From an uncultured Bacteroidales bacterium (lineage in GTDB: Bacteria; Bacteroidota; Bacteroidia; Bacteroidales; Paludibacteraceae), in assembly GCA_902780495.1 (NCBI GenBank), contig CACZFM010000004.1, positions 1 to 64,000 on the forward strand: DNA of 64,000 nucleotides. Reading direction: 5' to 3'. How positions within the stretch are numbered: the first letter of the stretch is position 1; every line of letters begins with the position of its first letter. The notes under the pieces were generated by a model that saw only the letters and a list, made by a program, of their open reading frames with translations, ran no database searches and was not told the DNA's origin. Of the stretch, positions 1-64,000 are shown piece after piece. Both the position numbers and the translations under genes were made by a program.

Positions 1-399
1 TTCCGTACTCCGGTCAACCTTTTTAGGTATCGAGTCAAAAGTTTACGATTTTTAAGATAGCATCTCAGTTATCGAGTCAACCTTTTTCAGTTTTAGTCAT
101 AAATCGCAAGTAAAATATCCTTCGGTATTTTATCGGGGCTTTTTCGGTCCAATCTCGGTCCATTTTCGGTATCAAAATTTTTTTAATTTGAAAATTTGCC
201 ATCCGCCGAGGCGATTCCTTTCGTGGCCATCACGGGACCATCTTACGAGAACTGCCTAAAATTGCTACATGATAAATAAAAATTTTAATCCTAAAAAGAA
301 TGCCTCGCCACGCCCTGCCTTTTAGAGCTTTCGTTGTTTTGCCACGGTGCTTATATATAGGCAAGGCATGGCAAGGCTTTTTTCTTTAGTTAATTTTCT
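1..399. other. Non-coding AT-rich stretch at window edge
   Basis: No convincing gene is seen. The segment TATCGAGTCAA occurs at 28-38 and 70-80, and GTCAACCTTTTT occurs at both 13-24 and 76-87, so the first 90 bases carry interleaved direct repeats. Several short TCGGT words follow between about 123 and 170. The only strong structure is the hairpin at 302-377, listed separately. The repeats may be the edge of an element whose other end lies outside the window; that is a guess. Confidence 0.5.
302..377 (-). terminator. Long 19-bp hairpin, best paired on the minus strand
   Basis: The arms 302-320 and 359-377 are inverted repeats differing at three positions, all C/T transitions. Read as RNA from the minus strand, the three differences become G-U pairs, giving an unbroken 19-bp stem with a 38-nt loop. 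Read from the plus strand they are C-A mismatches. T-rich DNA flanks both sides (TTTTTT at 378-383 on plus, T-rich on minus beyond 302). It could end a leftward transcript, act in both directions, or be a structured RNA upstream of the toxin locus. Confidence 0.5.
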
Positions 400-517
400 T
401 TGGTACTTTCTTTTATCAACCTTTCTTTTTTTCGTGCCGAGGGCACTTCAAACGATCTGCTGCGCTGTATGCTTTTGAGGGAAATTTCATTTTTTCTGAA
501 TAAATTTCGCCTCAATA

Positions 518-549
518 TTTGCATATATCAAAAAAAAGCAGTACCTTTG
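518..549 (+). promoter_or_regulatory. Bacteroidota-type promoter of the toxin locus
   Basis: The -33 box TTTG is at 518-521 and the -7 box TACCTTTG at 542-549, with exactly 20 nt between, including an A-tract. This matches the primary-sigma promoter pattern of Bacteroidota. Transcription would start near 555, leaving a short leader before the ATG at 583. Confidence 0.85.
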
Positions 550-582
550 CAGCCGAATTGTAAGTCAAAACGACAAGTTTTT

Positions 583-684
583 ATGGAAACGAAAGAAAAA
601 CAAGAAAGAGTAAATCCAACTTGGGCTGCAGCAATGAAAACCCAAGGTAGTATTGTCATTAATGACCCTGCTTGGAGAATATGA
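583..684 (+). CDS. 33-residue putative antitoxin partner of PIN toxin
   Basis: This tiny gene lies directly upstream of a PIN-domain toxin and overlaps it by four bases (ATGA at 681-684), the coupling typical of type II toxin-antitoxin pairs. The start at 583 was chosen because it follows a perfect promoter (518-549) by about 30 bases; the open frame continues upstream to 400 but would lie before the promoter. The protein begins METKEK, is basic then hydrophobic, and ends INDPAWRI. It is too short for a full DNA-binding domain plus toxin-binding tail, so it may only be the toxin-neutralising peptide. The function is inferred from position; no family is recognised. Confidence 0.6.
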   Translation: METKEKQERVNPTWAAAMKTQGSIVINDPAWRI

Positions 685-1103
685 GATACATGTTAGACAC
701 GAATATCTTCATTTACCTCGCGACAGATATTGATTCGTTGAGTCGGGATGTTCGTGCCATATTGCAGGATTATGGTAATACCTTTTGCGTAAGTGCAGAG
801 ACTACCCGAGAACTGATAGTCGGTTTCAGAAAACACAGTTTTTCCCGTAAAGATTGGAAAACGAGTGAGGAGTTGCTATCTTCATTGGAGAAAGAGTATT
901 TCATCGAGATACTCCCGATTGATAAGTATGTCGCTCAGACACATGCCAAGTTGCGATTGAATGAAGTAGAGGGACATAATGATCCGTCCGATCATATAAT
1001 CATTTCTCACGCCATCACAGCAAGGTTACCGCTTATCTCCAGTGATACCCGTTTCCCTTTTTATCGCGCTCAAGGTTTAGATTTGATATTTAACACAAAA
1101 TAA
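681..1103 (+). CDS. PIN-domain toxin, VapC-like ribonuclease
   Basis: This 140-residue protein has the four acidic positions of PIN-domain RNases: D6 in MLDTN, E44 in TTREL, D104 in DPSD and D122 in SSDTRF. VapC toxins use these to bind Mg2+ and cut tRNA or rRNA. Size and fold order fit a stand-alone VapC. The ATG at 681 overlaps the stop of the upstream 33-residue gene; an in-frame TTG at 672 is possible but less likely. A weak hairpin at 1107-1131 follows the stop without a clear T-tract. The RNA target cannot be read from the sequence. The DNA is AT-rich and the locus sits in accessory DNA, as is common for mobile toxin-antitoxin modules. Confidence 0.85.
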   Translation: MRYMLDTNIFIYLATDIDSLSRDVRAILQDYGNTFCVSAETTRELIVGFRKHSFSRKDWKTSEELLSSLEKEYFIEILPIDKYVAQTHAKLRLNEVEGHNDPSDHIIISHAITARLPLISSDTRFPFYRAQGLDLIFNTK

Positions 1104-1217
1104 TTTGTTCATGCGGAAAATTTGCGTGAACCATAATACATCAAAAAGATTATGCCTATGATAAAAACCGATTAAAGGGCAATAGACATAAAACATAGCG
1201 TTTTTGCGTAATACTTG

Positions 1218-1386
1218 CTATCTCAAAAATAACTGGACACTATTTTATAGATAAAAACCGCAAGGTATAACGACAAGAATGCTCGTGCGTTGGCACGGGC
1301 TTCTGTCGTGGATATTCAGCGGTTGGGGTAAGTCCAGTGAAAATACCTGAGATAGCGGATATTCGAACGAAGAAGTCCGCGCTTTT
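1218..1386 (+). ncRNA. Structured RNA, copy 1 of a two-copy fold
   Basis: Nested helices are visible. P1 is CTATCTCA 1218-1225 with TGAGATAG 1348-1355. P2 is CTGGAC 1233-1238 with GTCCAG 1332-1337. P3 is AACCGC 1256-1261 with GCGGTT 1319-1324. P4 is CGACA 1271-1275 with TGTCG 1304-1308, capped by GCTCGTGC 1281-1288 with GCACGGGC 1293-1300. A second hairpin, GCGGA 1355-1359 with TCCGC 1376-1380, follows, ending in GCTTTT like a terminator. The same architecture recurs at 60797-60998 with different helix sequences, which supports a real RNA structure. It lies 45 nt upstream of the gene at 1431, so it may be a leader or a separate small RNA. The rest of 1104-1430 shows no gene. Confidence 0.6.
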
Positions 1387-1430
1387 AATTCGCCAAAATT
1401 TAATCTATTACTGAAATAAAAAACATCAAA

Positions 1431-2039
1431 ATGAAACAGACATTATCAAAAGTTATCGTTGTTATTACATTAATTGTTTGTGCATTTCCTCCCATTTTCG
1501 CACAAGATATTATTATCACTAATCAGGCAAAAAAAATTGATGCAAACATTCTGGAAATTTCTGCATCAAGTATTAAGTATAAAGAGTTCGACAATCTCAA
1601 TGGTCCAACTTTTGTTCTTAATGTGGATGAAATCAATTCAATCATTTATTCCAATGGTAGAGTGGTTTTGTATAATCAAAGAACAAATGCATCAACAGAA
1701 GATGATGGAATAACGAGTGTTGATAAAAAGGAATCTTTATCCGAAAATGTAGATAATTCTTTACAAGGAGGAAACATATGGAACTTAAACGGCCGTCGGC
1801 TGAAAGGTTCACTTCCTCGTCCGTCACAAAATTTTGCCCAAGAAGGTCTCGTGGTGGTGAATATCATTGTTGATGCCAATGGTAAGGTTGTTAGTGCTAA
1901 AGTGGGGGCAGGAACTACAATTACTGACGAAACGACCCGCCAATTGGCTTTGCGTGCGGCAAAGAAAGCTGAATTTGATAAAGTTGATCGACCGAATCAG
2001 CAATTTGGAACCATCACTTATAAGTTTAAATTTAATTAA
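1431..2039 (+). CDS. Secreted protein with TonB-like C-terminal domain
   Basis: This 202-residue protein starts with a signal peptide (residues 1-24, ending PPIFAQ). Residues 25-80 resemble the small beta-rich domain seen in many Bacteroidota envelope proteins (IIITNQAKKIDANILEIS). Residues from about 115 form a TonB C-terminal-like domain: NLNGRRLKGSLPRPSQ, then EGLVVVNIIVDANGKVV and a final TYKFKFN. TonB C-terminal domains touch outer-membrane receptors, but there is no N-terminal transmembrane anchor or proline-rich span here, so it is probably a periplasmic or surface protein using only the fold. It is separated by 10 bases from the C10 peptidase gene and is likely co-transcribed with it. 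Confidence 0.75.
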   Translation: MKQTLSKVIVVITLIVCAFPPIFAQDIIITNQAKKIDANILEISASSIKYKEFDNLNGPTFVLNVDEINSIIYSNGRVVLYNQRTNASTEDDGITSVDKKESLSENVDNSLQGGNIWNLNGRRLKGSLPRPSQNFAQEGLVVVNIIVDANGKVVSAKVGAGTTITDETTRQLALRAAKKAEFDKVDRPNQQFGTITYKFKFN

Positions 2040-2049
2040 TGAAAGTTTT

Positions 2050-4521
2050 ATGAAACAAATTTTCGTTATATTATTGATGTTGCCCTCGCTATTATGTGCG
2101 AAACCGATTGATCCGAATATGGCTCAACAGATTGCACAGAATTTTATCAATTCCGTAGCAGAGACTCCTAATGTCCAACTTAATATGCCATCTAAACAAA
2201 GGCGTATGATTCGACAAAACGGATCACAAGACATTCCTAAATATTACATATTCAATAGTGAAAATGAAGATGGATTTGTAATTGTTTCAGCTGATGACTG
2301 TGCGACTCCCATCTTGGGATATTCAACGGAAGGCAGTATAGATCTCCAGAATTTACCAATCCAATTAGCAGATTTACTCCAAAATTATGCAGAAGAAATT
2401 CAATACGCAGTTGAAAATAATCTTCAAGCAACCGATAGCGTGAAAAAAATGTGGGAAGCATACAGAAATGCCCCAAAAGTCAACAACACAACAGCTGTGG
2501 TTAATGCGCTAATATCAACTTCGTGGGATCAATATCCGCGCTATAATGATAAATGTCCTTCTGACCCGTCCTTATCATCATATGGCGGACATCCCACTAC
2601 AGGTTGCGTTGCAACTGCAATGGCTCAGATAATGAAATATTGGGAACATCCAAAAATCGGTAAAGGTAATAAAAGTTACAATTCACAAAGATATGGAACT
2701 TTGTCTGCCAATTTTGCAAATACGACTTACGATTGGCCTAATATGCCAATAAAACTGTCCTCTACGACATCTTCTACTCAAAATAATGCTGTTGCAACCT
2801 TGATGTATCATTGCGGTGTGGCGGTAGAGATGGGTTATAATTATAGTGGTAATGGTAGTAGTGGCGCTTTTTTATATGATATTGGGGATGGAAGTGCTAG
2901 CGCAGAACAGGCTCTTAAAACCTATTTTGGCTATGCATCTAATATTACGGGAAAAGAATGGGGGAAATCAATTTCAGCTACTACATGGACGAACTTACTT
3001 AAAATAGAGTTGAATAATGAAAGACCTATTCTTTATGCTGGATATGCACCCGATAATGGATCTGGCGGGCACGCTTTCATATGTGATGGTTACGACAATA
3101 GTGATAAATTTCACTTCAATTGGGGATGGGGAGGGCAAGCAAATGGATTTTTTTCATTAACAGCACTAACTCCGATCAGTAATAATTTTTCAGAAAGACA
3201 ACATGCTATTATTGGTATAAAGCCTGCCGATGGATCAGGACCCGCAAAGAATTATGATTTATACATGAATACCGATTTAGATGCAATCAAAACAAATGGT
3301 GGTACGAGCGAATATTCTTTTGGAAACACGATATCTTTTATGTCCAAAGTAGAAAACAATGGTACAGGCATTTTTAATGGTTTCTTCAAAGTTGCAATAT
3401 TTACCTACGATGGCAAATTGATAGCATGGTCCAACGAATCATATCATTTTTCACTAGGGGTGGGAAAAGTTACTGAGAATATGACATATACTTTCGATGG
3501 GGGAATACCATTTATACCCGGCAAATACCGTGCTTATATGTATTACCAAGATGATGACGAAGATGATTGCAAATTAGTAAAAACGGATGTTGGTGTATTT
3601 TTAACGGAATACAATAATACAATATTTACGATTACATCCTCAAGTGATTTACAGCCTCAATCTTCTTTTGATATACGACTAGGGGGGTGCATTACGGGAA
3701 GTAACATAACGATTGATGTAGATGTAAAAAATACTGCACTGCTTACAACATTCTACGGTCAAATAAGATTATGCCTATATGATTCAAATGGAGCAATGGC
3801 TCAAGTAATAAGTGAGGTGGATTGTTCAGGTGGGTTTTCGGCACGGGAAACTAAAAGACTTACTTTTTGGGGATTTATTGATGTTGATCCCGGAACGTAT
3901 TATTTAGCACTTACATACAAAAAAAATAGTCAAACTTCTTGGTATTACATGGGATGTACAGCCTCCAATCCGAATCCTATAAATGTTATTGTTACAGCAC
4001 CTATATTAACGGCAGATTATTGTGAACCAAATAATACCCAATCTACAGCAACAACACTAGATTGGAAATGTAATCCAGAATGGGAAGATTTTGGTACGCC
4101 AGTTCAGGTGTCACTTCATGAAGAATCGGATGTTGATTTTTATAAAGTGATCTTCCCTAACTCGAATAAATATAAAATAGATGTACAACTATGTGACAAA
4201 CACAATCAATGTGGTTGGCATCAAACAGCAGATGTCCAATTCGCATACTCTGTAGGAGGCAATGTGTATACTGATTTTTATAAAGGTGGTAAGACAATTA
4301 TTTTTGACGGGCCAACGACGTTGTATTTTAGGGTGAAACAATACGGTATGAAAGGCTTGGGGTATTATCAACTATTAGGAGAAATTGAGGAAACAAGCAT
4401 TACTTCTATTGATAATGTTGAATCCCCCCAATCTCATTATATTAAACTGATACAAAATGGGCAATTTCTTATTCTTCATGACGGCAAACTCTTCAACGCC
4501 CAAGGTGCGGAAGTAAAGTAA
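2050..4521 (+). CDS. C10 family (streptopain-like) secreted cysteine peptidase
   Basis: The start at 2050 gives 823 residues with a signal peptide (1-17). Residues 22-130 match the Spi-type propeptide/inhibitor domain of C10 peptidases (YYIFN, then GFVIVSADD and PILGYS). The catalytic domain has Cys186 in TTGCVATAMAQ, His341 in GGHAFICDGY and the NWGWGG motif at 357-362, all hallmarks of streptopain and interpain. About 450 further residues of beta-rich domains follow. The last ~35 residues (NGQFLILHDGKLFNAQGAEV) resemble the short C-terminal segments found on secreted Bacteroidales proteins. It is expected to act outside the cell on host or food proteins. The long frame opens upstream at 1867 but inside the previous gene, so 2050 is preferred. 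Confidence 0.9.
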   Translation: MKQIFVILLMLPSLLCAKPIDPNMAQQIAQNFINSVAETPNVQLNMPSKQRRMIRQNGSQDIPKYYIFNSENEDGFVIVSADDCATPILGYSTEGSIDLQNLPIQLADLLQNYAEEIQYAVENNLQATDSVKKMWEAYRNAPKVNNTTAVVNALISTSWDQYPRYNDKCPSDPSLSSYGGHPTTGCVATAMAQIMKYWEHPKIGKGNKSYNSQRYGTLSANFANTTYDWPNMPIKLSSTTSSTQNNAVATLMYHCGVAVEMGYNYSGNGSSGAFLYDIGDGSASAEQALKTYFGYASNITGKEWGKSISATTWTNLLKIELNNERPILYAGYAPDNGSGGHAFICDGYDNSDKFHFNWGWGGQANGFFSLTALTPISNNFSERQHAIIGIKPADGSGPAKNYDLYMNTDLDAIKTNGGTSEYSFGNTISFMSKVENNGTGIFNGFFKVAIFTYDGKLIAWSNESYHFSLGVGKVTENMTYTFDGGIPFIPGKYRAYMYYQDDDEDDCKLVKTDVGVFLTEYNNTIFTITSSSDLQPQSSFDIRLGGCITGSNITIDVDVKNTALLTTFYGQIRLCLYDSNGAMAQVISEVDCSGGFSARETKRLTFWGFIDVDPGTYYLALTYKKNSQTSWYYMGCTASNPNPINVIVTAPILTADYCEPNNTQSTATTLDWKCNPEWEDFGTPVQVSLHEESDVDFYKVIFPNSNKYKIDVQLCDKHNQCGWHQTADVQFAYSVGGNVYTDFYKGGKTIIFDGPTTLYFRVKQYGMKGLGYYQLLGEIEETSITSIDNVESPQSHYIKLIQNGQFLILHDGKLFNAQGAEVK

Positions 4522-4564
4522 CAAGTAGGCTGGGATTTGGTGCAAAAGGCATCGGAGTGACATT

Positions 4565-4600
4565 TGTGAGGGCACTTGTTTGGTGCTCTCACATTTTTTC
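4565..4600 (+). terminator. Rho-independent terminator after the C10 peptidase
   Basis: An 11-bp stem (4565-4575 with 4583-4593, one G-U pair) with a 7-nt loop is followed by TTTTTT at 4594-4599. It lies 43 bases after the peptidase stop. Its loop contains the TTTG used as the -33 box of the next promoter. Confidence 0.85.
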
Positions 4601-4610
4601 ACTACTTTTG
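4579..4610 (+). promoter_or_regulatory. Promoter embedded in terminator loop
   Basis: TTTG at 4579-4582 and TACTTTTG at 4603-4610 are separated by exactly 20 nt, matching the Bacteroidota consensus. The -33 box sits in the loop of the preceding terminator. The next coding start is 360 bases away and has its own promoter, so this one may drive an untranslated RNA. Confidence 0.65.
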
Positions 4611-4612
4611 CA

Positions 4613-4870
4613 GCGGGTTTTCACTTTCCGGATTGTGAAAAAATAATTTGGAAAAATGGTTGGGCATAATAAGGTGTTTTGAGGGTGCCTACCTTATCAC
4701 TCCGTTAGCACTCTTTACCGTCACAGGACTATATCTATCGTCCCGTATCTGTCCCGTAGGTCGCTCGCAGTAGCGAACGGTTTATTGCGCAGAGCGCGAT
4801 GTATTTATGCCGTCAGCTGTTGCGCCTTATGCGAGCATAGCCAACGACAGACAGTCTAAAAAACTTGGAA
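4613..4870 (+). ncRNA. Possible untranslated RNA between 4610 and kdtA
   Basis: No gene is seen between the promoter ending at 4610 and the kdtA promoter at 4903. Short stems are visible: TTTTCAC/GTGAAAA around 4618-4641, ATAAGGT/ACCTTAT around 4668-4697, TCGCT/AGCGA around 4762-4777, and GCGC/GCGC near 4790-4800. The middle is pyrimidine-rich. It does not show the landmarks of tmRNA, RNase P RNA or SRP RNA. A 6S-like or lineage-specific RNA is possible but unproven. Confidence 0.3.
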
Positions 4871-4902
4871 ATATCCGATTGAACAAAAAAATCACCAAAA
4901 TA

Positions 4903-4934
4903 TTTGCGTATGTGCAATTTTTGTTGTACCTTTG
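4903..4934 (+). promoter_or_regulatory. Promoter of the kdtA-hisS operon
   Basis: TTTG at 4903-4906 and TACCTTTG at 4927-4934 are 20 nt apart. The kdtA start lies 39 bases downstream of the -7 box. Confidence 0.85.
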
Positions 4935-4973
4935 CGCGATATTTGAATAATAACGCAAAAATTCGGCAAAAAT

Positions 4974-6197
4974 ATGTATCTATACTTTTTTCTGGTACGT
5001 TTGGCAGCCTTGCTGGGCAATAAAAAAGCCCGCCTGCTGATACAAGGACAGAAAGACTGCCTGGCGGAACTGCAACAGGCAAACGATAAAGGCCTGATTG
5101 CACATAGCGAAAAAGAACAACTCATCTGGTTTCATGCCGCTTCGGTAGGCGAATTCGAACAGGCACGCCCTATCATCGAACGCCTGCGTAGCGAACACAA
5201 ACCCTGCAAGATTCTGCTGACATTCTTCTCGCCCTCCGGCTATGAGATGCGCAAGAACTATGACAAAGTCAACCGCGTACTCTATCTGCCTTTTGCCACC
5301 CGACGTAACGCCAAACTGTTCCTGGATGCCGTGCGACCCGATATGGCCATCTTTTCCAAATACGAGTTCTGGCCCGCCTACCTGAAAGAACTGAAACGCC
5401 GTTCCATCCCCACATATAGCATCTGCGCCATTTTCCGCAAATCGCAGTTGTTCTTCATGCCTTGGGGACGACCCTATCTGAATCTGCTCAAATGCTTCAC
5501 ACATATCTTCGTGCAAGACCGTGACTCTCTCAATCTGCTGCAGCGACACGGCATCACGGAATGTTCCGTGGCAGGTGACACGCGTTTTGACCGCGTACAT
5601 GCCATCAAAGAGCAAGGAAAGAACATCCCTCTCCTGAAAGAGTTCTGCGGCGCCGGTCCTGTGATTGTTGCCGGCAGTTCATGGCCTGCTGATGAGGCGT
5701 TGCTTGCCCGTTATATAGAAGAACACGAAGAAGTTCGCTTGGTGCTGGTGCCCCACGAAATAAACGAGGAACATCTGCACACTATCTTCCAGACTTTCCT
5801 CGGCCGCTATGTGCGTTACACGGAAGCAACCAAAGAAAGTATCACCCAATGCCGCATACTGGTGGTAGATACGATGGGTATGCTGTCCAGCCTGTACCGC
5901 TATGCCACCGTGGCATATATAGGTGGCGGATTCGGAGTCGGCATACACAACACACTGGAAGCAGCCGTGTACGGTATTCCCGTACTGTTTGGTCCCAACT
6001 ACAAGAAGTTCCGCGAAGCCAAAGGACTGATTGCCGCCGGTGCATCCACTTCGGTGAAAAACTACCGGCAACTGGCTGCGGCTCTGGATGAAGCACTGAT
6101 GCTGCATAAAGAAAAAGGTGAGATGGCAACACAATACGTGGAAAGCGAACTGGGTGCCACCGAACGCATTTATCAGGCACTCGGCTTGGAAAAATAA
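4974..6197 (+). CDS. kdtA: 3-deoxy-D-manno-octulosonic acid transferase
   Basis: This 407-residue protein transfers Kdo from CMP-Kdo to lipid A on the inner face of the cytoplasmic membrane, an early step of LPS core assembly. Residues 1-15 form the N-terminal membrane-associated helix. HAASVGEFEQARP (55-67) contains the likely catalytic Glu60 of the family. The middle shows SKYEFWPAYLKELKRR and the C-terminal GT-B half shows YIGGGFGVGIHNTLEAA, the nucleotide-sugar site. Length is normal for a GT30 family member. It leads a forward operon with hisS 30 bases downstream and has its own consensus promoter at 4903. kdsB, which makes CMP-Kdo, is elsewhere in the window (40538-41314). Confidence 0.95.
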   Translation: MYLYFFLVRLAALLGNKKARLLIQGQKDCLAELQQANDKGLIAHSEKEQLIWFHAASVGEFEQARPIIERLRSEHKPCKILLTFFSPSGYEMRKNYDKVNRVLYLPFATRRNAKLFLDAVRPDMAIFSKYEFWPAYLKELKRRSIPTYSICAIFRKSQLFFMPWGRPYLNLLKCFTHIFVQDRDSLNLLQRHGITECSVAGDTRFDRVHAIKEQGKNIPLLKEFCGAGPVIVAGSSWPADEALLARYIEEHEEVRLVLVPHEINEEHLHTIFQTFLGRYVRYTEATKESITQCRILVVDTMGMLSSLYRYATVAYIGGGFGVGIHNTLEAAVYGIPVLFGPNYKKFREAKGLIAAGASTSVKNYRQLAAALDEALMLHKEKGEMATQYVESELGATERIYQALGLEK

Positions 6198-6227
6198 CAA
6201 ATAACAGAAACGAAAAGAACAACATAT

Positions 6228-7553
6228 ATGGCACAAAAACCAACCATACCCAAAGGAACAAGAGATTTCGGACCACAGGAAATGGCCCGCAGAAACTATA
6301 TTTTCGACACCATCCGCAGCGTATTCCGCCTGTACGGTTTCCGCCAGATAGAGACACCTGCCATGGAGCAGATGAGTTCGCTGATGGGCAAATACGGCGA
6401 AGAAGGTGATAAACTGCTTTTCCGTATTCAGAACTCCGGCGAGAAAGCCGCAGAAGCCCCCGAAAAAGGTTTGCGCTACGACTTGACGGTTCCGTTTGCC
6501 CGCTATGTGGTGCAACATCGCGAAGAACTGTCATTCCCATTCCGCCGCTACCAGATACAGCCTGTTTGGCGCGCCGATCGTCCGCAGAAAGGGCGTTACC
6601 GCGAGTTTTATCAGTGCGATGTGGATGTGGTAGGAACCGATTCGCTGGTCAGCGAACTGGAACTGATTGAGATTGTCCGCGAAGTGTATCGCCGTTTCGG
6701 CATCCGTGTGAGTCTGCACATCAACAATCGCAAGATACTTGCCGGCATCGCAGAAGTGATTGGCGAACCCGACAAACTGATTGATGTGACGGTGGCCATT
6801 GACAAACTGGACAAGATAGGTCTTGAAAACGTTAATAAAGAACTCTTGGAACGCGGTCTGAGCCAAACGGCAGTGGACAAACTGCAACCCATTCTGGCCT
6901 TGTCCGGCACCAACGAAGAGAAATTGTCGGTTATTCGCAACCTGCTTTCGCAGAGTACTATCGGCACACAGGGCGTAGAAGAGATGGAAACTGTTTTCGC
7001 ACTTGCCAAAGATGCCATTCCTGCGGATAGCGACACCTTCCGCATCGAACTGGATTTGACACTTGCACGCGGACTGAACTATTACACCGGTGCCATCTTT
7101 GAGGTGAAAGCATTGGATGTGGCAATGGGAAGCATCACCGGAGGCGGGCGATATGATAATCTTACAGGTATTTTCGGGCTTCCGGGCGTGAGTGGGGTAG
7201 GTATATCCTTTGGCGCTGACCGCATCTACGATGTGCTGACCGAACTGAATCTCTATCCCGAAACGATGACGGAACAGACACAAGTGCTGTTTGCCACCTT
7301 TGGTGACGCAGAACTGCGATATGCTCTCGGTTGGGCGGCGACATTGCGTCAGGCCGGCATCAATACCGAAGTATATCCTGAACCTGCCAAAATGAAAAAA
7401 CAGATGGGCTATGCCGACAGCAACCGCATCCCGTTTGTGGCCATCGTGGGAGGTAATGAGATGGAAAGCCAAACCGTAATGCTGAAAGACATGCAAAGCG
7501 GCGAACAGAAAGCCGTTACAAAAGATGAACTCATAGCAGAACTGACAAAATAA
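6228..7553 (+). CDS. hisS: Histidine--tRNA ligase
   Basis: This class II aminoacyl-tRNA synthetase (441 residues) charges tRNA-His. The N-terminus, [19 protein letters not shown], is the family signature. Motif 2 is seen as [19 protein letters not shown] followed by [11 protein letters not shown]. The histidine-specific [14 protein letters not shown] lies near residues 281-294, and the motif 3 region [16 protein letters not shown] near 324-339. An anticodon-binding domain with [11 protein letters not shown] occupies the C-terminus. It is about 20 residues longer than E. coli HisRS, normal for Bacteroidota. It follows kdtA by 30 bases and precedes the DUF1599 gene by one base, so it lies inside an operon. 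Confidence 0.97.
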
Positions 7554-7554
7554 T

Positions 7555-8100
7555 ATGACAACAGCAGAAGAATTTGATAAAGTCACGGCAGAATGCCGAC
7601 GCATCTATGCCCTGAAGATGAAAGATTACGGTCCCAGTTGGCGCATTATGCGTCCGCAGACCGTGAACGACCAGTTGTTCATCAAAGGCAAACGAATCCG
7701 TGAAATAGAGATGACAGGCGTTAACCTTGTGGGTGAAAGCGTGGAAGGCGAATTGATGGCGATTGTCAACTATTCCATCATCGGACTTATCCAGCTTCAT
7801 AACGGTTTTTCCGACCATGCGGATATGTCCCAAAAGCGTGCCATGGAACTATACGACCAATACATGCAAGAGGCAAAAGACCTTATGCTGCGTAAAAATC
7901 ACGACTACGGAGAAGCCTGGCGGGATATGTTGCCCGAATCGCTGACAGATATCATTCTGACCAAGATTAATCGCAATAAATCCATCACCAGCCACGATAA
8001 CCAGACGCTGATTTCCGAGGGCTGTGACGGTAACTATTTCGACATGCTCAATTATGCCGTATTCTACCTCATCAAACTCATGAACTATGAAACCAAATAA
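7555..8100 (+). CDS. DUF1599 protein, nucleotide-modification-like domain
   Basis: This 181-residue protein contains two copies of a short motif, MKDYGPSWRIMRP (near residues 22-34) and KNHDYGEAWRDMLP (near 111-124), the internal duplication of the DUF1599 family. It is almost always found beside the BT_3928-like membrane protein and tpiA in Bacteroidota, as here. Its gene starts one base after hisS and overlaps the next gene by 14 bases, so translation is probably coupled. No catalytic activity is established; the family has been grouped with proteins linked to nucleotide modification. It is cytoplasmic, with no signal or membrane segment. Confidence 0.85.
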   Translation: MTTAEEFDKVTAECRRIYALKMKDYGPSWRIMRPQTVNDQLFIKGKRIREIEMTGVNLVGESVEGELMAIVNYSIIGLIQLHNGFSDHADMSQKRAMELYDQYMQEAKDLMLRKNHDYGEAWRDMLPESLTDIILTKINRNKSITSHDNQTLISEGCDGNYFDMLNYAVFYLIKLMNYETK

Positions 8101-9202
8101 AGTGTTGCATATCGTCGGATCAATCAGCCGTACGCTGCTGGCATTGACATTCCTGTTCTCAGGCCTCGTCAAAGCTATTGACCCGCTGGGGACAGTCTAT
8201 AAGATTGAAGACTACCTGAAAGCTTTTGGCGGATTCTTCACCGACCTCATGCCCTTGGCAGCCACGGCGGCCGTTTGTCTCATCCTCTTTGAGTGTGTAA
8301 TGGGTATCTGCCTGCTATGCAACATCAAAACGCAATGGACGGCATGGCTTTCGCTGGTCTTTTACGCCGTCATGCTGCCACTGACGCTGTACATTGCACT
8401 GACCAATCCGGTATCGGACTGCGGTTGCTTTGGGGATGCGCTGGTGCTGACCAATTGGCAGACATTCTGGAAAAACGTAGTGCTTATGGCACTCGTGATT
8501 ATTCTGCTGGTTTGCCGCCGTCATATTCCCTCTACCTTCAGCTGGTGGGCGGAACTGACCCTCTGCCTGCTATCTGCAGCAGCGGCACTGGGGCTGATGG
8601 CATACACCTACTACCATCTGCCTCTCATGGATTTCCGTCCGTACAAAATCGGAAACCATATCCCGACTTTGATGGAATATCCTGAAGATGCACCACAAGA
8701 TGTGTATGAGATAAGTTTCGTCTATGCAAAAGACGGCGAAGAACATACGTTCACGCTGGAAGATTACCCGAAAGACGACCCGGCCTGGACATTTGTCCGC
8801 CAGAACAGCCGCCTTGTTAGCAAGGGCTATGAACCGCCCGTACACGATTTTGAAATCCTGAATGCTGATTACGAAGATATCACCTACGACCTCTTGGAAT
8901 CGGATGAAAAAGTGATATTGGTGGTGATGTATGACATGCAAAAGAGTGACCTTAGTCAGTTACCCAAGATTCTGTCACTCAAACGCAATGCAGAACAACG
9001 TGACGAGACCTTCTGCCTTGTTACGGGCAGTGGCACCGAGGCCATAGAAACTTTCCTCGCCTGCGATGGAGCAGAAGAACTGCGCGAAGCCGTTTGCACG
9101 TGCGATCCTGTGACGCTGAAAACCATCGTGCGCGCCAATCCGGGCGTGGTGGAAATGAAAAACGGAACAATTATCAACAAATATAACCTACGAAACAAAT
9201 GA
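8087..9202 (+). CDS. BT_3928-like membrane protein, MauE/DoxX family
   Basis: This 371-residue protein has an N-terminal four-helix membrane part (residues about 10-170) of the MauE/DoxX redox-associated type, with the conserved SDCGCFGD motif near residue 110. Its C-terminal ~190-residue soluble part lacks a CxxC motif. In Bacteroidota it is a fixed neighbour of DUF1599 and tpiA. It overlaps DUF1599 by 14 bases and tpiA by four. MauE relatives take part in disulfide or thiol chemistry at the membrane; that role is only inferred here. A distant relative with an added thioredoxin-like CxxC domain is encoded at 57152. Confidence 0.8.
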
Positions 9203-9948
9203 GAACAAAAATGGTAGCAGGTAACTGGAAAATGAACAAGAACCTGCAAGAAGGCGTAGCACTGGCTACCGAACTGAAAAATATGGTAACAAATCCCGCA
9301 TGCAAAGTGGTAATCGGAACACCTTTTATTCACCTTGCTACGGTTGCGGAATTGCTCAAAGGCACTCCCATTGAAGTGGCTGCAGAGAACTGTGCAGACA
9401 AAGAAAAAGGCGCTTTCACCGGTGAAGTAAGTGCGGAAATGGTTCGTTCCACAGGTGCAACCTATTGCATTCTGGGGCACTCGGAACGCCGTGCATATTA
9501 CCATGAGACAGCCGCCATCCTGAAAGACAAAGTGGAACTGGCGCTGCAAAACGGCCTCAAGCCCATTTTCTGTATTGGTGAAGTGAAAGAAGAACGCGAA
9601 GCCAATCGTCAGAACGAAGTGGTGAAAGCACAATTGGAGGGTTCGCTTTTCCACCTTTCGGCAGAAGATTTTGGCAAGATTACTTTGGCATACGAACCCG
9701 TATGGGCTATCGGCACCGGATTGACCGCCACTCCCCAACAGGCAGAAGAGATGCACGCCTATATCCGCAGCCTTGTGGCAGAACGCTATGGCAAACAGGT
9801 GGCAGATGACACCACTATTCTGTATGGCGGAAGTTGCAACGAGAAGAATGCGGCCGAACTCTTCGCCAACGAAGATGTGGATGGTGGCCTGATTGGCGGT
9901 GCCAGTCTGATAGCCGAGAAATTCTGTGCCATCATTGCTGCTCGTTAA
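9199..9948 (+). CDS. tpiA: Triosephosphate isomerase
   Basis: This protein interconverts dihydroxyacetone phosphate and glyceraldehyde-3-phosphate. All catalytic residues are visible in 249 residues: Asn9 and Lys11 in GNWKMNK, His94 in LGHSERR, Glu167 in [11 protein letters not shown], and the phosphate-binding LYGGSCN loop near 209-215. Length is standard for the family. The ATG at 9199 overlaps the stop of the BT_3928-like gene by four bases, so translation is coupled. It is a cytoplasmic TIM barrel. Confidence 0.97.
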
Positions 9949-9970
9949 ACAAAGAAAACACAAACTCGTT

Positions 9971-10498
9971 ATGGCTCTTATCAAAACCATTAACCGAAAC
10001 GGAGAGATACTCACGCCGAAGATTGCAGACGATGTCTTTATGGCAGAAAATGCGACCGTGGTAGGCGAAGTCACCGTTGGAGAAGGAACAAGCCTCTGGT
10101 TCAATGCCGTTCTCCGTGGCGATGTTAATACCATCACTATCGGCAAACATTGTAACATTCAAGACGGCAGTGTTCTCCATACCTTGTACCAGAAATCCAC
10201 GATTACGCTGGGTGACTATGTATCTGTAGGACACAACGTTACCATCCATGGTGCCGATGTGGACAGTTATGCTCTGATTGGTATGGGGGCGACCTTGTTG
10301 GACGGTGTGCATGTGGGCGAAGGTGCCATTGTTGCAGCCGGAGCATTGGTGCTGAAAGGTACGCAAATAGGCCCGTATGAAGTGTGGGGAGGAGTACCCG
10401 CTAAATTCATCAAGAAAGCAGACCCTGCCCAAACAGAGGAAATCAACAAAAAGATTGCCCACAACTATGCCATGTATGCTTCTTGGTACAAGGAATAA
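9971..10498 (+). CDS. Gamma-class carbonic anhydrase family protein
   Basis: This 175-residue left-handed beta-helix (hexapeptide repeats of the V-x-E-V-x-V-G-E-G type) carries the three zinc-binding histidines of gamma-carbonic anhydrases: His70 in GSVLH, His88 in VSVGH and His93 in TIHG. It would hydrate CO2 as a trimer, although some family members (YrdA/CaiE type) have other or unknown substrates. The start at 9971 was chosen over the open frame at 9926 because it gives the normal N-terminus MALIKTINRNGE. It follows tpiA by 22 bases in the same operon. Confidence 0.88.
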   Translation: MALIKTINRNGEILTPKIADDVFMAENATVVGEVTVGEGTSLWFNAVLRGDVNTITIGKHCNIQDGSVLHTLYQKSTITLGDYVSVGHNVTIHGADVDSYALIGMGATLLDGVHVGEGAIVAAGALVLKGTQIGPYEVWGGVPAKFIKKADPAQTEEINKKIAHNYAMYASWYKE

Positions 10499-10535
10499 AC
10501 GTGCAGACATAATAACGACCACAAAAACTGACTAT

Positions 10536-11240
10536 ATGTATAAACGAATCTTGTTAAAATTATCCGGTGAAAGCCTGATGGGCGAACAAGGCTATGGCAT
10601 TGATTCCAGCCGCCTGAACGCTTATGCCCGCCAGATTCAAGAGATTGCCCGGATGGGTGTGGAGATTGGCATCGTCATCGGAGGAGGAAACATCTTCCGT
10701 GGCTTAAGCGGCGCGCAGAAGGGATTTGACCGCGTAAAAGGTGATCAGATGGGTATGCTTGCCACGGTCATCAATTCACTTGCCCTGTCTTCCGCATTGG
10801 AAGCTCTGGGGCAGAAAGTACGCGTTCTGACCTCTATCCGCATGGAACCCGTAGGCGACTACTTCAACAAAGCCAAGGCACTCCGTCTGTTTGAAAAAGG
10901 CAATGTGGTTATCATCGCCGGAGGAACAGGCAACCCTTACTTCACAACCGACACGGCGTCCGCACTACGCGCTATCGAGATTGAGGCGGACATCATGTTC
11001 AAAGGTACTCGCGTGGACGGTATCTATACCGCTGATCCGGAAAAAGACCCCACTGCCACCAAGTTCGAGGAGATTACCTATGATGAAGTGTTGAAGCGTA
11101 ATCTTCGCATTATGGACCTGACGGCTATCACCATGTGCCGCGAAAACAAAATGCCCATCTATGTCTTCGATATGGATACGGAAGGTAATCTTGCCCGCGT
11201 TATCCGTGGCGAGAAAATAGGAACACTTGTTAAACCCTAA
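10536..11240 (+). CDS. pyrH: Uridylate kinase
   Basis: UMP kinase of the amino-acid-kinase fold (234 residues) phosphorylates UMP to UDP in pyrimidine synthesis. KLSGESLMGEQGYGID at the N-terminus, GGGNIFRG near residues 49-56 and FKGTRVDGIYTADPEKDP near 155-172 are family signatures. The start at 10536 gives the standard MYKRILLKLSGE; the longer frame from 10377 overlaps the previous gene. The order pyrH-frr is conserved in many bacteria and is seen here with a 15-base gap. Confidence 0.96.
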   Translation: MYKRILLKLSGESLMGEQGYGIDSSRLNAYARQIQEIARMGVEIGIVIGGGNIFRGLSGAQKGFDRVKGDQMGMLATVINSLALSSALEALGQKVRVLTSIRMEPVGDYFNKAKALRLFEKGNVVIIAGGTGNPYFTTDTASALRAIEIEADIMFKGTRVDGIYTADPEKDPTATKFEEITYDEVLKRNLRIMDLTAITMCRENKMPIYVFDMDTEGNLARVIRGEKIGTLVKP

Positions 11241-11255
11241 AAATACACTAACACT

Positions 11256-11816
11256 ATGATTGAACCCAAACAAATTCAAGCCGATGCCAACGAACAAATG
11301 GAAGCGGCAGTCATGTATCTGGAAGATGCATTGGCACACATTCGTGCCGGCAAAGCCAGCGCACGCATATTGGATCCCATCCGTGTAGATTATTACGGTT
11401 CACCCTCATCGCTTGCCAACGTAAGCACTATCACCACGCCTGATGCACGTACCATACAGATTCAGCCGTGGGAAAAGAATATGCTTTCCGTGATTGAGCG
11501 CGCACTCATCAACTCGAATATCGGATTGGCTCCTAACAACAACGGAGAATGCATCCGTCTTATTCTGCCTCCGTTGACCGAGGAACGCCGCCGCGAACTG
11601 GCAAAACAGTGCAAACAGGAAGCCGAGAATGCCAAAGTCAGCGTACGTAATGCTCGTCGTGATGCCATCGAACTGCTCAAAAAGCAAGTGAAAGAAGGAC
11701 TGCCTGAAGATGCAGAGAAAGATGCTGAAGAAGAAGTTCAAAAGCTGCACGACAAGTTCATCAAGGCAATTGATGAGAATTACGCTCACAAGGAAAAAGA
11801 GATAATGACCGTTTGA
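11256..11816 (+). CDS. frr: Ribosome recycling factor
   Basis: This 186-residue protein works with EF-G to split post-termination ribosomes. The sequence has the RRF pattern: HIRAGKASARILDPIRVDYYG near residues 29-49, then TIQIQPWEKNML and LPPLTEERRRELAKQCK. The family length (~185) fits. It follows pyrH by 15 bases. Its TGA stop (11814-11816) overlaps the ATG of the next gene, giving tight coupling to an envelope protein gene, an unusual partner for frr. Confidence 0.96.
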   Translation: MIEPKQIQADANEQMEAAVMYLEDALAHIRAGKASARILDPIRVDYYGSPSSLANVSTITTPDARTIQIQPWEKNMLSVIERALINSNIGLAPNNNGECIRLILPPLTEERRRELAKQCKQEAENAKVSVRNARRDAIELLKKQVKEGLPEDAEKDAEEEVQKLHDKFIKAIDENYAHKEKEIMTV

Positions 11817-12931
11817 TGCCCTTTCGCACAACAAGCAGATGGTGTTGGTTGCTGGCAGTGGCGGCAAGTTTCGTTATCTGGACGGAAGCCTTTGCCGCTA
11901 CGCCTAAGTCAACCAATGATGGCGGCAATAAGCCTAAAAGCACGTGGGAAAACTGCATGAACTGGCCTGTGCTGGCAGTGCCTGTGGTGAACCATTCTCC
12001 TGAAACGGATTGGGTGTTTGGTGCTGCCATGCAGGGATATTTTCGCCTGCCTGACCAGGAGCGAACATCCATCGTACAACTGGACGGTGCTTGGTCTCTT
12101 TCCCGCCAATGGTATCTCAATGCATCGGGTACGCTGTATGTGGGCAAACGCAGCCATTGGATATTGGCATACAATGTCGGGTGGCGCAATTATCCGGACA
12201 CCTTTTACGAATTGGGCAATACTTTCCGCCATAAGCCCGACACCACCTATACTTCCCGCCGTTTGCGGGCCACCTTGCAACCGCTGTATGTGCTGCCGCG
12301 CAACTGGGCCATCGGACCCGATCTGCAATACCTGTACGAAGAAACGGGGCTATGTCCCACCATTTCAATGATTGGTGCGGGTGTGGCATTGCAGTTTGAT
12401 GACCGCGATGTGGTGTATTATCCTCATTCGGGTTTGTTCTTCAAGGTAGTTGCCACACACTTCGAATCCCTCAACAGCAACTGGCAACGCATGGAACGAG
12501 TCCAAACGGACTTGCGGCACTATATCCCGCTGTACAAAGAGTTGATATTTGCTTGGCAAGTCCGGACAGAATGGGCACTGGGCAAGAAAACACCTTTCCC
12601 AATGCTTCCCACTTTGGGTGGACAAGACCTTGTGCGGGGCGTACGCGCCAATATGTTCCGTGACGATGCTTTGCTGGCATTGCAAACCGAACTGCGCATA
12701 CCTATTTATCGCATGTTACGAGCCACCGTGTTTGCAGGAGTGGGGGATGTCTATAATTTGGACCACTGGCGTTGGGCAACACCTAAAGTGGGCTACGGAA
12801 TGGGATTGAGGCTCACCATCAACAAAGCCAAAGTAAATATCCGTGCAGACATTGCCCGTAACAATACAGACAAGGCTTGGAACAAGTGGGAGAGTTATTC
12901 GTTTTACCTCACTGCCACCGAAGCCTTCTAA
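11816..12931 (+). CDS. BamA/TamA-family outer-membrane beta-barrel protein
   Basis: This 371-residue protein has a signal peptide (about 1-27, ending EAFAA) followed by a beta-barrel resembling the C-terminal part of Omp85 surface antigens. Visible landmarks are alternating aromatic beta-strands, GAGVALQFDDRDVVYYPHSG near the centre, the LGGQDLVRGVRANMF segment corresponding to the (V/I)RG(F/Y) motif of the substrate loop, and VNIRADIARN near the end. POTRA domains are absent, so it is a short single-barrel relative rather than BamA itself. It probably inserts in the outer membrane. It lies between frr and rsgA, overlapping frr by one base. Its function is unknown. Confidence 0.8.
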   Translation: MPFRTTSRWCWLLAVAASFVIWTEAFAATPKSTNDGGNKPKSTWENCMNWPVLAVPVVNHSPETDWVFGAAMQGYFRLPDQERTSIVQLDGAWSLSRQWYLNASGTLYVGKRSHWILAYNVGWRNYPDTFYELGNTFRHKPDTTYTSRRLRATLQPLYVLPRNWAIGPDLQYLYEETGLCPTISMIGAGVALQFDDRDVVYYPHSGLFFKVVATHFESLNSNWQRMERVQTDLRHYIPLYKELIFAWQVRTEWALGKKTPFPMLPTLGGQDLVRGVRANMFRDDALLALQTELRIPIYRMLRATVFAGVGDVYNLDHWRWATPKVGYGMGLRLTINKAKVNIRADIARNNTDKAWNKWESYSFYLTATEAF

Positions 12932-12945
12932 ACACACCGACACGT

Positions 12946-13896
12946 ATGATTGGACTGATTATCAAATCCACAGGCAGTTCCTACTGGGTGCATACCGATG
13001 AAGGAAAGGATATTGAATGTCATGTGAAAGGAAACATGCGTATCCGTGGCATCCGAACCACCTCACCGGTGGCTGTGGGGGATTATGTGTCGGTGGAGCA
13101 ACAAGCCGATGGGACATCATGGATTACGGATATTGAGCCACGCAAGAACTATATCATACGCCGTTCTACCAATCTGAGCAAGGAATCCCATATCCTGGCA
13201 TGTAATTTGGATCAAGTGGCACTGATTGTCACTATCCGTCATCCGGAAACATCCACTACCTTTATTGACCGTTTCTTGGCTACTGCCGAGGCCTACCGTG
13301 TACCGGCTATGCTTATTTTCAACAAAGTGGATTTGCTGACCGAGGAAGAGCAGAACACATTGTCCGAACTCCGCTCCCTGTATGAGGCACTCGGTTACCC
13401 GACTTTGGCAATCTGTGCCTGCCAATTGCGCGATGCGAAGGGAAGTGAATCCCCTGCCTATCATATTCTGTCAGAAGCCTTGGCGGATAAAGTGACATTG
13501 CTCGCCGGTAATTCGGGCGTGGGAAAATCCACATTGCTTAACGCCATCTTTGGCGAGGAGAAAACGCGCACAGGCGCCATTTCTTCCGCGCACGACAAGG
13601 GTATGCATACCACCACTTTCAGTGAGATGTATCCGCTGCCCGATTCCTCCGGCTGGCTCATTGATACACCGGGCATCAAGGGTTTCGGAGCTGTCAAAAT
13701 GGAGAAAGAAGAGGTCGGGCATTATTTCCGCGAGATATTCCAATCCGCACGCAACTGCCGATACGGAAATTGTCTACATACCGGCGAACCCGGGTGTGCT
13801 GTTGAACAAGACGTGGTGAACGGCAAAATAGCCGCCTCACGCTTTGAGAGTTATCTCTCCTTGCTTGGTGATTGCGAGGAAAGCAAATACAGATAG
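12946..13896 (+). CDS. rsgA: Ribosome small subunit-dependent GTPase A
   Basis: This 316-residue circularly permuted GTPase helps mature the 30S subunit. Motif order is G4 (NKVDLL, residues 126-131) before G1 (GNSGVGKST, 188-196) and G3 (DTPGIKGFG, near 241-249), the hallmark of the YjeQ/RsgA family. An OB domain occupies the N-terminus and a C-terminal zinc site is seen as CRYGNCLHTGEPGCAV. The start at 12946 gives the normal MIGLIIKSTGS. It is the last gene of the forward operon and converges on preA with only 16 bases between the stop codons. Confidence 0.95.
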   Translation: MIGLIIKSTGSSYWVHTDEGKDIECHVKGNMRIRGIRTTSPVAVGDYVSVEQQADGTSWITDIEPRKNYIIRRSTNLSKESHILACNLDQVALIVTIRHPETSTTFIDRFLATAEAYRVPAMLIFNKVDLLTEEEQNTLSELRSLYEALGYPTLAICACQLRDAKGSESPAYHILSEALADKVTLLAGNSGVGKSTLLNAIFGEEKTRTGAISSAHDKGMHTTTFSEMYPLPDSSGWLIDTPGIKGFGAVKMEKEEVGHYFREIFQSARNCRYGNCLHTGEPGCAVEQDVVNGKIAASRFESYLSLLGDCEESKYR

Positions 13897-13912
13897 TTTC
13901 CCTTGTTCCGGT

Positions 13913-15379
13913 TTATTTTGGTTTAGCCATACGTTTGGCCAGCCCTATTGCACCTGTCGGACACACGAGCCGGCACAAATGACAACCCACACATTTCGTA
14001 CCGATGATGTGCGGTTTGCGTGTTTCATCAAATTGGATAGCCTGATGCCCGCCATCCATGCAGGAGATATAGCAACGACCACAACCGATACACTTGTCAC
14101 GGTTAATAAGCGGGAACACCATTGTATCACGGTCCAAGTCTGACGGCAAAACAATATTCCTCAGTTCCTCGCCTACCAATTTCTTTAATTCGGTGATTCC
14201 ACGCTCCCGCATATAATGCTGCAGACCGAGAATGAGGTCATCAATGATACGATAGCCATATTGCATGACAGCCGTGCAGACTTGCACATTACGGCATCCG
14301 AGTTGGATGAAGTCGAGTGCATCGCGCCATGTCTCAATACCGCCTATACCGCTGATATCCATGTGTTTCTCTATGCCGGCTTTTTGCAGTATCGGGTTAC
14401 CCGTCATCTCATAAACCATCCGCAGAGCAATAGGTTTGACCGCTTTTCCTGAATAGCCGCTGACCGTCTTTTTGCCGTTTACTTCGGCATCACGGCTCAT
14501 CGTAATCGATTTGATGGTATTGATGGCACTGATACCATGTGCTCCACCGTAGAAAGAGGCCAATGCGGGACGCATCATGCTCATCACGTTCGGAGTCATC
14601 TTCGGGATAACCGGAATGGATACGGCGTTACATACGTAGGAGGTATAGAACAATATCAATTCAGGATTCTGACCGATATCGCTTCCCAATCCTGTCAGAC
14701 GCATCTGCGGGCAGGAGAAATTGAGTTCTACGGCATCGCAGCCTGCCTGTTCGGCCATCTTTGCCAACTCAATCCACTCTTCTTCGCTCTGTCCCATGAT
14801 GGAGGCGATAATACGCTTGGTGGGATAATTCTGTTTAAGGCGTCTCAAAATGTCAAAATCCACCTCATGCGGGTTTTCCGATAGTTGTTCCATGTTACGG
14901 AATCCGATAAACGGTGTGCCGTCTCCTTGCACGGTATCAAAGCGTGGAGACACTTCGCGGATATCCTGTTTGCAGATGGTTTTATAGAACACTCCTGCCC
15001 ATCCGGCTTCCAAAGCACGCGCCACCATCTCATAGTTCGTACAGATGGCGGACGAAGCGAGGAAGAACGGGTTTTCGCACACCATATCGCAGAAATTGAT
15101 TTCCAGCGAGGGCAATTCTTTCTCTTGGGCATTGCAGGAACACTCCGTGCCTTCCTTTTGCAGGGCTTTTTTCAGTTCTGCTATACGGATGGGCCGGTCG
15201 TAATGGATACAGGCTTTCTCTGCTGCTGCCACTTCCTCATCGGAAAGACCCGCAAAGAGTTCTTCTGCCGTCAGTCTGTTGTCAAAGCGCAGTGCCCGTA
15301 TGGCTCGTGCCACCTGTTTGCCGCACGGCGCGTCGGCACAAAGCAGGCAACGTACGGATTCGTCATCAAGATGTAACAT
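13913..15379 (-). CDS. preA: NAD-dependent dihydropyrimidine dehydrogenase subunit PreA
   Basis: This 488-residue protein reduces uracil or thymine to dihydropyrimidines in the known PreTA enzyme. The middle is a dihydroorotate-dehydrogenase-like FMN barrel (AVELNFSCPQMRLTGLG near residues 226-242, then SGIGGIETW). The C-terminus carries two [4Fe-4S] motifs, CIGCGRCYISC and CVGCHLCRLVCP. The N-terminal ~110 residues contain CLLCADAPC, a further cysteine cluster similar to the start of glutamate-synthase-like PreT subunits. No PreT gene lies next to it, so this may be an N-terminally extended form or pair with a distant subunit. It follows the DUF3667 gene by 15 bases on the same strand. Confidence 0.85.
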   Translation of the reverse strand: MLHLDDESVRCLLCADAPCGKQVARAIRALRFDNRLTAEELFAGLSDEEVAAAEKACIHYDRPIRIAELKKALQKEGTECSCNAQEKELPSLEINFCDMVCENPFFLASSAICTNYEMVARALEAGWAGVFYKTICKQDIREVSPRFDTVQGDGTPFIGFRNMEQLSENPHEVDFDILRRLKQNYPTKRIIASIMGQSEEEWIELAKMAEQAGCDAVELNFSCPQMRLTGLGSDIGQNPELILFYTSYVCNAVSIPVIPKMTPNVMSMMRPALASFYGGAHGISAINTIKSITMSRDAEVNGKKTVSGYSGKAVKPIALRMVYEMTGNPILQKAGIEKHMDISGIGGIETWRDALDFIQLGCRNVQVCTAVMQYGYRIIDDLILGLQHYMRERGITELKKLVGEELRNIVLPSDLDRDTMVFPLINRDKCIGCGRCYISCMDGGHQAIQFDETRKPHIIGTKCVGCHLCRLVCPTGAIGLAKRMAKPK

Positions 15380-15394
15380 GTTTATAACCTTTTT

Positions 15395-16237
15395 TTATGT
15401 TTGACCCGCTGCCGCTTCGCCAATCACAATGCTTAGCAGCACGATGAGTACGAAAGTGAATGCACATATCGTCACAATAGTCAGCCTCCACAATGTGCCC
15501 CACAGACCATAACCGAACAACTGCCGATAGGTCTCTATGCCATAGAAAGCACTGATTATCATGGATATCCTGTCGGTGAACAGCAGGGAAAGAACCCCGA
15601 TTACACTCAAGAACACCTGAATGAAAAAGCCTTCCGGCAAGGTGTGTGCCGGATAAGCCGGTGCTTTCCGGAACATCACCCATGTGGGGAAAACAAACAT
15701 CAGCGACCAAAGCAGCATGTTCCATTCTATATGGTCATGCATCCACAGAAAGACGCGGTCAAGCAGTTCCACGCCGAAGGTGGTGGGTTCCATTTCTTGT
15801 GCCACGAAAGGAAAGGCCCAACGGATAAGATTGACCACCACCCCCATGATAACGAGCAAACTGACGGGCGGATAACTCACCTGCCTATGCCCACTGATAT
15901 ACTCGCGGATGAAATAACCCGGACGGCCAAATAATTGAACCAAGGAATAAGGCAATGAGCGTGATTCCATGCCCCAAAGCACCATAATTCCCTGCCACAT
16001 ACTGGTCCAGGTGATACGTCCTACACCTGCCTTTTGGGAGCAATAGGGGCAGTAGTTACCGGTAAAGTCGTGTCCGCAGTTGGCACAATGGTGCTTTTCT
16101 TGGTTTTGCAAAGAATACTGCATTGGTGTCTGCTGCCATGTCCGGAAGCGGGCACACCAATCTTTGATGCGCATCCGGCAAGTCTGCATGTTGGCTTTGA
16201 ATGCTTGTCGGCGGGAATGAGATTGTTGTGTTGCCAT
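15395..16237 (-). CDS. DUF3667 family membrane protein with zinc ribbon
   Basis: This 280-residue protein begins with a basic stretch followed by a zinc-ribbon CANCGHDFTGNYCPYC near residues 53-68. The DUF3667 pattern follows, including a W-rich amphipathic segment and RPGYFIREYISGHR near 109-122. Four to five membrane helices fill the rest: SLLVIMGVVVNLI, MLLWSLMFVFPTW, the VFLSVIGVLSLL segment and a final IVTICAFTFVLIVLL. The family function is unknown. It is first in a two-gene reverse operon with preA and has its own promoter at 16275-16306. Confidence 0.8.
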   Translation of the reverse strand: MATQQSHSRRQAFKANMQTCRMRIKDWCARFRTWQQTPMQYSLQNQEKHHCANCGHDFTGNYCPYCSQKAGVGRITWTSMWQGIMVLWGMESRSLPYSLVQLFGRPGYFIREYISGHRQVSYPPVSLLVIMGVVVNLIRWAFPFVAQEMEPTTFGVELLDRVFLWMHDHIEWNMLLWSLMFVFPTWVMFRKAPAYPAHTLPEGFFIQVFLSVIGVLSLLFTDRISMIISAFYGIETYRQLFGYGLWGTLWRLTIVTICAFTFVLIVLLSIVIGEAAAGQT

Positions 16238-16274
16238 CTGTCAGGAATCTACTGTTCTGTTCCAAAATTTGCTG

Positions 16275-16306
16275 CAAAGGTAGTATATTTTTTCGACACA
16301 TGCAAG
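16275..16306 (-). promoter_or_regulatory. Promoter of the DUF3667-preA operon
   Basis: On the minus strand the -7 box TACCTTTG (16282-16275) and CTTG at the -33 position (16306-16303) are 20 nt apart, with an A-rich spacer. The gene starts 38 bases downstream of the -7 box. Confidence 0.75.
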
Positions 16307-16467
16307 TTTTTTTGCAAAATCTCGATTTTTATTACCCTTTCTTTTTTCAATACGTCAAAGATCACATTCCAAAGTTTATCTTGAGTCTTTCTCAAGCCAC
16401 TTCGGAGGATGGGGAAGATACACCATCCCGAAATCCGCTGCAAAGATACAACATTTTGAAATGGCAT

Positions 16468-16537
16468 TGTCAGAATTTGTCAGAATTCGTCGGAGTTTGT
16501 CGCAATTATGCTTAATTTGTCGCGATTAGTCGCTTTT
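16468..16537. repeat. Seven tandem 10-bp degenerate repeats
   Basis: Seven consecutive 10-bp units fit the consensus TGTCGNAATT: two exact TGTCAGAATT, then CGTCGGAGTT, TGTCGCAATT, ATGCTTAATT, TGTCGCGATT and AGTCGCTTTT. The period equals one helical turn, so each unit shows the same DNA face. The array lies in the 338-base gap between the lipoprotein gene and the DUF3667 promoter. The rest of the gap (16307-16467) holds a short inverted repeat, GATGG...CCATC (16408-16428), and an isolated TATCTTTG box on minus at 16448-16441 that lacks a -33 partner. Confidence 0.8.
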
Positions 16538-16575
16538 AGGATGGATGCGCTTATATGCATTTTACTGAATGTCTT

Positions 16576-17436
16576 TTATTCTGTTGGGGGATACAAAGTT
16601 TTGAGCATTTCCATCCGCACCGCTGAACTATCTGCACCTATTTTTAAATAGCAATACTGCATCCTATTTAAAATATCGATATGCAGATCAAAGGCATTAC
16701 GTTCAACAAATTCGTTGTATCTTACGAAATCCCAATTAACCAAATCCATAAGATACGTATCGCCCCATTGTAATGCATCCTCATATTTCTCCATTTGCAT
16801 GTAACAAAGCATTCCTAAGTGCGTGGTTGTAAAATACGAATAGAACGGTGTAGGAGGGTTATGCAACAAGGATGCACCGCGAGCCGTGTAATGTATCAAA
16901 TCCAACTTGTCCAATACTGCTTCGAAGAAAGCGGCCGTATCTTTTTCGACTGTTGCGTGCAATGCCCAATAGTACGGAGCATAAGCTGTCATTAACAAAT
17001 CAAAGCTTTTGTGACTAAATGCCATAGGACCATATAAGGTAAAGGTGTCCCAATTATCTTCCATCAGCGCCAAGTAGTCTGTACCCCTGCCTTTTTGCAA
17101 ATAATCAATCGCTTGCGTTAAGACAGAATCTAATAATGGAACTAAAGCAGCTACGCTGATTTGGGTCGTATCATGCTCCGTTACGTTGAAACAGGAGTCA
17201 GTACGCTTCATTGCATCTGCCCATCCTTGAATGTCATTGATGTGTTGCTCAAGGGAAACAAGGGCTTCCGCCATAGAATCCGAAGTCAGTTCTTGTCGGT
17301 TGGTCTCCAAATACGCAATAATATCATTTGTCGTCAAGCCCATGATATTATCATCACTAATGGTGAGTTGGTGCTCTGTGCAAGTGCAGGCGAGTAGCAG
17401 GGCGATTGCCGGTAAGATAAAAAATGTTTTTTTCAT
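16576..17436 (-). CDS. Hypothetical lipoprotein
   Basis: This 286-residue protein starts with a lipoprotein signal (MKKTFFILPAIALLLACTC) whose lipobox cysteine is near residue 17. The mature protein is helical and acidic, with aromatic-rich segments such as FSHKSFDLLMTAYAPYYWALH and a C-terminal TPR-like stretch (MQMEKYEDALQWGD). I do not recognise a family. It lies 12 bases downstream of the PIF1-like helicase gene on the same strand, so it is probably in the same transcript. A lipoprotein at the end of a helicase operon is unusual and may be a chance neighbour. Confidence 0.7.
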   Translation of the reverse strand: MKKTFFILPAIALLLACTCTEHQLTISDDNIMGLTTNDIIAYLETNRQELTSDSMAEALVSLEQHINDIQGWADAMKRTDSCFNVTEHDTTQISVAALVPLLDSVLTQAIDYLQKGRGTDYLALMEDNWDTFTLYGPMAFSHKSFDLLMTAYAPYYWALHATVEKDTAAFFEAVLDKLDLIHYTARGASLLHNPPTPFYSYFTTTHLGMLCYMQMEKYEDALQWGDTYLMDLVNWDFVRYNEFVERNAFDLHIDILNRMQYCYLKIGADSSAVRMEMLKTLYPPTE

Positions 17437-17448
17437 GGTTGGTTAAAT

Positions 17449-19554
17449 TTAGTTATTCTGGTCTTCAAAATGTCTAATGAGTGTGGCGACAAATAAACTA
17501 TATTCCTTATCTTCCATATGTGAGAGGAAGGGTTCAATAGGTACATTCGCGTTAAATGTGGCAACAACTGCTTTTATGGATTCATGAGTGCAGTTCAAAT
17601 TTTCCGAACATGAATACATCATCTGTTGTATGGCATGAACAAATGGAATATATCTTGGTTCTGACTTTATAGCCTCAATCATAATTTGTGCACTTGGCTT
17701 TCCTAATTTATAATCAGTCATAGCTGTCTGATAATAGTATCGAGTATCCAAAACATCCACATCGTTTTTCCAACTTTCGTTTACTATTGCTGCTTCAGCA
17801 TATTTTTCCTGTGCATATAAAACTAAACTCTTTAAATAATACCATCTTGCAGAATTGCCGAACAACAACAAAACTTGATCTATAAAATGAATGGATCTTG
17901 CATAGTCTCCGTTCTCAAAACAAATTATGGCATTCAAGAAATGATCTTCCTCACTATTTCCGACTATTGTGTTGACAGGTTCGGTAGTTGTCATTACTTC
18001 CTGTGCATTGTATGTGACAGCAAGCATTCTATCCGCTGCGTAATACGCTTTTTCCTCTAACTTACTATTCGCGCGAGTTGCTTTTTTCCTTTCATCAATT
18101 GGCAATGTAGATATGTCTTTCCTTAAAGCTAATGTACTCAGCATTATACGGTTACATTCTTGCGCCGCTTTATCATAGTCTTTGTCTTGTAATGCCTGAT
18201 AATATTGGGCATATTCTTTTATGTCTTTGGATATAATTCCTATATCATTATACTCACCGAGGAACTTGTCTATTTCCGGTTTGGACATAATATAATGCAG
18301 GCGAATCGGGTATGTCAAATATAATCCTTCCAATGAGCAAACACGGCTAAGTGCGACATAAAGCTGTCCGGGCATAAATACACCCGTACTCAAATCAAGT
18401 TTCAGTTTGTCAAAGGTCATTCCCTGACTTTTGTGGATAGTTATTGCCCATGCTAATTTGAGGGGATATTGTTTGAAAGTTCCAATAACCTCATGCTCCA
18501 ACTTGCGAGTATTCCGATTATATTTGTATCTAATATTTTCCCATTCCACAAGATTAACCGACACCTCAGCATTATTATCCAATAAAACTGAAATAGATTG
18601 TGGTGTTAACTTGCTTATAGTGCCTACTGTGCCGTTAACCCACTTATGTGTAGTATCATTATGGGTAAACATGACACGTGTACCTACTTTTAGAATAAGT
18701 TCTTCCGGAGCCGGAAAACTATTTTTCTGGAAGATGCCTTCAATGATTCCTCTATAAGTAAAAACAGGGGCCTGAATTGCCTCTAAATGAGACTGATTGA
18801 TGTGTTCTGCGGTATCATTGCGTGATGTCAAAATGAGTTGCTCTTTAGTCTCACATTCATTATTCTTTAAACCTATTTCATTTATCTTCAAGATTTCTTC
18901 ACTATAGATACGTCCATGTCTGATATTATTCAGCATGTTTTGAAATTCTATATCGTTTTGACGGTAAATCTTAGTAAATTCAATTTTGGGAAGTTTAATT
19001 CTTTGGAAAACATGCGCATGATAGAAGTAAGGTGTAATTGTTCCGTATTCAGATTGAAAGAAGTCAATCAATTCTGTTTCATTTCGTTCAACGACAGGCT
19101 CTAATTGATATAGGTCGCCAGAAAAAATCATCTGTTTGCCGCCGAAAGGCTGATCATTCCTCATCGCCGTTCTCAACACCGTGTCAATGCCGTCGATTAT
19201 ATCACATCTTACCATAGAGATTTCATCTATGATAATTGTATCCACTCGTTTGAGAACCTGCCATTTCCCTTCGTTTATTTGAAATTGTGTATCCTTGGTA
19301 ATCGGCGTCAAGGGCATTCCGAACATCGAATGAATGGTAACACCTCCAGCTACGATAGCAGCGATGCCTGTTGGCGCCACAACGATAAACTGTTTATCTA
19401 CATTTTCTTTGATGTAGTGAAGAAACGTAGTTTTACCTGTACCGGCTCTACCCGTTAAGAAGAAACTGGCATTAGTGTCACGAACAATCTCCAACGCCTG
19501 CATCTGCGCCGGATTGTGCTTGTCTATCAATATGTGATGATCGGTTTCTGCCAT
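17449..19554 (-). CDS. PIF1-like superfamily 1 DNA helicase
   Basis: This 701-residue protein has Walker A GRAGTGKTT (residues 35-43), APTGIAA at 60-66, Walker B IIIDEISM near 107-114, GDLYQLEPV (motif III) and WAITIHKSQGMTFDKL, followed by YVALSRVCSLEGL (motifs V/VI), all matching the PIF1/RecD2-type 5'-3' helicase family. Residues from about 445 onward are not helicase; they are helical, with a TPR-like stretch (AIICFENGDYARSIHFIDQVLLLFGNSARWYYLKSLVLYAQEKYAEA). PIF1 helicases unwind G4 DNA, R-loops or replication forks. It lies downstream of a DUF3825 gene across a 57-base gap that contains a perfect 16-bp inverted repeat. Confidence 0.88.
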   Translation of the reverse strand: MAETDHHILIDKHNPAQMQALEIVRDTNASFFLTGRAGTGKTTFLHYIKENVDKQFIVVAPTGIAAIVAGGVTIHSMFGMPLTPITKDTQFQINEGKWQVLKRVDTIIIDEISMVRCDIIDGIDTVLRTAMRNDQPFGGKQMIFSGDLYQLEPVVERNETELIDFFQSEYGTITPYFYHAHVFQRIKLPKIEFTKIYRQNDIEFQNMLNNIRHGRIYSEEILKINEIGLKNNECETKEQLILTSRNDTAEHINQSHLEAIQAPVFTYRGIIEGIFQKNSFPAPEELILKVGTRVMFTHNDTTHKWVNGTVGTISKLTPQSISVLLDNNAEVSVNLVEWENIRYKYNRNTRKLEHEVIGTFKQYPLKLAWAITIHKSQGMTFDKLKLDLSTGVFMPGQLYVALSRVCSLEGLYLTYPIRLHYIMSKPEIDKFLGEYNDIGIISKDIKEYAQYYQALQDKDYDKAAQECNRIMLSTLALRKDISTLPIDERKKATRANSKLEEKAYYAADRMLAVTYNAQEVMTTTEPVNTIVGNSEEDHFLNAIICFENGDYARSIHFIDQVLLLFGNSARWYYLKSLVLYAQEKYAEAAIVNESWKNDVDVLDTRYYYQTAMTDYKLGKPSAQIMIEAIKSEPRYIPFVHAIQQMMYSCSENLNCTHESIKAVVATFNANVPIEPFLSHMEDKEYSLFVATLIRHFEDQNN

Positions 19555-19562
19555 GTTTAAGT

Positions 19563-19604
19563 CTTATAGTGATGACGCCAGATAAGCAGCGTCATCACTA
19601 TAAG
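19563..19604. repeat. Perfect 16-bp inverted repeat between two genes
   Basis: Arms 19563-19578 and 19589-19604 are perfectly complementary around a 10-nt loop. It lies between the DUF3825 gene and the helicase gene, both read leftward. No T-tract follows in either direction, so it is not a standard terminator. It could be an RNA processing site, an attenuating hairpin or a protein-binding palindrome. Confidence 0.85.
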
Positions 19605-19611
19605 ATAATAT

Positions 19612-20802
19612 CTATAATTCATCAGGATTTAACCATGCATCATCAGGTTTTGCTATTAATCTGGCATTTTGATATGCAGCGTCTAGAGGAAGAATAGTTT
19701 CAGGTACATACACTTTGTGTAGACTATCTGGAGTTAATATCAAAGCAAAGTCAGGTCTTTTACTATATGTTCCCCTGAGGTATATTGGCATAAGCAATTG
19801 AATTTTGTCTTCTTGTGGCCTATACATTGGAACAATAAATTTGTAATTTCTTTGTGCCATCGCTACTGCATATTTAATCGCATCATCTAAATTCCTTGCT
19901 AACGATTCTGGGTCTTCTTTGTTATAATCATCAGGGAAACGATTCTGACGTTCTTCAATAATATGCGTGTATGTATCAAAATCTTGATCTATTTTCCAAT
20001 TTGTTCTAAAAATGACATCATTTACATCATCGAAAAACCGAGGAGGCTCAGGTTTATTTCCTGAGAATCCCATCTCTCTTAATTTTTGAGATTGAGTGGA
20101 ACGAAATGGATTTTTTATTTGCAAACTGCTATTTTCATATTCCGCTTTTCCTACTATAAATACATCGTGGAAAAATTTATCTAGAAGATTAAGGTTGAAC
20201 ATTACATATTGGCTATCTTCTGAAAAAACAAGTTTATTTTTATTCCCTGAATCATACTCGTTTAGGAGTCGTATCAATATATTTTCGATATACGATTTTA
20301 ATATCGGGTGATTAATCTGTGACGGATGATTCTTGTATTTCCAAGATTCCTCAATCGTATTTTTGGCTATGTCTTCTAAGAAATTAAGACCTTCTTGATA
20401 ATCCTCAAAATAAATATTTTTTCCTATTGTGAAGTATTTACTTCGTTGAACCATTTCAGTAAATTGATTCAATGTCCCCCATTGAACACCAACGAAAGTT
20501 GGTTTATTATTTGGGTGACTAAACCAACCATACAAAACATGACCATCAGAAGTTTTAATCTCCAATGAAAAGCGGATATATTTTGCTTTCTCTTTTGTGA
20601 CAGGCGTTCCATCTGGGAATTGAGCATAACCAGCGGCATTGAGGAACTCCTTTGTAGAATTCTCAACCATGTCATTTAGTTGACGCCATGTCATTGATTT
20701 TTGATCTTCACTTACAAGATCTTTTAATTCGTCCAGACATGTTTGGAGGTTGCTAATGAGACCTAGCGCATAAAGGCCTGTTTTAACAGAAGATGTTTCC
20801 AT
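19612..20802 (-). CDS. DUF3825 domain-containing protein
   Basis: This cytoplasmic 396-residue protein shows the pattern I associate with DUF3825: FFDDVNDVIFRTNWKIDQDF near residues 254-273, then NYKFIVPMYRPQEDKIQLLMP and a C-terminal LPLDAAYQNARLIAKPDDAWL. DUF3825 is often linked to RNA-binding OST-HTH domains, but none is obvious here. The N-terminal half (GHVLYGWFSHPN and following) is not recognised. The protein lies in a leftward set with a tiny acidic protein upstream and a PIF1-like helicase downstream. Nucleic-acid-related function is inferred from these neighbours only. Confidence 0.65.
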   Translation of the reverse strand: METSSVKTGLYALGLISNLQTCLDELKDLVSEDQKSMTWRQLNDMVENSTKEFLNAAGYAQFPDGTPVTKEKAKYIRFSLEIKTSDGHVLYGWFSHPNNKPTFVGVQWGTLNQFTEMVQRSKYFTIGKNIYFEDYQEGLNFLEDIAKNTIEESWKYKNHPSQINHPILKSYIENILIRLLNEYDSGNKNKLVFSEDSQYVMFNLNLLDKFFHDVFIVGKAEYENSSLQIKNPFRSTQSQKLREMGFSGNKPEPPRFFDDVNDVIFRTNWKIDQDFDTYTHIIEERQNRFPDDYNKEDPESLARNLDDAIKYAVAMAQRNYKFIVPMYRPQEDKIQLLMPIYLRGTYSKRPDFALILTPDSLHKVYVPETILPLDAAYQNARLIAKPDDAWLNPDEL

Positions 20803-20849
20803 ATTATTTTACATTTTAAAGTTATTAATTCACTTCACGAAGAAGAAAC

Positions 20850-20981
20850 TCAGTCTATATTCCAATAGGCATCTGGTTCTCCATCGAAAATATCCCAAAT
20901 ATCTTCATCTGAATAGCCGGCCTCATCATGGGCATAAGTTCCTGCGAATTCATCATTGCACCAATCGTTGTAGTAACTCAT
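20850..20981 (-). CDS. Small acidic protein, 43 residues
   Basis: A short frame on the minus strand encodes MSYYNDWCNDEF and continues to GEPDAYWNID, very rich in Asp, Glu, Tyr and Trp. The ATG at 20981 was chosen because GGAGG stands 8 bases before it; an in-frame ATG at 20996 would add five residues but would leave almost no leader after the -7 box (21018-21011, TACTTTTG). The GTYAHDEAGYSDEDIWDIFDG region resembles a short motif I associate with Bacteroidota proteins of unknown function. It ends 47 bases before the DUF3825 gene and is probably its operon partner. Its high negative charge suggests a DNA mimic or an antitoxin-like partner, but that is speculation. Confidence 0.6.
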   Translation of the reverse strand: MSYYNDWCNDEFAGTYAHDEAGYSDEDIWDIFDGEPDAYWNID

Positions 20982-21088
20982 AATTTTGTCCTCCATTTTG
21001 TTTGATGGTGCAAAAGTACTGCGTTATTGTGCAACCTATTTGCACTACGAATATAAATCGTGCAAAAAAGTGAAACGCGTCTCACATA

Positions 21089-22336
21089 TCAGGAGTTTTC
21101 TTGAGAAAGGATACGTTTCAGTTCTTCCATGTCAGGCAATGCCTTGCGGAGTTCTTCCGGCATATCTCCTGCCGTAGTATAAGTAGCTACTCCCATCGGT
21201 TTTTGATAATCCTGAATGACGTATTCAACAAACTTTTTATTGGCGTTCTTGCAAAGCACAATACCAATAGACGGGTTTTCATGGGGCTTGCGAACTTTAT
21301 CATCCAATATACGTAGATATGTTGTAAGTGTCCCTAAATAAGAAGGTTTGAAATCTCCGACCTTCAGTTCTACAACTACGAGGGCATTCAGTTCACGGTT
21401 AAAGAAAATCAAATCCGGAAAGAAATCTTCAGAGTATATCTCCAAATGATATTGATTGCCGACAAAAGCAAAATCATTACCAAACGTCATGATAAAGTTC
21501 TTGATATTCTGAATAATTTGCTTTTCAACCACCTTTTCATCTATATCTTGCTTGTCGCGTTCTCCGATTTCTTCGGTATTGATGAAGTCCAACTGGTACG
21601 AATCTTTGAACATCATCACGGCTTTGCGTGCGAGGGAGGAGTTAGAGAGCGTGTTCTGGAAATTATTCGGCATCAACTCGCGATGTTCATAGGCCTGCTG
21701 CTTGATGAGTTTTTCAAGTGCATCTACTGTAAGTTTCTCTTCCGCAACTCTATGGATATAATAATACCGAGCGTCAATATCTTTGCTTTTCTCAATAATT
21801 GAAATATGGTGTGTGAAGGGAACAGAAAAGAAGTCCTCTATTGGGAATTCCGTTATATTCGGCACATAAATGGAATGATATATATCTATCTGATTTTTAG
21901 AGTTTTGTAAATCGGCAGTTACGACTGCCGATTTTGCCGACGAACATTCGGCAGTTGCGACTGCCGATTCTTTAGACGAACTTTCGGCAATCGTAATTGT
22001 CGATTGTGATTCGTCAGTTACGGCTGATGAATCTGCATCCAAAATTTGCCAATTATCATAGAACTTACGCATGTTCTTCAAACTCGTTTCCGAGTAGCCT
22101 CTCAAACCGGGCATTTCACGAAGCAGTTGGTCGCTAATGGCTTTAATTGCCCCTGAACCGTATTCCAAATTACGTGTGTTCTTGGATAAGTATTTACCGA
22201 TAGCAAAATATACCGCTAATTGGATGCGGTTGACATCTTTGTTCGCTTCATACTGACCTTGCAGAATAGCGGTTTTGATTGTTTCCACCGCCTGTGAGAG
22301 CGGAATGAGGCTCTTATTGTTATCTACATCTGCCAT
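21089..22336 (-). CDS. DUF1016/YhcG-type PD-(D/E)XK nuclease
   Basis: This 415-residue protein has an N-terminal DUF1016 helical domain (residues about 10-100, with QLAVYFAIGKYLSKNTR) and a C-terminal PD-(D/E)XK nuclease domain. The nuclease residues are visible as Asp308 in FFPDLIFF and Glu323-x-Lys325 in VVVELKVGDF. Between them, residues 106-142 are a low-complexity Ser/Ala/Glu linker made of 12-residue repeats, encoded by 36-bp DNA repeats. YhcG-like nucleases are often found in defence islands and restriction loci. Its gene starts 24 bases after the stop of a WYL-domain regulator, so the two are likely one operon under the promoter at 23373-23404. Confidence 0.88.
   Translation of the reverse strand: MADVDNNKSLIPLSQAVETIKTAILQGQYEANKDVNRIQLAVYFAIGKYLSKNTRNLEYGSGAIKAISDQLLREMPGLRGYSETSLKNMRKFYDNWQILDADSSAVTDESQSTITIAESSSKESAVATAECSSAKSAVVTADLQNSKNQIDIYHSIYVPNITEFPIEDFFSVPFTHHISIIEKSKDIDARYYYIHRVAEEKLTVDALEKLIKQQAYEHRELMPNNFQNTLSNSSLARKAVMMFKDSYQLDFINTEEIGERDKQDIDEKVVEKQIIQNIKNFIMTFGNDFAFVGNQYHLEIYSEDFFPDLIFFNRELNALVVVELKVGDFKPSYLGTLTTYLRILDDKVRKPHENPSIGIVLCKNANKKFVEYVIQDYQKPMGVATYTTAGDMPEELRKALPDMEELKRILSQENS
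21912..22019. repeat. Three 36-bp tandem repeats inside the YhcG-type gene
   Basis: Units start at 21912, 21948 and 21984, and a diverged fourth begins near 22020. Each opens with TCGGCA followed by an inverted copy, as in TCGGCAGT...ACTGCCGA, so every unit can fold. They keep frame and encode the 12-residue repeats linking the two domains. Such units are prone to copy-number change. Confidence 0.8.
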
Positions 22337-22360
22337 ATATAACGGATATTTGAAGGTACT

Positions 22361-23350
22361 TTATTTGTATAAATCGTGCATTTTTGCGATTTTTTCGGCT
22401 ATTTGCTGGCGAAGTGTTTCCGGTTGCAGCACTTCGACATCATCTCCGAACCAAAGGAGTTGCGCTTCCAATTCGCGGTTTGGAATGACGGTTATCTCAA
22501 TAATGCCTTGCTCCTTGTCTTTGATCTTCTGCGAGTGATGCAAAGGCTTTGAGAGCACATATGGCAGACGATGAGGCGAGAAACGCAGCAATATATGTTC
22601 CGGTTCTGCATCCTGCGGAATAGTCACGCCTATTACATCATCGAAATACTCTGCGAAATCTATCTCTGCGGGCACATACGCGATAGTAGAAAGGTGCAAG
22701 CCTTGTATGCGGTCTAACGCCAGAAGCATAATCTTCTGCGTTTGGTTGTTCATGGCAAGCAAGAACCACCGCGAGTTGTGCTGCTTGATATAATACGGAT
22801 GAATCGTGCAAACGAAAGCAGGTTTGTCGTACGGATGATAAGTAATATCTATTGTCTGCTGATTACTGATATAGTCAAATAGCGGTTCGAGATGTTCCAA
22901 GCCTTGCAGATACTCGTTCGCTTCAAAACCAATAACCGATTCGGTATGCGCATCGAGATTGAGTTTGGCTTCAATCTTAGTGACCAGCTCGGTCATCCAC
23001 TCAAATTGCGGAAGACCCTCGAAGCGACTAAGCATCAGAAGCGTATCTTTCAATTTAGCCACCTCATCATCTGATAAAACCGATTGTTGCAAACTGAATT
23101 TCGGATCTTCATAGCGGTAGTAGATACGACCGTGACTATCTGGAATGTGCGCAATAATTGTGTTATAAAGAGTTTCAAACTCATTTATGTCATTTTTGAT
23201 TGTCCGCAAACTAATAGGCTGACAATCTTTGGCTTCCAGTGCTTTGTTGCATTCTGCCAACAAATCCTCAATATAGTACCGCCGTGTCTGATTTCTCAAA
23301 CATCGGTCCATGGTGTAGTGTCGTATGAGTTTTTGTTTCGTTACCGGCAT
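22361..23350 (-). CDS. WYL-domain transcriptional regulator
   Basis: This 329-residue protein has an N-terminal winged-helix region (about 1-85, with RRYYIEDLLAECNKAL), a WYL domain in the centre (QTIDITYHPY near 174-183 and PYYIKQHNSRWFLLAMN near 194-210, including the conserved RWFLLA strand) and a C-terminal WCX-like region. WYL regulators bind nucleic-acid ligands and control phage-defence genes such as BREX (BrxR) and CBASS (CapW). It directly precedes a DUF1016 nuclease on the same strand. Its own promoter (23373-23404) carries a 15-bp palindrome that would suit autoregulation, and the same palindrome recurs at the Bro-N promoter. Confidence 0.88.
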   Translation of the reverse strand: MPVTKQKLIRHYTMDRCLRNQTRRYYIEDLLAECNKALEAKDCQPISLRTIKNDINEFETLYNTIIAHIPDSHGRIYYRYEDPKFSLQQSVLSDDEVAKLKDTLLMLSRFEGLPQFEWMTELVTKIEAKLNLDAHTESVIGFEANEYLQGLEHLEPLFDYISNQQTIDITYHPYDKPAFVCTIHPYYIKQHNSRWFLLAMNNQTQKIMLLALDRIQGLHLSTIAYVPAEIDFAEYFDDVIGVTIPQDAEPEHILLRFSPHRLPYVLSKPLHHSQKIKDKEQGIIEITVIPNRELEAQLLWFGDDVEVLQPETLRQQIAEKIAKMHDLYK

Positions 23351-23372
23351 AGCGCATTTATCAATGCGCTTG

Positions 23373-23404
23373 CAAAGGTACTGCTTTTTTTTGACATAAC
23401 CAAA
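23373..23404 (-). promoter_or_regulatory. Promoter of the WYL-YhcG operon
   Basis: On minus, TTTG (23404-23401) and TACCTTTG (23380-23373) are 20 nt apart with an A-tract spacer. The -33 box lies inside one arm of the palindrome at 23400-23436. Confidence 0.9.
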
Positions 23405-23436
23405 TAAATCTGCAGTTTTCGTGCAGATTTATTTGG
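23400..23436. promoter_or_regulatory. 15-bp palindrome over the WYL promoter, likely operator
   Basis: Arms CCAAATAAATCTGCA (23400-23414) and its exact complement (23422-23436) flank a 7-nt centre. The left arm contains the -33 box. An almost identical palindrome (12-bp arms, 42768-42797) sits at the same place in the Bro-N promoter. A regulator bound here would block sigma contact; the adjacent WYL protein is the natural candidate. Confidence 0.75.
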
Positions 23437-23437
23437 G

Positions 23438-23503
23438 CTAAGGGTATGGTGAGGGTATGCTAAGGGTATGCTAAGGGTATGGTAAGGGTATGGTATGGGT
23501 ATG
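23438..23503. repeat. Six tandem 11-bp repeats next to the htpG stop
   Basis: Six 11-bp units with consensus CTAAGGGTATG (plus strand) fill 23438-23503, ending one base from the htpG stop codon (23505-23507). Three units are exact. A second 11-bp array with a different sequence occupies the same position relative to gene and promoter at 42897-42995. Confidence 0.9.
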
Positions 23504-23504
23504 C

Positions 23505-25496
23505 TTACTTCAGCAGGCTGACGCTGCGGTTGACAAACCGAGACAAGGCTTCACCTTTAAGCTGTCCGGATGCCAAAAGGGCAATGTCCACCAACTGATG
23601 CAGGCGCTCATCTTCACCCGACAAGGTCCAAACGGTTTTCTTCACCGTTTCTTTCACCGTATTCTCTTGCTTGTCACCCTCTTTTGCCTCGTCTTTCTTT
23701 TCTACCACTTCCTCCACTTCTTCGGAGGTCATTTTCTCCATCAAGTCCTTAACAAGCGGATGTGCGGTATTGACAACGACATTATATTGGTCAGGCATCT
23801 GTCCGTAGAAGGACATACCCTGCTGATGAGCCGACATCTCTTTCATGCGGCGCATAAACTCGTTCTGCGTGAGGAAGACAGGCAGCGCATCCTCAGATAC
23901 GGCCTCAAACTGCACGTAATAGTTGAGTTTGTCCTGCTTGGGCAGCATGGCATCGAATGCCTTGCGCAGTCCCTCTTTCTGCTCCTGTGTATAGGTGTCT
24001 TTGGCAGCATCCTCCTTGCGGATGATGTTCTCAATGATATCGCTATCCACGCGTACGAAGCGCAGTCCGCCTTTCTCTTTCGAGCCGTCGCCCATGAACT
24101 TCTGCTCCCATTGTGACATCTGGTGTACATCCAGTTCGCCATCCATCAGCAGCACGTCATAACCTTTCTGTTTGGCACGTTCGATATAGGCGTAGTTCTC
24201 GTCCGCATTCTGCGTGTAAAGCATAATCAGGTCACCGTTCTTATCGGTCTGGCTGTCCTTCACTTTGGCTTTGTACTCGTCCAGCGTGAAATACTCGCCG
24301 GCTATGTTCTTCACCTGTGCAAAACCGATGGCACGCTCGTAGAACTTCTCGTCGGTGAGCATACCGAACTGGATGAACATCTTGATATCGTCCCACTTTT
24401 TCAGGAAGTCCTCTTTGTCTGCTTTGTAAAGTTCTGCCAATTTGTCAGCCACTTTTTTGGTGATATGGCCGGAAATCTTCTTCACGTTGTTATCGGACTG
24501 CAGGTAACTGCGGCTGACGTTCAGCGGGATATCCGGACTGTCAATCACGCCATGGAGCAGGGTAAGATATTCAGGCACAATGTTTTCCACCTCGTCGGTG
24601 ACAAACACTTGGTTGCAATACAGCTGAATCTTGTTGCGCTTGACATCGAGATTGTTCTTTATTTTCGGGAAATAGAGAATACCCGTGAGGTGGAACGGAT
24701 AATCCACATTGAGGTGGATATGGAACAAAGGTTCGTCCATCTGCATGGGGTAGAGTTCGTGGTAGAACTGCTTGTAGTCCTCATCTTTCAGGTCTGCGGG
24801 CTTGCGTGTCCAGGCAGGATTGATGTTGTTGATGATGTTTTCCTCGTCCAGTTCAACCTCTTTGCCGTCTTTCCACTCTTTCTTCTTGCCGAAAGCAATC
24901 TCCACGGGCAGGAATTTGCAGTATTTCTTCAGCAAACCTTCGATGGTTGCATCTTCCAGATACTGCTCAAACTCGCTGTTGATATGCAGGACGATATCTG
25001 TTCCACGGTCCGCTTTGATGGTGTCCTCCATCGTATATTCGGGGTCACCGGCGCATGACCAATGGACGGCTTTGGCATCCGGCTGATAACTTTGACTGAA
25101 GATTTCCACCTTGTCGGATACCATAAAGGCACTATAGAATCCCAGTCCGAAATGACCGATAATAGCTTCTGCCTTGTCCTTGTATTTGTTGACAAACTCC
25201 TCGGCACCGGAGAAAGCGATTTGGTTGATATACTTATCCACCTCTTCAGCTGTCATGCCGACACCGTGGTCCTGCACGGTAAGGGTCTTTTTGTTCTTGT
25301 CGATAATGACACGCACACGCAAGTCACCCAAATCGCCTTTCACTTCGCCTACGGAAGCAAGCGTTTTGAGTTTCTGGGTTGCGTCAACGGCATTACTAAT
25401 CAACTCACGGAGGAAAATCTCGTGGTCACTGTACAAAAACTTCTTGATAACGGGGAAAATGTTGTTTGATGTTACCCCAATGTTTCCTTTGCTCAT
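23505..25496 (-). CDS. htpG: Molecular chaperone HtpG (Hsp90)
   Basis: This 663-residue bacterial Hsp90 is an ATP-dependent chaperone dimer in the cytoplasm. The N-terminal GHKL ATPase shows FLRELISNAVDATQKL near residues 28-43 (Asn binding Mg), VQDHGVGMTAEEV, and GHFGLGFYSAFMV near 114-126. The middle domain has LNVSRSYLQ, with the catalytic-loop Arg. A short acidic, Lys/Glu-rich insert (about residues 590-620) precedes the C-terminal dimerisation end. Length is slightly above E. coli HtpG, normal for Bacteroidota. Its stop codon abuts an 11-bp tandem array. Confidence 0.96.
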   Translation of the reverse strand: MSKGNIGVTSNNIFPVIKKFLYSDHEIFLRELISNAVDATQKLKTLASVGEVKGDLGDLRVRVIIDKNKKTLTVQDHGVGMTAEEVDKYINQIAFSGAEEFVNKYKDKAEAIIGHFGLGFYSAFMVSDKVEIFSQSYQPDAKAVHWSCAGDPEYTMEDTIKADRGTDIVLHINSEFEQYLEDATIEGLLKKYCKFLPVEIAFGKKKEWKDGKEVELDEENIINNINPAWTRKPADLKDEDYKQFYHELYPMQMDEPLFHIHLNVDYPFHLTGILYFPKIKNNLDVKRNKIQLYCNQVFVTDEVENIVPEYLTLLHGVIDSPDIPLNVSRSYLQSDNNVKKISGHITKKVADKLAELYKADKEDFLKKWDDIKMFIQFGMLTDEKFYERAIGFAQVKNIAGEYFTLDEYKAKVKDSQTDKNGDLIMLYTQNADENYAYIERAKQKGYDVLLMDGELDVHQMSQWEQKFMGDGSKEKGGLRFVRVDSDIIENIIRKEDAAKDTYTQEQKEGLRKAFDAMLPKQDKLNYYVQFEAVSEDALPVFLTQNEFMRRMKEMSAHQQGMSFYGQMPDQYNVVVNTAHPLVKDLMEKMTSEEVEEVVEKKDEAKEGDKQENTVKETVKKTVWTLSGEDERLHQLVDIALLASGQLKGEALSRFVNRSVSLLK

Positions 25497-25555
25497 ATTA
25501 TATGTGTTTAGTTATTTCGTTTACCCTATTTGTACACAATCCGTGCCAAAAGGAA

Positions 25556-25578
25556 AAGTCTGCCAAGTTGGCAGACTT
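25556..25578 (-). terminator. Terminator of the lipid kinase gene
   Basis: A 10-bp perfect stem with a 3-nt loop (AAGTCTGCCA/TGGCAGACTT) is followed on the minus strand by TTTTCCTTTT. It lies 25 bases after the lipid kinase stop. Confidence 0.8.
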
Positions 25579-25602
25579 CTTCTTATATATTGAGGGAAAT
25601 GG

Positions 25603-26535
25603 TTAGTCCTGTTTTACGCGGAAAGCAAAAGCCTTGTGCAGGCAACGTACCGTACAACCGCCGGTGCAGTGCCCCAGAATGCCATCTGCCTCGTAGAGTA
25701 GGTGGTCCTTGGTCTCAATATCCACCGTGTGCGCTGTGAAACTACGGACAAAGGGCAGTTCTGTCAGTCTGCCGTTGAAGAGTTTAGGAAGCGCCATCAA
25801 CACTTGCTTCCATGTAGGCGGGCACACCAGCATGGCATGAAAAACGCCATCCCGCGGGTCAGCGTCAGGGTTCTGCCGGATGCCTCCGCCCGAATACGGT
25901 CCGTTGCCGATATTCATTGTGAAGACGCGTCCGTTGACCACCGTTTGACCGTCCGCGCGTACGTGCATTCTGGTACTCTTGTGCGTCAGTAGTGCGAAGA
26001 AGAGTCCGAACACATAATTGACGGAATGGCTGCCGATATACGGCTTCATTTTCTCTGCTTTGGCGCAAGTGGCGGCATCAATGCCATAGCCCACGGAGTT
26101 GATGAAATAGTGCCGATGCTCTTCGCCGTTGCGTAGGCTGGTGATGCATCCGGCATCCACGGGCACCGGTTCCCCTTCAAAAAAGCGGGCAAGTGACTGC
26201 TTATGGTTGCGGTTCAGTCCCCAATAGCGCCCCCAGTCATTGCCGGTTCCGCGTGGCATCAGGCCTATTTGTACAGCGCTACGTTGCTCATCGGTGACGG
26301 AGGCTTTCATAACGCCGTTCACGGTTTCCGACAATGTGCCGTCTCCTCCCAGCACGAGGATGGTGCGGAAACCGTCTTCCACCAGTTTGCGCGCTATCTC
26401 TTTGGCGTGATTGGGGTAGCGCGTAACATGGTATTCAAACGTCAGCTGCCGATTACGCAACAACCGAAACAGATAGATTCGCTGCGCACGGAAAGCGCGT
26501 TTGCCGGACTTGGGGTTGATGATGATGCCTAACAT
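25603..26535 (-). CDS. Diacylglycerol kinase family lipid kinase
   Basis: With the start at 26535 the protein has 310 residues and begins MLGIIINPKSGK, the standard start of DagK/YegS/LCB5 lipid kinases. The nucleotide loop GGDGTLSETVNG (near 58-69) and PRGTGNDWGRYWG (near 90-102) are conserved, as is SVGYGIDAATC. A C-terminal beta-sandwich with FSADG-like DHLLYEADGILGH follows. It probably phosphorylates a membrane lipid such as diacylglycerol or a sphingoid base; Bacteroidales make sphingolipids, so either is possible. The open frame extends to 26652 but overlaps a strong hairpin (26553-26583), so the shorter start is preferred. Confidence 0.88.
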   Translation of the reverse strand: MLGIIINPKSGKRAFRAQRIYLFRLLRNRQLTFEYHVTRYPNHAKEIARKLVEDGFRTILVLGGDGTLSETVNGVMKASVTDEQRSAVQIGLMPRGTGNDWGRYWGLNRNHKQSLARFFEGEPVPVDAGCITSLRNGEEHRHYFINSVGYGIDAATCAKAEKMKPYIGSHSVNYVFGLFFALLTHKSTRMHVRADGQTVVNGRVFTMNIGNGPYSGGGIRQNPDADPRDGVFHAMLVCPPTWKQVLMALPKLFNGRLTELPFVRSFTAHTVDIETKDHLLYEADGILGHCTGGCTVRCLHKAFAFRVKQD

Positions 26536-26552
26536 GGTTGGTGGTAGTAACT

Positions 26553-26583
26553 GAAGATGCACACGGTGTGCGTGTGCATCTTC
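26553..26583 (-). terminator. 13-bp hairpin after the DUF4295 gene
   Basis: Arms 26553-26565 and 26571-26583 are perfectly complementary around a 5-nt loop. On the minus strand it lies 32 bases after the DUF4295 stop and just before the lipid kinase start. The T-tract is weak, so it may reduce rather than stop transcription. Confidence 0.6.
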
Positions 26584-26614
26584 TTGTGTCCATTCGGAAA
26601 AGCGTGTTTTCCGC

Positions 26615-26770
26615 TTATTTGAAGAAGGCCATAGCCTGCTCGTTTTCAACAATCTCCTCTTGGAAGAAATATGCTCCCGTCTCAGGGCTCTTTACCATCT
26701 TGATGCATTTCGTGTGGTTACGTCCTGCAGATGTACCTTGGTGAAGGGTAGCGACCGCTTTCTTTGCCAT
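26615..26770 (-). CDS. DUF4295 small protein
   Basis: The frame encodes 51 residues beginning MAKKAVATLHQGTSAGR and ending EQAMAFFK. The sequence and its place directly after rpmG match the DUF4295 family of Bacteroidota, a small basic protein nearly always encoded with L33 and L28. It probably associates with the ribosome, but its role is not established. The gap to rpmG is 55 bases. Confidence 0.85.
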   Translation of the reverse strand: MAKKAVATLHQGTSAGRNHTKCIKMVKSPETGAYFFQEEIVENEQAMAFFK

Positions 26771-26825
26771 AGTTTACGTTGTTTTTATGCTTTGAAATTC
26801 GGTAGGAATATTCAAATGCGGTTAA

Positions 26826-27014
26826 TTACTTGATCTCCTTATGAATAGTATAACGCTTGAGGATAGGGTTGTATTTCTTCAGCTCAAGACGGTCAGGAGT
26901 GTTCTTGCGGTTCTTTGTGGTGATGTAACGCGACATACCGGGCATACCGCTGGCCTTTTGTTCGGTGCACTCAAGAATGACTTGTACACGTGCCTCTTTA
27001 GTTTTCTTTGCCAT
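26826..27014 (-). CDS. rpmG: Large ribosomal subunit protein L33
   Basis: This 62-residue basic protein ([20 protein letters not shown], then [22 protein letters not shown]) is ribosomal protein L33. It has one cysteine rather than the four-cysteine zinc form, so it is the C-minus type. It is 15 bases downstream of rpmB in the conserved L28-L33-DUF4295 operon. Confidence 0.97.
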
Positions 27015-27029
27015 TGTGTTTCCTCCTGT

Positions 27030-27269
27030 TTATTCGTAAAGATACCCTTTTTCGGCGGCCTGCTTCAAAGCAGCGTCCAAACCGATTTTGTTAATAGTAC
27101 GCAGACCCGCTGCACTCACGTTCAGCGAAATCCAGCAATCCTGTTCTACCCAGTAGAACTTCTTGTGGAACAAGTTCACATCGAAAGTGCGCTTTGTGTG
27201 GCGCTTCGAGTGAGATACATTGCATCCACCCATGGCTTTCTTGCCGGTGATTTGACAAATTTTTGACAT
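27030..27269 (-). CDS. rpmB: Large ribosomal subunit protein L28
   Basis: This 79-residue protein begins [22 protein letters not shown], the L28 signature, and continues with the [14 protein letters not shown] segment and [15 protein letters not shown]. It leads the L28-L33-DUF4295 operon and has a perfect promoter at 27361-27392, which leaves a leader of about 85 bases. The rest of the gap 27270-27544 holds a weak hairpin (27497-27517) after the NSS transporter gene. Confidence 0.97.
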
Positions 27270-27360
27270 TTTAGTATAGAATTTATATTATCTTCTCATT
27301 ATCAGTAGTTTTCACACTACAAGAAGGCTGCTTAATGCCTACTTTATGCGAAAAATCGTG

Positions 27361-27392
27361 CAAAGGTACGATATTTTTTTGATATGACCAAA
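27361..27392 (-). promoter_or_regulatory. Promoter of the rpmB operon
   Basis: On minus, TTTG (27392-27389) and TACCTTTG (27368-27361) are 20 nt apart, with ATATCAAAAAAA in the spacer. Confidence 0.9.
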
Positions 27393-27544
27393 TATTTCGT
27401 GCTTTTTTTTACGAAAAAAGTGTTTTTTGCCTCTTTTTGGCTATTTTTCTCATATATCGGCATTGTTTTGGGATTATTTTCATCCCAAACAAACAGATTC
27501 CCTCGAAAGGAGGGAACCTGTCCGTTGATATGGTTGTTGCGGGG

Positions 27545-29047
27545 TTATTCCGCAGCGTTTTCTCCCTGTACTTCAATCATTCTGTTCGGGTCAAACACAA
27601 CCTCCATTTCGTCAGCAGCGACATCCAGCACCGATGTGCTTTGAACGGGGGCTACCACAGGGGCAATTTCTTCTGCCGGTGCAGCCTTGGGACGCTCAAT
27701 GGAGCGAACGCCATTGATGAACATGAACAGAATAATGATGGGGCATACATAGCGTGCCAGCCAGAAGAAGAAACCTGACACTTTGGCACTGAACTGCCCG
27801 TCGGAGGTCAATTCGTTGAATACCACATTCCTTTCCATCAACCAACCCACCAATACGCAGGCTGCGATACCGCCGAGCGGCAGAATGAAGTTGGAGGTGA
27901 ACATATCGGTGAAGTCAAATACCGACCAGCCGAGGATTGTCAGCGTCGAACCGCTTACTTGTGACATTGCGCAGATGACTGACAAAGCACCTACGGTGAA
28001 GAACAAAATCACCAGTGCCCATACGCGTGTAACAGGCTTGCCTGCCACTTTCCATTCTTCGGAGATATAGGCGGCACCTGCTTCCAGCAATGAGAAAGAA
28101 GAGGTGATGGCTGCAAAGAAGAGAAGGATGAAGAACAGTACCGATACGATACGTCCGCCGGGCAGGGTGGCAAACAACGGCGGCAGAGTCTTGAAGACAA
28201 GGTTAGGACCGCTGGTTACTTCCACACCATAAGTGAATACGCTCGGGAAGATGGCAAGTCCTGCCAGAACGGCCATCAAGACTGTAGCACCCGTTACAAT
28301 CATGGATACGGAAACAAGGCTCTGGTCTTTCTGGATATACGAACCATATGTGGTCATTGCCGACATACCGAGCGACAGCGAGAAGAACGATTGCCCCAGT
28401 GCCATGATAATGGTTTGTCCCGTAACGGCTTTCCAGTTGGGTTTGAGCAGGAAAGCAGCACCTTCTTTCCATCCGTCTTGCCAGCAACTGACGATAGCCA
28501 GCAATAGAAGGATGCAGAACAGGGCAGGAATCATGAATTTCGAGCAGCGTTCAATACCTTTTGATACGCCGAAGGCCAGAATGACGCAGTTCATAGCCAG
28601 GAAGATGAGTGTCCAAAGCACAGGGCGGTTGCCGTTGACAAAGTCGTCAAATGTGACGGACATCTGTTCGTAGGTCATGCCGCCAAATCCATGTCCGATG
28701 GATTGGATGATATATTCCAGCGACCAGCCTGCAACAACGCAGTAGAAGGCCAAAATGACCATACCTGCAAAGATTTCGATTGCACCGACTGTGCCCCAGG
28801 CTTTCTTTCCGCTGGAGTTGATAAACGAGCGGTAGGTGTTACCTTGGCCGCGACGACCGATTACGAACTCGGAAAGCATTACCGGTACCGAGATAAGAAG
28901 CGAGATAACGATGTAGATAATCAGGAAGGCGGCACCGCCGTTCTGACCTGCTACGTAGGGAAACTTCCAGATGTTACCCAAACCTACGGCGGAGCCGGCT
29001 ATGGCTGCCATGGTTCCAAACTTGGAGGCAAATTGATTACGTGCCAT
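27545..29047 (-). CDS. Sodium-dependent NSS-family transporter
   Basis: This 500-residue LeuT-fold transporter couples Na+ influx to uptake of an amino acid or related solute. The signature GSAVGLGNIWKFPYVAGQNG lies at residues 17-36, where TM1 unwinds to bind Na+ and substrate. SEFVIGRRGQGN follows, with LEYIIQSIGHGFGGM in TM3, and TM6/8 motifs later. About 11-12 helices are present, with a C-terminal cytoplasmic tail of ~40 residues rich in Glu, Ala and Pro. It is a paralogue of the next gene upstream (29076-30416), 28 bases apart, so the pair arose by tandem duplication. The substrate cannot be told from the sequence. Confidence 0.93.
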   Translation of the reverse strand: MARNQFASKFGTMAAIAGSAVGLGNIWKFPYVAGQNGGAAFLIIYIVISLLISVPVMLSEFVIGRRGQGNTYRSFINSSGKKAWGTVGAIEIFAGMVILAFYCVVAGWSLEYIIQSIGHGFGGMTYEQMSVTFDDFVNGNRPVLWTLIFLAMNCVILAFGVSKGIERCSKFMIPALFCILLLLAIVSCWQDGWKEGAAFLLKPNWKAVTGQTIIMALGQSFFSLSLGMSAMTTYGSYIQKDQSLVSVSMIVTGATVLMAVLAGLAIFPSVFTYGVEVTSGPNLVFKTLPPLFATLPGGRIVSVLFFILLFFAAITSSFSLLEAGAAYISEEWKVAGKPVTRVWALVILFFTVGALSVICAMSQVSGSTLTILGWSVFDFTDMFTSNFILPLGGIAACVLVGWLMERNVVFNELTSDGQFSAKVSGFFFWLARYVCPIIILFMFINGVRSIERPKAAPAEEIAPVVAPVQSTSVLDVAADEMEVVFDPNRMIEVQGENAAE

Positions 29048-29075
29048 AATTGTTTTCGTTTTTGTTTTATGGATA

Positions 29076-30416
29076 TTAATGAATTATTCCGTTGATGAAC
29101 ATGAACAAGATGACTACAGGGCAGACAAACCGCATCATAAACAATACGAATTTGAACACCCATAGCGGATAACGACCAGAAGAAGTCAGCTCGTGTTCCA
29201 CCACTGTCTTAGGAACGAACCAGCCAACCAGTATCACGCAACCCAAACCGGCAATCGGCAGGATGTAATTGCTTGAGAACGAGTCAGTCCAGTCGAATAG
29301 GCTGAGATTGCCAATCATGACGGGGCTATCCGGCATTTGGCTCAAAGCGCAGAAAGTGGAGCAAATCAGAATCAGCCCGAATCCTATCATTAGCGCGTAT
29401 GCGCGGGCGATGCGAAGTTCTTCCGTGAAGAAGGCCACCAGCGATTCCATGATACTGAGCGATGTGGTCAGTGCGGCAAAGAACAGCAGAACGAAGAACA
29501 GGATGGATATCACATATCCTCCGGGCAGTTCGGCAAACAAAGGCGGAAGTGTCTTGAACACCAAATCCGGTCCTGAAGTGACGGGCACATGATAGGTGAA
29601 TACACTCGGGAAGATGGCAAGTCCTGCCAATACGGCCATCAGAACAGTGGCAAGCGAAACAATCACGCTCACCGAAACAAGGCTTTCCTGACGTTGGATA
29701 TACGAACCGTAGGTAATCATAGCCGCCATACCGATGGACAGTGAGAAGAAACTTTGTCCCAGGGCTTTGATGATGGTCTGACCGGTCACTGCACTCCAAT
29801 CAGGCTCAAGGATAAAGGCTGCACCTTCTGCAAATCCGGGTTGCCATAGGTTCACGCCGGCAAGCATCACCAGAATGCTGAACAAGGCGGGAATCATAAA
29901 CTTTGAGCAACGCTCAATGCCCTTAGATACGCCTAAACACAGCACGCCTGCATTCAGTATCAGGAAGATAATCATCCAAAGGATAGGCCGCCAGCCGGAT
30001 GCTACAAAGTCGTTAAACTGGCTGTCCATCTGTGCCTGCGTCATGTGGGCGAAACCGCCTTCTGCCGATTGCCAGATGTATTCCAGTGACCAGCCTGCAA
30101 TCACACAGTAGAATGACAGAATGAACATCGCTCCAAGCAGTTCGAGTATGCCGATAGCCGCCCAACCCTTATGGGGAGCAACATTGACGAACGAACGGAA
30201 GGCGTTCGATTGGCCGCGTCGACCGATGGTGAATTCCGCCAACAGCACGGGGATGGAAATCAGCAATGTGATAACCGTGTAAATGATTAAAAACGCTGCG
30301 CCGCCGTTTTCACCGGCAACGTATGGAAATTTCCAGATATTGCCCAAACCTACGGCAGAGCCTGCGATGGCTGTGATGGCACCGAACTTACTGCCGAAAG
30401 TGCTTCTGTTTCCCAT
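29076..30416 (-). CDS. Sodium-dependent NSS-family transporter, paralogue
   Basis: This 446-residue NSS transporter is closely similar to its downstream neighbour: GSAVGLGNIWKFPYVAGENG at 17-36, then AEFTIGRRGQSNAFRSFV and SKGIERCSKFMIPALF. It lacks the longer acidic tail and ends FMFINGIIH. It leads the two-gene operon with a perfect promoter at 30496-30527. Having two diverged copies side by side suggests different substrates or affinities. Confidence 0.93.
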   Translation of the reverse strand: MGNRSTFGSKFGAITAIAGSAVGLGNIWKFPYVAGENGGAAFLIIYTVITLLISIPVLLAEFTIGRRGQSNAFRSFVNVAPHKGWAAIGILELLGAMFILSFYCVIAGWSLEYIWQSAEGGFAHMTQAQMDSQFNDFVASGWRPILWMIIFLILNAGVLCLGVSKGIERCSKFMIPALFSILVMLAGVNLWQPGFAEGAAFILEPDWSAVTGQTIIKALGQSFFSLSIGMAAMITYGSYIQRQESLVSVSVIVSLATVLMAVLAGLAIFPSVFTYHVPVTSGPDLVFKTLPPLFAELPGGYVISILFFVLLFFAALTTSLSIMESLVAFFTEELRIARAYALMIGFGLILICSTFCALSQMPDSPVMIGNLSLFDWTDSFSSNYILPIAGLGCVILVGWFVPKTVVEHELTSSGRYPLWVFKFVLFMMRFVCPVVILFMFINGIIH

Positions 30417-30495
30417 AAATATATAAAGTGGTTTTTAGAGTTGTATTTTTAGTTTGTTTTTTAGGTATTTTGTCCTTCCTGAACAAAAAAGCGCG

Positions 30496-30527
30496 CAAAG
30501 GTAATACTTTTTTTTGGTTGCAGCAAA
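30496..30527 (-). promoter_or_regulatory. Promoter of the NSS transporter pair
   Basis: On minus, TTTG (30527-30524) and TACCTTTG (30503-30496) are 20 nt apart. It is back to back with the forward promoter at 30553-30584. Confidence 0.85.
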
Positions 30528-30552
30528 TTTTCTGCATTTTTTTTGTCTATTA

Positions 30553-30584
30553 TTTTATTATATGAAAAAAAACGCGTATCTTTG
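30553..30584 (+). promoter_or_regulatory. Promoter of the outer-membrane protein gene at 30619
   Basis: TATCTTTG at 30577-30584 is preceded, after 20 nt with an A-tract, by TTTT at 30553-30556 in the -33 position. The gene begins 34 bases after the -7 box. Confidence 0.75.
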
Positions 30585-30618
30585 CAGCGTTTTGAAACTA
30601 AAATACAATAAACAACCT

Positions 30619-31566
30619 ATGCACAATTTCAAGAAAAGCTTACTTGTTCTGGTGGGCGCATTTGTGGCAATCTCGGCATTGCAGGCCGAGGAAGTGAAAA
30701 AACAGAAAGAATCGCTGTTGCCTGATTACAGCCAAAAGATTGGCTTTACCTACGGAGTAGGAGCGGACATTGTCAGCAACTATATTTGGCGTGGCTTGTA
30801 TGTCGGCGGTCTGAGCGTTCAGGCGGATGCCAATGTCGGCTACGGCGGTTTGTTCCTGGATATGTGGTGGAACATCGGCGCGGTGGATTATACGTTCAAA
30901 AATTCGTATAGCAACGGACGTGTTAAAGCATTCAATCCGGAGGTGGATATGACCATCGGTTTCAGCCGTTGGGGACTGACTGTCATGTTTATGCACATGT
31001 ACTATTTCGACCGTTATAAGAATTTTGACGGCACGTTGGGAGGCAACAGCCGTTATTTCGATTTCAGCAATGCTGCGCCCGGTGGTGGTATCACTCAGGA
31101 ATGGCGTCTCAAATACCGTGTCAGTGACAAATTGCCGCTCTCCATTCTCCTTTGCACGCGCACGTGGGGGCGCGATGGATATATGGTGGACGGAAACGGA
31201 AACCAGATTTCCATTGACGATTACAATGCCATGTCTGCGACTGCTCAAGATAGTTGCGGTGTAAAGCGCGCCTATTCGTCATATATCGAACTGGGTTATG
31301 ACATCTATATGCCGCGCAACCTGTGTCTGGAAGCGCGTGTGGGTATGACGCCTTGGAAAAGTATGTACACCGGTATGCAGGGGGATTTCGCCATCTGTAA
31401 TGTCAGTGCAAAACTCAACTGGAGTCGTTCTATCTCCGAACATTGTCTGATGACCGCTTTCGCCAATCTCATGATCAATCCGTATGATATGGCGACTAAC
31501 TTTAGTGTTAACGGTTCAGGCAATCCTTTCATGTGGAACATCGGTTGTGGCTTCTATCTGAAGTAA
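30619..31566 (+). CDS. Putative outer-membrane beta-barrel protein
   Basis: This 315-residue protein has a signal peptide (1-23, ending SALQAEE). The mature part consists of alternating hydrophobic/aromatic strands such as TYGVGADIVSNYIWRGLYVG and GLFLDMWWNIGAVDYTF, and it ends in NIGCGFYLK, typical of a 10-14-strand outer-membrane barrel. The start at 30619 was preferred over 30514 because the promoter lies between them. I recognise no specific function. A strong terminator follows at 31591-31618, so it is a single-gene unit. Confidence 0.75.
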   Translation: MHNFKKSLLVLVGAFVAISALQAEEVKKQKESLLPDYSQKIGFTYGVGADIVSNYIWRGLYVGGLSVQADANVGYGGLFLDMWWNIGAVDYTFKNSYSNGRVKAFNPEVDMTIGFSRWGLTVMFMHMYYFDRYKNFDGTLGGNSRYFDFSNAAPGGGITQEWRLKYRVSDKLPLSILLCTRTWGRDGYMVDGNGNQISIDDYNAMSATAQDSCGVKRAYSSYIELGYDIYMPRNLCLEARVGMTPWKSMYTGMQGDFAICNVSAKLNWSRSISEHCLMTAFANLMINPYDMATNFSVNGSGNPFMWNIGCGFYLK

Positions 31567-31590
31567 ATGTCACTGCCAAAAATAAACAGA

Positions 31591-31618
31591 AGAACTGCCA
31601 CTCTGGCAGTTCTTTTCT
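31591..31618 (+). terminator. Terminator after the gene at 30619
   Basis: A perfect 10-bp stem (AGAACTGCCA/TGGCAGTTCT, 3-nt loop) is followed by TTTCTCTTTTC. It lies 24 bases after the stop. Confidence 0.9.
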
Positions 31619-31630
31619 CTTTTCTTGTTT

Positions 31631-31645
31631 TGGCACAAAGTTTGT
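31631..31645 (+). promoter_or_regulatory. Sigma-54-like site upstream of groES
   Basis: TGGCAC (31631-31636), five bases, then TTGT (31642-31645) matches the -24/-12 pattern TGGCAC-N5-TTGC except for the last base. No sigma-70-type TAnnTTTG with correct spacing was found before groES. An inverted repeat CGGTTCT (31669-31675)/AGAACCG (31690-31696) lies between it and the gene and could be an operator; it is not the CIRCE element. Confidence 0.45.
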
Positions 31646-31751
31646 ACATAAGATTAGCGGAGGTCGGGCGGTTCTCGAGCGGTGTTGATAGAACCGATTT
31701 TGAACCACCTTCGAAAATAGGAAAATAGTAACCAAATAAAATAAAACAACT

Positions 31752-33679
<1,928 letters not shown>

Positions 33680-33710
33680 TCATTCCATCCATCAAAGGCA
33701 TAACAAAAGA

Positions 33711-33736
33711 GAAACACCCTCGTAGGAGGGTGTTTC
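33711..33736. terminator. Bidirectional terminator between groEL and the gene at 33757
   Basis: An 11-bp perfect stem (GAAACACCCTC/GAGGGTGTTTC) with a 4-nt loop separates convergent genes. T-rich stretches lie on both sides, so it can serve both strands. Confidence 0.85.
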
Positions 33737-33756
33737 TTGATTTAAATGATGGTGGA

Positions 33757-34581
33757 TTAGAAACGATAACGGAGAGATGTTCCCAGTGCCCAGTCAAAGA
33801 AAGCTGCGCTCTGTACATGGAGACAATCTTTACCATTGTGGCTCATCTTAACTTTTGAGAATGAGATGAATTCACCCCAACCCGGACGGAAATCTACGCT
33901 CAAAGCCAGAGGAGCACCCTTGAAGCAGAACTCAACGCCACCGATAGCATTCAGACCCAATTTCATGCCGATAGGATTCTCTGCATATTTCTTTTGATCA
34001 GAATCCAGTTTGTTATAGTTGTCGCGTGCATCAGCCATGTCTTTCCAAGCCATTCCCAAAGTAACGGTCTCGACGCTGACTCCACCATAGGAAGGTGCAT
34101 AATCTTTTCTGCCTGCAACTTCCCAGTCACCTAAATCACCCCAGTCACCGCCATCGGTTTTTGGTCTCTTGTAACCATAGGTGGCATATTGACCGCAACC
34201 AAGGCTGATACCGGCACCTGCAAACCAATGGATGGATGCAAAACCTGCATTAGCAATCAGACCCTGATAAGCAATGTTCGGGTTAGCCTCAAAGGTCCAA
34301 TACGCGAATTTATCAGTTTCGGAACCGGACATTTTCACGTTTGCATCTTTCATTTGCTTTTGATAATCTTTGTCAGACCAAGATTGACTCCAAGCATATC
34401 CCTTCGAAGCACCGAGTTTCACATTCAAATCAGCAATTACCACAAGGTTTTCAGATACATAACCTTTGTAAGAGACACCGTAGATGTTACCTACGTTTAC
34501 ACCGATACTGTGGGTGTATGGGCGAGCACTGATGGTCAGTGCGCATAGCAGCATTGCTGCTACAAGTAAATTCTTTTTCAT
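33757..34581 (-). CDS. Secreted beta-rich envelope protein, paralogue A
   Basis: This 274-residue protein has a signal peptide (1-19, ending TISA) and begins its mature part RPYTHSIGVNVGNIYGVSYK. Strand-like segments follow and the protein ends WALGTSLRYRF, the aromatic end expected of an outer-membrane beta-barrel. It is a clear paralogue of the gene upstream (34642-35475), sharing the signal peptide, the start of the mature protein and the DFRPGWGEFISF/DVRPGCTELLDF segment. I recognise no named family. Confidence 0.7.
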   Translation of the reverse strand: MKKNLLVAAMLLCALTISARPYTHSIGVNVGNIYGVSYKGYVSENLVVIADLNVKLGASKGYAWSQSWSDKDYQKQMKDANVKMSGSETDKFAYWTFEANPNIAYQGLIANAGFASIHWFAGAGISLGCGQYATYGYKRPKTDGGDWGDLGDWEVAGRKDYAPSYGGVSVETVTLGMAWKDMADARDNYNKLDSDQKKYAENPIGMKLGLNAIGGVEFCFKGAPLALSVDFRPGWGEFISFSKVKMSHNGKDCLHVQSAAFFDWALGTSLRYRF

Positions 34582-34641
34582 AACAGATGAATGAATTTAA
34601 GTTAATAATTAAGTTGTTTATAATTAACAGCCGTATAGCTG

Positions 34642-35475
34642 TTATTGTCCAATCAGGAAACGGAGCGACATACTTGCTGACCAATCGAAATGGGTCATGG
34701 AGTAGATGCGGGTTGCATCTTCAGATGTTTTCTCCTTGCCACCTTCTACAAAAGGAATTTCTTTGGTTACGGTGAAGTCAAGCAGTTCGGTGCATCCGGG
34801 GCGTACATCAATGCCGAGTGCAACAGGTGCATTCTTGAAGCATACTTCGAAACCTGTGAGCAGGTTGATACCGGCTTTGAATACATACGGACGATGGTAT
34901 TCCTCTATATCTTTTCCGCCTTTTAAGTTCAAACCTCCTACGCCGGCATAGATATGGTCGTCATGCTCATTATCTTTAAGAATGTCGTGGTATGCTTTGC
35001 GGGCATCTTTCATGGATTTCCATGCGTCTTTCTGCGTTACCCCGTCACCATAGCTGGCTATTTGTGCCATACCGACGCTGATACCACCGCCGATGAACCA
35101 TTGCATGGTAGCACCACCGAAATCGGCAATCTCTCTCTGGTAACCCAGATTAGGGTTGAATTCGCATGTCCAATAGACGTATTTACCTTTTTTGTCGCTG
35201 TGACGGAAATACTCTGAATCTTTGCCATATTCCGCTTCATAATACTTCTGCAACGAATTGCTGGGGTATTGATTGTAGAAATAAGCGCCTTTCGTTACAC
35301 CGACTTTGCAGTTCAAGTCCAACACAGTGATAAAATGTTCTGAATCGCCGATATATCCCTTGTAGGAAATACCACTTGCACTACCCATGTTCAAACCGAC
35401 AGAATGTTTGTAGGGACGGGCACTAACTGTTAGTGCGCAAAGCAGCAACGCGGCTGCAAATAATGTCTTTTTCAT
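34642..35475 (-). CDS. Secreted beta-rich envelope protein, paralogue B
   Basis: This 277-residue protein has a signal peptide (1-19, ending TVSA), mature start RPYKHSVGLNMGSASGISYK, a conserved WFIGGGISVGMAQIASYG strand pair and an aromatic end (SASMSLRFLIGQ). It is the tandem paralogue of the gene 60 bases downstream. A GKEKTSEDATRI insertion near the C-terminus distinguishes it. It is predicted to be an outer-membrane barrel of about 12 strands; its function is unknown. Confidence 0.7.
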   Translation of the reverse strand: MKKTLFAAALLLCALTVSARPYKHSVGLNMGSASGISYKGYIGDSEHFITVLDLNCKVGVTKGAYFYNQYPSNSLQKYYEAEYGKDSEYFRHSDKKGKYVYWTCEFNPNLGYQREIADFGGATMQWFIGGGISVGMAQIASYGDGVTQKDAWKSMKDARKAYHDILKDNEHDDHIYAGVGGLNLKGGKDIEEYHRPYVFKAGINLLTGFEVCFKNAPVALGIDVRPGCTELLDFTVTKEIPFVEGGKEKTSEDATRIYSMTHFDWSASMSLRFLIGQ

Positions 35476-35540
35476 AATAAGAAATTAGAGTCTGTTAATA
35501 TTATGGTTGTTTGTTAATGATTGTTGCTAATCCGTTTTGT

Positions 35541-36128
35541 TTAGAACTGTACTTCGGGAGCTTTGTTCGCTCCGGCTTCCGCTTCAAAGTAGGCCTTTTT
35601 CTCAAATCCGCACATATCCGCTATGATGTTGCTTGGGAAACGGCGGATACGCACATTGAATTGTTTGGCTGCTTCGTTGAACGCATTGCGTGCAACAGCG
35701 ATACGGTTCTCTGTGCCTTCCAGTTGTGATTGCAACTCCAAGAAGTTTTGGCTTGCTTTCAGGTCGGGGTAACTCTCCGACAATGCCAGCAATCGGCCGA
35801 GTGCCTGACTCAGTTCACCTTGTGCGGCTTGGTAGGCTTGCAATTGTTCCGGCGTGGCTTTTGACGGGTCAATTGTCATTTGTGTGGCTTTTGAACGGGC
35901 GTTTACCACATTCTCCAGTACAGTGGCTTCGTGGGAAGCATAACCTTTTACAGTGGCTACCAAATTAGGAACAAGGTCGCTTCTGCGTTGGTATTGGTTT
36001 TCTACCTGCGCCCACGATGTTTCCACATTCTCTTCCGCTGTTACCAAGGCATTGTAGATGCCGACTCCCCAGAATACAACAGCAGCCAATGCTGCTACAA
36101 TAATAAGGATAATGGTTGTTTTTTTCAT
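35541..36128 (-). CDS. lemA: LemA family membrane protein
   Basis: This 195-residue protein has one N-terminal membrane helix (residues 5-27) and then a four-helix coiled-coil body with YNALVTAEENVETSWAQVENQYQRRSDL and GYASHEATVLENVVNARS, the LemA signature. Length is normal. The gene follows a TPM-domain protein by 33 bases, the usual LemA-YgcG/TPM pairing seen in many bacteria. The role is uncertain; the family is linked to envelope stress. Confidence 0.92.
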   Translation of the reverse strand: MKKTTIILIIVAALAAVVFWGVGIYNALVTAEENVETSWAQVENQYQRRSDLVPNLVATVKGYASHEATVLENVVNARSKATQMTIDPSKATPEQLQAYQAAQGELSQALGRLLALSESYPDLKASQNFLELQSQLEGTENRIAVARNAFNEAAKQFNVRIRRFPSNIIADMCGFEKKAYFEAEAGANKAPEVQF

Positions 36129-36161
36129 GGTATTTGTTGTTTATAATTGTTTGTTCTTGTT

Positions 36162-37046
36162 TTAGAATTTTCCGCCTGCTCCTCCTCCGAAGGTCATACC
36201 ACCTCCGAATCCTCCGCCGGAGAAACCGCCACGACTGCTTCCGCCCCATCCGCCGGTGGAGGAACTAGCCTGTATCAACCGTGCGATGGTGTAGGGTACA
36301 GCCCATGTGTATCCACAGCACTCGCAAGTATAGTTGTGTACTCCTCGTCCGCTGGCAGTATATGTCGGGCGGCTAATTAGCGTGTCTTTCCGTTTGGTTA
36401 AGCGTTTGCCGCATTGAGGGCATCGGGTTTTACTATAGAACGAGAATATGAGGAATGCAATAAACAGCAGGCAGGCGATACTCAATCCCGACCATGGCAT
36501 TGTTGTCACTTCCTTGGGCTTGTAACCCAACAGCAGTTCCGCTTTGGCGGCATCTGTCGTTACGTGTTTGGCAATCGCGCGGTTGCCGGCCAGAAGCCCT
36601 TCTCCGTATGCATTTTCCCGCAGCAGAGGAATCATATCTTCTTGGCGTATTTGTTCGCATACGGCATCCGGCAGCAAGCCTTCCACACCACCACCTGTGC
36701 GGATTTGTATATCCCTGCTATCCTGCACGAGCAAGATAAGTGTTCCTTGGTTCTGTTCGTTTCCTATGCCCCATAAGTTGAACAACTTCACCGAGAAATC
36801 GAACGCATCGGCATTGTCTATGCTCTGCAACGCCACCGTTGCCATTTCCACACCCGTTTCGCGCCAAACCTGTTCGGAAAGAGAAACCAATGCGCGTTCT
36901 TCTTCTACGGACAGCAGTCCGTCAGGGTTGGTTACAAAGCGGCTCTTGCCCTCCATCCACCGGCGTGGGACGGATTGGGGCGTATAACCTGCGTAACAGG
37001 CTATCCATCCCAGTACAAGTGTTCCTATGAGCAAACAGCGTTTCAT
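36162..37046 (-). CDS. TPM-domain (YgcG-type) envelope protein
   Basis: This 294-residue protein has a signal peptide (1-20), a TPM domain (residues about 35-165, with FVTNPDGLLSVEEERALVSL and TGVEMATVALQSID, then LLVQDSRDIQIRTGGGVEG), a membrane helix near 185-205, a possible four-cysteine zinc ribbon (CPQCGKRLTKR and a later CECCGY) and a C-terminus rich in Gly and Ser ending GGGAGGKF. The layout is that of YgcG-type proteins that pair with LemA. It is 11 bases downstream of deoD. Confidence 0.87.
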   Translation of the reverse strand: MKRCLLIGTLVLGWIACYAGYTPQSVPRRWMEGKSRFVTNPDGLLSVEEERALVSLSEQVWRETGVEMATVALQSIDNADAFDFSVKLFNLWGIGNEQNQGTLILLVQDSRDIQIRTGGGVEGLLPDAVCEQIRQEDMIPLLRENAYGEGLLAGNRAIAKHVTTDAAKAELLLGYKPKEVTTMPWSGLSIACLLFIAFLIFSFYSKTRCPQCGKRLTKRKDTLISRPTYTASGRGVHNYTCECCGYTWAVPYTIARLIQASSSTGGWGGSSRGGFSGGGFGGGMTFGGGAGGKF

Positions 37047-37057
37047 GTGTTCTTTTG

Positions 37058-37768
37058 TTACAGCAGACTGAAGGCTACGTCCATCATCTGTGTAAAGGTG
37101 TTCTGCCGTTGTTCGGATGTAGTGGTTTCACCTGTCAGGATGTGGTCGCTGACGGTGCAAATCACCAGTGCCTTCTTGCCGGCACGAGCAGCGTTCATAT
37201 AGAGTGCGGCTGCTTCCATTTCATCAGCCAATACGCCCATCTTGGTCCAGTTGGTCTTACGCGGATCTTCGCAATAGAATGAGTCGGTGGCAAATGTGTT
37301 ACCGACATGGTATTTGTATCCCAGCCGGTCGCAGGCATCCGCTGCGGCGCGGAGCAGACCGAAGTCAGCGATAGGCGCAAAAGTGCCGGACAGGTTGTAT
37401 TGGTCAGCATAATGGCTGTCGGTGCAACTACCCATGGCAAGCACCAGTTCGCCGATGCGTACATCCATCTGGCGGCTTCCGCAACTGCCTACGCGGATGA
37501 TGGTTTCTACATCGTAGAAGTTATACAATTCATAGGTATAGATGGCGATGGAGGGAATACCCATACCATGTCCCATCACCGTAACGCGTTTGCCGTTGTG
37601 CATACCGGTATAGGCATACATGCCACGTACTTCGTTCACTGTTTTGACGTCTGTCAAATAACGTTCTGCCATCATTTTGGCGCGTAACGGGTCGCCTGCC
37701 ATAATCACGGTCTTGGCAATCTCGTTGTATTGTGCCCCGATGTGGGGGGTGGGAGTTTGATGTTCCAT
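37058..37768 (-). CDS. deoD: Purine nucleoside phosphorylase, DeoD type
   Basis: This 236-residue hexameric phosphorylase splits purine (deoxy)nucleosides to base and sugar-1-phosphate for salvage. Signatures are TPHIGAQYNEIAKTVIMAGD at 7-26, RVGSCGSRQMDVRIGELVLA near 92-111 and EMEAAALYMNAA near 184-195, with the catalytic SDH near 212. It lies between the MFS fusion gene (18 bases upstream) and the TPM gene. Confidence 0.95.
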   Translation of the reverse strand: MEHQTPTPHIGAQYNEIAKTVIMAGDPLRAKMMAERYLTDVKTVNEVRGMYAYTGMHNGKRVTVMGHGMGIPSIAIYTYELYNFYDVETIIRVGSCGSRQMDVRIGELVLAMGSCTDSHYADQYNLSGTFAPIADFGLLRAAADACDRLGYKYHVGNTFATDSFYCEDPRKTNWTKMGVLADEMEAAALYMNAARAGKKALVICTVSDHILTGETTTSEQRQNTFTQMMDVAFSLL

Positions 37769-37786
37769 ATTGTTTCGATATAAAGA

Positions 37787-40519
37787 TTATTCTTGTCTTG
37801 TTTGTACAGTTTTTTCCTGTTTGCTTGCTATGCGCTGCCACACAGCAAATACGCCTGTCAGGCAGAACCCAATGAAGCCGAGCAGATTGGTGCCTATCAC
37901 CAGTCCGAAACCTACGCACCATCCCATCAGCGGACCGGCCAATGCTTCGGTGGCATCCATGGCAAAGGCAAAGCCGGAGTTCGTGTCACGCACATCCAGA
38001 CCTTTCTTTTTGCCTTCGTCGGCAATGAATACGTTGGCTTCACTGCGAGGGATGGTAACCATCACGCAACATGCCATCAGCACTAATGTCGCCCAATAGA
38101 TATTGCCTGCTACGGAGAATGCCATTTCCAATATAGCCATAATCATGACCACATTCACCAATACCCACAAGCCATTCTGCCGGTTCTTCCAACGTACAAG
38201 CCGTTCTCCGAAGATGAAAGCCAGGGCATAGCCGAATACAATCATATTGGCCAATCCCGATACGCTGATTCCCGCATTCTCGGCATAAATGGGGTAGAGG
38301 TAATAGCAATAGGCATTCATGGCTCCGAAGGGCAATAGTATACCTAAATAGTAAGCTATCATTCTGCCCGAAAGCAGGAACTGTAATGTCTTTTTCAGGG
38401 TGCCTTCCTGTTTTGTCACCACGGATGTGGTTTCTTCGCTCACGTTCTCATTTTTCCGTTTCGGGAAGACGATGGCGGCAACGGCAATGACTACTACCGA
38501 CAACAACGCATTGACGACATAGACGGCCGTGTATCCCAGATACTGACCGATGTATCCGCCCAGTGAGATGAAGAGGATATTTGCCGCCAGACATGACAGC
38601 GTGATGGAGGCAAGTCCTTCGTTGCGCAGCGAATGTTCTTTCGCTATCAGCGGCAGGGCATACATAGAGTTAAAAACGATACCTAACACGGGACCGCTTA
38701 AGGCTTTACCCACGCAGTAGATGGCAAAGTTCTTTTCATACACACCCAAAGCGATGAAACAGAACACTGCCACTGCCAGTACGCCGGCACCCATGTTGAC
38801 ATTTCTGTCACCCCACCATTTGCGCAGGGCCGGCTGGATGATGTATGCCACCATACCAAAGCCCATGTACAGCATCATCGGCAGAGAAGCACGGAGAGCC
38901 ATTTCGGCGGGTGTACATCCTTCGCTCATCTGGTAAACCAAATAGACCATTACACCTTGGTCAATGGCAGAGATGGCATAGAACAGGAACGATACTACGC
39001 CGGACAGCCACACGCCGGCATCGGCCTGTTGCTGCTGACGGGCGGCACGGAAGGATTTCCAGTGCAGGGGAAGGCGTTGCAGCAGGTTATAGATAGTGTA
39101 CAGGATGAGGAAGGCAATCAGCAGTGTGAAGAATATCTCCAGAACCTCCATCATGGAGCTGTGCTTTACATCGTTTTCTTTGAATCCGGCTTCAATGAAG
39201 AAGTGCGTACCGTCTATCTCCACTTGTGAGATGGATGTCCAGTAGGAACCTGCAATGTCCCAAATCTTGTAGGGAATATGCGAAGCGGGATTGCTCATTA
39301 TGTGCTGCATCTCCTCGGCTGTGGACATTTCTTCGCCGAACAGGTATTGGTTGTTGGCATCTGCCACATGCAGACCCCGTCCGTCTTCGCTGAGGCGGAA
39401 GATGTCAGAATAAAGGTCCTGATTCAGGCTGGGCGTATGTGTCATTTCCGCCATCATCCGATTGAGGGCCTGCAAGCGTGAGAGATGTGCAGAGTCGTCA
39501 ATATAGGTTTGTCCTTCCGCAGCAATGCCTTCCAGCACATCTCGATAGTCGTTCAGTACCAGGAAATCCAACTGCTGGCGCAACGCACATACCTGCCGGT
39601 TGTAAGCATCCTGATAGCCCTTGTACAGATGGTGGGTGTAGAAACCTGCAATCAACAAGGCGGTGACGGCAAGCATAACGGCATTACGTACATGGTGCGT
39701 GGAGTCGGGTGTGCTTTGCTGCGGCTGCCTATTGCGGAAAAGGCGGAACAGCCCCATGATAATCAGCAGCAGTATATACGCTACGGCGATGATGAAAAGC
39801 AGATTGTGTACGATCAGCCCGGTACTGAGAGGCAACTGCCCGTCTTGAGGCAGTGTTTCCGAATAATCGGTGCGGCTGTACTTGCCCAACAGCGTAAAAC
39901 TTCCGTCCGTATTGCGGATGGCTTTCAGTATGGGTTCGTGAACGGGATAGACAGCCACGGTGTCCGGCGTCAGCAGTTCATCGGTTGTGGCGGCGTTCGT
40001 TCCCAACGAATAAAGGATGCATTTATCTCCCTCGCAGGTCAGATAGCGTAAGTCGCCTTCTTCTTCCCACAAATTGAGTATCTGACCTTTGGCAACGAAA
40101 TCGGAATCGCTGTACTGGTGGATAAAGATGCTTTGAGGCAGGTCGCCCAAGGTGCGGAAACGCAGTATCTGTTCGTTCTGTGCAAAGATTCCTCCCTTGC
40201 GGTTCTTGATACCGACAGCGTACAGTGCCTCATCGGTGGCACAGAGTCTCTGGATGCGGTTCACGGCACCGCGCACGTTGTCAAATGTCACCAGGGCATC
40301 CACTTTGCCTTTTTCATCCGCCCGAATGATGCGGTGGTAGGCATTGTCCAAGATGAACAGGCCATGCGATGAACGAACCTCTTGCAGCGGCCGGTTGACG
40401 GTGACGGATGTGGTCCATGGGGCGAGATGTTCGCCTGTGACCCAGCGTATCACCATCGCGATACTCAGTATGAGTGCGATGCCTGCAAGGGCGGTCCGTA
40501 TGTGGTTTCTGTTCTTCAT
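37787..40519 (-). CDS. Sensor-fused major facilitator membrane protein
   Basis: This 910-residue protein combines parts not usually joined. A first membrane helix (about 8-28) is followed by ~200 residues of beta-propeller-like repeats (HGLFILDNAYHRIIRADEKG, then NEQILRFRTLGDLPQ). Two helices come next (about 238-262 and 283-303). A helical/PAS-like extracytoplasmic domain (about 305-455) lies between helices, as in Cache sensors, then another helix (~460). Finally there is a 12-helix MFS-type bundle (about 505-900). No kinase or GGDEF output domain is present. It sits between kdsB and deoD on the same strand. Substrate and signal are unknown; an exporter or lipid translocator controlled by its own sensor is one reading. 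Confidence 0.7.
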   Translation of the reverse strand: MKNRNHIRTALAGIALILSIAMVIRWVTGEHLAPWTTSVTVNRPLQEVRSSHGLFILDNAYHRIIRADEKGKVDALVTFDNVRGAVNRIQRLCATDEALYAVGIKNRKGGIFAQNEQILRFRTLGDLPQSIFIHQYSDSDFVAKGQILNLWEEEGDLRYLTCEGDKCILYSLGTNAATTDELLTPDTVAVYPVHEPILKAIRNTDGSFTLLGKYSRTDYSETLPQDGQLPLSTGLIVHNLLFIIAVAYILLLIIMGLFRLFRNRQPQQSTPDSTHHVRNAVMLAVTALLIAGFYTHHLYKGYQDAYNRQVCALRQQLDFLVLNDYRDVLEGIAAEGQTYIDDSAHLSRLQALNRMMAEMTHTPSLNQDLYSDIFRLSEDGRGLHVADANNQYLFGEEMSTAEEMQHIMSNPASHIPYKIWDIAGSYWTSISQVEIDGTHFFIEAGFKENDVKHSSMMEVLEIFFTLLIAFLILYTIYNLLQRLPLHWKSFRAARQQQQADAGVWLSGVVSFLFYAISAIDQGVMVYLVYQMSEGCTPAEMALRASLPMMLYMGFGMVAYIIQPALRKWWGDRNVNMGAGVLAVAVFCFIALGVYEKNFAIYCVGKALSGPVLGIVFNSMYALPLIAKEHSLRNEGLASITLSCLAANILFISLGGYIGQYLGYTAVYVVNALLSVVVIAVAAIVFPKRKNENVSEETTSVVTKQEGTLKKTLQFLLSGRMIAYYLGILLPFGAMNAYCYYLYPIYAENAGISVSGLANMIVFGYALAFIFGERLVRWKNRQNGLWVLVNVVMIMAILEMAFSVAGNIYWATLVLMACCVMVTIPRSEANVFIADEGKKKGLDVRDTNSGFAFAMDATEALAGPLMGWCVGFGLVIGTNLLGFIGFCLTGVFAVWQRIASKQEKTVQTRQE

Positions 40520-40537
40520 CTTTATGGTCGGCGTGCA

Positions 40538-41314
40538 TTATTGCCGCTGTTGGAGGTATGCAATGGCTTGTGCCAGGTCATCGGGCGTATCTATGCCCAT
40601 CGAGTAAGTGTTGCAGACTGCCACGCGGATAGGATAGCCGTGTTCCAACCATCGCAACTGTTCCAGACTTTCGGCTTTCTCCAACGGTGTCTGGGGCAGA
40701 CGGGTGATTTGGCGTAGCGTTTGTGCTTTGTAGGCATACATGCCGATGTGGCGATAGTGCAATCCTTGTTTCAGCCAGTCCTGTTTATCAATGCCGCGCA
40801 GGTAAGGGATAACGCTGCGCGAGAAAAGCAACGCGGTGCCTGTTTGGCGTTGATCGTCATCGAAAGCGATTGCCACTTTCGGTGTATTGGGATTCTCCAA
40901 ATCGGCAAGGCTGTCCTCTTCCGTATAGGGCTTGACCAGAGTGGCTATTTGAGTGGATTCGTCAGCAAAGCACCGTTTGATGGCATCTATCTGTTCGGGT
41001 TGGATGAACGGTTCATCGCCTTGGATGTTGATAACCACCGCATCTGTTGCCTCCCCGATGGTCTTTTCCATGGCTTCCAGACAACGGTCTGTGCCGCACT
41101 TGTGGTCCGCGCGGGTCATTACCGCTTCGCCTCCAAAAGAGCGAACGGTATCAAAGATACGTTCATCGTCAGTGGCTACCACCACACGCTCCAAACTCTT
41201 CTTTGCCTGCTCGTACACACGCTGAATCATCGGCTTTCCATCGATGTCCACCAACGGTTTCCCGGGGAAACGGGTAGAGGCGTAACGGGCAGGTATGATT
41301 CCTATATATTGCAT
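40538..41314 (-). CDS. kdsB: 3-deoxy-manno-octulosonate cytidylyltransferase
   Basis: This 258-residue enzyme activates Kdo with CTP to CMP-Kdo for LPS synthesis, supplying KdtA. The start IGIIPARYASTRFPGKPLVD (residues 4-23), ADHKCGTDRCLEA and VVINIQGDEPFIQPEQID are family motifs. The start at 41314 gives the usual N-terminus; the open frame to 41374 runs back across the promoter at 41334-41365. Length is typical. Confidence 0.96.
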   Translation of the reverse strand: MQYIGIIPARYASTRFPGKPLVDIDGKPMIQRVYEQAKKSLERVVVATDDERIFDTVRSFGGEAVMTRADHKCGTDRCLEAMEKTIGEATDAVVINIQGDEPFIQPEQIDAIKRCFADESTQIATLVKPYTEEDSLADLENPNTPKVAIAFDDDQRQTGTALLFSRSVIPYLRGIDKQDWLKQGLHYRHIGMYAYKAQTLRQITRLPQTPLEKAESLEQLRWLEHGYPIRVAVCNTYSMGIDTPDDLAQAIAYLQQRQ

Positions 41315-41333
41315 GTCAATTCCAATTTCGCGG

Positions 41334-41365
41334 CAAAGGTACTGCTTTTTTTTGACATATGCAAG
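41334..41365 (-). promoter_or_regulatory. Promoter of kdsB
   Basis: On minus, CTTG (41365-41362) and TACCTTTG (41341-41334) are 20 nt apart, with ATATGTCAAAAAAAA in the spacer. The gene starts 19 bases downstream of the -7 box. Confidence 0.85.
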
Positions 41366-41440
41366 AAAAATCAAAGATTTTTGGTTGAAAGTTTAAAGTT
41401 TAAGGTTGAAGGATGCAAAAGAAGGCGAAATAGGTGTGGG

Positions 41441-41824
41441 TTACACACATAATTCCTCGATTATCTCTTCATCTGCTGGGAGCCACTTAACGGATTGTAA
41501 TTCATTCGGTTTGAGCCATCTGGAGGCTTCGTGCTCCAAGAGTGTGAGATGGCTGTCTGTCAGTTTGCATTTGAAACAATGCAAGGTCAAATGAAAGGTC
41601 GGATAATCATAATTTATCGTCCGCAATAGTTCGCCGACTTCTATGCTCGTATCCAACTCTTCGTGAATTTCGCGCTGCAATGCTTGTTGGGGCGTCTCAC
41701 CGGGTTCGATCTTCCCGCCAGGGAACTCCCACCAATCCTTCCATTCGCCATATCCGCGTTGCGTAGCAAAGATTCGTCCCTGCTCGTCAAAGATTACAGC
41801 GGCAACTACTGAAATGGATTTCAT
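41441..41824 (-). CDS. mutT: Nudix hydrolase, MutT-type
   Basis: This 127-residue protein has the Nudix box GGKIEPGETPQQALQREI followed by HEEL (near residues 36-57), with the catalytic Glu pair. It likely hydrolyses oxidised nucleotides such as 8-oxo-dGTP, or CTP-related substrates. The protein begins MKSISVVAAVIFDEQGRI; the frame opens further upstream at 41869 but overlaps the previous gene. The last Gly of the box is Asp (HEELDTS), a tolerated change. It is 16 bases downstream of the Bro-N gene and is probably co-transcribed with it. Confidence 0.88.
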   Translation of the reverse strand: MKSISVVAAVIFDEQGRIFATQRGYGEWKDWWEFPGGKIEPGETPQQALQREIHEELDTSIEVGELLRTINYDYPTFHLTLHCFKCKLTDSHLTLLEHEASRWLKPNELQSVKWLPADEEIIEELCV

Positions 41825-41840
41825 TGTTAGAATTTTAATA

Positions 41841-42716
41841 TTATTCCACGTCTTCGGATTTGTCCTCAAAGGGCAGTTTCTGGACAGAGCCTTCTTCTAT
41901 CGGATGAATGTGATCGGAAGCTTTCTCAGAAGAAATGACCGAGCGGCCTAAGCGGCTTTCGATATCAACTCGTGCGCTACGGGCCACATCTCCTCCCTCC
42001 TTTGCTGTTTGAGCGCTCTGCGCCATGCCCTTTGGATTGCGCTGACGCGATAACTCTGTTGCTGTTACTTCCGCTAAAGTGTTCAGCGCCAGTTCTACGT
42101 TGGTCATATTGTCGCGTAAGTTCTCTTTTGTAAGTCCCTTGAAACGCTTGTACTCGCCTGTGGTCATACCGCTCCAGGCCTGCGTAAGCACATTCGTCAA
42201 GATGGCGAAGTCCTTGTGTTCCGTTATTCCTGCACGTTGCCATTCATCGGTTAACTCCTTGCGCATCTCGATGGAGCGCATACGCTCATTAATCCACTTG
42301 TCCGAATAACCCTGACGACGGTAGTCCTCAATCGCCATTTGGAACGTCAATTCCGGATCTATCATCTGGTCAATGCGTTGCTCACCTAACTTCGCCAACC
42401 ATTGTTTCACAGGCTCTGCTTTCTTGGACGGGATAGATTGAATAATGCGGAAAATACCCTGTAAATCAGCGGCTAAAGTCATTCTTTTCTTACCGGTAAA
42501 GGTTAACATTTCTACCTGGGGACAATTTGTCCCTAGGAACGTTCCTAATTCAGGATCACGTTTTCTCACTTTCTTGAGATAATCAGTAGGATTTATGCTA
42601 TCCGTTAACACTTGTACTATATCTACAACCGAGAAATAGTACTTTTCCTGCTCCTCATCCCAAACGATACGAACCTTTTTTCCTTCGAAAAGTTGTATAG
42701 CGAAATTGTCTTCCAT
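41841..42716 (-). CDS. Bro-N/DinD-like antirepressor-type protein
   Basis: This 291-residue protein has a Bro-N domain at the N-terminus (IQLFEGKKVRIVWDEEQEKY, then YFSVVDIVQVLTDSINPTDY) and a helical middle with EDYRRQGYSDKWINERMRSI and AGITEHKDFAILTNVLTQAW, the pattern of DinD-like proteins. Bro-N domains bind DNA; E. coli DinD counteracts RecA filaments. It is often a passenger gene in accessory regions. It lies directly downstream of murG, where murC normally stands, under a promoter that shares a palindrome with the WYL operon. Function in DNA damage or phage response is inferred. Confidence 0.8.
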   Translation of the reverse strand: MEDNFAIQLFEGKKVRIVWDEEQEKYYFSVVDIVQVLTDSINPTDYLKKVRKRDPELGTFLGTNCPQVEMLTFTGKKRMTLAADLQGIFRIIQSIPSKKAEPVKQWLAKLGEQRIDQMIDPELTFQMAIEDYRRQGYSDKWINERMRSIEMRKELTDEWQRAGITEHKDFAILTNVLTQAWSGMTTGEYKRFKGLTKENLRDNMTNVELALNTLAEVTATELSRQRNPKGMAQSAQTAKEGGDVARSARVDIESRLGRSVISSEKASDHIHPIEEGSVQKLPFEDKSEDVE

Positions 42717-42737
42717 GTGTAATCAAATTTGCGACTG

Positions 42738-42769
42738 CAAAGGTAGTGCTTTTTTTTGAGATAACCAAA
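42738..42769 (-). promoter_or_regulatory. Promoter of the Bro-N-mutT operon
   Basis: On minus, TTTG (42769-42766) and TACCTTTG (42745-42738) are 20 nt apart with an A-tract spacer. It forms the end of the repeated element 42738-42995. Confidence 0.9.
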
Positions 42770-42797
42770 TAAATCTGCAATTTTGTGCAGATTTATT
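42768..42797. promoter_or_regulatory. 12-bp palindrome over the Bro-N promoter, likely operator
   Basis: AATAAATCTGCA (42768-42779) and its complement (42786-42797) flank a 6-nt centre. It matches the arms of the WYL operator (23400-23436) and overlaps the -33 box at 42766-42769 in the same way. Confidence 0.75.
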
Positions 42798-42896
42798 GTT
42801 GAACTAGTAAGACTAGTGTTCTGGTCGAACTAGTTGGACTAGTGGGACTATGGGGTTTCCTGCCATTGGCAGGCTTTCCTCTGCTTTTCGTTGGCT

Positions 42897-42995
42897 TAAT
42901 AACCTACTAATAACCTAATAATAACTCAATAATCACCCAATAATAACCCAATACTTATTCGAGAATTATTCGAGAATGACCTAAGAGTTATCCGA
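42897..42995. repeat. Nine tandem 11-bp repeats running into murG
   Basis: Nine consecutive 11-bp units, from TAATAACCTAC at 42897 to GAGTTATCCGA ending at 42995, share the pattern TAATAACCYAA, with later units drifting to GAATTATTCGA. The last unit contains the murG stop codon (42988-42990) and its final codons. The same unit in reverse complement makes up the array at 56230-56284. Confidence 0.9.
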
Positions 42996-44100
42996 GATTG
43001 GTGGCGAGGGAGATAACCTCCTGTGCGATGCGCTGCGCAGAATCGGTCTGTGCAAGCGTACGGACATTGCGACTGAGAACCTCTAACCGTTCGGTATCAC
43101 GAATCAGTTGCAACGCCGTTCCTACCAACTGTTTCGGCGCGTCGGCATCGGTGACCAGCACCGCCGCATCTTTACGGACTAACGCCATGGCATTATGCGT
43201 CTGGTGGTCCTCCGCTACATTGGGCGATGGAACAAGGATAGCTGCCTTGCCCAACAGACATATTTCCGAGATAGACGATGCCCCTGCACGCGAGATAACC
43301 AAATCGGCAATGGCATACGCATCGGGCATGTTGCCAAGGAAAGCGGTGCAGACAATAGAACTGTCGGCATAAGGCACCATCGCCTGCCGGCATTCGTCAA
43401 TATATCCCTTTCCGGTTTGCCAGATGACCTGTATGCCGGATGCTGCCAATTCAGGCAATGCAGCGATGATACTGCGGTTGATAGTGCGTGCGCCCAGGCT
43501 TCCGCCGATAATAAGCAGGGTGGGGATATCTGCACGGAACGAGACACCGAACTCGCGATTAAAGAACTCCACCGCCCGTTCGGCACTGCCTTCAGTCAGG
43601 TTCTGACGGACAGGATTGCCTGTGAGAATGATTTTATCCTTCGGGAAGAAACGCTCCATGCCTTCGTATGCCACACAAATCTTACGGGCATCGTTTTTAA
43701 GGAGTTTGTTGGTGACTCCTGCAAATCCATTCTGCTCTTGCAGAAGAACAGGAATGCCCATTCGTGCCGCTACTTTCATGGCGGCTCCGGAGGCATATCC
43801 CCCAACTCCCACCGCCACATCGGGACGGAAGTCACGGATGATGCGTTTCGCCTGCCTCATCGCCCGCATGAGGTCGATGAGTACACTGATATTCTTCCAC
43901 GGCTGCGCACGATTGAATCCGCGTACGGGCAGGCCGATGATACGATAACCGGCCTCCGGCACCCGCTCCATCTCCATGCGTCCGAGCGCACCGATGAAGA
44001 GAATATCGGCATCTTTATCCAATTGGCGCAATGCGTTAGCAATACTGACTGCGGGGAAAATATGTCCGCCTGTTCCACCGCCCGAAATGAGGTATTTCAT
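42988..44100 (-). CDS. murG: UDP-GlcNAc:undecaprenyl-PP-MurNAc-pentapeptide transferase
   Basis: This 370-residue GT-B enzyme makes lipid II from lipid I at the inner membrane. GGGTGGHIFPAVSIANALRQ near residues 7-26, IIGGSLGARTINRS and ISRAGASSISEI near the UDP-GlcNAc site are all present. It lies 26 bases after ftsW. It is the last gene of the division cluster here; the usual murC-ftsQ-ftsA-ftsZ genes do not follow. Its stop codon lies inside an 11-bp tandem array. Confidence 0.97.
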   Translation of the reverse strand: MKYLISGGGTGGHIFPAVSIANALRQLDKDADILFIGALGRMEMERVPEAGYRIIGLPVRGFNRAQPWKNISVLIDLMRAMRQAKRIIRDFRPDVAVGVGGYASGAAMKVAARMGIPVLLQEQNGFAGVTNKLLKNDARKICVAYEGMERFFPKDKIILTGNPVRQNLTEGSAERAVEFFNREFGVSFRADIPTLLIIGGSLGARTINRSIIAALPELAASGIQVIWQTGKGYIDECRQAMVPYADSSIVCTAFLGNMPDAYAIADLVISRAGASSISEICLLGKAAILVPSPNVAEDHQTHNAMALVRKDAAVLVTDADAPKQLVGTALQLIRDTERLEVLSRNVRTLAQTDSAQRIAQEVISLATNLG

Positions 44101-44126
44101 GGTATAAAAAGGGTTACATTGTTTGG

Positions 44127-45368
44127 TTATTCGATTTCCAGTTCCGGCACCTGTTCGATGCTTGTCTGCAGGGATTGTTGTTCTCGTTCACGGAGTTCAT
44201 TCTGTTCGCGTGCGACACACATCATGACTCCGAAATAGAGGCTGGTGATGATAGCGCCCGTACCACCCTTTGAGATGAGCGGCAAAGGTTGGCCTGTGAC
44301 GGCTCCTATTCCGCACGCCACTGCCATGCTGACTAAGGCCTGACAGGTGAGCATAAGTGCCAGCCCCATGACCATAAGCATGGCGGAATAATCGGCATAT
44401 CTGCTGCTGGCATAACATGCGCGGAAAAGGATAGCCAGATAGAGGAAACAGAGCGCGATGGCACCGATGATACCCGTCTCTTCAACGATGATGGCAAAGA
44501 TATAATCCGCGTATGCCAAGGGCAGAAAATCGCGCTCCTGACTATTGCCCGGCAGCACACCGAAAGGCGATTTTCCCCCTCGCGCTATTGCCACTTTGGC
44601 AATAGAACTCTGGTAGTTGGCATCGGTGAGCCGAAACTCCTCGTCGGACTGCTTTATTTCTGCTATTTTGCTATCAATACGGCTGACCCAAGTGATGGCA
44701 CGCTGGAAAGGTCCTGTCAGTTGGCGATGCGGCCGAACATAGGCATACTCGACGATGCTATAACTCAGGCCCGCAACAGCGGCGGCGATGACAAAGGTGG
44801 ATGCCAGATACTTCCAATTGATTCTTGCTAAGAACCAAAGCAGGAATACAATGCCTGAAAGCAGTATAGCCGTGGAGAGGTTGCCGATGAGAATGGGGAA
44901 CACCGTGACAGCCGTGATACCCAGTGTGATGAAGAAATAACGGCGGTTATCCTCCGGCCGTTTGATCCGCGCCAACAAATCCGCGACAACGATGATAAGG
45001 CTGAGCTTCGCCAGTTCAGAGGGTTGGAACGAAAACGCACCAAACTTGAACCATCGGCTGGCATCGTTGATGTTGGCTGCGAAGGGACTGCCAGGGATGA
45101 TGATTAGATACAAGCAGAGGATGGAGAAAGCCAATAGTACATATCCCCCCATTCGGACGAGCCAAGTGGGTAGAAACTGAATACCAAAGGCACAAGCTGC
45201 TCCAAAGAGGATGAAGATCACTTGCTTGAGCACAGGTCCGAAGGCGCTGCCTTCTTCATAGGCCAAAGTACTGCTGGCCGAGAATAGCGCGATGACGGCT
45301 ACTACGATTAGTATAGCGAAGAGTAGCCAAAAAGGACGGTCGATATGTTTTAAGTCAAGGTTTTTCAT
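44127..45368 (-). CDS. ftsW: Lipid II polymerase/division protein FtsW
   Basis: This 413-residue SEDS protein has about ten membrane helices and polymerises septal glycan with FtsI. LSASSTLAYEE-like FSASSTLAYEEGSAF near residues 29-43, WFKFGAFSFQPSELAKLSLI, GVLPGNSQERDFLPLAYADY and GQPLPLISKGGTG are the conserved loops. It overlaps murD by four bases. Confidence 0.95.
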   Translation of the reverse strand: MKNLDLKHIDRPFWLLFAILIVVAVIALFSASSTLAYEEGSAFGPVLKQVIFILFGAACAFGIQFLPTWLVRMGGYVLLAFSILCLYLIIIPGSPFAANINDASRWFKFGAFSFQPSELAKLSLIIVVADLLARIKRPEDNRRYFFITLGITAVTVFPILIGNLSTAILLSGIVFLLWFLARINWKYLASTFVIAAAVAGLSYSIVEYAYVRPHRQLTGPFQRAITWVSRIDSKIAEIKQSDEEFRLTDANYQSSIAKVAIARGGKSPFGVLPGNSQERDFLPLAYADYIFAIIVEETGIIGAIALCFLYLAILFRACYASSRYADYSAMLMVMGLALMLTCQALVSMAVACGIGAVTGQPLPLISKGGTGAIITSLYFGVMMCVAREQNELREREQQSLQTSIEQVPELEIE

Positions 45369-46720
45369 AGTTGGCGTACGGCTTGCATGAAGAGGTCTCC
45401 GCGTTCCTCATAATTGTGGAACAAATCGAAACTGGCGCAGCAAGGGGACAAGAGCACATTATCTCCAGGCTTCGCTGCATTGTAGCAGGCGGCAACGGCA
45501 TCCGAGAGATTGTTGGTGGAGATAAGGCGGAGTTCGGGCTTTCGTGCCGCCTTCAAGGCGCCGAAATGCTCCTGCAACTTCTCGTTGTGCAGTCCCATGA
45601 AGACCAAGGTATGGCATTTCTCTAGCACCAGGTCGTCAATCTCACTGTAATCGTTACCTTTGTCTTTTCCACCGAGGATGAGCACCGTGGGACGTGTCAT
45701 GGACTCCAGCGCATACCAACAAGAGTTGACATTGGTGGCTTTGGAGTCGTTGATATAACGCACATCCTTGATGGTGGCAACATATTGGAGGCGGTGCGGC
45801 ACTCCGGCAAACTGCATGAGCGATTCGCGGATGGTTTCGTTCTTGATATGTAATATCTGTGCAGTAAGGGAGGCAGCCATGGAGTTCTGCTGGTTGTGCA
45901 AACCCTTGAGGCTGAGGTCGCTGAGCCGGATAGAGAATGGTTCGGCGGCATCGGGTGCGGCAACAATCATGTTTTCGCCGTCCGTGTATGCGGCATTCTG
46001 TTTCTTGCTGCCGAAGGGATACAGGGTTGCTTTGGGACGGATACGCTGGATTTCGCGGTCAATGACAGGGTCTTCCGACCAATAGATGAACGCTTCTTCG
46101 GGTGTCTGATTCTGCGTGATGCGGAACTTGGCATTGACATAGTTCTGGAACTCAAAGTCATAGCGATCCAAGTGGTCGGGGGTGATGTTGAGCAAGATAG
46201 CAATGTTGGCGCGGAAGTTGTACATATTGTCCAGCTGGAACGAACTGAGTTCGATGACATAATAGTCGCGATCCTGTTGCGCCACCTGCAGCGCCAGGCT
46301 GTTGCCGATATTTCCCGCCAACCCCACATTGAGCCCTGCCCGACAAAGCATGTCGTAGATGAGCGAGGTGGTAGTGGTTTTGCCGTTACTACCCGTGATG
46401 CAAATCATTTTGGCATGGGTGTAACGGGCGGCAAACTCTATTTCCGAAATGACGGGAATATGCTTCTCCATCAAACGCAGGATGAGCGGAGAATCATTCG
46501 GTATGCCGGGCGACTTGATGACTTCTGTGGCAGCGAGAATCTTCTCCTCCGTATGTTGTCCTTCTTCCCAAGGGATATGATGCTGGTCCAGCAGTGCACG
46601 ATACATGGGCTTGATTTGTCCCATATCGCTCACAAAAACCTCATACCCTTTTTCTTGGGCAAGAATGGCGGCACCGGTTCCACTTTCGCCTGCGCCTAAG
46701 ATGACAATGTTGTTTTTCAT
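45365..46720 (-). CDS. murD: UDP-N-acetylmuramoyl-L-alanine--D-glutamate ligase
   Basis: This 451-residue Mur ligase adds D-Glu. ITGSNGKTTTTSLIYDML (near 109-126) is the ATP loop. NITPDHLDRY, FAGVPHRLQYVATIKDVRYINDSKATN and LILGGKDKGNDY are the later ligase motifs. The N-terminal Rossmann domain begins VILGAGESGTGAAILA. It starts 3 bases after mraY and ends overlapping ftsW, within a tightly packed operon. Confidence 0.97.
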   Translation of the reverse strand: MKNNIVILGAGESGTGAAILAQEKGYEVFVSDMGQIKPMYRALLDQHHIPWEEGQHTEEKILAATEVIKSPGIPNDSPLILRLMEKHIPVISEIEFAARYTHAKMICITGSNGKTTTTSLIYDMLCRAGLNVGLAGNIGNSLALQVAQQDRDYYVIELSSFQLDNMYNFRANIAILLNITPDHLDRYDFEFQNYVNAKFRITQNQTPEEAFIYWSEDPVIDREIQRIRPKATLYPFGSKKQNAAYTDGENMIVAAPDAAEPFSIRLSDLSLKGLHNQQNSMAASLTAQILHIKNETIRESLMQFAGVPHRLQYVATIKDVRYINDSKATNVNSCWYALESMTRPTVLILGGKDKGNDYSEIDDLVLEKCHTLVFMGLHNEKLQEHFGALKAARKPELRLISTNNLSDAVAACYNAAKPGDNVLLSPCCASFDLFHNYEERGDLFMQAVRQL

Positions 46721-46723
46721 AGT

Positions 46724-48007
46724 TTATCGGATTTTGAGGGTTAGAATGGCAACGGCGGCAAGAATAAGCGTGACGATGCAGAACCGGAGCACGATCTTGG
46801 TTTCATGGTGCAAGTTCTTGCTGCCTTTGAAGAAGATAGTGCAAGTGGGGTCGTTCTTCAGCACTTGTTCTACTGAGGTGCGGAAATGGTCGTGCAACGG
46901 CGTGCGTTTCCATACACGCACATGTTTGCCACGGCGTTTGTTGAACTTATAGATTTGCGTTTGCAGGATGACACTGATACTTTCCATCAAGAATACTCCG
47001 CAAAGAACAGGTACCATCAGTTCTTTGTGAATCACCATTGCGCATACACCGATGATGCCTCCGACAGTCAGGCTGCCCGTATCACCGAGGAAGACCTGTG
47101 CCGGAAAACCATTCCACCAAAGGTAACCTACCAGTGCACCGACAAACGAAGCAAGGAATACCACCAGTTCTTCGCTGCCAGGTATGTACATCACATCGAA
47201 ATACTCCGCCCAGACGACGCTACCGCTCGTGTAGGCGAGAATAAGCAAGGCGATACCTATAATGGCCGAATTGCCGGCACACATGCCATCCATGCCGTCG
47301 TTCAGGTTCGCACCGTTGCTTACCGCTGCAACCACAAACACCGTCAGCAGTACGAAGAATATCCATCCTGCACGGTATTTATTCTCTTCGCCAAGCCACG
47401 AGAACAAGTCGGCGTAGTTGAAATTATGATGCTTGACAAAAGGAATAGTGGTCTGTGTAGATTTGATTTCCGGTGTCTTTTCCACCACGACAACGTTATT
47501 CTCAATGTGGCTGCTTACTACTTCGTTCATCGATACCGCAGGCGCAAAACGGAGCGTAAGGCCGACAATCAGTCCCAGAGATACCTGTCCGGCAATCTTT
47601 ACCCATCCGTTCAGGCCGTCTTTGTTCTTGCGGAAAGTTTTGATGTAGTCGTCCGCAAAACCCAATGCCCCCATCAGCAGTGTGGTGATGAGCATGAGAA
47701 TCATATAGATATTCGTTAGTTTACCGAGCAATAGACAAGGTAACAGGATGGCGGCAATGACAATCAGTCCGCCCATTGTCGGTACACCTTTCTTCCCGAC
47801 ATTGAAGGGGTCGGTCTTTTCGTCACGTTGGGTCTCACTGATGTTGTGACGCTTCATGGTATTGATGAACCAATTGCCGAACCATACGCTCACGCAGAGG
47901 GCTATAATCCCCGCTGTGATGGCACGGAAAGAGATGTAAGTGAACAGACGCGCACCTGCCAAATGTCCGTACGCAGTAGTCAAATAATCGAAAAGATGGT
48001 AGAACAT
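46724..48007 (-). CDS. mraY: Phospho-MurNAc-pentapeptide-transferase
   Basis: This 427-residue membrane enzyme makes lipid I. VPTMGGLIVIAAILLP, the LGFADDYIKTFRKNKDGL segment, NLNDGMDGMCAG (catalytic Asp residues) and FPAQVFLGDTGSLTVGG are signatures. It carries a ~60-residue loop (about 165-225, with VVVEKTPEIKSTQTTIPF) longer than in E. coli MraY, usual for Bacteroidota. It lies 14 bases after murE. Confidence 0.97.
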   Translation of the reverse strand: MFYHLFDYLTTAYGHLAGARLFTYISFRAITAGIIALCVSVWFGNWFINTMKRHNISETQRDEKTDPFNVGKKGVPTMGGLIVIAAILLPCLLLGKLTNIYMILMLITTLLMGALGFADDYIKTFRKNKDGLNGWVKIAGQVSLGLIVGLTLRFAPAVSMNEVVSSHIENNVVVVEKTPEIKSTQTTIPFVKHHNFNYADLFSWLGEENKYRAGWIFFVLLTVFVVAAVSNGANLNDGMDGMCAGNSAIIGIALLILAYTSGSVVWAEYFDVMYIPGSEELVVFLASFVGALVGYLWWNGFPAQVFLGDTGSLTVGGIIGVCAMVIHKELMVPVLCGVFLMESISVILQTQIYKFNKRRGKHVRVWKRTPLHDHFRTSVEQVLKNDPTCTIFFKGSKNLHHETKIVLRFCIVTLILAAVAILTLKIR

Positions 48008-48020
48008 AATAAAAGCCTGA

Positions 48021-49463
48021 TTAACAATATTTCTTTACTTCTTCATGGTCATCAAAATGGTGCTTGATGCCTTTAATAATCTGATAGTCCTCGTGCCCCT
48101 TTCCGGCAATGAGGATGACATCGTCTTTCTGCGCCAGTGTACAAGCGGTCTGGATGGCAGTAGCGCGGTCTTCGATAACGAGTGTGCTACGCAACTCCTC
48201 TTCCGTCAGTCCGTCAGTCATATCTTTCAAAATATCTTTCGGTTCCTCGTCGCGCGGATTGTCACTGGTCAAAATGAGTTGCTCGCTACCTTGTTTGGCT
48301 ATTTTCGCCATCATCGGCCGTTTGCCTTTGTCACGGTTTCCGCCACAGCCTACAACGGTAATCAGACGGCCTTTGCGAATTTCGTTGATGGTTTTTATTA
48401 CATTGTCCACGGCATCGGGTGTGTGGGCGTAGTCAATGATTGCCGTCCAACCTTTGGGGCTATGAATGGCCTCAAACCGGCCGTTTACTGCGGTGAGGGT
48501 GGAGAGAATTCGCAGCACTTCTTGAGGCTCAAATCCGAGACAAACAGCAGCACCGTAGATACACAAAAGATTTTGCAGATTGAAGCGTCCAACAAGGGGA
48601 ACGAATACTTCTTTCTGGTTGATAGTGAGCAACATACCATCAAAACCTTCTTCCAAAATCATACCGCGATAGTCCGCCATGGAACGGGTGGAGTAGGTGT
48701 GAAGATGGGCTTTGCAGTTCTGCAACATCACCATGCCGTTTTTATCGTCCTTGTTGGTGATCGCAAAAGCATCTTTCTTGAGCGTATCAAACAGACGTTT
48801 CTTGGTGTCACGGTAGTTGTCAAAAGTCTTGTGATAATCAATATGATCGCGTGTGAGATTCGTGAAAAGTGCACCGTCAAAATCCAGTCCTGCAATTCGT
48901 TCTTGGGCGATGGAGTGACTGCTGACCTCCATAAATGCATATTCGCATCCTGCTGCCACCATGTCCGCCAACAGACCATTCAATTGAAGTGCATCGGGGG
49001 TCGTGTGTGTGGATGGAACAGCTTGTTCGTCCACATAATTCACGACGGTGGATAGCAACCCGGCTTTGTGTCCGAGGGCACGAACCAGTTTGTAGAGCAG
49101 TGTAGCAATGGTGGTTTTTCCGTTGGTGCCAGTTACGCCTACCAACTTGAGTTTCCGGCTTGGATTGTCGAACCAAGCGGCAGCTATACGCCCAAGAGCC
49201 TCATCGCTGTTTTTGACCCGGATAATGGTGGCATTGTTTGTGTTGTCAATGCCGTCCGTGTTTTCACAAACAACAGCAGCCGCGCCGGAAGAGATACAGG
49301 AATTGATGAATTGGTGTCCATCAACGGCAGTCCCTTTCTGGGCAACAAAAAGGTTGCCTGTTGTCACTTTTCGGGAATCGAATTGTATGCCCGTAATCTC
49401 AACATCCTTGTTCCCGATTACTTCTATCGGGCGGATAGCTTGCAATAATGTTTCCAGTTTCAT
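48021..49463 (-). CDS. murE: UDP-MurNAc-L-alanyl-D-glutamate--2,6-diaminopimelate ligase
   Basis: This 480-residue ligase adds the third stem residue. GVTGTNGKTTIATLLYKLVR (near residues 108-127) is the ATP loop and TTPDALQLNGLLADMV binds the substrate. The specificity motif for the third amino acid reads TSDNPRDEEP, the DNPR form typical of meso-diaminopimelate ligases. The gene lies between ftsI and mraY in the standard order. Confidence 0.97.
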   Translation of the reverse strand: MKLETLLQAIRPIEVIGNKDVEITGIQFDSRKVTTGNLFVAQKGTAVDGHQFINSCISSGAAAVVCENTDGIDNTNNATIIRVKNSDEALGRIAAAWFDNPSRKLKLVGVTGTNGKTTIATLLYKLVRALGHKAGLLSTVVNYVDEQAVPSTHTTPDALQLNGLLADMVAAGCEYAFMEVSSHSIAQERIAGLDFDGALFTNLTRDHIDYHKTFDNYRDTKKRLFDTLKKDAFAITNKDDKNGMVMLQNCKAHLHTYSTRSMADYRGMILEEGFDGMLLTINQKEVFVPLVGRFNLQNLLCIYGAAVCLGFEPQEVLRILSTLTAVNGRFEAIHSPKGWTAIIDYAHTPDAVDNVIKTINEIRKGRLITVVGCGGNRDKGKRPMMAKIAKQGSEQLILTSDNPRDEEPKDILKDMTDGLTEEELRSTLVIEDRATAIQTACTLAQKDDVILIAGKGHEDYQIIKGIKHHFDDHEEVKKYC

Positions 49464-49484
49464 GGCGGTATATGTGTTGTTTGT

Positions 49485-51296
49485 TTATTTTACTTTTTTC
49501 CAAGTGTATTCACCGTTGTTCCACTCCCAGACACCGGTATAGGCAATGGTTTTTTCTGCTATCGTGCGAACCACGCTTCCACAATCTCCTCCGGCATCAT
49601 AGTAAGGGTGGTTACGCGGGTGGTTAATCATGCAAATGCAGGTGTATTGCGGATTTTCTTCAGGGAAATACCCGACAAAAGTGATTCGGTGTTGCTGTCC
49701 CTGATAGCGTCCTTTGACCAATAGTTGGGCGGTTCCTGTTTTGCCTGCAATATGCACTCGGTCACTTTGGGCTTTGCGGCGGACAATATGGCCTTGCCAT
49801 TTGAGTACGGAGGCTGTTCCGAGATCATTGTCCCAAACCACATCATGTAGTGCCTCTCGGACCTGGTGGAGTGTGGACGATTTGCAGAGCGATGATTTCA
49901 GTGTCTCAGTACCATATTTTTCAATTGTTTCTCCTTCGCGCTCCACGCGTTCCACAAGGTAGGGACGAATCATCTTTCCGTCGTTGGCGATACCATTGTA
50001 GAAAGCGAGAATTTGCATAGGACTGAGTTCTACGGAATATCCGTACGCCATCTTTGAGAGCGTTACACGGTCTTTGGGAATATCAATACGCGGCTTTTCT
50101 GTTCCCGGAATTTCGGTGTCAAAACCGGCTGTTAGCCCCATTTTTTCCAGTTTGCTGACAAACTTTTCTGCTTTTTTCTCATAACTGGATGTTACCATTT
50201 TTGCGAAGGCGATATTACTGCTGACAGCCAGTGCACTGCGGAGATTGTAAGTTGTGTCTTTCGGGTGTGAATCCGTATGGTTGCTGTCAAAATATTTCCA
50301 ACCGTTGCGATAGACGCGAATTGTATCGTCAATCTCCATTTTCCCATCGTCCAAGACTGCCATCAGTGAGATGGTCTTGAAAGTGGAGCCCGGCTCTACG
50401 CGTTTCACAGCGTGGTTCTCTTTTTCATAATAATTACCGTCAGGATCACTGTCAAGGTTGCTGATGGCTTTTATTTTTCCGGTTTTCGTTTCCATCAGAA
50501 TACAGCATCCCCAATCGGCCTGTGTGGCTATAAGCCGTTCGCGGAGAGATGACTCTACGATATCCATCAGATTGGCGTCAAGCGTAGTGACGATGTCGCA
50601 TCCGTTCACGGCATTTTTGGTCGGAATTTGTGTCCAGCGTCCTGCCACTTTTTTACGGACGGCACGTCCTTCTTTGCCGTGCAGAAACTCCTCAAAGCGT
50701 TTTTCCAGTCCGGAATTTCCTGTCCCGTCTGCTGCATAAATGCTACCTACGGTACGACTTCCGAGCGTGCCGTATGGTTTGGTGCGAATGTTGATGGGTT
50801 CGAAGTGAACGCCGCTCTTGTAGATACCTCTGCATATCAACGGAAGTTGTTGTATCTGCTTCTTTTGCAGATAATTGATGCGTGTTTTGGTGATGCGGAA
50901 ATCGCGTTTTGCCCGTTTGGCTTGCACAATGCGCGAACGGTATTCCTCGGTACTATAGTCACCGATAATATCGCTCAACCCTTCGCTGATGGCACCAATA
51001 TACCGGTTAAACAACGTATCTCCTCCTAAATGAAGGGCTTCTACGCGGGTATCCATCCAAATGTAGTATTGTGGCGTGCTACTTGCCAACAGACGGCCAT
51101 CATTGTCGTAGATATTGCCGCGTATTGGTTGGATGGCGCAAACGCGTTTTACTTGCTTTTGCGCGATAGCATCCCATTTCTCTTGTTCTGCCACCTGAAT
51201 ATATAGGATTTTAGCTATGACACCAACAAATCCTGCGGTAATGGCAAAGAACACGAATGCAAACCGGATGATAGTATTTTTCAGTTGTTCAGACAT
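49485..51296 (-). CDS. ftsI: Septal peptidoglycan transpeptidase FtsI (PBP3-type)
   Basis: This 603-residue class B penicillin-binding protein has one N-terminal membrane helix (about 10-32), a pedestal domain (RGNIYDNDGRLLASSTPQYY) and a transpeptidase domain. The active site is complete: Ser-x-x-Lys as GSTFK in VEPGSTFKTISLMAVL, Ser-x-Asn as SSN in AVSSNIAFAK, and Lys-Thr-Gly as AGKTGTAQ. It is about 100 residues shorter than many Bacteroidota homologues, which often carry a C-terminal PASTA domain; none is seen here. Confidence 0.94.
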   Translation of the reverse strand: MSEQLKNTIIRFAFVFFAITAGFVGVIAKILYIQVAEQEKWDAIAQKQVKRVCAIQPIRGNIYDNDGRLLASSTPQYYIWMDTRVEALHLGGDTLFNRYIGAISEGLSDIIGDYSTEEYRSRIVQAKRAKRDFRITKTRINYLQKKQIQQLPLICRGIYKSGVHFEPINIRTKPYGTLGSRTVGSIYAADGTGNSGLEKRFEEFLHGKEGRAVRKKVAGRWTQIPTKNAVNGCDIVTTLDANLMDIVESSLRERLIATQADWGCCILMETKTGKIKAISNLDSDPDGNYYEKENHAVKRVEPGSTFKTISLMAVLDDGKMEIDDTIRVYRNGWKYFDSNHTDSHPKDTTYNLRSALAVSSNIAFAKMVTSSYEKKAEKFVSKLEKMGLTAGFDTEIPGTEKPRIDIPKDRVTLSKMAYGYSVELSPMQILAFYNGIANDGKMIRPYLVERVEREGETIEKYGTETLKSSLCKSSTLHQVREALHDVVWDNDLGTASVLKWQGHIVRRKAQSDRVHIAGKTGTAQLLVKGRYQGQQHRITFVGYFPEENPQYTCICMINHPRNHPYYDAGGDCGSVVRTIAEKTIAYTGVWEWNNGEYTWKKVK

Positions 51297-51299
51297 GGC

Positions 51300-51611
51300 T
51301 TATCGGATACGTATAACAGGTTCTTCGTTTTCTCGTAGTTGGCTGCCGCGTTTGTTCAGTTCGTCGGACAGGGATGATTGGCGGGTGAGTTTAATCAGTT
51401 CCGCGCGTTTGGTGGAAAGCGTATATTGTTCGTCCACCAACTCTTTTTTCAAATCGTCAATATGCCGTTGTTGGCTTTGTGCGGCATAGGCGCTATAGAC
51501 ATACAATACCACCAAAAAGAAGACCAACAAGGCCACCCATTTCTGGTCGGTAAACCATTTTCGGGTCAGGATGTCACCATTTAGGATTTCTTGGGCTGTT
51601 ACGTTTTTCAT
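51300..51611 (-). CDS. ftsL: FtsL-like cell-division protein
   Basis: This 103-residue protein has one membrane helix (about 26-45, WVALLVFFLVVLYVYSAYA) followed by a coiled coil with leucine heptads (DDLKKELVDEQYTLSTKRAE). Size, topology and position between rsmH and ftsI identify it as the FtsL equivalent, which joins FtsB and FtsQ to activate septal synthesis. Its stop lies 3 bases before ftsI and its start overlaps rsmH by four bases. Confidence 0.85.
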   Translation of the reverse strand: MKNVTAQEILNGDILTRKWFTDQKWVALLVFFLVVLYVYSAYAAQSQQRHIDDLKKELVDEQYTLSTKRAELIKLTRQSSLSDELNKRGSQLRENEEPVIRIR

Positions 51612-52516
51612 AGTTTTTCGGCTATTCTTAGTTTGGCGCTTCGGGCGCGTGGATTACGGATTATTTCTTCTTCATCGGCACTGAGTCCTTTCTCAATTAC
51701 GCGGAAGGGTGTCAATATGTTGCCGTAGAAGTCTTTTTCGATATTGCCTTCAATGTTGCCGCTACGCAGAAAGTTTTTGACGATTCGATCTTCCAGCGAA
51801 TGGTATGTCAGTACCGATATACGGCCGCCTTTCCGCAGAAGTGTTTTTGCTGTGAGCAGCATTTCGCGCAATGCACCCAATTCATCGTTCACTTCTATGC
51901 GAAGGGCTTGGAATACAAGTGTCAGTATCTTTTTGTCATCACCCAATATGGCTACCAATTCTTCTGTCCTGAAGATGGAGGCTTTTTGCCGTGCGGTGAT
52001 GATTTTGCGTGCCAGCATTCGGGATTGTTTCAGTTCCCCGTATATATATAGAACGCGCGCGAGGTTCTCTTCATCATAAGTGTTCAGTATGTCTGCCGCT
52101 GTCCGTCCGCCGTTTTGGTTCATGCGCATATCCAGCGGAGCGGGAAAACGGAAACTGAAACCGCGTTCCGGACTGTCGAAGTGATGAAAACTGACACCCA
52201 GGTCTGCCAACAGTCCGTCTATTTGTTGAACGCCATAGTAGTCCATAAAGTTGCCCAGATAACGGAAATTGCCGTGTACGAATTGCCAGCGGCTATCGTC
52301 TGCCAACTGTCTGTGTGCCTGCGTACACTCGTTATGATAGGCGTCTATATCTTGATCCATGGAAAACAACCGCCCGTCCGTTCCGAGGCGTTCCAGAATG
52401 GCGCGGCTGTGTCCACCACCGCCGAAAGTCACATCCACATACGTTCCGTTGGGCTGGATATTCAGTCCGTTCACTGTCTGTTGGAGCATTGCCGGTATGT
52501 GATAAACTTCGTTCAT
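51608..52516 (-). CDS. rsmH: 16S rRNA (cytosine1402-N4)-methyltransferase
   Basis: This 302-residue SAM-dependent enzyme methylates C1402 of 16S rRNA. YVDVTFGGGGHSRAILERLG near residues 26-45 is the SAM loop. GLLADLGVSFHHFDSPERGF, MRMNQNGGRTAADILN and ISVLTYHSLEDRIVKNFL are conserved. The start at 52516 gives the usual MNEVYHIPAML; the longer frame to 52723 overlaps mraZ. It is second in the division cluster. Confidence 0.96.
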   Translation of the reverse strand: MNEVYHIPAMLQQTVNGLNIQPNGTYVDVTFGGGGHSRAILERLGTDGRLFSMDQDIDAYHNECTQAHRQLADDSRWQFVHGNFRYLGNFMDYYGVQQIDGLLADLGVSFHHFDSPERGFSFRFPAPLDMRMNQNGGRTAADILNTYDEENLARVLYIYGELKQSRMLARKIITARQKASIFRTEELVAILGDDKKILTLVFQALRIEVNDELGALREMLLTAKTLLRKGGRISVLTYHSLEDRIVKNFLRSGNIEGNIEKDFYGNILTPFRVIEKGLSADEEEIIRNPRARSAKLRIAEKL

Positions 52517-52520
52517 GGTT

Positions 52521-52982
52521 TTAGGCTTTTGGGGTGAGGGATTGCATTTTCTCGCGTATCTTGTTCGCCAACTCTTTTTGACTGATTCGCTTTTCGGCGA
52601 ATGTGGTGCTATCCCACAGTGCGAAACGATCCAGCATACCGACAAACACCAGCGTCTTGTCTGCGCCGATGCTTTCCAGCGTCTTGCGTTGCAGCAGGAT
52701 ACGCCCTTGCGTGTCGGTTTCAAAGGTCTCGGCTTCCGCCATAAACTGCATCAGCAGCATTTGGTCATCGGGATTCCATTCGTCCAAAGCGGCTTTCAGT
52801 GACTCCACTTTCTGATTCCACACTTGTTCGGGGTAGAAAATCAGGCAGGCGTTGTCGGTGTCGCGACGCATAATAATACGGCGGGACAGCATATCGCTCA
52901 AAATCTTTCGATAGGAGGAGGGGATAAAGATACGTCCTTTCTCATCCGTTTTGGCTTCGATATTACCTATAAATGTACCCAT
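52521..52982 (-). CDS. mraZ: Transcriptional regulator MraZ
   Basis: This 153-residue protein has two SpoVT-AbrB-like halves, each with a MraZ motif: AKTDEKGRIFIPSSYRKIL near residues 10-28 and FETDTQGRILLQRKTLESIG near 92-111. It binds repeats of TGGGN upstream of its own gene and controls the division cluster. Two such boxes are visible at 53039-53053, over the -33 region of its promoter. It leads the mraZ-murG operon. Confidence 0.95.
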   Translation of the reverse strand: MGTFIGNIEAKTDEKGRIFIPSSYRKILSDMLSRRIIMRRDTDNACLIFYPEQVWNQKVESLKAALDEWNPDDQMLLMQFMAEAETFETDTQGRILLQRKTLESIGADKTLVFVGMLDRFALWDSTTFAEKRISQKELANKIREKMQSLTPKA

Positions 52983-53011
52983 CTTGTTTGTGTTTTTTCT
53001 GAAATTCGCTG

Positions 53012-53053
53012 CAAAGGTACAAAAAATATTTCATATTTCCCCACTTTTCCCCA
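53012..53053 (-). promoter_or_regulatory. mraZ promoter with two MraZ boxes
   Basis: On minus, TACCTTTG (53019-53012) is the -7 box. At the -33 position there is no TTTG; instead TGGGG (53053-53049), five bases and TGGGG (53043-53039) form two MraZ boxes with the known 10-bp period. Bound MraZ would cover the -33 contact, so autorepression is likely. Confidence 0.8.
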
Positions 53054-53115
53054 CAAAAAAATTTTCAACGGAGTTGTAAACGCATTTTTCAACAGGTTAT
53101 TGAGAGTGTAAGTAA

Positions 53116-53155
53116 CAAAAAACCACTTTGTTATATGAGTTATTAACAAAGTGGT
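53116..53155 (-). terminator. Terminator of the M6 peptidase gene
   Basis: A perfect 12-bp stem (53122-53133 with 53144-53155, 10-nt loop) is followed on minus by TTTTTTG (53121-53115). It lies 24 bases after the M6 peptidase stop and insulates the mraZ operon. Confidence 0.88.
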
Positions 53156-53179
53156 GAATTGTGGGTTATTTTTGCTCTT

Positions 53180-55834
53180 TTAGTAGAGGAATTTTGCCCA
53201 AATCTGTTTGCGGGTCAGTTTTTCCGATGTTACCAGTTTCACGGCATAAATCTGTCCTTTGGCCAAACCTTGGGTAGGAATAGATACGGAAACGGCCATT
53301 TCCGGCACCTCTACCTTTTCCACCAGTTGTCCGGCTGTGCTGTACACCAGCAGAAGGCGTTTGCTGCTGGTCGCTTGGGGCAGATAGGCGGTCACTTGTC
53401 CGTTTTGGTTCAGGCAGGTGAACTGTTTGCCGGTGTTGCTTGTGCCGGGAAGGGTACGGACTTTGGTGAGCGGACCGCGTGTGGTGCTACGGAGTTGGCA
53501 GCCTTTTTCTTCCTGGCAGGTCACGTAGTAATAGTATTCGGCCGAAGGAGTAAGTCCTGTTATCTCAAGTTCTGTCTGGTCATTGGGCAATTCGTTCGTA
53601 TTGCGGTATTGGGCAGTATAGTGACTGGTGATATTCACGCTATTGATGGTCGCTGCCGGTTTTCCTTTGGTCACAAAGAAACGGATGCGGTATTGGCTGT
53701 AGCCCTGTTCTTCCGTGAACGTGTAGGTTTTCTTGTTCGTTTTGGTCACGTTACGGATATTCAGGCTGTCGATGTTCACCCATTTTTGGTCGCTTTTGGC
53801 ATCAATAGCCATCACGCCTGCCGCATCGGCATTGTTCCAGTGTTGCGTGTAGTTTAGTTCCAGCGTACGAATTGTCAGTGGGAAGAAGTCTTGGTGATAG
53901 GTCTCACCGTGTTCGCTGAGTTTGCGACCCACTTTTGTGTTTTGGGTGCTGGTGTTTTGTTGGATGGAGAACACATGCAACGCATATTCTTCGGCATCTT
54001 CTTCTTCCTCCCAATGTGCCGTGAACGAGTAGGGCGTCACGTCCGTTGCATCCAGGGTCTGCACTTCGCCTATCAGTTGGGCGCGTTCAGAGTGCCCGTA
54101 CAAGGGATATTGGGTGCTCAGTTTCTCATTCTGTTGGATTACTTGCAGAATATCGCTTTCGGTCCGGCATTGTTGGGTTGTTTGGTAGCGGGCATAGATT
54201 TGGCGTTGGTAGGTGCCTTCTGCGCTGATAGTGTCTGTCAGTGTGTCGGTTGTCCATTTCACGCTGTCAAAACTCAGGGCTATCTTATGTCGTTGCGAAT
54301 AGATGTGTACCACTCTGTCTGTCAGTTGTTTGCCGCTTATTTCAAGGCTTGTCACAGAGTAGTACACCGCTTGTTTCTTGTCATTTACTTCGGTTTGCAG
54401 AGTATCTTTCCCGTTATTGGTAACATTGAAACCTGCGCCCATCGGACCATGCCGGAATATGATATTTGTCGTACCGTTTTCCGTGCGTATTTGTTGCAGG
54501 ATATTATTAGTCAGCTTGTTACCCTTGTTATCTTGCGGAGTGAAGGTGGTGATACGCCCTGTGCCGGGGTAGAGGTCGGCAGCGGAACTGTAATTATTGC
54601 CGTTGCCGGAGGCTTCCACGATGTCATAGCCCAACGGTGTGCTGTTGTTCGGCGTGTTGTTTTCCCATTTCTTGGCATCGAATGTGATATGGCTTATCAG
54701 CAGGCCTGTGCCGGGTAGGCAGTAGTTCGGTTGGTCCCATCCTACGCGTTGGCGGTTTTCTATGAGCCAGTATTCTTTCGGATTGGGGTTCTGCGCATTC
54801 ATGTTATGGGTCGTGGAGGCGATGAGGTACGCACGAGGACGATTGTCTGTCTCGGACGGAACATCGGTTATCGCGGGCAGTGTGTAATCGGCTATCTCCG
54901 TTAGTTGTGTAGGTGTCAGCCAGCCTACCATGAAACGCTCAAACGCCGAGTAACTGGGCGGAGTGCGGCCGCTGTTGTTGTAACTGCCTTGGCACATGAT
55001 GTCCCATTCGCCCACTGTATACGCCTCATCGTTTTTGGTGTCGTATAGGTCATCCAGACCGAGAACGTGGCTGAACTCGTGGCAGAATGTACCGATACCG
55101 CACATGTTCTTGCCGCTATGCCCGCGCAACTCTGATGTGCAGGCGTAGTCCCACAGCCAGCGTCTTTTGCCCGACTTGCCGTTGTAGTAGTATTTGATAT
55201 AACTCCCGTCTTTCTCGCTGAATACGTACGACCGGTGCGGCCAGATGGAGGTGGAAGGACCGCCTTCCGCTTCATTGAAGCCTGCGTAATAGATAAATAT
55301 GTTATCTACATCGCCATCGTCGTTCGCATCGTATTTGTCCCAGTCTATCACATGTTCCAGCGAATCGCATGCGTCTATCACCATCTGACGGACGTTCGCA
55401 TCGTAGTAGGCACAGGTGTTACCGAGGTTCACGGGACCATATACATCGAAGAACGGCTCGAACTGACCGTATGAACTGGCAACGAAGTAGTCGTGAGCCG
55501 AACCGGTTCCGTAGTTTTCGCTATAGCCGGGTTCGTTCAGCATTTTCGTGAAGGCCTCATTGGGGTTGGGTGTCACGAATTTGAGGTCGGAGAAGTTGAC
55601 CAGGATAACGAGGCTGTGTACTTGTCCTGTGGAAGGGAAGGTGTTATCTAGTTGGACGGCGGGACGTCGCGGCGTATCGCGTTGTATGGTGGAGGCTGCG
55701 GCAGTTATTTGTCCTTTTTCGTCAAGACGGTAGTGGTAGTATTCGTCTCCATACACGCCGCTACCGGGTTTAGCGATTACGGCATGGGCGGCAGTTACGG
55801 CCAGAAGGAGTGTGTAGGTTAGTATTTTGCGCAT
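53180..55834 (-). CDS. Secreted M6-family metallopeptidase
   Basis: This 884-residue protein has a signal peptide (1-21), then an M6 peptidase domain with the zinc site HEFSH (His252, Glu253, His256) in CHEFSHVLGLDDLYD. Before it lies HDYFVASSYGQFEPFFDVYG and NDDGDVDNIFIYYAGFNEAE, typical of Bacteroidota M6 domains with a calcium-type loop. About 450 residues of beta-sandwich and fibronectin-like repeats follow, and a final domain (residues about 800-884) resembling the C-terminal sorting domains of secreted Bacteroidota proteins. It probably degrades extracellular protein. It is transcribed alone from the promoter at 55914-55945 and ends in a strong terminator. Confidence 0.9.
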   Translation of the reverse strand: MRKILTYTLLLAVTAAHAVIAKPGSGVYGDEYYHYRLDEKGQITAAASTIQRDTPRRPAVQLDNTFPSTGQVHSLVILVNFSDLKFVTPNPNEAFTKMLNEPGYSENYGTGSAHDYFVASSYGQFEPFFDVYGPVNLGNTCAYYDANVRQMVIDACDSLEHVIDWDKYDANDDGDVDNIFIYYAGFNEAEGGPSTSIWPHRSYVFSEKDGSYIKYYYNGKSGKRRWLWDYACTSELRGHSGKNMCGIGTFCHEFSHVLGLDDLYDTKNDEAYTVGEWDIMCQGSYNNSGRTPPSYSAFERFMVGWLTPTQLTEIADYTLPAITDVPSETDNRPRAYLIASTTHNMNAQNPNPKEYWLIENRQRVGWDQPNYCLPGTGLLISHITFDAKKWENNTPNNSTPLGYDIVEASGNGNNYSSAADLYPGTGRITTFTPQDNKGNKLTNNILQQIRTENGTTNIIFRHGPMGAGFNVTNNGKDTLQTEVNDKKQAVYYSVTSLEISGKQLTDRVVHIYSQRHKIALSFDSVKWTTDTLTDTISAEGTYQRQIYARYQTTQQCRTESDILQVIQQNEKLSTQYPLYGHSERAQLIGEVQTLDATDVTPYSFTAHWEEEEDAEEYALHVFSIQQNTSTQNTKVGRKLSEHGETYHQDFFPLTIRTLELNYTQHWNNADAAGVMAIDAKSDQKWVNIDSLNIRNVTKTNKKTYTFTEEQGYSQYRIRFFVTKGKPAATINSVNITSHYTAQYRNTNELPNDQTELEITGLTPSAEYYYYVTCQEEKGCQLRSTTRGPLTKVRTLPGTSNTGKQFTCLNQNGQVTAYLPQATSSKRLLLVYSTAGQLVEKVEVPEMAVSVSIPTQGLAKGQIYAVKLVTSEKLTRKQIWAKFLY

Positions 55835-55913
55835 CTTTAATAGATTATTGTTTATTTTGTTTTTCCGCGGACAATTTATGCGGGCAATCCGCTCTCAGCG
55901 CGAAAAAACATGC

Positions 55914-55945
55914 AAAAGTACAACAAATGTTGCACATATGCAAAT
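55914..55945 (-). promoter_or_regulatory. Promoter of the M6 peptidase gene
   Basis: On minus, TTTG (55945-55942) and TACTTTTG (55921-55914) are 20 nt apart. The leader before the ATG is about 75 bases. Confidence 0.85.
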
Positions 55946-55949
55946 TTTG

Positions 55950-56079
55950 GGACGATTTTTTGTCATATCGGACGTAGTTTGATGTTTTTAGTCGGTATTT
56001 CCGACCACTTATGCTTGTATAAGGTGCCGGAAATACCGGCTAAAAACGACGTGCTTTGCACGGACAAAAAATCGTTCCA
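55950..56079. repeat. 130-bp nested inverted repeat
   Basis: An outer pair of 16-bp arms (55950-55965 and 56064-56079, one mismatch) encloses a 27-bp pair (55985-56011 and 56022-56048, four mismatches), giving one large cruciform-capable structure. The intervening DNA is non-coding. A further hairpin with CCCGCTTGCGGG at its tip follows near 56113-56150, so the gap 55835-56507 (673 bases) contains only repeats and promoters, no gene. It may be a worn miniature mobile element. Confidence 0.75.
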
Positions 56080-56229
56080 ATCGCTCCTGCATATGCTCCG
56101 CAGGGTGCGACCGTACTTTCGGCGGGAACCCGCTTGCGGGAGGGCCGAAGTTACTACAAAATTGCGTCCGAAAGTACTACAAATATTTGCTTTATTATCC
56201 ACCGCTCTGCTATAAACCGCGCAGCGATA

Positions 56230-56456
56230 TTAGGTTGTTATTGGGTTATTATTGGGTGATTATTTGGTTATTATTAGGTTATTAAGCCAACGAAAAGCAG
56301 AAGAAAGCCTGCCAAAAGGAAGAAACACTGGTCCGACTAGTCTAACCAGAACACTACTCTCACTGGTTCAACAATAAAATCCAACCAAAAAATTAATTTT
56401 TTTTGCCCCCAACATTTGGTTATGTCAAAAAAATGTTGTACCTTTGCAGCGGATTT
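56230..56456 (+). repeat. Promoter-bearing dispersed element, copy 2
   Basis: Five 11-bp units of TTAGGTTATTA type (56230-56284) are followed by the core AGCCAACGAAAAGCAG and GAAAGCCTGCCA, an ACTAGT segment, CCAGAACACTA, GGTTCAACAATAAA and then a consensus promoter (56415-56446). It is the inverted relative of 42738-42995. The palindrome over the -33 box in copy 1 is absent here and replaced by a T-rich segment, so this copy would escape that regulator. Confidence 0.8.
56415..56446 (+). promoter_or_regulatory. Promoter of the cysteine-rich peptide operon
   Basis: TTTG at 56415-56418 and TACCTTTG at 56439-56446 are 20 nt apart, with TATGTCAAAAAAA in the spacer. The first gene starts 61 bases downstream of the -7 box. 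Confidence 0.9.
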
Positions 56457-56507
56457 CGGAAAAGAGGGAACAATTATGACCGCTTTTTCTAAATCCTTAA
56501 ATCACAG

Positions 56508-56927
56508 ATGAATAGCAAAACACGGACATATCTGTTGGCATTGGGATGTTTAGTGCTGGGGGCTATGCTCTATGTTTGCTGCCGGATAAACATATTGTTC
56601 GTGGATTGGCTTCATTTGAACAATGCGTTGCATGTCCGCTTGGATGACGGAAATCCGTTCGTATATTGGGTGGTATATTGTTTGCCGGATGCGCTTTGGT
56701 ATATGGCATTATTGCTTGTGCAGCATCAAATACTGTTGAGAGATTCGTTGGTCAGTCGTTTGTGCGTATGGGTTGCCGTACTTCTTCCTTTCGGGATAGA
56801 GGGATTGCAGGCCTGTCACTGGATTGGTGGAACTTTCGATTGGTATGATATATTAACTTATTTATTAACCCTAATTCTATTTTGCTTATGTGTAAGAAAA
56901 AGTTTTTCCTCATTGGCCTTCAAGTAG
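56508..56927 (+). CDS. VanZ-like small membrane protein
   Basis: This 139-residue protein has about four membrane helices: residues 8-28, 50-68 (WVVYCLPDALWYMALLL), 80-98 and 114-132 (DILTYLLTLILFCLCV). The conserved points PDALWYMA, GIEGLQ and GTFDWYDILTYLL resemble VanZ-like proteins. It is the first gene of an operon and overlaps the next, encoding the cysteine-rich peptide, by 40 bases in another frame, so translation is likely coupled. A role in exporting, or giving immunity to, the peptide is possible but only inferred from the neighbourhood. Confidence 0.65.
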   Translation: MNSKTRTYLLALGCLVLGAMLYVCCRINILFVDWLHLNNALHVRLDDGNPFVYWVVYCLPDALWYMALLLVQHQILLRDSLVSRLCVWVAVLLPFGIEGLQACHWIGGTFDWYDILTYLLTLILFCLCVRKSFSSLAFK

Positions 56928-57145
56928 CCGTGCTGGCGGGATTTGTAATGATGGCTCTTGGTAGCGGCTCTAATGCTGCTGTGGTGAAAAGTACGAACCC
57001 CAAACGTATGGATCGTGGCGCGTGCGGACATGCCGATTATGTGCTCATGGGGCAGCATCCTTCGAAAGACGCTTGTTCTCAGGCTTGCCGAAATGCCGGC
57101 TTTGCCGATTTCTGTATGACCGGTGACAATTGCTTCTGCAAATAA
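56888..57145 (+). CDS. Secreted six-cysteine peptide with defensin-like spacing
   Basis: This 85-residue precursor starts MCKKKFFLIGLQ with a signal peptide or anchor helix (about 6-30). The mature ~50 residues contain six cysteines: C46, C63, C67, C76, C82 and C84, that is C-x16-C-x3-C-x8-C-x5-C-x-C. This is the order and spacing of the CS-alpha-beta fold of invertebrate and fungal defensins (CxxxC helix plus CxC strand; here ACSQAC and CFC). The conserved Gly of the GxC gamma-core is not in place (DFC instead), so the match is by cysteine framework only. An in-frame TTG at 56882 is an alternative start. A thioredoxin-like oxidoreductase gene follows after 6 bases, fitting a disulfide-rich product. 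Other cysteine-rich folds cannot be excluded. Confidence 0.7.
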   Translation: MCKKKFFLIGLQVAVLAGFVMMALGSGSNAAVVKSTNPKRMDRGACGHADYVLMGQHPSKDACSQACRNAGFADFCMTGDNCFCK

Positions 57146-57151
57146 ACTCGT

Positions 57152-58057
57152 ATGACGCGCCTGCAGAAAATAGCGGTTTATCTTGCGGGAATAGTGTTCC
57201 TGCTGTCTGGTATCGGAAAGGCGATGAATGTGATGTTGTTCCAGACATTGATTCATGGCTACGGTTTCCCGTATCTGGATTTACTGGCTCCGGTCATCGT
57301 ATGGGCGGAACTGGTACTTGCTTTCCTGCTTCTTGTGCAAGAGCGCGTTAAGACGGTTTCCTTGTTCTGCATAGGTTTGCTGTTGCTGTTTACGGCTGTT
57401 TATACGTTCGGCTATACCCGTCAGGGTATTACGGATTGCGGCTGCTTTGGCGTAATCCGCCTTCCGGATATTGCGCCGGTGTATGTGTATATCCGTAATA
57501 TCGTCCTGCTGGTGCTGCTGAATTTCATTTGGCTCACGGCAGAAGACAACAAATCAACATGGACTCGTCGCCGATGGCTGGTGTTCGGATGTTATATGGG
57601 GATTGCTCTCTTCCTGACAGGAATGACCTATCGCCCCAAAGCGTATCTGCCGGAGAAAGAACATCCGTTGGTAGGGCAGGTGCTCGCCAACACGCCTTTG
57701 GCGGATTATGTGCCTAACGAAGGTACGGCTTGTGTCCTGTGCTATTCTTACCGATGCAACCATTGCATGAATACGATGGAAAATTTCTTTGCCATGCAAC
57801 GCTATGGAAGAGTGGATACCATCGTGGCGGTGGCTGTTGTGCCGGACAATGATGAACAATTGGATTCCGTACGTACTGCCTTCCGGCAGTTCTACCCGCA
57901 AATAGGCGGACTGGAAATCGGGGCGGCAACGCTGCCCGACATTACGGCATTTCCCACTTCCTTGCTCGTCGAGAATGATACGATTAAGCAAGTGATGGTC
58001 GGGGAATTGCCAAACCCTTATTTTATTGAAACAAACAAAACTAAAATCACACACTAA
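57152..58057 (+). CDS. MauE/DoxX membrane protein fused to thioredoxin-like domain
   Basis: This 301-residue protein has four N-terminal membrane helices (about 7-130) of the MauE/DoxX type with DCGCFG at 95-100, a further helix near 143-158, and a periplasmic thioredoxin-like domain. The latter has two CxxC motifs, C194VLC197 and C202NHC205, and a cis-Pro loop FPTSLLVE at 267-274. It probably moves electrons between the membrane and secreted thiols, forming or reshuffling disulfides. It starts 6 bases after the six-cysteine peptide gene and overlaps the next gene by one base. The related protein at 8087 lacks the CxxC part. Confidence 0.8.
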   Translation: MTRLQKIAVYLAGIVFLLSGIGKAMNVMLFQTLIHGYGFPYLDLLAPVIVWAELVLAFLLLVQERVKTVSLFCIGLLLLFTAVYTFGYTRQGITDCGCFGVIRLPDIAPVYVYIRNIVLLVLLNFIWLTAEDNKSTWTRRRWLVFGCYMGIALFLTGMTYRPKAYLPEKEHPLVGQVLANTPLADYVPNEGTACVLCYSYRCNHCMNTMENFFAMQRYGRVDTIVAVAVVPDNDEQLDSVRTAFRQFYPQIGGLEIGAATLPDITAFPTSLLVENDTIKQVMVGELPNPYFIETNKTKITH

Positions 58058-58797
58058 TGAAAACATTCAATTATGCCCTTGTGGCAAGTGCTCTTGTATG
58101 CCTGATGAGCGTATTTTCGTCTTGTAAATCGACAGCCATCTATTATCAGATTTCGCAAACCAAACCGGTGGATGAAACAATCATGAAGAGCGATAACAAC
58201 GATCGTGGTTATTACTATGAGGATGAGAATTGCCGTATCTCTTACAATTTCTGGAGTGAGAACGGTGATGCAAGTTTTCAGGTAACCAATCTTACGGACG
58301 AAGTGCTGTATATCGTAAAAGACAAATGCTTCTTCATCAAGAATGGCGTATCGAACGATTATTTCCAGAATCGTGAATGGGTTGACCCTGTAAAGCCGGG
58401 ACTTACCACCACACATACCAAGGAAAAGAACCTGATAGGCATTGCTCCTCACGCATCCAAGAATATCGGAGAGTATGTCATTTATACGAAAGTGTTGGTG
58501 GATTGCGATTTGAATAGACAGCCCAAGAAGAATGAGCCGCAAACCATCGCATTCACGCTTGCCAATACGCCCGTTCAGTTCGGCAACTTTATTACCTACA
58601 AAGTGGGAGATAACGGTGCAGAAAAAGCAGTCAGCAATCTGTTCTATACCAGTCGTGTGACGAACTATAGAAAGGACGATATCTTTACAACGGAGCGTCA
58701 TGACAATTGCCCCAATGTATCAGATATAAAGACGGTAGAAGAACAGGTTTTGCGCTTCGCTCCTGCCACCGGCTATTACGTGACCTATGTGAAATAA
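58057..58797 (+). CDS. Hypothetical lipoprotein, last gene of peptide operon
   Basis: This 246-residue protein has a lipoprotein signal (MKTFNYALVASALVCLMSVF, lipobox SSC near residue 23). The mature part is mostly beta with FWSENGDASFQVTNLTDEVL and FFIKNGVSNDYFQNREWVD, reminiscent of immunoglobulin-like folds that fill Bacteroidota surface lipoproteins. I recognise no named family. It starts at the last base of the preceding stop (TAATG), so it is tightly coupled to the oxidoreductase gene and may act with the peptide, for example as a receptor or immunity factor. Confidence 0.7.
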   Translation: MKTFNYALVASALVCLMSVFSSCKSTAIYYQISQTKPVDETIMKSDNNDRGYYYEDENCRISYNFWSENGDASFQVTNLTDEVLYIVKDKCFFIKNGVSNDYFQNREWVDPVKPGLTTTHTKEKNLIGIAPHASKNIGEYVIYTKVLVDCDLNRQPKKNEPQTIAFTLANTPVQFGNFITYKVGDNGAEKAVSNLFYTSRVTNYRKDDIFTTERHDNCPNVSDIKTVEEQVLRFAPATGYYVTYVK

Positions 58798-58874
58798 CGA
58801 ATCATCTTTATAGTAGGAATATCATATCGTATCTATGGTATGTGAAATACGTATTATCCTATGAAAGAACGCAA

Positions 58875-58980
58875 GAGGGCCCTGCAAGGCTCTCTTGCCG
58901 TGTAAAAAAGCAAAAATATTCTCCCACCGCAAAAAAATCACTAAATTATTTGGTCAGTTCACAAAAAAGCACTACCTTTG
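58875..58980 (+). repeat. Direct repeat with promoter, copy 1
   Basis: About 106 bases beginning GAGGGCCCTGCAAGGCTCTC and ending with a promoter (TTTG 58949-58952, 20 nt, TACCTTTG 58973-58980). Copy 2 lies at 60518-60624 with about 90% identity. The opening GAGGGCC/GGCTCTC arms form a hairpin with one G-U pair. The promoter probably drives the ATPase gene at 59055. Confidence 0.85.
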
Positions 58981-59054
58981 CACCCGAATTTTGATTGTTT
59001 CGTATGGAAAAGTCAAAGAAGTCACTATAAATACACACATAAAAGCAAAAATTC

Positions 59055-60350
59055 ATGAAACGTAGGATGATGGAGGAATTGTGCCGATGGCGCATGAAAG
59101 CAGGGCGAATGCCGCTTGTCTTGAATGGGGCACGTCAAGTCGGGAAAACCTATATATTAGAGGAATTTGGCCGACAATATTATGCTAACACCGTGCGTTT
59201 TAACTTGGAGGCAGATGTGCGGGCGAGAATGGCTTTTGAAGAAGATTTAAATCCTCAAAACATTATTTTACAACTGGAAACCATTTCATCCCAACGCATT
59301 CTTCCGCAGCAAACCTTGTTGATTTTGGATGAGATTCAAGCCTCGGAACGTGCCTTGACTGCTTTGAAATCCTTTTGTGAACAGGCGCCGGATTATCATG
59401 TGTGTGCAGCAGGCAGTATGTTGGGGGTCGCAATTCATCGGGAGGAGTATTCATATCCCGTCGGAAAAGTAGATGAGTTGCAGCTCTTTCCGTTAGACTT
59501 TGAGGAATTCTTATGGGCGATGTCGAAACAAACGTTGGCAGAACAAATACGTTCACATGCTGATTCGAACGCCAAGATGCCACCGGCGTTGCATGAAGAT
59601 GCTCTTGCGCTTTGGCGGCAATATCTGGTAGTCGGAGGTATGCCGGCAGTGGTTGAGGAATACGCCAAGACAAACAGCACCGTACATATAGCGGATATTC
59701 AACAGCGCATCCTAAACGAGTATGTCGCAGATATGGCAAAATACGCTTCACCTGCTACATCTGTTAAAATTCGTGCCTGTTATAACTCAATACCTGCACA
59801 ATTGGCGAAAGAAAACCATAAATTCCAGTATAAAGTGGTACAACGGGGAGGCAGTGCCACAATCTTCGGTGAATCCATCGAATGGCTTAACTATGCCGGC
59901 ATTGTTCTTAAATGTCAGGAAGTGGAAAATGCGATTATACCCATCGCTGCTTATGTGGGACTCGGAGATTTCAAGTTGTATATGAGTGATGTCGGATTGT
60001 TAACTATAAAATCCGGTATGCCTCCATCGTTACTCCTTTCACCGACTCCGATTGACAATACTTTTATGGGGGCCATTGCAGAGAATTATGTGGCGCAAGC
60101 TTTGATGGCCAAACATATACCATTGCATTATTGGCGGAATAGTAATACGGCAGAATTGGATTTCCTGTGGCAGAAAGAAACGGAGATAATACCCATTGAA
60201 GTCAAAAAGGGTTTACATACTCGGGCAAAAAGCCTGAATCAGTTTCGGCAGACCTATCATCCGAAAGTGGCAGTTCGAATATCGCAAAAGAATTTTGGAT
60301 TGGACGAGGGAATACGTTCTATACCCTTCTACGCAGTATTCTGTATGTGA
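59055..60350 (+). CDS. AAA ATPase with DUF4143 domain
   Basis: This 431-residue protein has an AAA_14 ATPase domain with Walker A NGARQVGKTY (residues 24-33) and Walker B LLILDEIQ near 91-98, then an arginine-sensor region (CAAGSMLGVAIHREEYSYPVG), and a C-terminal DUF4143 domain with a nuclease-like end (ELDFLWQKETEIIPIEVKKG). The family is common in Bacteroidota accessory DNA; its cellular role is not known. The gene is single, driven by the promoter in repeat copy 1, and flanked by the second copy downstream, an arrangement consistent with mobility or duplication. Confidence 0.88.
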   Translation: MKRRMMEELCRWRMKAGRMPLVLNGARQVGKTYILEEFGRQYYANTVRFNLEADVRARMAFEEDLNPQNIILQLETISSQRILPQQTLLILDEIQASERALTALKSFCEQAPDYHVCAAGSMLGVAIHREEYSYPVGKVDELQLFPLDFEEFLWAMSKQTLAEQIRSHADSNAKMPPALHEDALALWRQYLVVGGMPAVVEEYAKTNSTVHIADIQQRILNEYVADMAKYASPATSVKIRACYNSIPAQLAKENHKFQYKVVQRGGSATIFGESIEWLNYAGIVLKCQEVENAIIPIAAYVGLGDFKLYMSDVGLLTIKSGMPPSLLLSPTPIDNTFMGAIAENYVAQALMAKHIPLHYWRNSNTAELDFLWQKETEIIPIEVKKGLHTRAKSLNQFRQTYHPKVAVRISQKNFGLDEGIRSIPFYAVFCM

Positions 60351-60439
60351 TTAACGGGACTTTCTTAAGCCCCTCAAACGCTACTTTTTCTTTCTGAATG
60401 TGCTAATTGAATCTACACGGCGCAAAAAACAGAAAAAGA

Positions 60440-60471
60440 TTTGCATATATCAAAAAAAAACACTACCTTTG
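60440..60471 (+). promoter_or_regulatory. Promoter upstream of repeat copy 2
   Basis: TTTG (60440-60443), 20 nt, TACCTTTG (60464-60471), with ATATATCAAAAAAAAA in the spacer. No gene follows before repeat copy 2, so it may feed the same long leader as the next promoter. Confidence 0.85.
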
Positions 60472-60517
60472 CAGCGAATTTGAAACCTCTCGTCCCTCTC
60501 TCATGGACGTTAAACAT

Positions 60518-60624
60518 GAGGGCCCTGCAAGGCTCTCTTGCCATGTAAAAAAGCAAAAATATTCTCCCACCGCAAAAAAAATCACTAAATTATTTGGTCA
60601 GTTCAAAAAAAAGTAGTACTTTTG
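60518..60624 (+). repeat. Direct repeat with promoter, copy 2
   Basis: Near-identical to 58875-58980 and in the same orientation. Its promoter is TTTG 60593-60596, 20 nt, TACTTTTG 60617-60624. This likely drives the gene series starting at 61111, giving an untranslated leader of about 480 bases. Confidence 0.85.
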
Positions 60625-60796
60625 CGGTCGGAAATGAGTTTTGTGGGCAACGTGTATGCCGGAAAGCATGCTCTTTCCATGGAATCTATCTGCGCCGAAA
60701 TAGTCTCTTGCTCCGGCAATAGGCTATGGGTTAGAGGGATTCAGTACATATTGAATAAAGGCGTTTCTTGACGCTTTGTATTTGACGCGCAAAAAG

Positions 60797-60998
60797 CTTA
60801 GCACACTTTTTACCCAATTTCCAGTCAGAAACAAAGTATGCAATCGAACGCCTACGGGTATGACTTTTATACTCGCCCTGCCGTTTTAGGCAGGCGGGTT
60901 GTCATATCGGCGTAGGTTTCATTGTTGTTTATTTGACTGGAAGGGCAAGTGCTAAGGTCCTAGCGCGTAGATGAGCAATAGCGAAGTCTGCGCTTTTT
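60797..60998 (+). ncRNA. Structured RNA, copy 2 of the two-copy fold
   Basis: The fold mirrors 1218-1386. P1 is CTTAGCAC 60797-60804 with GTGCTAAG 60949-60956. P2 is TTCCAGTCA 60819-60827 with TGACTGGAA 60934-60942. P3 is CCTACG 60851-60856 with CGTAGG 60911-60916. P4 is TATGAC 60859-60864 with GTCATA 60901-60906, and the tip hairpin is CCTGCC 60877-60882 with GGCAGG 60889-60894. A terminal hairpin GCGC/AGA (60963-60971) with TCTGCGC (60987-60993) ends in TTTTT. Helix sequences differ from copy 1 while pairing is kept. It lies 113 bases upstream of the gene at 61111. The rest of 60625-61110 shows no gene, but there is a 12-bp palindrome ATGTGCGCACAT at 61009-61020. Confidence 0.65.
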
Positions 60999-61110
60999 GT
61001 ACGTGTACATGTGCGCACATACGTGCAAACAAAATAATGTAGATGAAACGATTATAAACGTAGTGTGCCGAAATCCGACAAAGAGTAGGTAAATTATAAA
61101 ATCTAATTAT

Positions 61111-61677
61111 ATGAAGAAATTTCTCATTATCGCTTTGGCGATTGTATGTGGAGTCGCTGTTTCAGAGAGTTTTGCCCAAAAACCAAAGAAAGAGAAAATG
61201 ACAGAAGCAAAAATAGATAGTCTGCGCGCTGCACATGAACGCATTATGAATCAGATGGAAAATGATGGACCCCTACGCACAGGGCCTGCGCGGGATTTCG
61301 AACGAATTTCAAAGAAAGAGCTGCTGGAACTGTATTCTAAAATAATTCAATTAGAAAAACGGATTGACAAACTGGAGGCGTTGGCATCCCCCCCAAAATC
61401 CCCAACTATACCTTGCTTGGAAGAATCGGTTGATTCAGATCAATCTTATCATGGTTTTGGTGTTGGAAAAGGATATGATCAAAATATAGCTTCAACAAAT
61501 GCCGTAACTATAGCCATAGAAGAATTGACAAAGCGAATATTTCCATTATGTACGAATGAGAAAATGCAATTAGTAAGTAAAAATTGCCAAATAATTTGCC
61601 GTCAAATAGAAATACAAGATACAGGTTTTTATCAATGTTACGTTGTAATTTCCGTAAACAAGAATGACATACAATAA
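61111..61677 (+). CDS. Secreted LPP20-like protein with coiled coil
   Basis: This 188-residue protein has a signal peptide (1-22, ending ESFA) and an acidic/basic coiled-coil stretch (about 55-95, KKELLELYSKIIQLEKRIDKL). A C-terminal domain follows, beginning IPCLEESVDSDQSYHGFGVG and continuing through TNAVTIAIEELTKRI. The C-terminal part is similar in layout to the next protein (FTPCIEDSYDKPGEYMAGLG) and to LPP20/FlgT-like domains, where a G-x-G start precedes an amphipathic helix. It is the first of four co-directional envelope genes. Function is unknown. Confidence 0.65.
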   Translation: MKKFLIIALAIVCGVAVSESFAQKPKKEKMTEAKIDSLRAAHERIMNQMENDGPLRTGPARDFERISKKELLELYSKIIQLEKRIDKLEALASPPKSPTIPCLEESVDSDQSYHGFGVGKGYDQNIASTNAVTIAIEELTKRIFPLCTNEKMQLVSKNCQIICRQIEIQDTGFYQCYVVISVNKNDIQ

Positions 61678-61783
61678 TCGAAGCAATATTAACGGAAAAA
61701 GCCGAAACGCCGTCAAAATAGGTAGTAGGCAAAAACAATTATTAAAAACCGATGCCCGACGGGATATAAGGGGCGAAAACAGC

Positions 61784-62593
61784 ATGAAAAAAATCACATT
61801 GGTAGCAATGGCTCTCCTTTGCAGTGTAGCATTCACGGATTGTGCAGCTAAAAAGCCAGTTAAACAAACTCCCAAAACAGATCCTCAGCAGGCTATGATA
61901 GACAGTTTGCGCAAGGAGGCTGAAATTCGTCGTTTAAAAGCAGAAATTGAAGCTCAAGAAGAAGATGCAAAATTAGAGCGTGATGCTAAACGAGCAGAAA
62001 AGGTAGCTGATATGGAAATAGCAAAACTAAGAGCTGCTAATGCCAAAAAAGCAATCTCAAAACGGATGGGTCAGGACCTGTTTACTCCGTGTATTGAAGA
62101 TAGTTACGATAAGCCGGGTGAGTATATGGCAGGTCTTGGAATTGTTGAGAATGAAGATGAACGTGGATTAGCAGCAGTAAAAGCCAATCATAATGCTATT
62201 GAGAATATCGCGTCGCGGTACATAGGCGCAATTAAAAATGGAATGTCTTTGTATTATAAAGATGTAACTCCACGTTCCCGTGATAAAGCCAAAGAAAATG
62301 AGAACGAAGGCAATGTGGAAGCTGTGGGAATGAAAGTAATTGAGAAATATGCAAATACTGTATGTGGTCCTATTTTTGAGCAAGACGATATGGGTGGATA
62401 TACATGCTATGTTGCTATTCATGTTCCTTTAAAGAATGTAGTTAATGAGACTATTGATGAATTGGGCATTATCCAAACGGATGCAGATCGTCAACGTTTT
62501 CGTGATTATATGAACCAAGAACTGGAAAAACAAGCACAAGCTGCCTCCGCAGAAAAAGCAGAATTGGAAAAGATGCGTGAAGAGCTAAAATAA
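61784..62593 (+). CDS. LPP20-like lipoprotein with coiled coil
   Basis: The start at 61784 gives 269 residues and a lipoprotein signal (MKKITLVAMALLCSVAFTDC, lipobox cysteine at 20); the longer frame from 61664 overlaps the previous gene. A charged coiled coil (about 35-105, rich in Lys, Glu and Arg) leads to the LPP20-like domain starting FTPCIEDSYDKPGEYMAGLG. A second coiled coil ends the protein (EKAELEKMREELK). It is a longer paralogue of the protein encoded at 61111, with the same Thr/Ile-Pro-Cys-Ile/Leu-Glu-Glu/Asp-Ser motif. Confidence 0.7.
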   Translation: MKKITLVAMALLCSVAFTDCAAKKPVKQTPKTDPQQAMIDSLRKEAEIRRLKAEIEAQEEDAKLERDAKRAEKVADMEIAKLRAANAKKAISKRMGQDLFTPCIEDSYDKPGEYMAGLGIVENEDERGLAAVKANHNAIENIASRYIGAIKNGMSLYYKDVTPRSRDKAKENENEGNVEAVGMKVIEKYANTVCGPIFEQDDMGGYTCYVAIHVPLKNVVNETIDELGIIQTDADRQRFRDYMNQELEKQAQAASAEKAELEKMREELK

Positions 62594-62606
62594 CAACTGC
62601 GTAACA

Positions 62607-63029
62607 ATGCGAAAATTAATTATATTTATTGGTTTATTCCTAATGCCCGCTTTCGGGTGGGCATTAGGAATGCCCAAATGGATAAAGCACTTACCCAAAG
62701 CTGGTAATGATACCTATTACTATCGTGTGACAAAAGCCGAAGGATCAACTTATGGTGATGCTTACGTAAAGGCCTTCTCAATGGCTATATTAGAAAGTCA
62801 GTGGAAATTAGGTGTAAAGGTTACTAAAACGGATGATACCCATACTATAGAGCAATCCCTACAAAAAGACCTCACCCTAAAATCCAGTAATATGAATCTG
62901 CCAATGAATAAGGTATGTGAGTATGAACAAGCGAGTCCTAATGGCGGAATTATTCTTTACTGCTTATGGCAAGTGGCTTGTTATGGCAATGTTAAAGCTG
63001 AATTTGAAAACTATTTAGATTGTGAATAG
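62607..63029 (+). CDS. Small secreted protein related to the next gene
   Basis: This 140-residue protein has a signal peptide (1-19, ending FGWA) and a single domain: PKWIKHLPKAGNDTYYYRVT, then GSTYGDAYVKAFSMAI, MNKVCEYEQASPNGG and LYCLWQVACYGNVKAEF. The same order (GEGSTQREALNQAI, INKVCEFPVKNPNG, YILCQVAVAGNV) occurs in the next protein, so the two are paralogues. The pattern of start, helix and LPC-like strand again recalls LPP20/FlgT-type domains. It lies 13 bases after the lipoprotein gene and 3 before the next. Confidence 0.65.
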   Translation: MRKLIIFIGLFLMPAFGWALGMPKWIKHLPKAGNDTYYYRVTKAEGSTYGDAYVKAFSMAILESQWKLGVKVTKTDDTHTIEQSLQKDLTLKSSNMNLPMNKVCEYEQASPNGGIILYCLWQVACYGNVKAEFENYLDCE

Positions 63030-63032
63030 AGT

Positions 63033-63959
63033 ATGAAAAAGTTATTACTTTTAGTGGTTTTCGGTAGCCTTGTAGTATCTGCTTCTGCAAAACTTACAAG
63101 AAAACCTACTTTTCGTCCAGATTGGACTTTCGAAGCTCCTGAATCTCATGAGACATCTTTTCTTTATGTTGTTGAACATGGAGAAGGAAGTACACAAAGA
63201 GAAGCACTTAATCAAGCAATTGGAAGAGTGTTTCAGAGTACAGCCAATCGTATAGGCCAGTTCGTTTCGACAGATGAGATAAATCGCGCAGTGCAAGCAG
63301 GGACTGATTATGAGGTTGTTTCTCGCAAGATGAAAGTACCAATAAATAAGGTATGTGAGTTCCCTGTGAAAAATCCTAATGGGAATTGGACGATGTATAT
63401 TCTTTGTCAAGTTGCGGTTGCTGGCAATGTTGTGCCGGAATTTAAACCATACAATGGATGTACGAATCATGAAAGATTTGACGAATTAGAGGCTATTTGG
63501 AACAAGCAGGTTCAAGATTCTATTAATGCAGTAAACAAAGTTAACAAAAAATCAAACGCTCGCTCACTTGTCGCATCTACATTTATTCCCGGTATGGGCC
63601 AGATGTTAAAAAAACAAGGTGGAAGTGGCGCTGCATTTTTGCTTAGTGAAGTGGCGCTTTTTGGAGGTGGTACAGTTTGCTATTTTTTAGGTCAAGAGCA
63701 ACTCAAGAAAATGAAGGCGGTTGGTACATCTTATGAGGATTATAAAACCGCAAAAAATATGAAAAATACATTAGATATTGCTATGTATGCAGCATTCGGT
63801 GCCGGTGTAGCTGTTCATGTTGGAAATATGGTTCACGCATGGGTGGTAGAGGATAAAAATCTTAAACAAAATTTCTCTTTCGTACCGGCGATTATTCCAT
63901 CGAATGAATATTCAATACCCTCTTACGCTTATGGTGCAGGAATTCAATTTAAATTCTAA
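63033..63959 (+). CDS. LPP20-like domain fused to DUF5683-like membrane part
   Basis: This 308-residue protein has a signal peptide (1-18). Residues 20-140 repeat the domain of the previous protein, and a linker with NKKSNARSLVASTFIPG leads to a membrane part (about 180-275, with GSGAAFLLSEVALFGGGTVCYFLG and DIAMYAAFGAGVAVHVGNMV). The latter resembles DUF5683-type domains, in which SxxxPGxGQ precedes two to three helices (here STFIPGMGQMLKKQGG). It ends YAYGAGIQFKF, an outer-membrane-like end. It would sit at the envelope and could anchor the set of small proteins encoded upstream. Confidence 0.65.
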   Translation: MKKLLLLVVFGSLVVSASAKLTRKPTFRPDWTFEAPESHETSFLYVVEHGEGSTQREALNQAIGRVFQSTANRIGQFVSTDEINRAVQAGTDYEVVSRKMKVPINKVCEFPVKNPNGNWTMYILCQVAVAGNVVPEFKPYNGCTNHERFDELEAIWNKQVQDSINAVNKVNKKSNARSLVASTFIPGMGQMLKKQGGSGAAFLLSEVALFGGGTVCYFLGQEQLKKMKAVGTSYEDYKTAKNMKNTLDIAMYAAFGAGVAVHVGNMVHAWVVEDKNLKQNFSFVPAIIPSNEYSIPSYAYGAGIQFKF

Positions 63960-63965
63960 ATTACA

Positions 63966-64000
63966 ATGAAATCAAGATTTATTTTGCTTGGCGTATTCGC
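63966..64000 (+). CDS. Start of a further secreted protein gene, cut by window end
   Basis: An ATG 6 bases after the previous stop opens MKSRFILLGVF, the beginning of a signal peptide. Only 35 bases are visible, so the product cannot be named, but spacing indicates the same operon. Confidence 0.5.
   Translation, partial: MKSRFILLGVF

Follow-up and report, generated by a model that had tools for sequence, protein, structure and literature searches.

Bacterial cis-defensins have been reported from Actinobacteria, Proteobacteria (Myxobacteria among them) and Acidobacteria (PMC11561630); Dash et al. (2019), as cited in that paper, describe such peptides from many phyla. Skillet lipocone proteins are marked by ExxQ in H3, an Asp in H2 and, in addition to the Asp of H4, another Asp three residues ahead of it. 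The gene that follows Skillet-1 has Ser in place of the lipobox Cys, with lipidation on this Ser a prediction, and for VanZ relatives an action on lipid head groups is predicted (PMC12419801). MauE proteins with a thioredoxin partner occur in candidate RiPP clusters, for which disulfide formation has been speculated (PMC7794033).

We analyzed an operon in a 64-kb stretch of DNA (the window) from a gut bacterium of the Bacteroidales. Its coordinates, reading frames, gene overlaps and cysteine spacing agree with those in the initial annotation (Table 1). The Bacteroidetes-type promoter pattern is expected 1.3 times per strand in 64 kb, and the copy listed lies about 60 bases upstream of the VanZ-like gene, whose end shares 40 bases with the peptide gene. 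The four-gene order, whose conservation the initial annotation had left to be checked, is conserved in part: the VanZ-like gene, one or more peptide genes and the MauE-thioredoxin (MauE-Trx) gene keep their order at ten loci, whereas the lipoprotein has tblastn homologues at only two other loci, L148 (also L072) and L152, and is therefore not counted as a core part. Directly 3' of the operon lies a gene for an AAA_14/DUF4143 ATPase (59055-60350), which has a separate TTTG-N20-TACCTTTG promoter (58949-58980). Elsewhere in the window, the minus strand (53180-55834) encodes a Peptidase M6 protein whose C-terminus weakly matches a sorting domain, and four consecutive small proteins of no assigned type, either exported or lipoproteins, occupy 61111-63959.

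Table 1. Features of the operon, in window coordinates.
Feature	Position	Strand	Basis
Promoter, Bacteroidetes-type TTTG-N20-TACCTTTG	56415..56446	+	Pattern scan
VanZ-like, probably Skillet-type lipocone, membrane protein, 139 aa	56508..56927	+	Profile-profile match, invariant residues
Exported peptide (proposed), 85 aa	56888..57145	+	Conserved in 10 loci
Leader with serine lipobox, ending MMALG-S; Ser26 codon 56963-56965	56888..56965	+	Leader alignment
Predicted CS-alpha-beta-like domain, six cysteines	57020..57142	+	Alignment, predicted fold, profile search
MauE/DoxX membrane domain fused to thioredoxin-like domain	57152..58057	+	Pfam MauE; motifs in seven homologues
Lipoprotein, canonical lipobox, accessory, near subclade only	58057..58797	+	tblastn

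The six cysteines of the peptide have the exact spacing C-x16-C-x3-C-x8-C-x5-C-x-C, a pattern with a single occurrence across all six frames of the window, where 0.05 are expected per 64 kb. The peptide is single-copy in its genome (2.03-Mb assembly, 97% complete) and gave no match in Pfam or NCBIfam. Single-sequence searches of genome and viral contigs and profile searches of viral contigs returned no relatives, and only weak matches came from a plasmid search and, besides the window itself, from a phylum-wide search with a two-row profile. By searching with MauE-Trx and peptide profiles, we found the VanZ-like/peptide/MauE-Trx order in seven of 178 genomes of the genus, with two tandem peptides at one locus. 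The six-Cys family thus comprises 11 peptides at ten loci, the window included, with a VanZ-like gene before and a MauE-Trx fusion after. In an alignment of nine peptides, identity to the window peptide falls as low as 27%, and the six cysteines, whose conservation the initial annotation had left to be checked, and one Gly are the only invariant residues. The family member at L144 (5357-5641) has a seventh Cys immediately ahead of Cys2.

The AF2 model of the window domain, run with 17 sequences, has the order strand-helix-strand-strand (E12-16, H20-30, E35-38, E41-44; pLDDT 83, pTM only 0.57), and the helix with C-x3-C is predicted to pack on the strands with C-x-C. This beta-alpha-beta-beta prediction, with CS-alpha-beta peptides as its top structural matches in the PDB, is consistent with the fold originally proposed from the cysteine spacing. 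The first 22 Foldseek matches are plant and insect defensins, scorpion and centipede toxins and related cystine-dense peptides, with E-values of at least 0.98; no Foldseek match of any kind falls below E 0.9. A structural aligner matched the domain to 6atm (Z 5.0, rmsd 1.8, 37 aligned), VIA Z scores of up to 5 being under the level counted as clear, and gave the PAN-domain lectin SML-2 and Wsc1 scores about equal to those of the CS-alpha-beta matches. As a single sequence, the window peptide had no detectable homology to known defensins, and the nine-peptide profile, searched against all PDB sequences, returned CS-alpha-beta peptides in the first 13 rows (best E 0.0038, ZmD32). Partial cysteine loss in three sequences fits the pairing 1-4/2-5/3-6 best among the fifteen pairings (8 of 9 informative co-loss observations; runner-up 6), which is indirect evidence for the disulfide pattern of CS-alpha-beta defensins.

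Homologues that lack the cysteines gave a similar result. The Cys-free L159 is predicted by AF2 to have the same elements in the same order (pLDDT 87, pTM 0.65); plant defensins lead its matches in the structural aligner (Z 3.8, rmsd 2.4, 40 aligned) and are intermixed with RRM-type folds in Foldseek. Ala, Val, Leu or Ile occupies all six cysteine places in the Cys-free proteins, as would be expected if the cystines of the six-Cys versions were buried and structural. A SPOR (PF05036) origin of the Cys-free domain, prompted by eye and by a weak match to the CwlC fold (Z 2.3, rmsd 2.4, 39 aligned), found no support in profile comparison (hhalign probability 4), and the matches of the Cys-free profile in the PDB, mainly to FabG over 23 residues, were taken as chance. 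Together, the fold prediction, structural matches, hydrophobic replacement of Cys and cysteine co-loss support a CS-alpha-beta-like domain in the window peptide. The fold, framework and pairing results do not show common descent with defensins. The Gly two residues before Cys4 (GxC, gamma-core) is absent from all 11 cores, which have D, S, A, K or Y there, in accord with its reported absence from the window peptide. Antimicrobial CS-alpha-beta defensins typically have a net positive charge; the core charge is -1 in the window and ranges from -1 to +4 over the 11 cores, 6 of which are at or below zero. The missing GxC and the lack of net positive charge are the reasons that we call the domain CS-alpha-beta-like and do not file it as a defensin, membership in that group not being shown. 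The caution about defensin homology in the initial annotation remains justified, because the profile match rests on the cysteines and GxC is absent.

Searching genome contigs for the VanZ-like family gave 30 Bacteroidales loci, whose downstream genes, inspected singly, encode five kinds of protein. Ten loci, including the window, carry the six-Cys domain (eleven peptides); L159, L160, L161, L164 and L166 have the domain without the six cysteines (the domain of L164 has one unrelated Cys); L152 has a partial domain that keeps Cys1, 4 and 5; L150, L151 and L153 have a DnaJ-like CxxCxGxG or similar domain; and the remaining kind has a short tail or low-complexity end in place of a domain, with leader and short tail at L141, L142, L145, L154, L158, L165 and L167. 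The CxxC zinc-ribbon-like or DnaJ-like domains of L150 (5360-5659), L151 (5360-5605) and L153 (5806-6246) sit on serine-lipobox-type leaders. A Cloacin match of L162 falls in a Gly-rich linker and was discarded, and a weak match of L161 to DUF6520 (E 0.04) is confined to the signal segment.

Cys-free and six-Cys versions share one operon slot in living Bacteroidales, and the cysteines and MauE-Trx come and go together. MauE-Trx is present at 10/10 six-Cys loci compared to 0/16 assessable other VanZ-like loci (Fisher 1.9e-7, kinship ignored) and, within the one domain family, at 10/10 six-Cys loci compared to 0/5 others (Fisher 3.3e-4, kinship ignored). L164 was left out of the Fisher test because its contig stops 393 bases after the VanZ-like gene. 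Near neighbors in the VanZ-like tree differ in both traits (L143/L145, L140/L141/L142, and the window with L148/L152). The tree has three independent pairs on well-supported branches (six on the best tree), and all three scored agree, a number too small for a sign test to reach significance. The linkage to an oxidoreductase gene was thus found to be conserved at all ten six-Cys loci and absent where the cysteines are absent. Two relatives lie outside the VanZ-like set: G070 keeps Cys2, 3, 5 and 6 and adjoins a thioredoxin-like gene with CKYC, and G194, which has Cys2, Cys5, one new Cys and a canonical Cys lipobox, is not directly preceded by a VanZ-like gene and shows no oxidoreductase on its 5.2-kb contig. 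At three loci that lack the domain (L141, L142 and L145), a gene for a secreted FGE-sulfatase-like protein (PF03781; about 5536-6344) stands in the place of MauE-Trx.

The VanZ-like protein itself had no Pfam or NCBIfam match, and nothing in the window genome exceeded the curated score of Pfam VanZ (PF04892). A single profile-profile comparison with Pfam VanZ members gave a probability of 86 (E 5e-6). D61, E98, Q101 and D114 are present in 29/29 homologues and D111 in 28/29, so that the Skillet signature (ExxQ, DxxD and the extra Asp) is present, with a helix assignment that we infer. In the lipobox at the end of the peptide leader, the Cys position is Ser in 26 of 28 relatives and Cys in two, L148 and L162, which are still accompanied by a VanZ-like gene. 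The residue ahead of this position is Gly (15), Ala (10) or Ser (3), and before the lipobox position a Phe is invariant and an Ala is found in 27/28 leaders. Because the VanZ-like protein and the leader stay constant while the downstream domain varies, the former most likely acts on the latter. The flanking genes had been assigned to export or immunity; a Skillet-type VanZ-like protein, followed by a constant serine-lipobox leader whatever the domain, speaks against this assignment, and from its sequence the protein probably fits the Skillet lipocone group as an anchoring enzyme. The Skillet signature and the Ser lipobox match the published Skillet-1/serine-lipobox operon, and the peptide is therefore probably a membrane-tethered domain rather than a freely secreted bacteriocin. 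Of the secreted peptide described initially, we retain export via the N-terminal segment as a proposal and consider free release unlikely, since the serine lipobox points to tethering.

The oxidoreductase matches Pfam MauE (PF07291) with E 4.7e-19 (69.4 bits compared to the curated 27), and BT_3928 and HvfX are the nearest named families. The MauE-thioredoxin fusion was correctly recognized at the outset, but its two CxxC motifs are not the conserved set: the motifs invariant in seven homologues are a C-x-C in the MauE part (DCGCFG) and, in the Trx part, a C-x-H-C (codons 57755-57766), whereas the second CxxC of the window, CVLC, is not conserved. The enzyme could alternatively be a reductase or isomerase. 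A second, more distant MauE-Trx group in the same genus (L114-L136) adjoins unrelated small canonical lipoproteins with C-x-C...C...C, one of which was checked and had no Pfam match; these are a possible second substrate family. A small Cys lipoprotein adjoins 19/23 of these loci compared to 0/60 control loci, indicating that MauE-Trx beside a small Cys protein is a recurrent arrangement.

We lean slightly toward a reading in which the operon produces a small disulfide-stabilized display domain and anchors it. The peptide would be exported through its N-terminal hydrophobic segment, and the VanZ-like protein would recognize the constant leader and join Ser26, which replaces the usual lipobox Cys, to a lipid that keeps the domain tethered to the membrane. 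MauE-Trx would oxidize the six cysteines into 1-4/2-5/3-6 disulfides that give the CS-alpha-beta-like fold, and the domain would probably bind a ligand at the surface of the cell or in its periplasm. The lack of a VanZ-like gene directly before G194, with its Cys lipobox, favors this reading; the presence of that gene at the Cys-lipobox loci L148 and L162, and the three cysteines of G194 with no adjacent oxidoreductase, weigh against it. Ser26 lipidation is predicted by this analysis, and it is likewise a prediction for Skillet-1 (PMC12419801). Much more tentatively, the CS-alpha-beta framework may have arisen here independently of eukaryotic defensins: a beta-alpha-beta-beta domain without disulfides would have gained three of them together with a dedicated oxidase, the resulting product being displayed on a lipid linked through serine.

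It seems unlikely that the peptide instead serves a VanZ-like envelope-lipid enzyme as its small membrane subunit or its regulator, the leader being a transmembrane helix that stays uncleaved and the domain just a sensing or stabilizing cap. No pair other than VanZ-like gene and leader is constant, seven loci encode the leader with a short tail only, and lipid head groups are the predicted target of VanZ relatives (PMC12419801), but Ser and Cys exchange precisely at the lipobox position, and cargo better explains the domain diversity. We consider it distinctly unlikely that the peptide is a secreted defensin-like bacteriocin, released after signal cleavage to kill competitors, with the VanZ-like protein for immunity and MauE-Trx for folding. 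Retention of the VanZ-like gene with Cys-free, zinc-ribbon or domain-less versions, the lack in the operon of genes for an ABC transporter or protease like those of actifensin, the anchoring suggested by the serine lipobox, and the missing GxC and charge range of the 11 cores all weigh against a bacteriocin, even though the peptide's sporadic distribution and tandem copies would be in keeping with one and the framework and predicted fold are shared with antimicrobial bacterial defensins (PMC6989792).

The remaining alternatives concern the cysteines and the domain. MauE/DoxX proteins are linked to redox chains, BT_3928 and HvfX being the nearest named families of the fusion, and the peptide could be a redox partner of MauE-Trx (an electron carrier or thiol sensor) without structural disulfides. 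The invariance of all six cysteines in a three-disulfide framework, and their replacement by Ala, Val, Leu or Ile in the similar predicted fold of Cys-free homologues, make this improbable. Slightly more improbable is a shortened WSC/PAN-type domain: SML-2 (Z 4.7-4.8, rmsd 1.9, 44 aligned) and Wsc1 (Z 4.1, rmsd 3.0, 44 aligned) stand alongside the CS-alpha-beta matches, but Pfam gives no WSC or PAN match, and CS-alpha-beta peptides alone fill the first 13 rows of the PDB-sequence profile search.

If the display-domain reading holds, these loci are a natural experiment in which a defensin-type fold gains or loses disulfides together with their enzyme, in Bacteroidota. The Ser/Cys exchange at the lipobox provides an independent sequence test of the proposed Skillet serine lipidation, and the VanZ-like gene and peptide form a compact two-gene enzyme/substrate pair for assaying it.

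None of the papers compared describes a CS-alpha-beta-like domain combined with a serine lipobox, Cys-free homologues and an oxidoreductase that co-occurs. The bacterial defensin surveys compared include none from Bacteroidota; an earlier report in Dash et al. (2019) is possible. The plant defensins ZmD32 and PhD1 are the best sequence-profile match in the PDB (E 0.0038) and top Foldseek match, but plant defensins have extra cysteines and GxC, and homology to them is not shown, since the profile match leans on cysteines. Bacterial cis-defensins share the C...C-x3-C...C...C-x-C framework and predicted fold (PMC6989792, PMC8819291, PMC11561630), and those of class V also have the third strand. 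By contrast, GxC is present in all cis-defensins of PMC11561630, whose hosts are Proteobacteria, Actinobacteria and Acidobacteria, and in none of the Bacteroidales family described here, which alone has a serine lipobox and Cys-free relatives. The Skillet-1 operon (PMC12419801) likewise combines ExxQ, DxxD and the extra Asp with a following serine-lipobox gene for a variable extracellular domain; its example domains are concanavalin, jelly roll, OB, Ig and propeller folds, and its main text does not mention defensins or disulfides. Finally, MauE/MauD in methylamine dehydrogenase maturation and the MauE-bearing candidate RiPP clusters (PMC7794033) resemble this locus in having a MauE-type protein, a thioredoxin partner and a Cys-rich substrate, whereas the window has both enzyme parts in one protein and a small, putatively CS-alpha-beta-like substrate.
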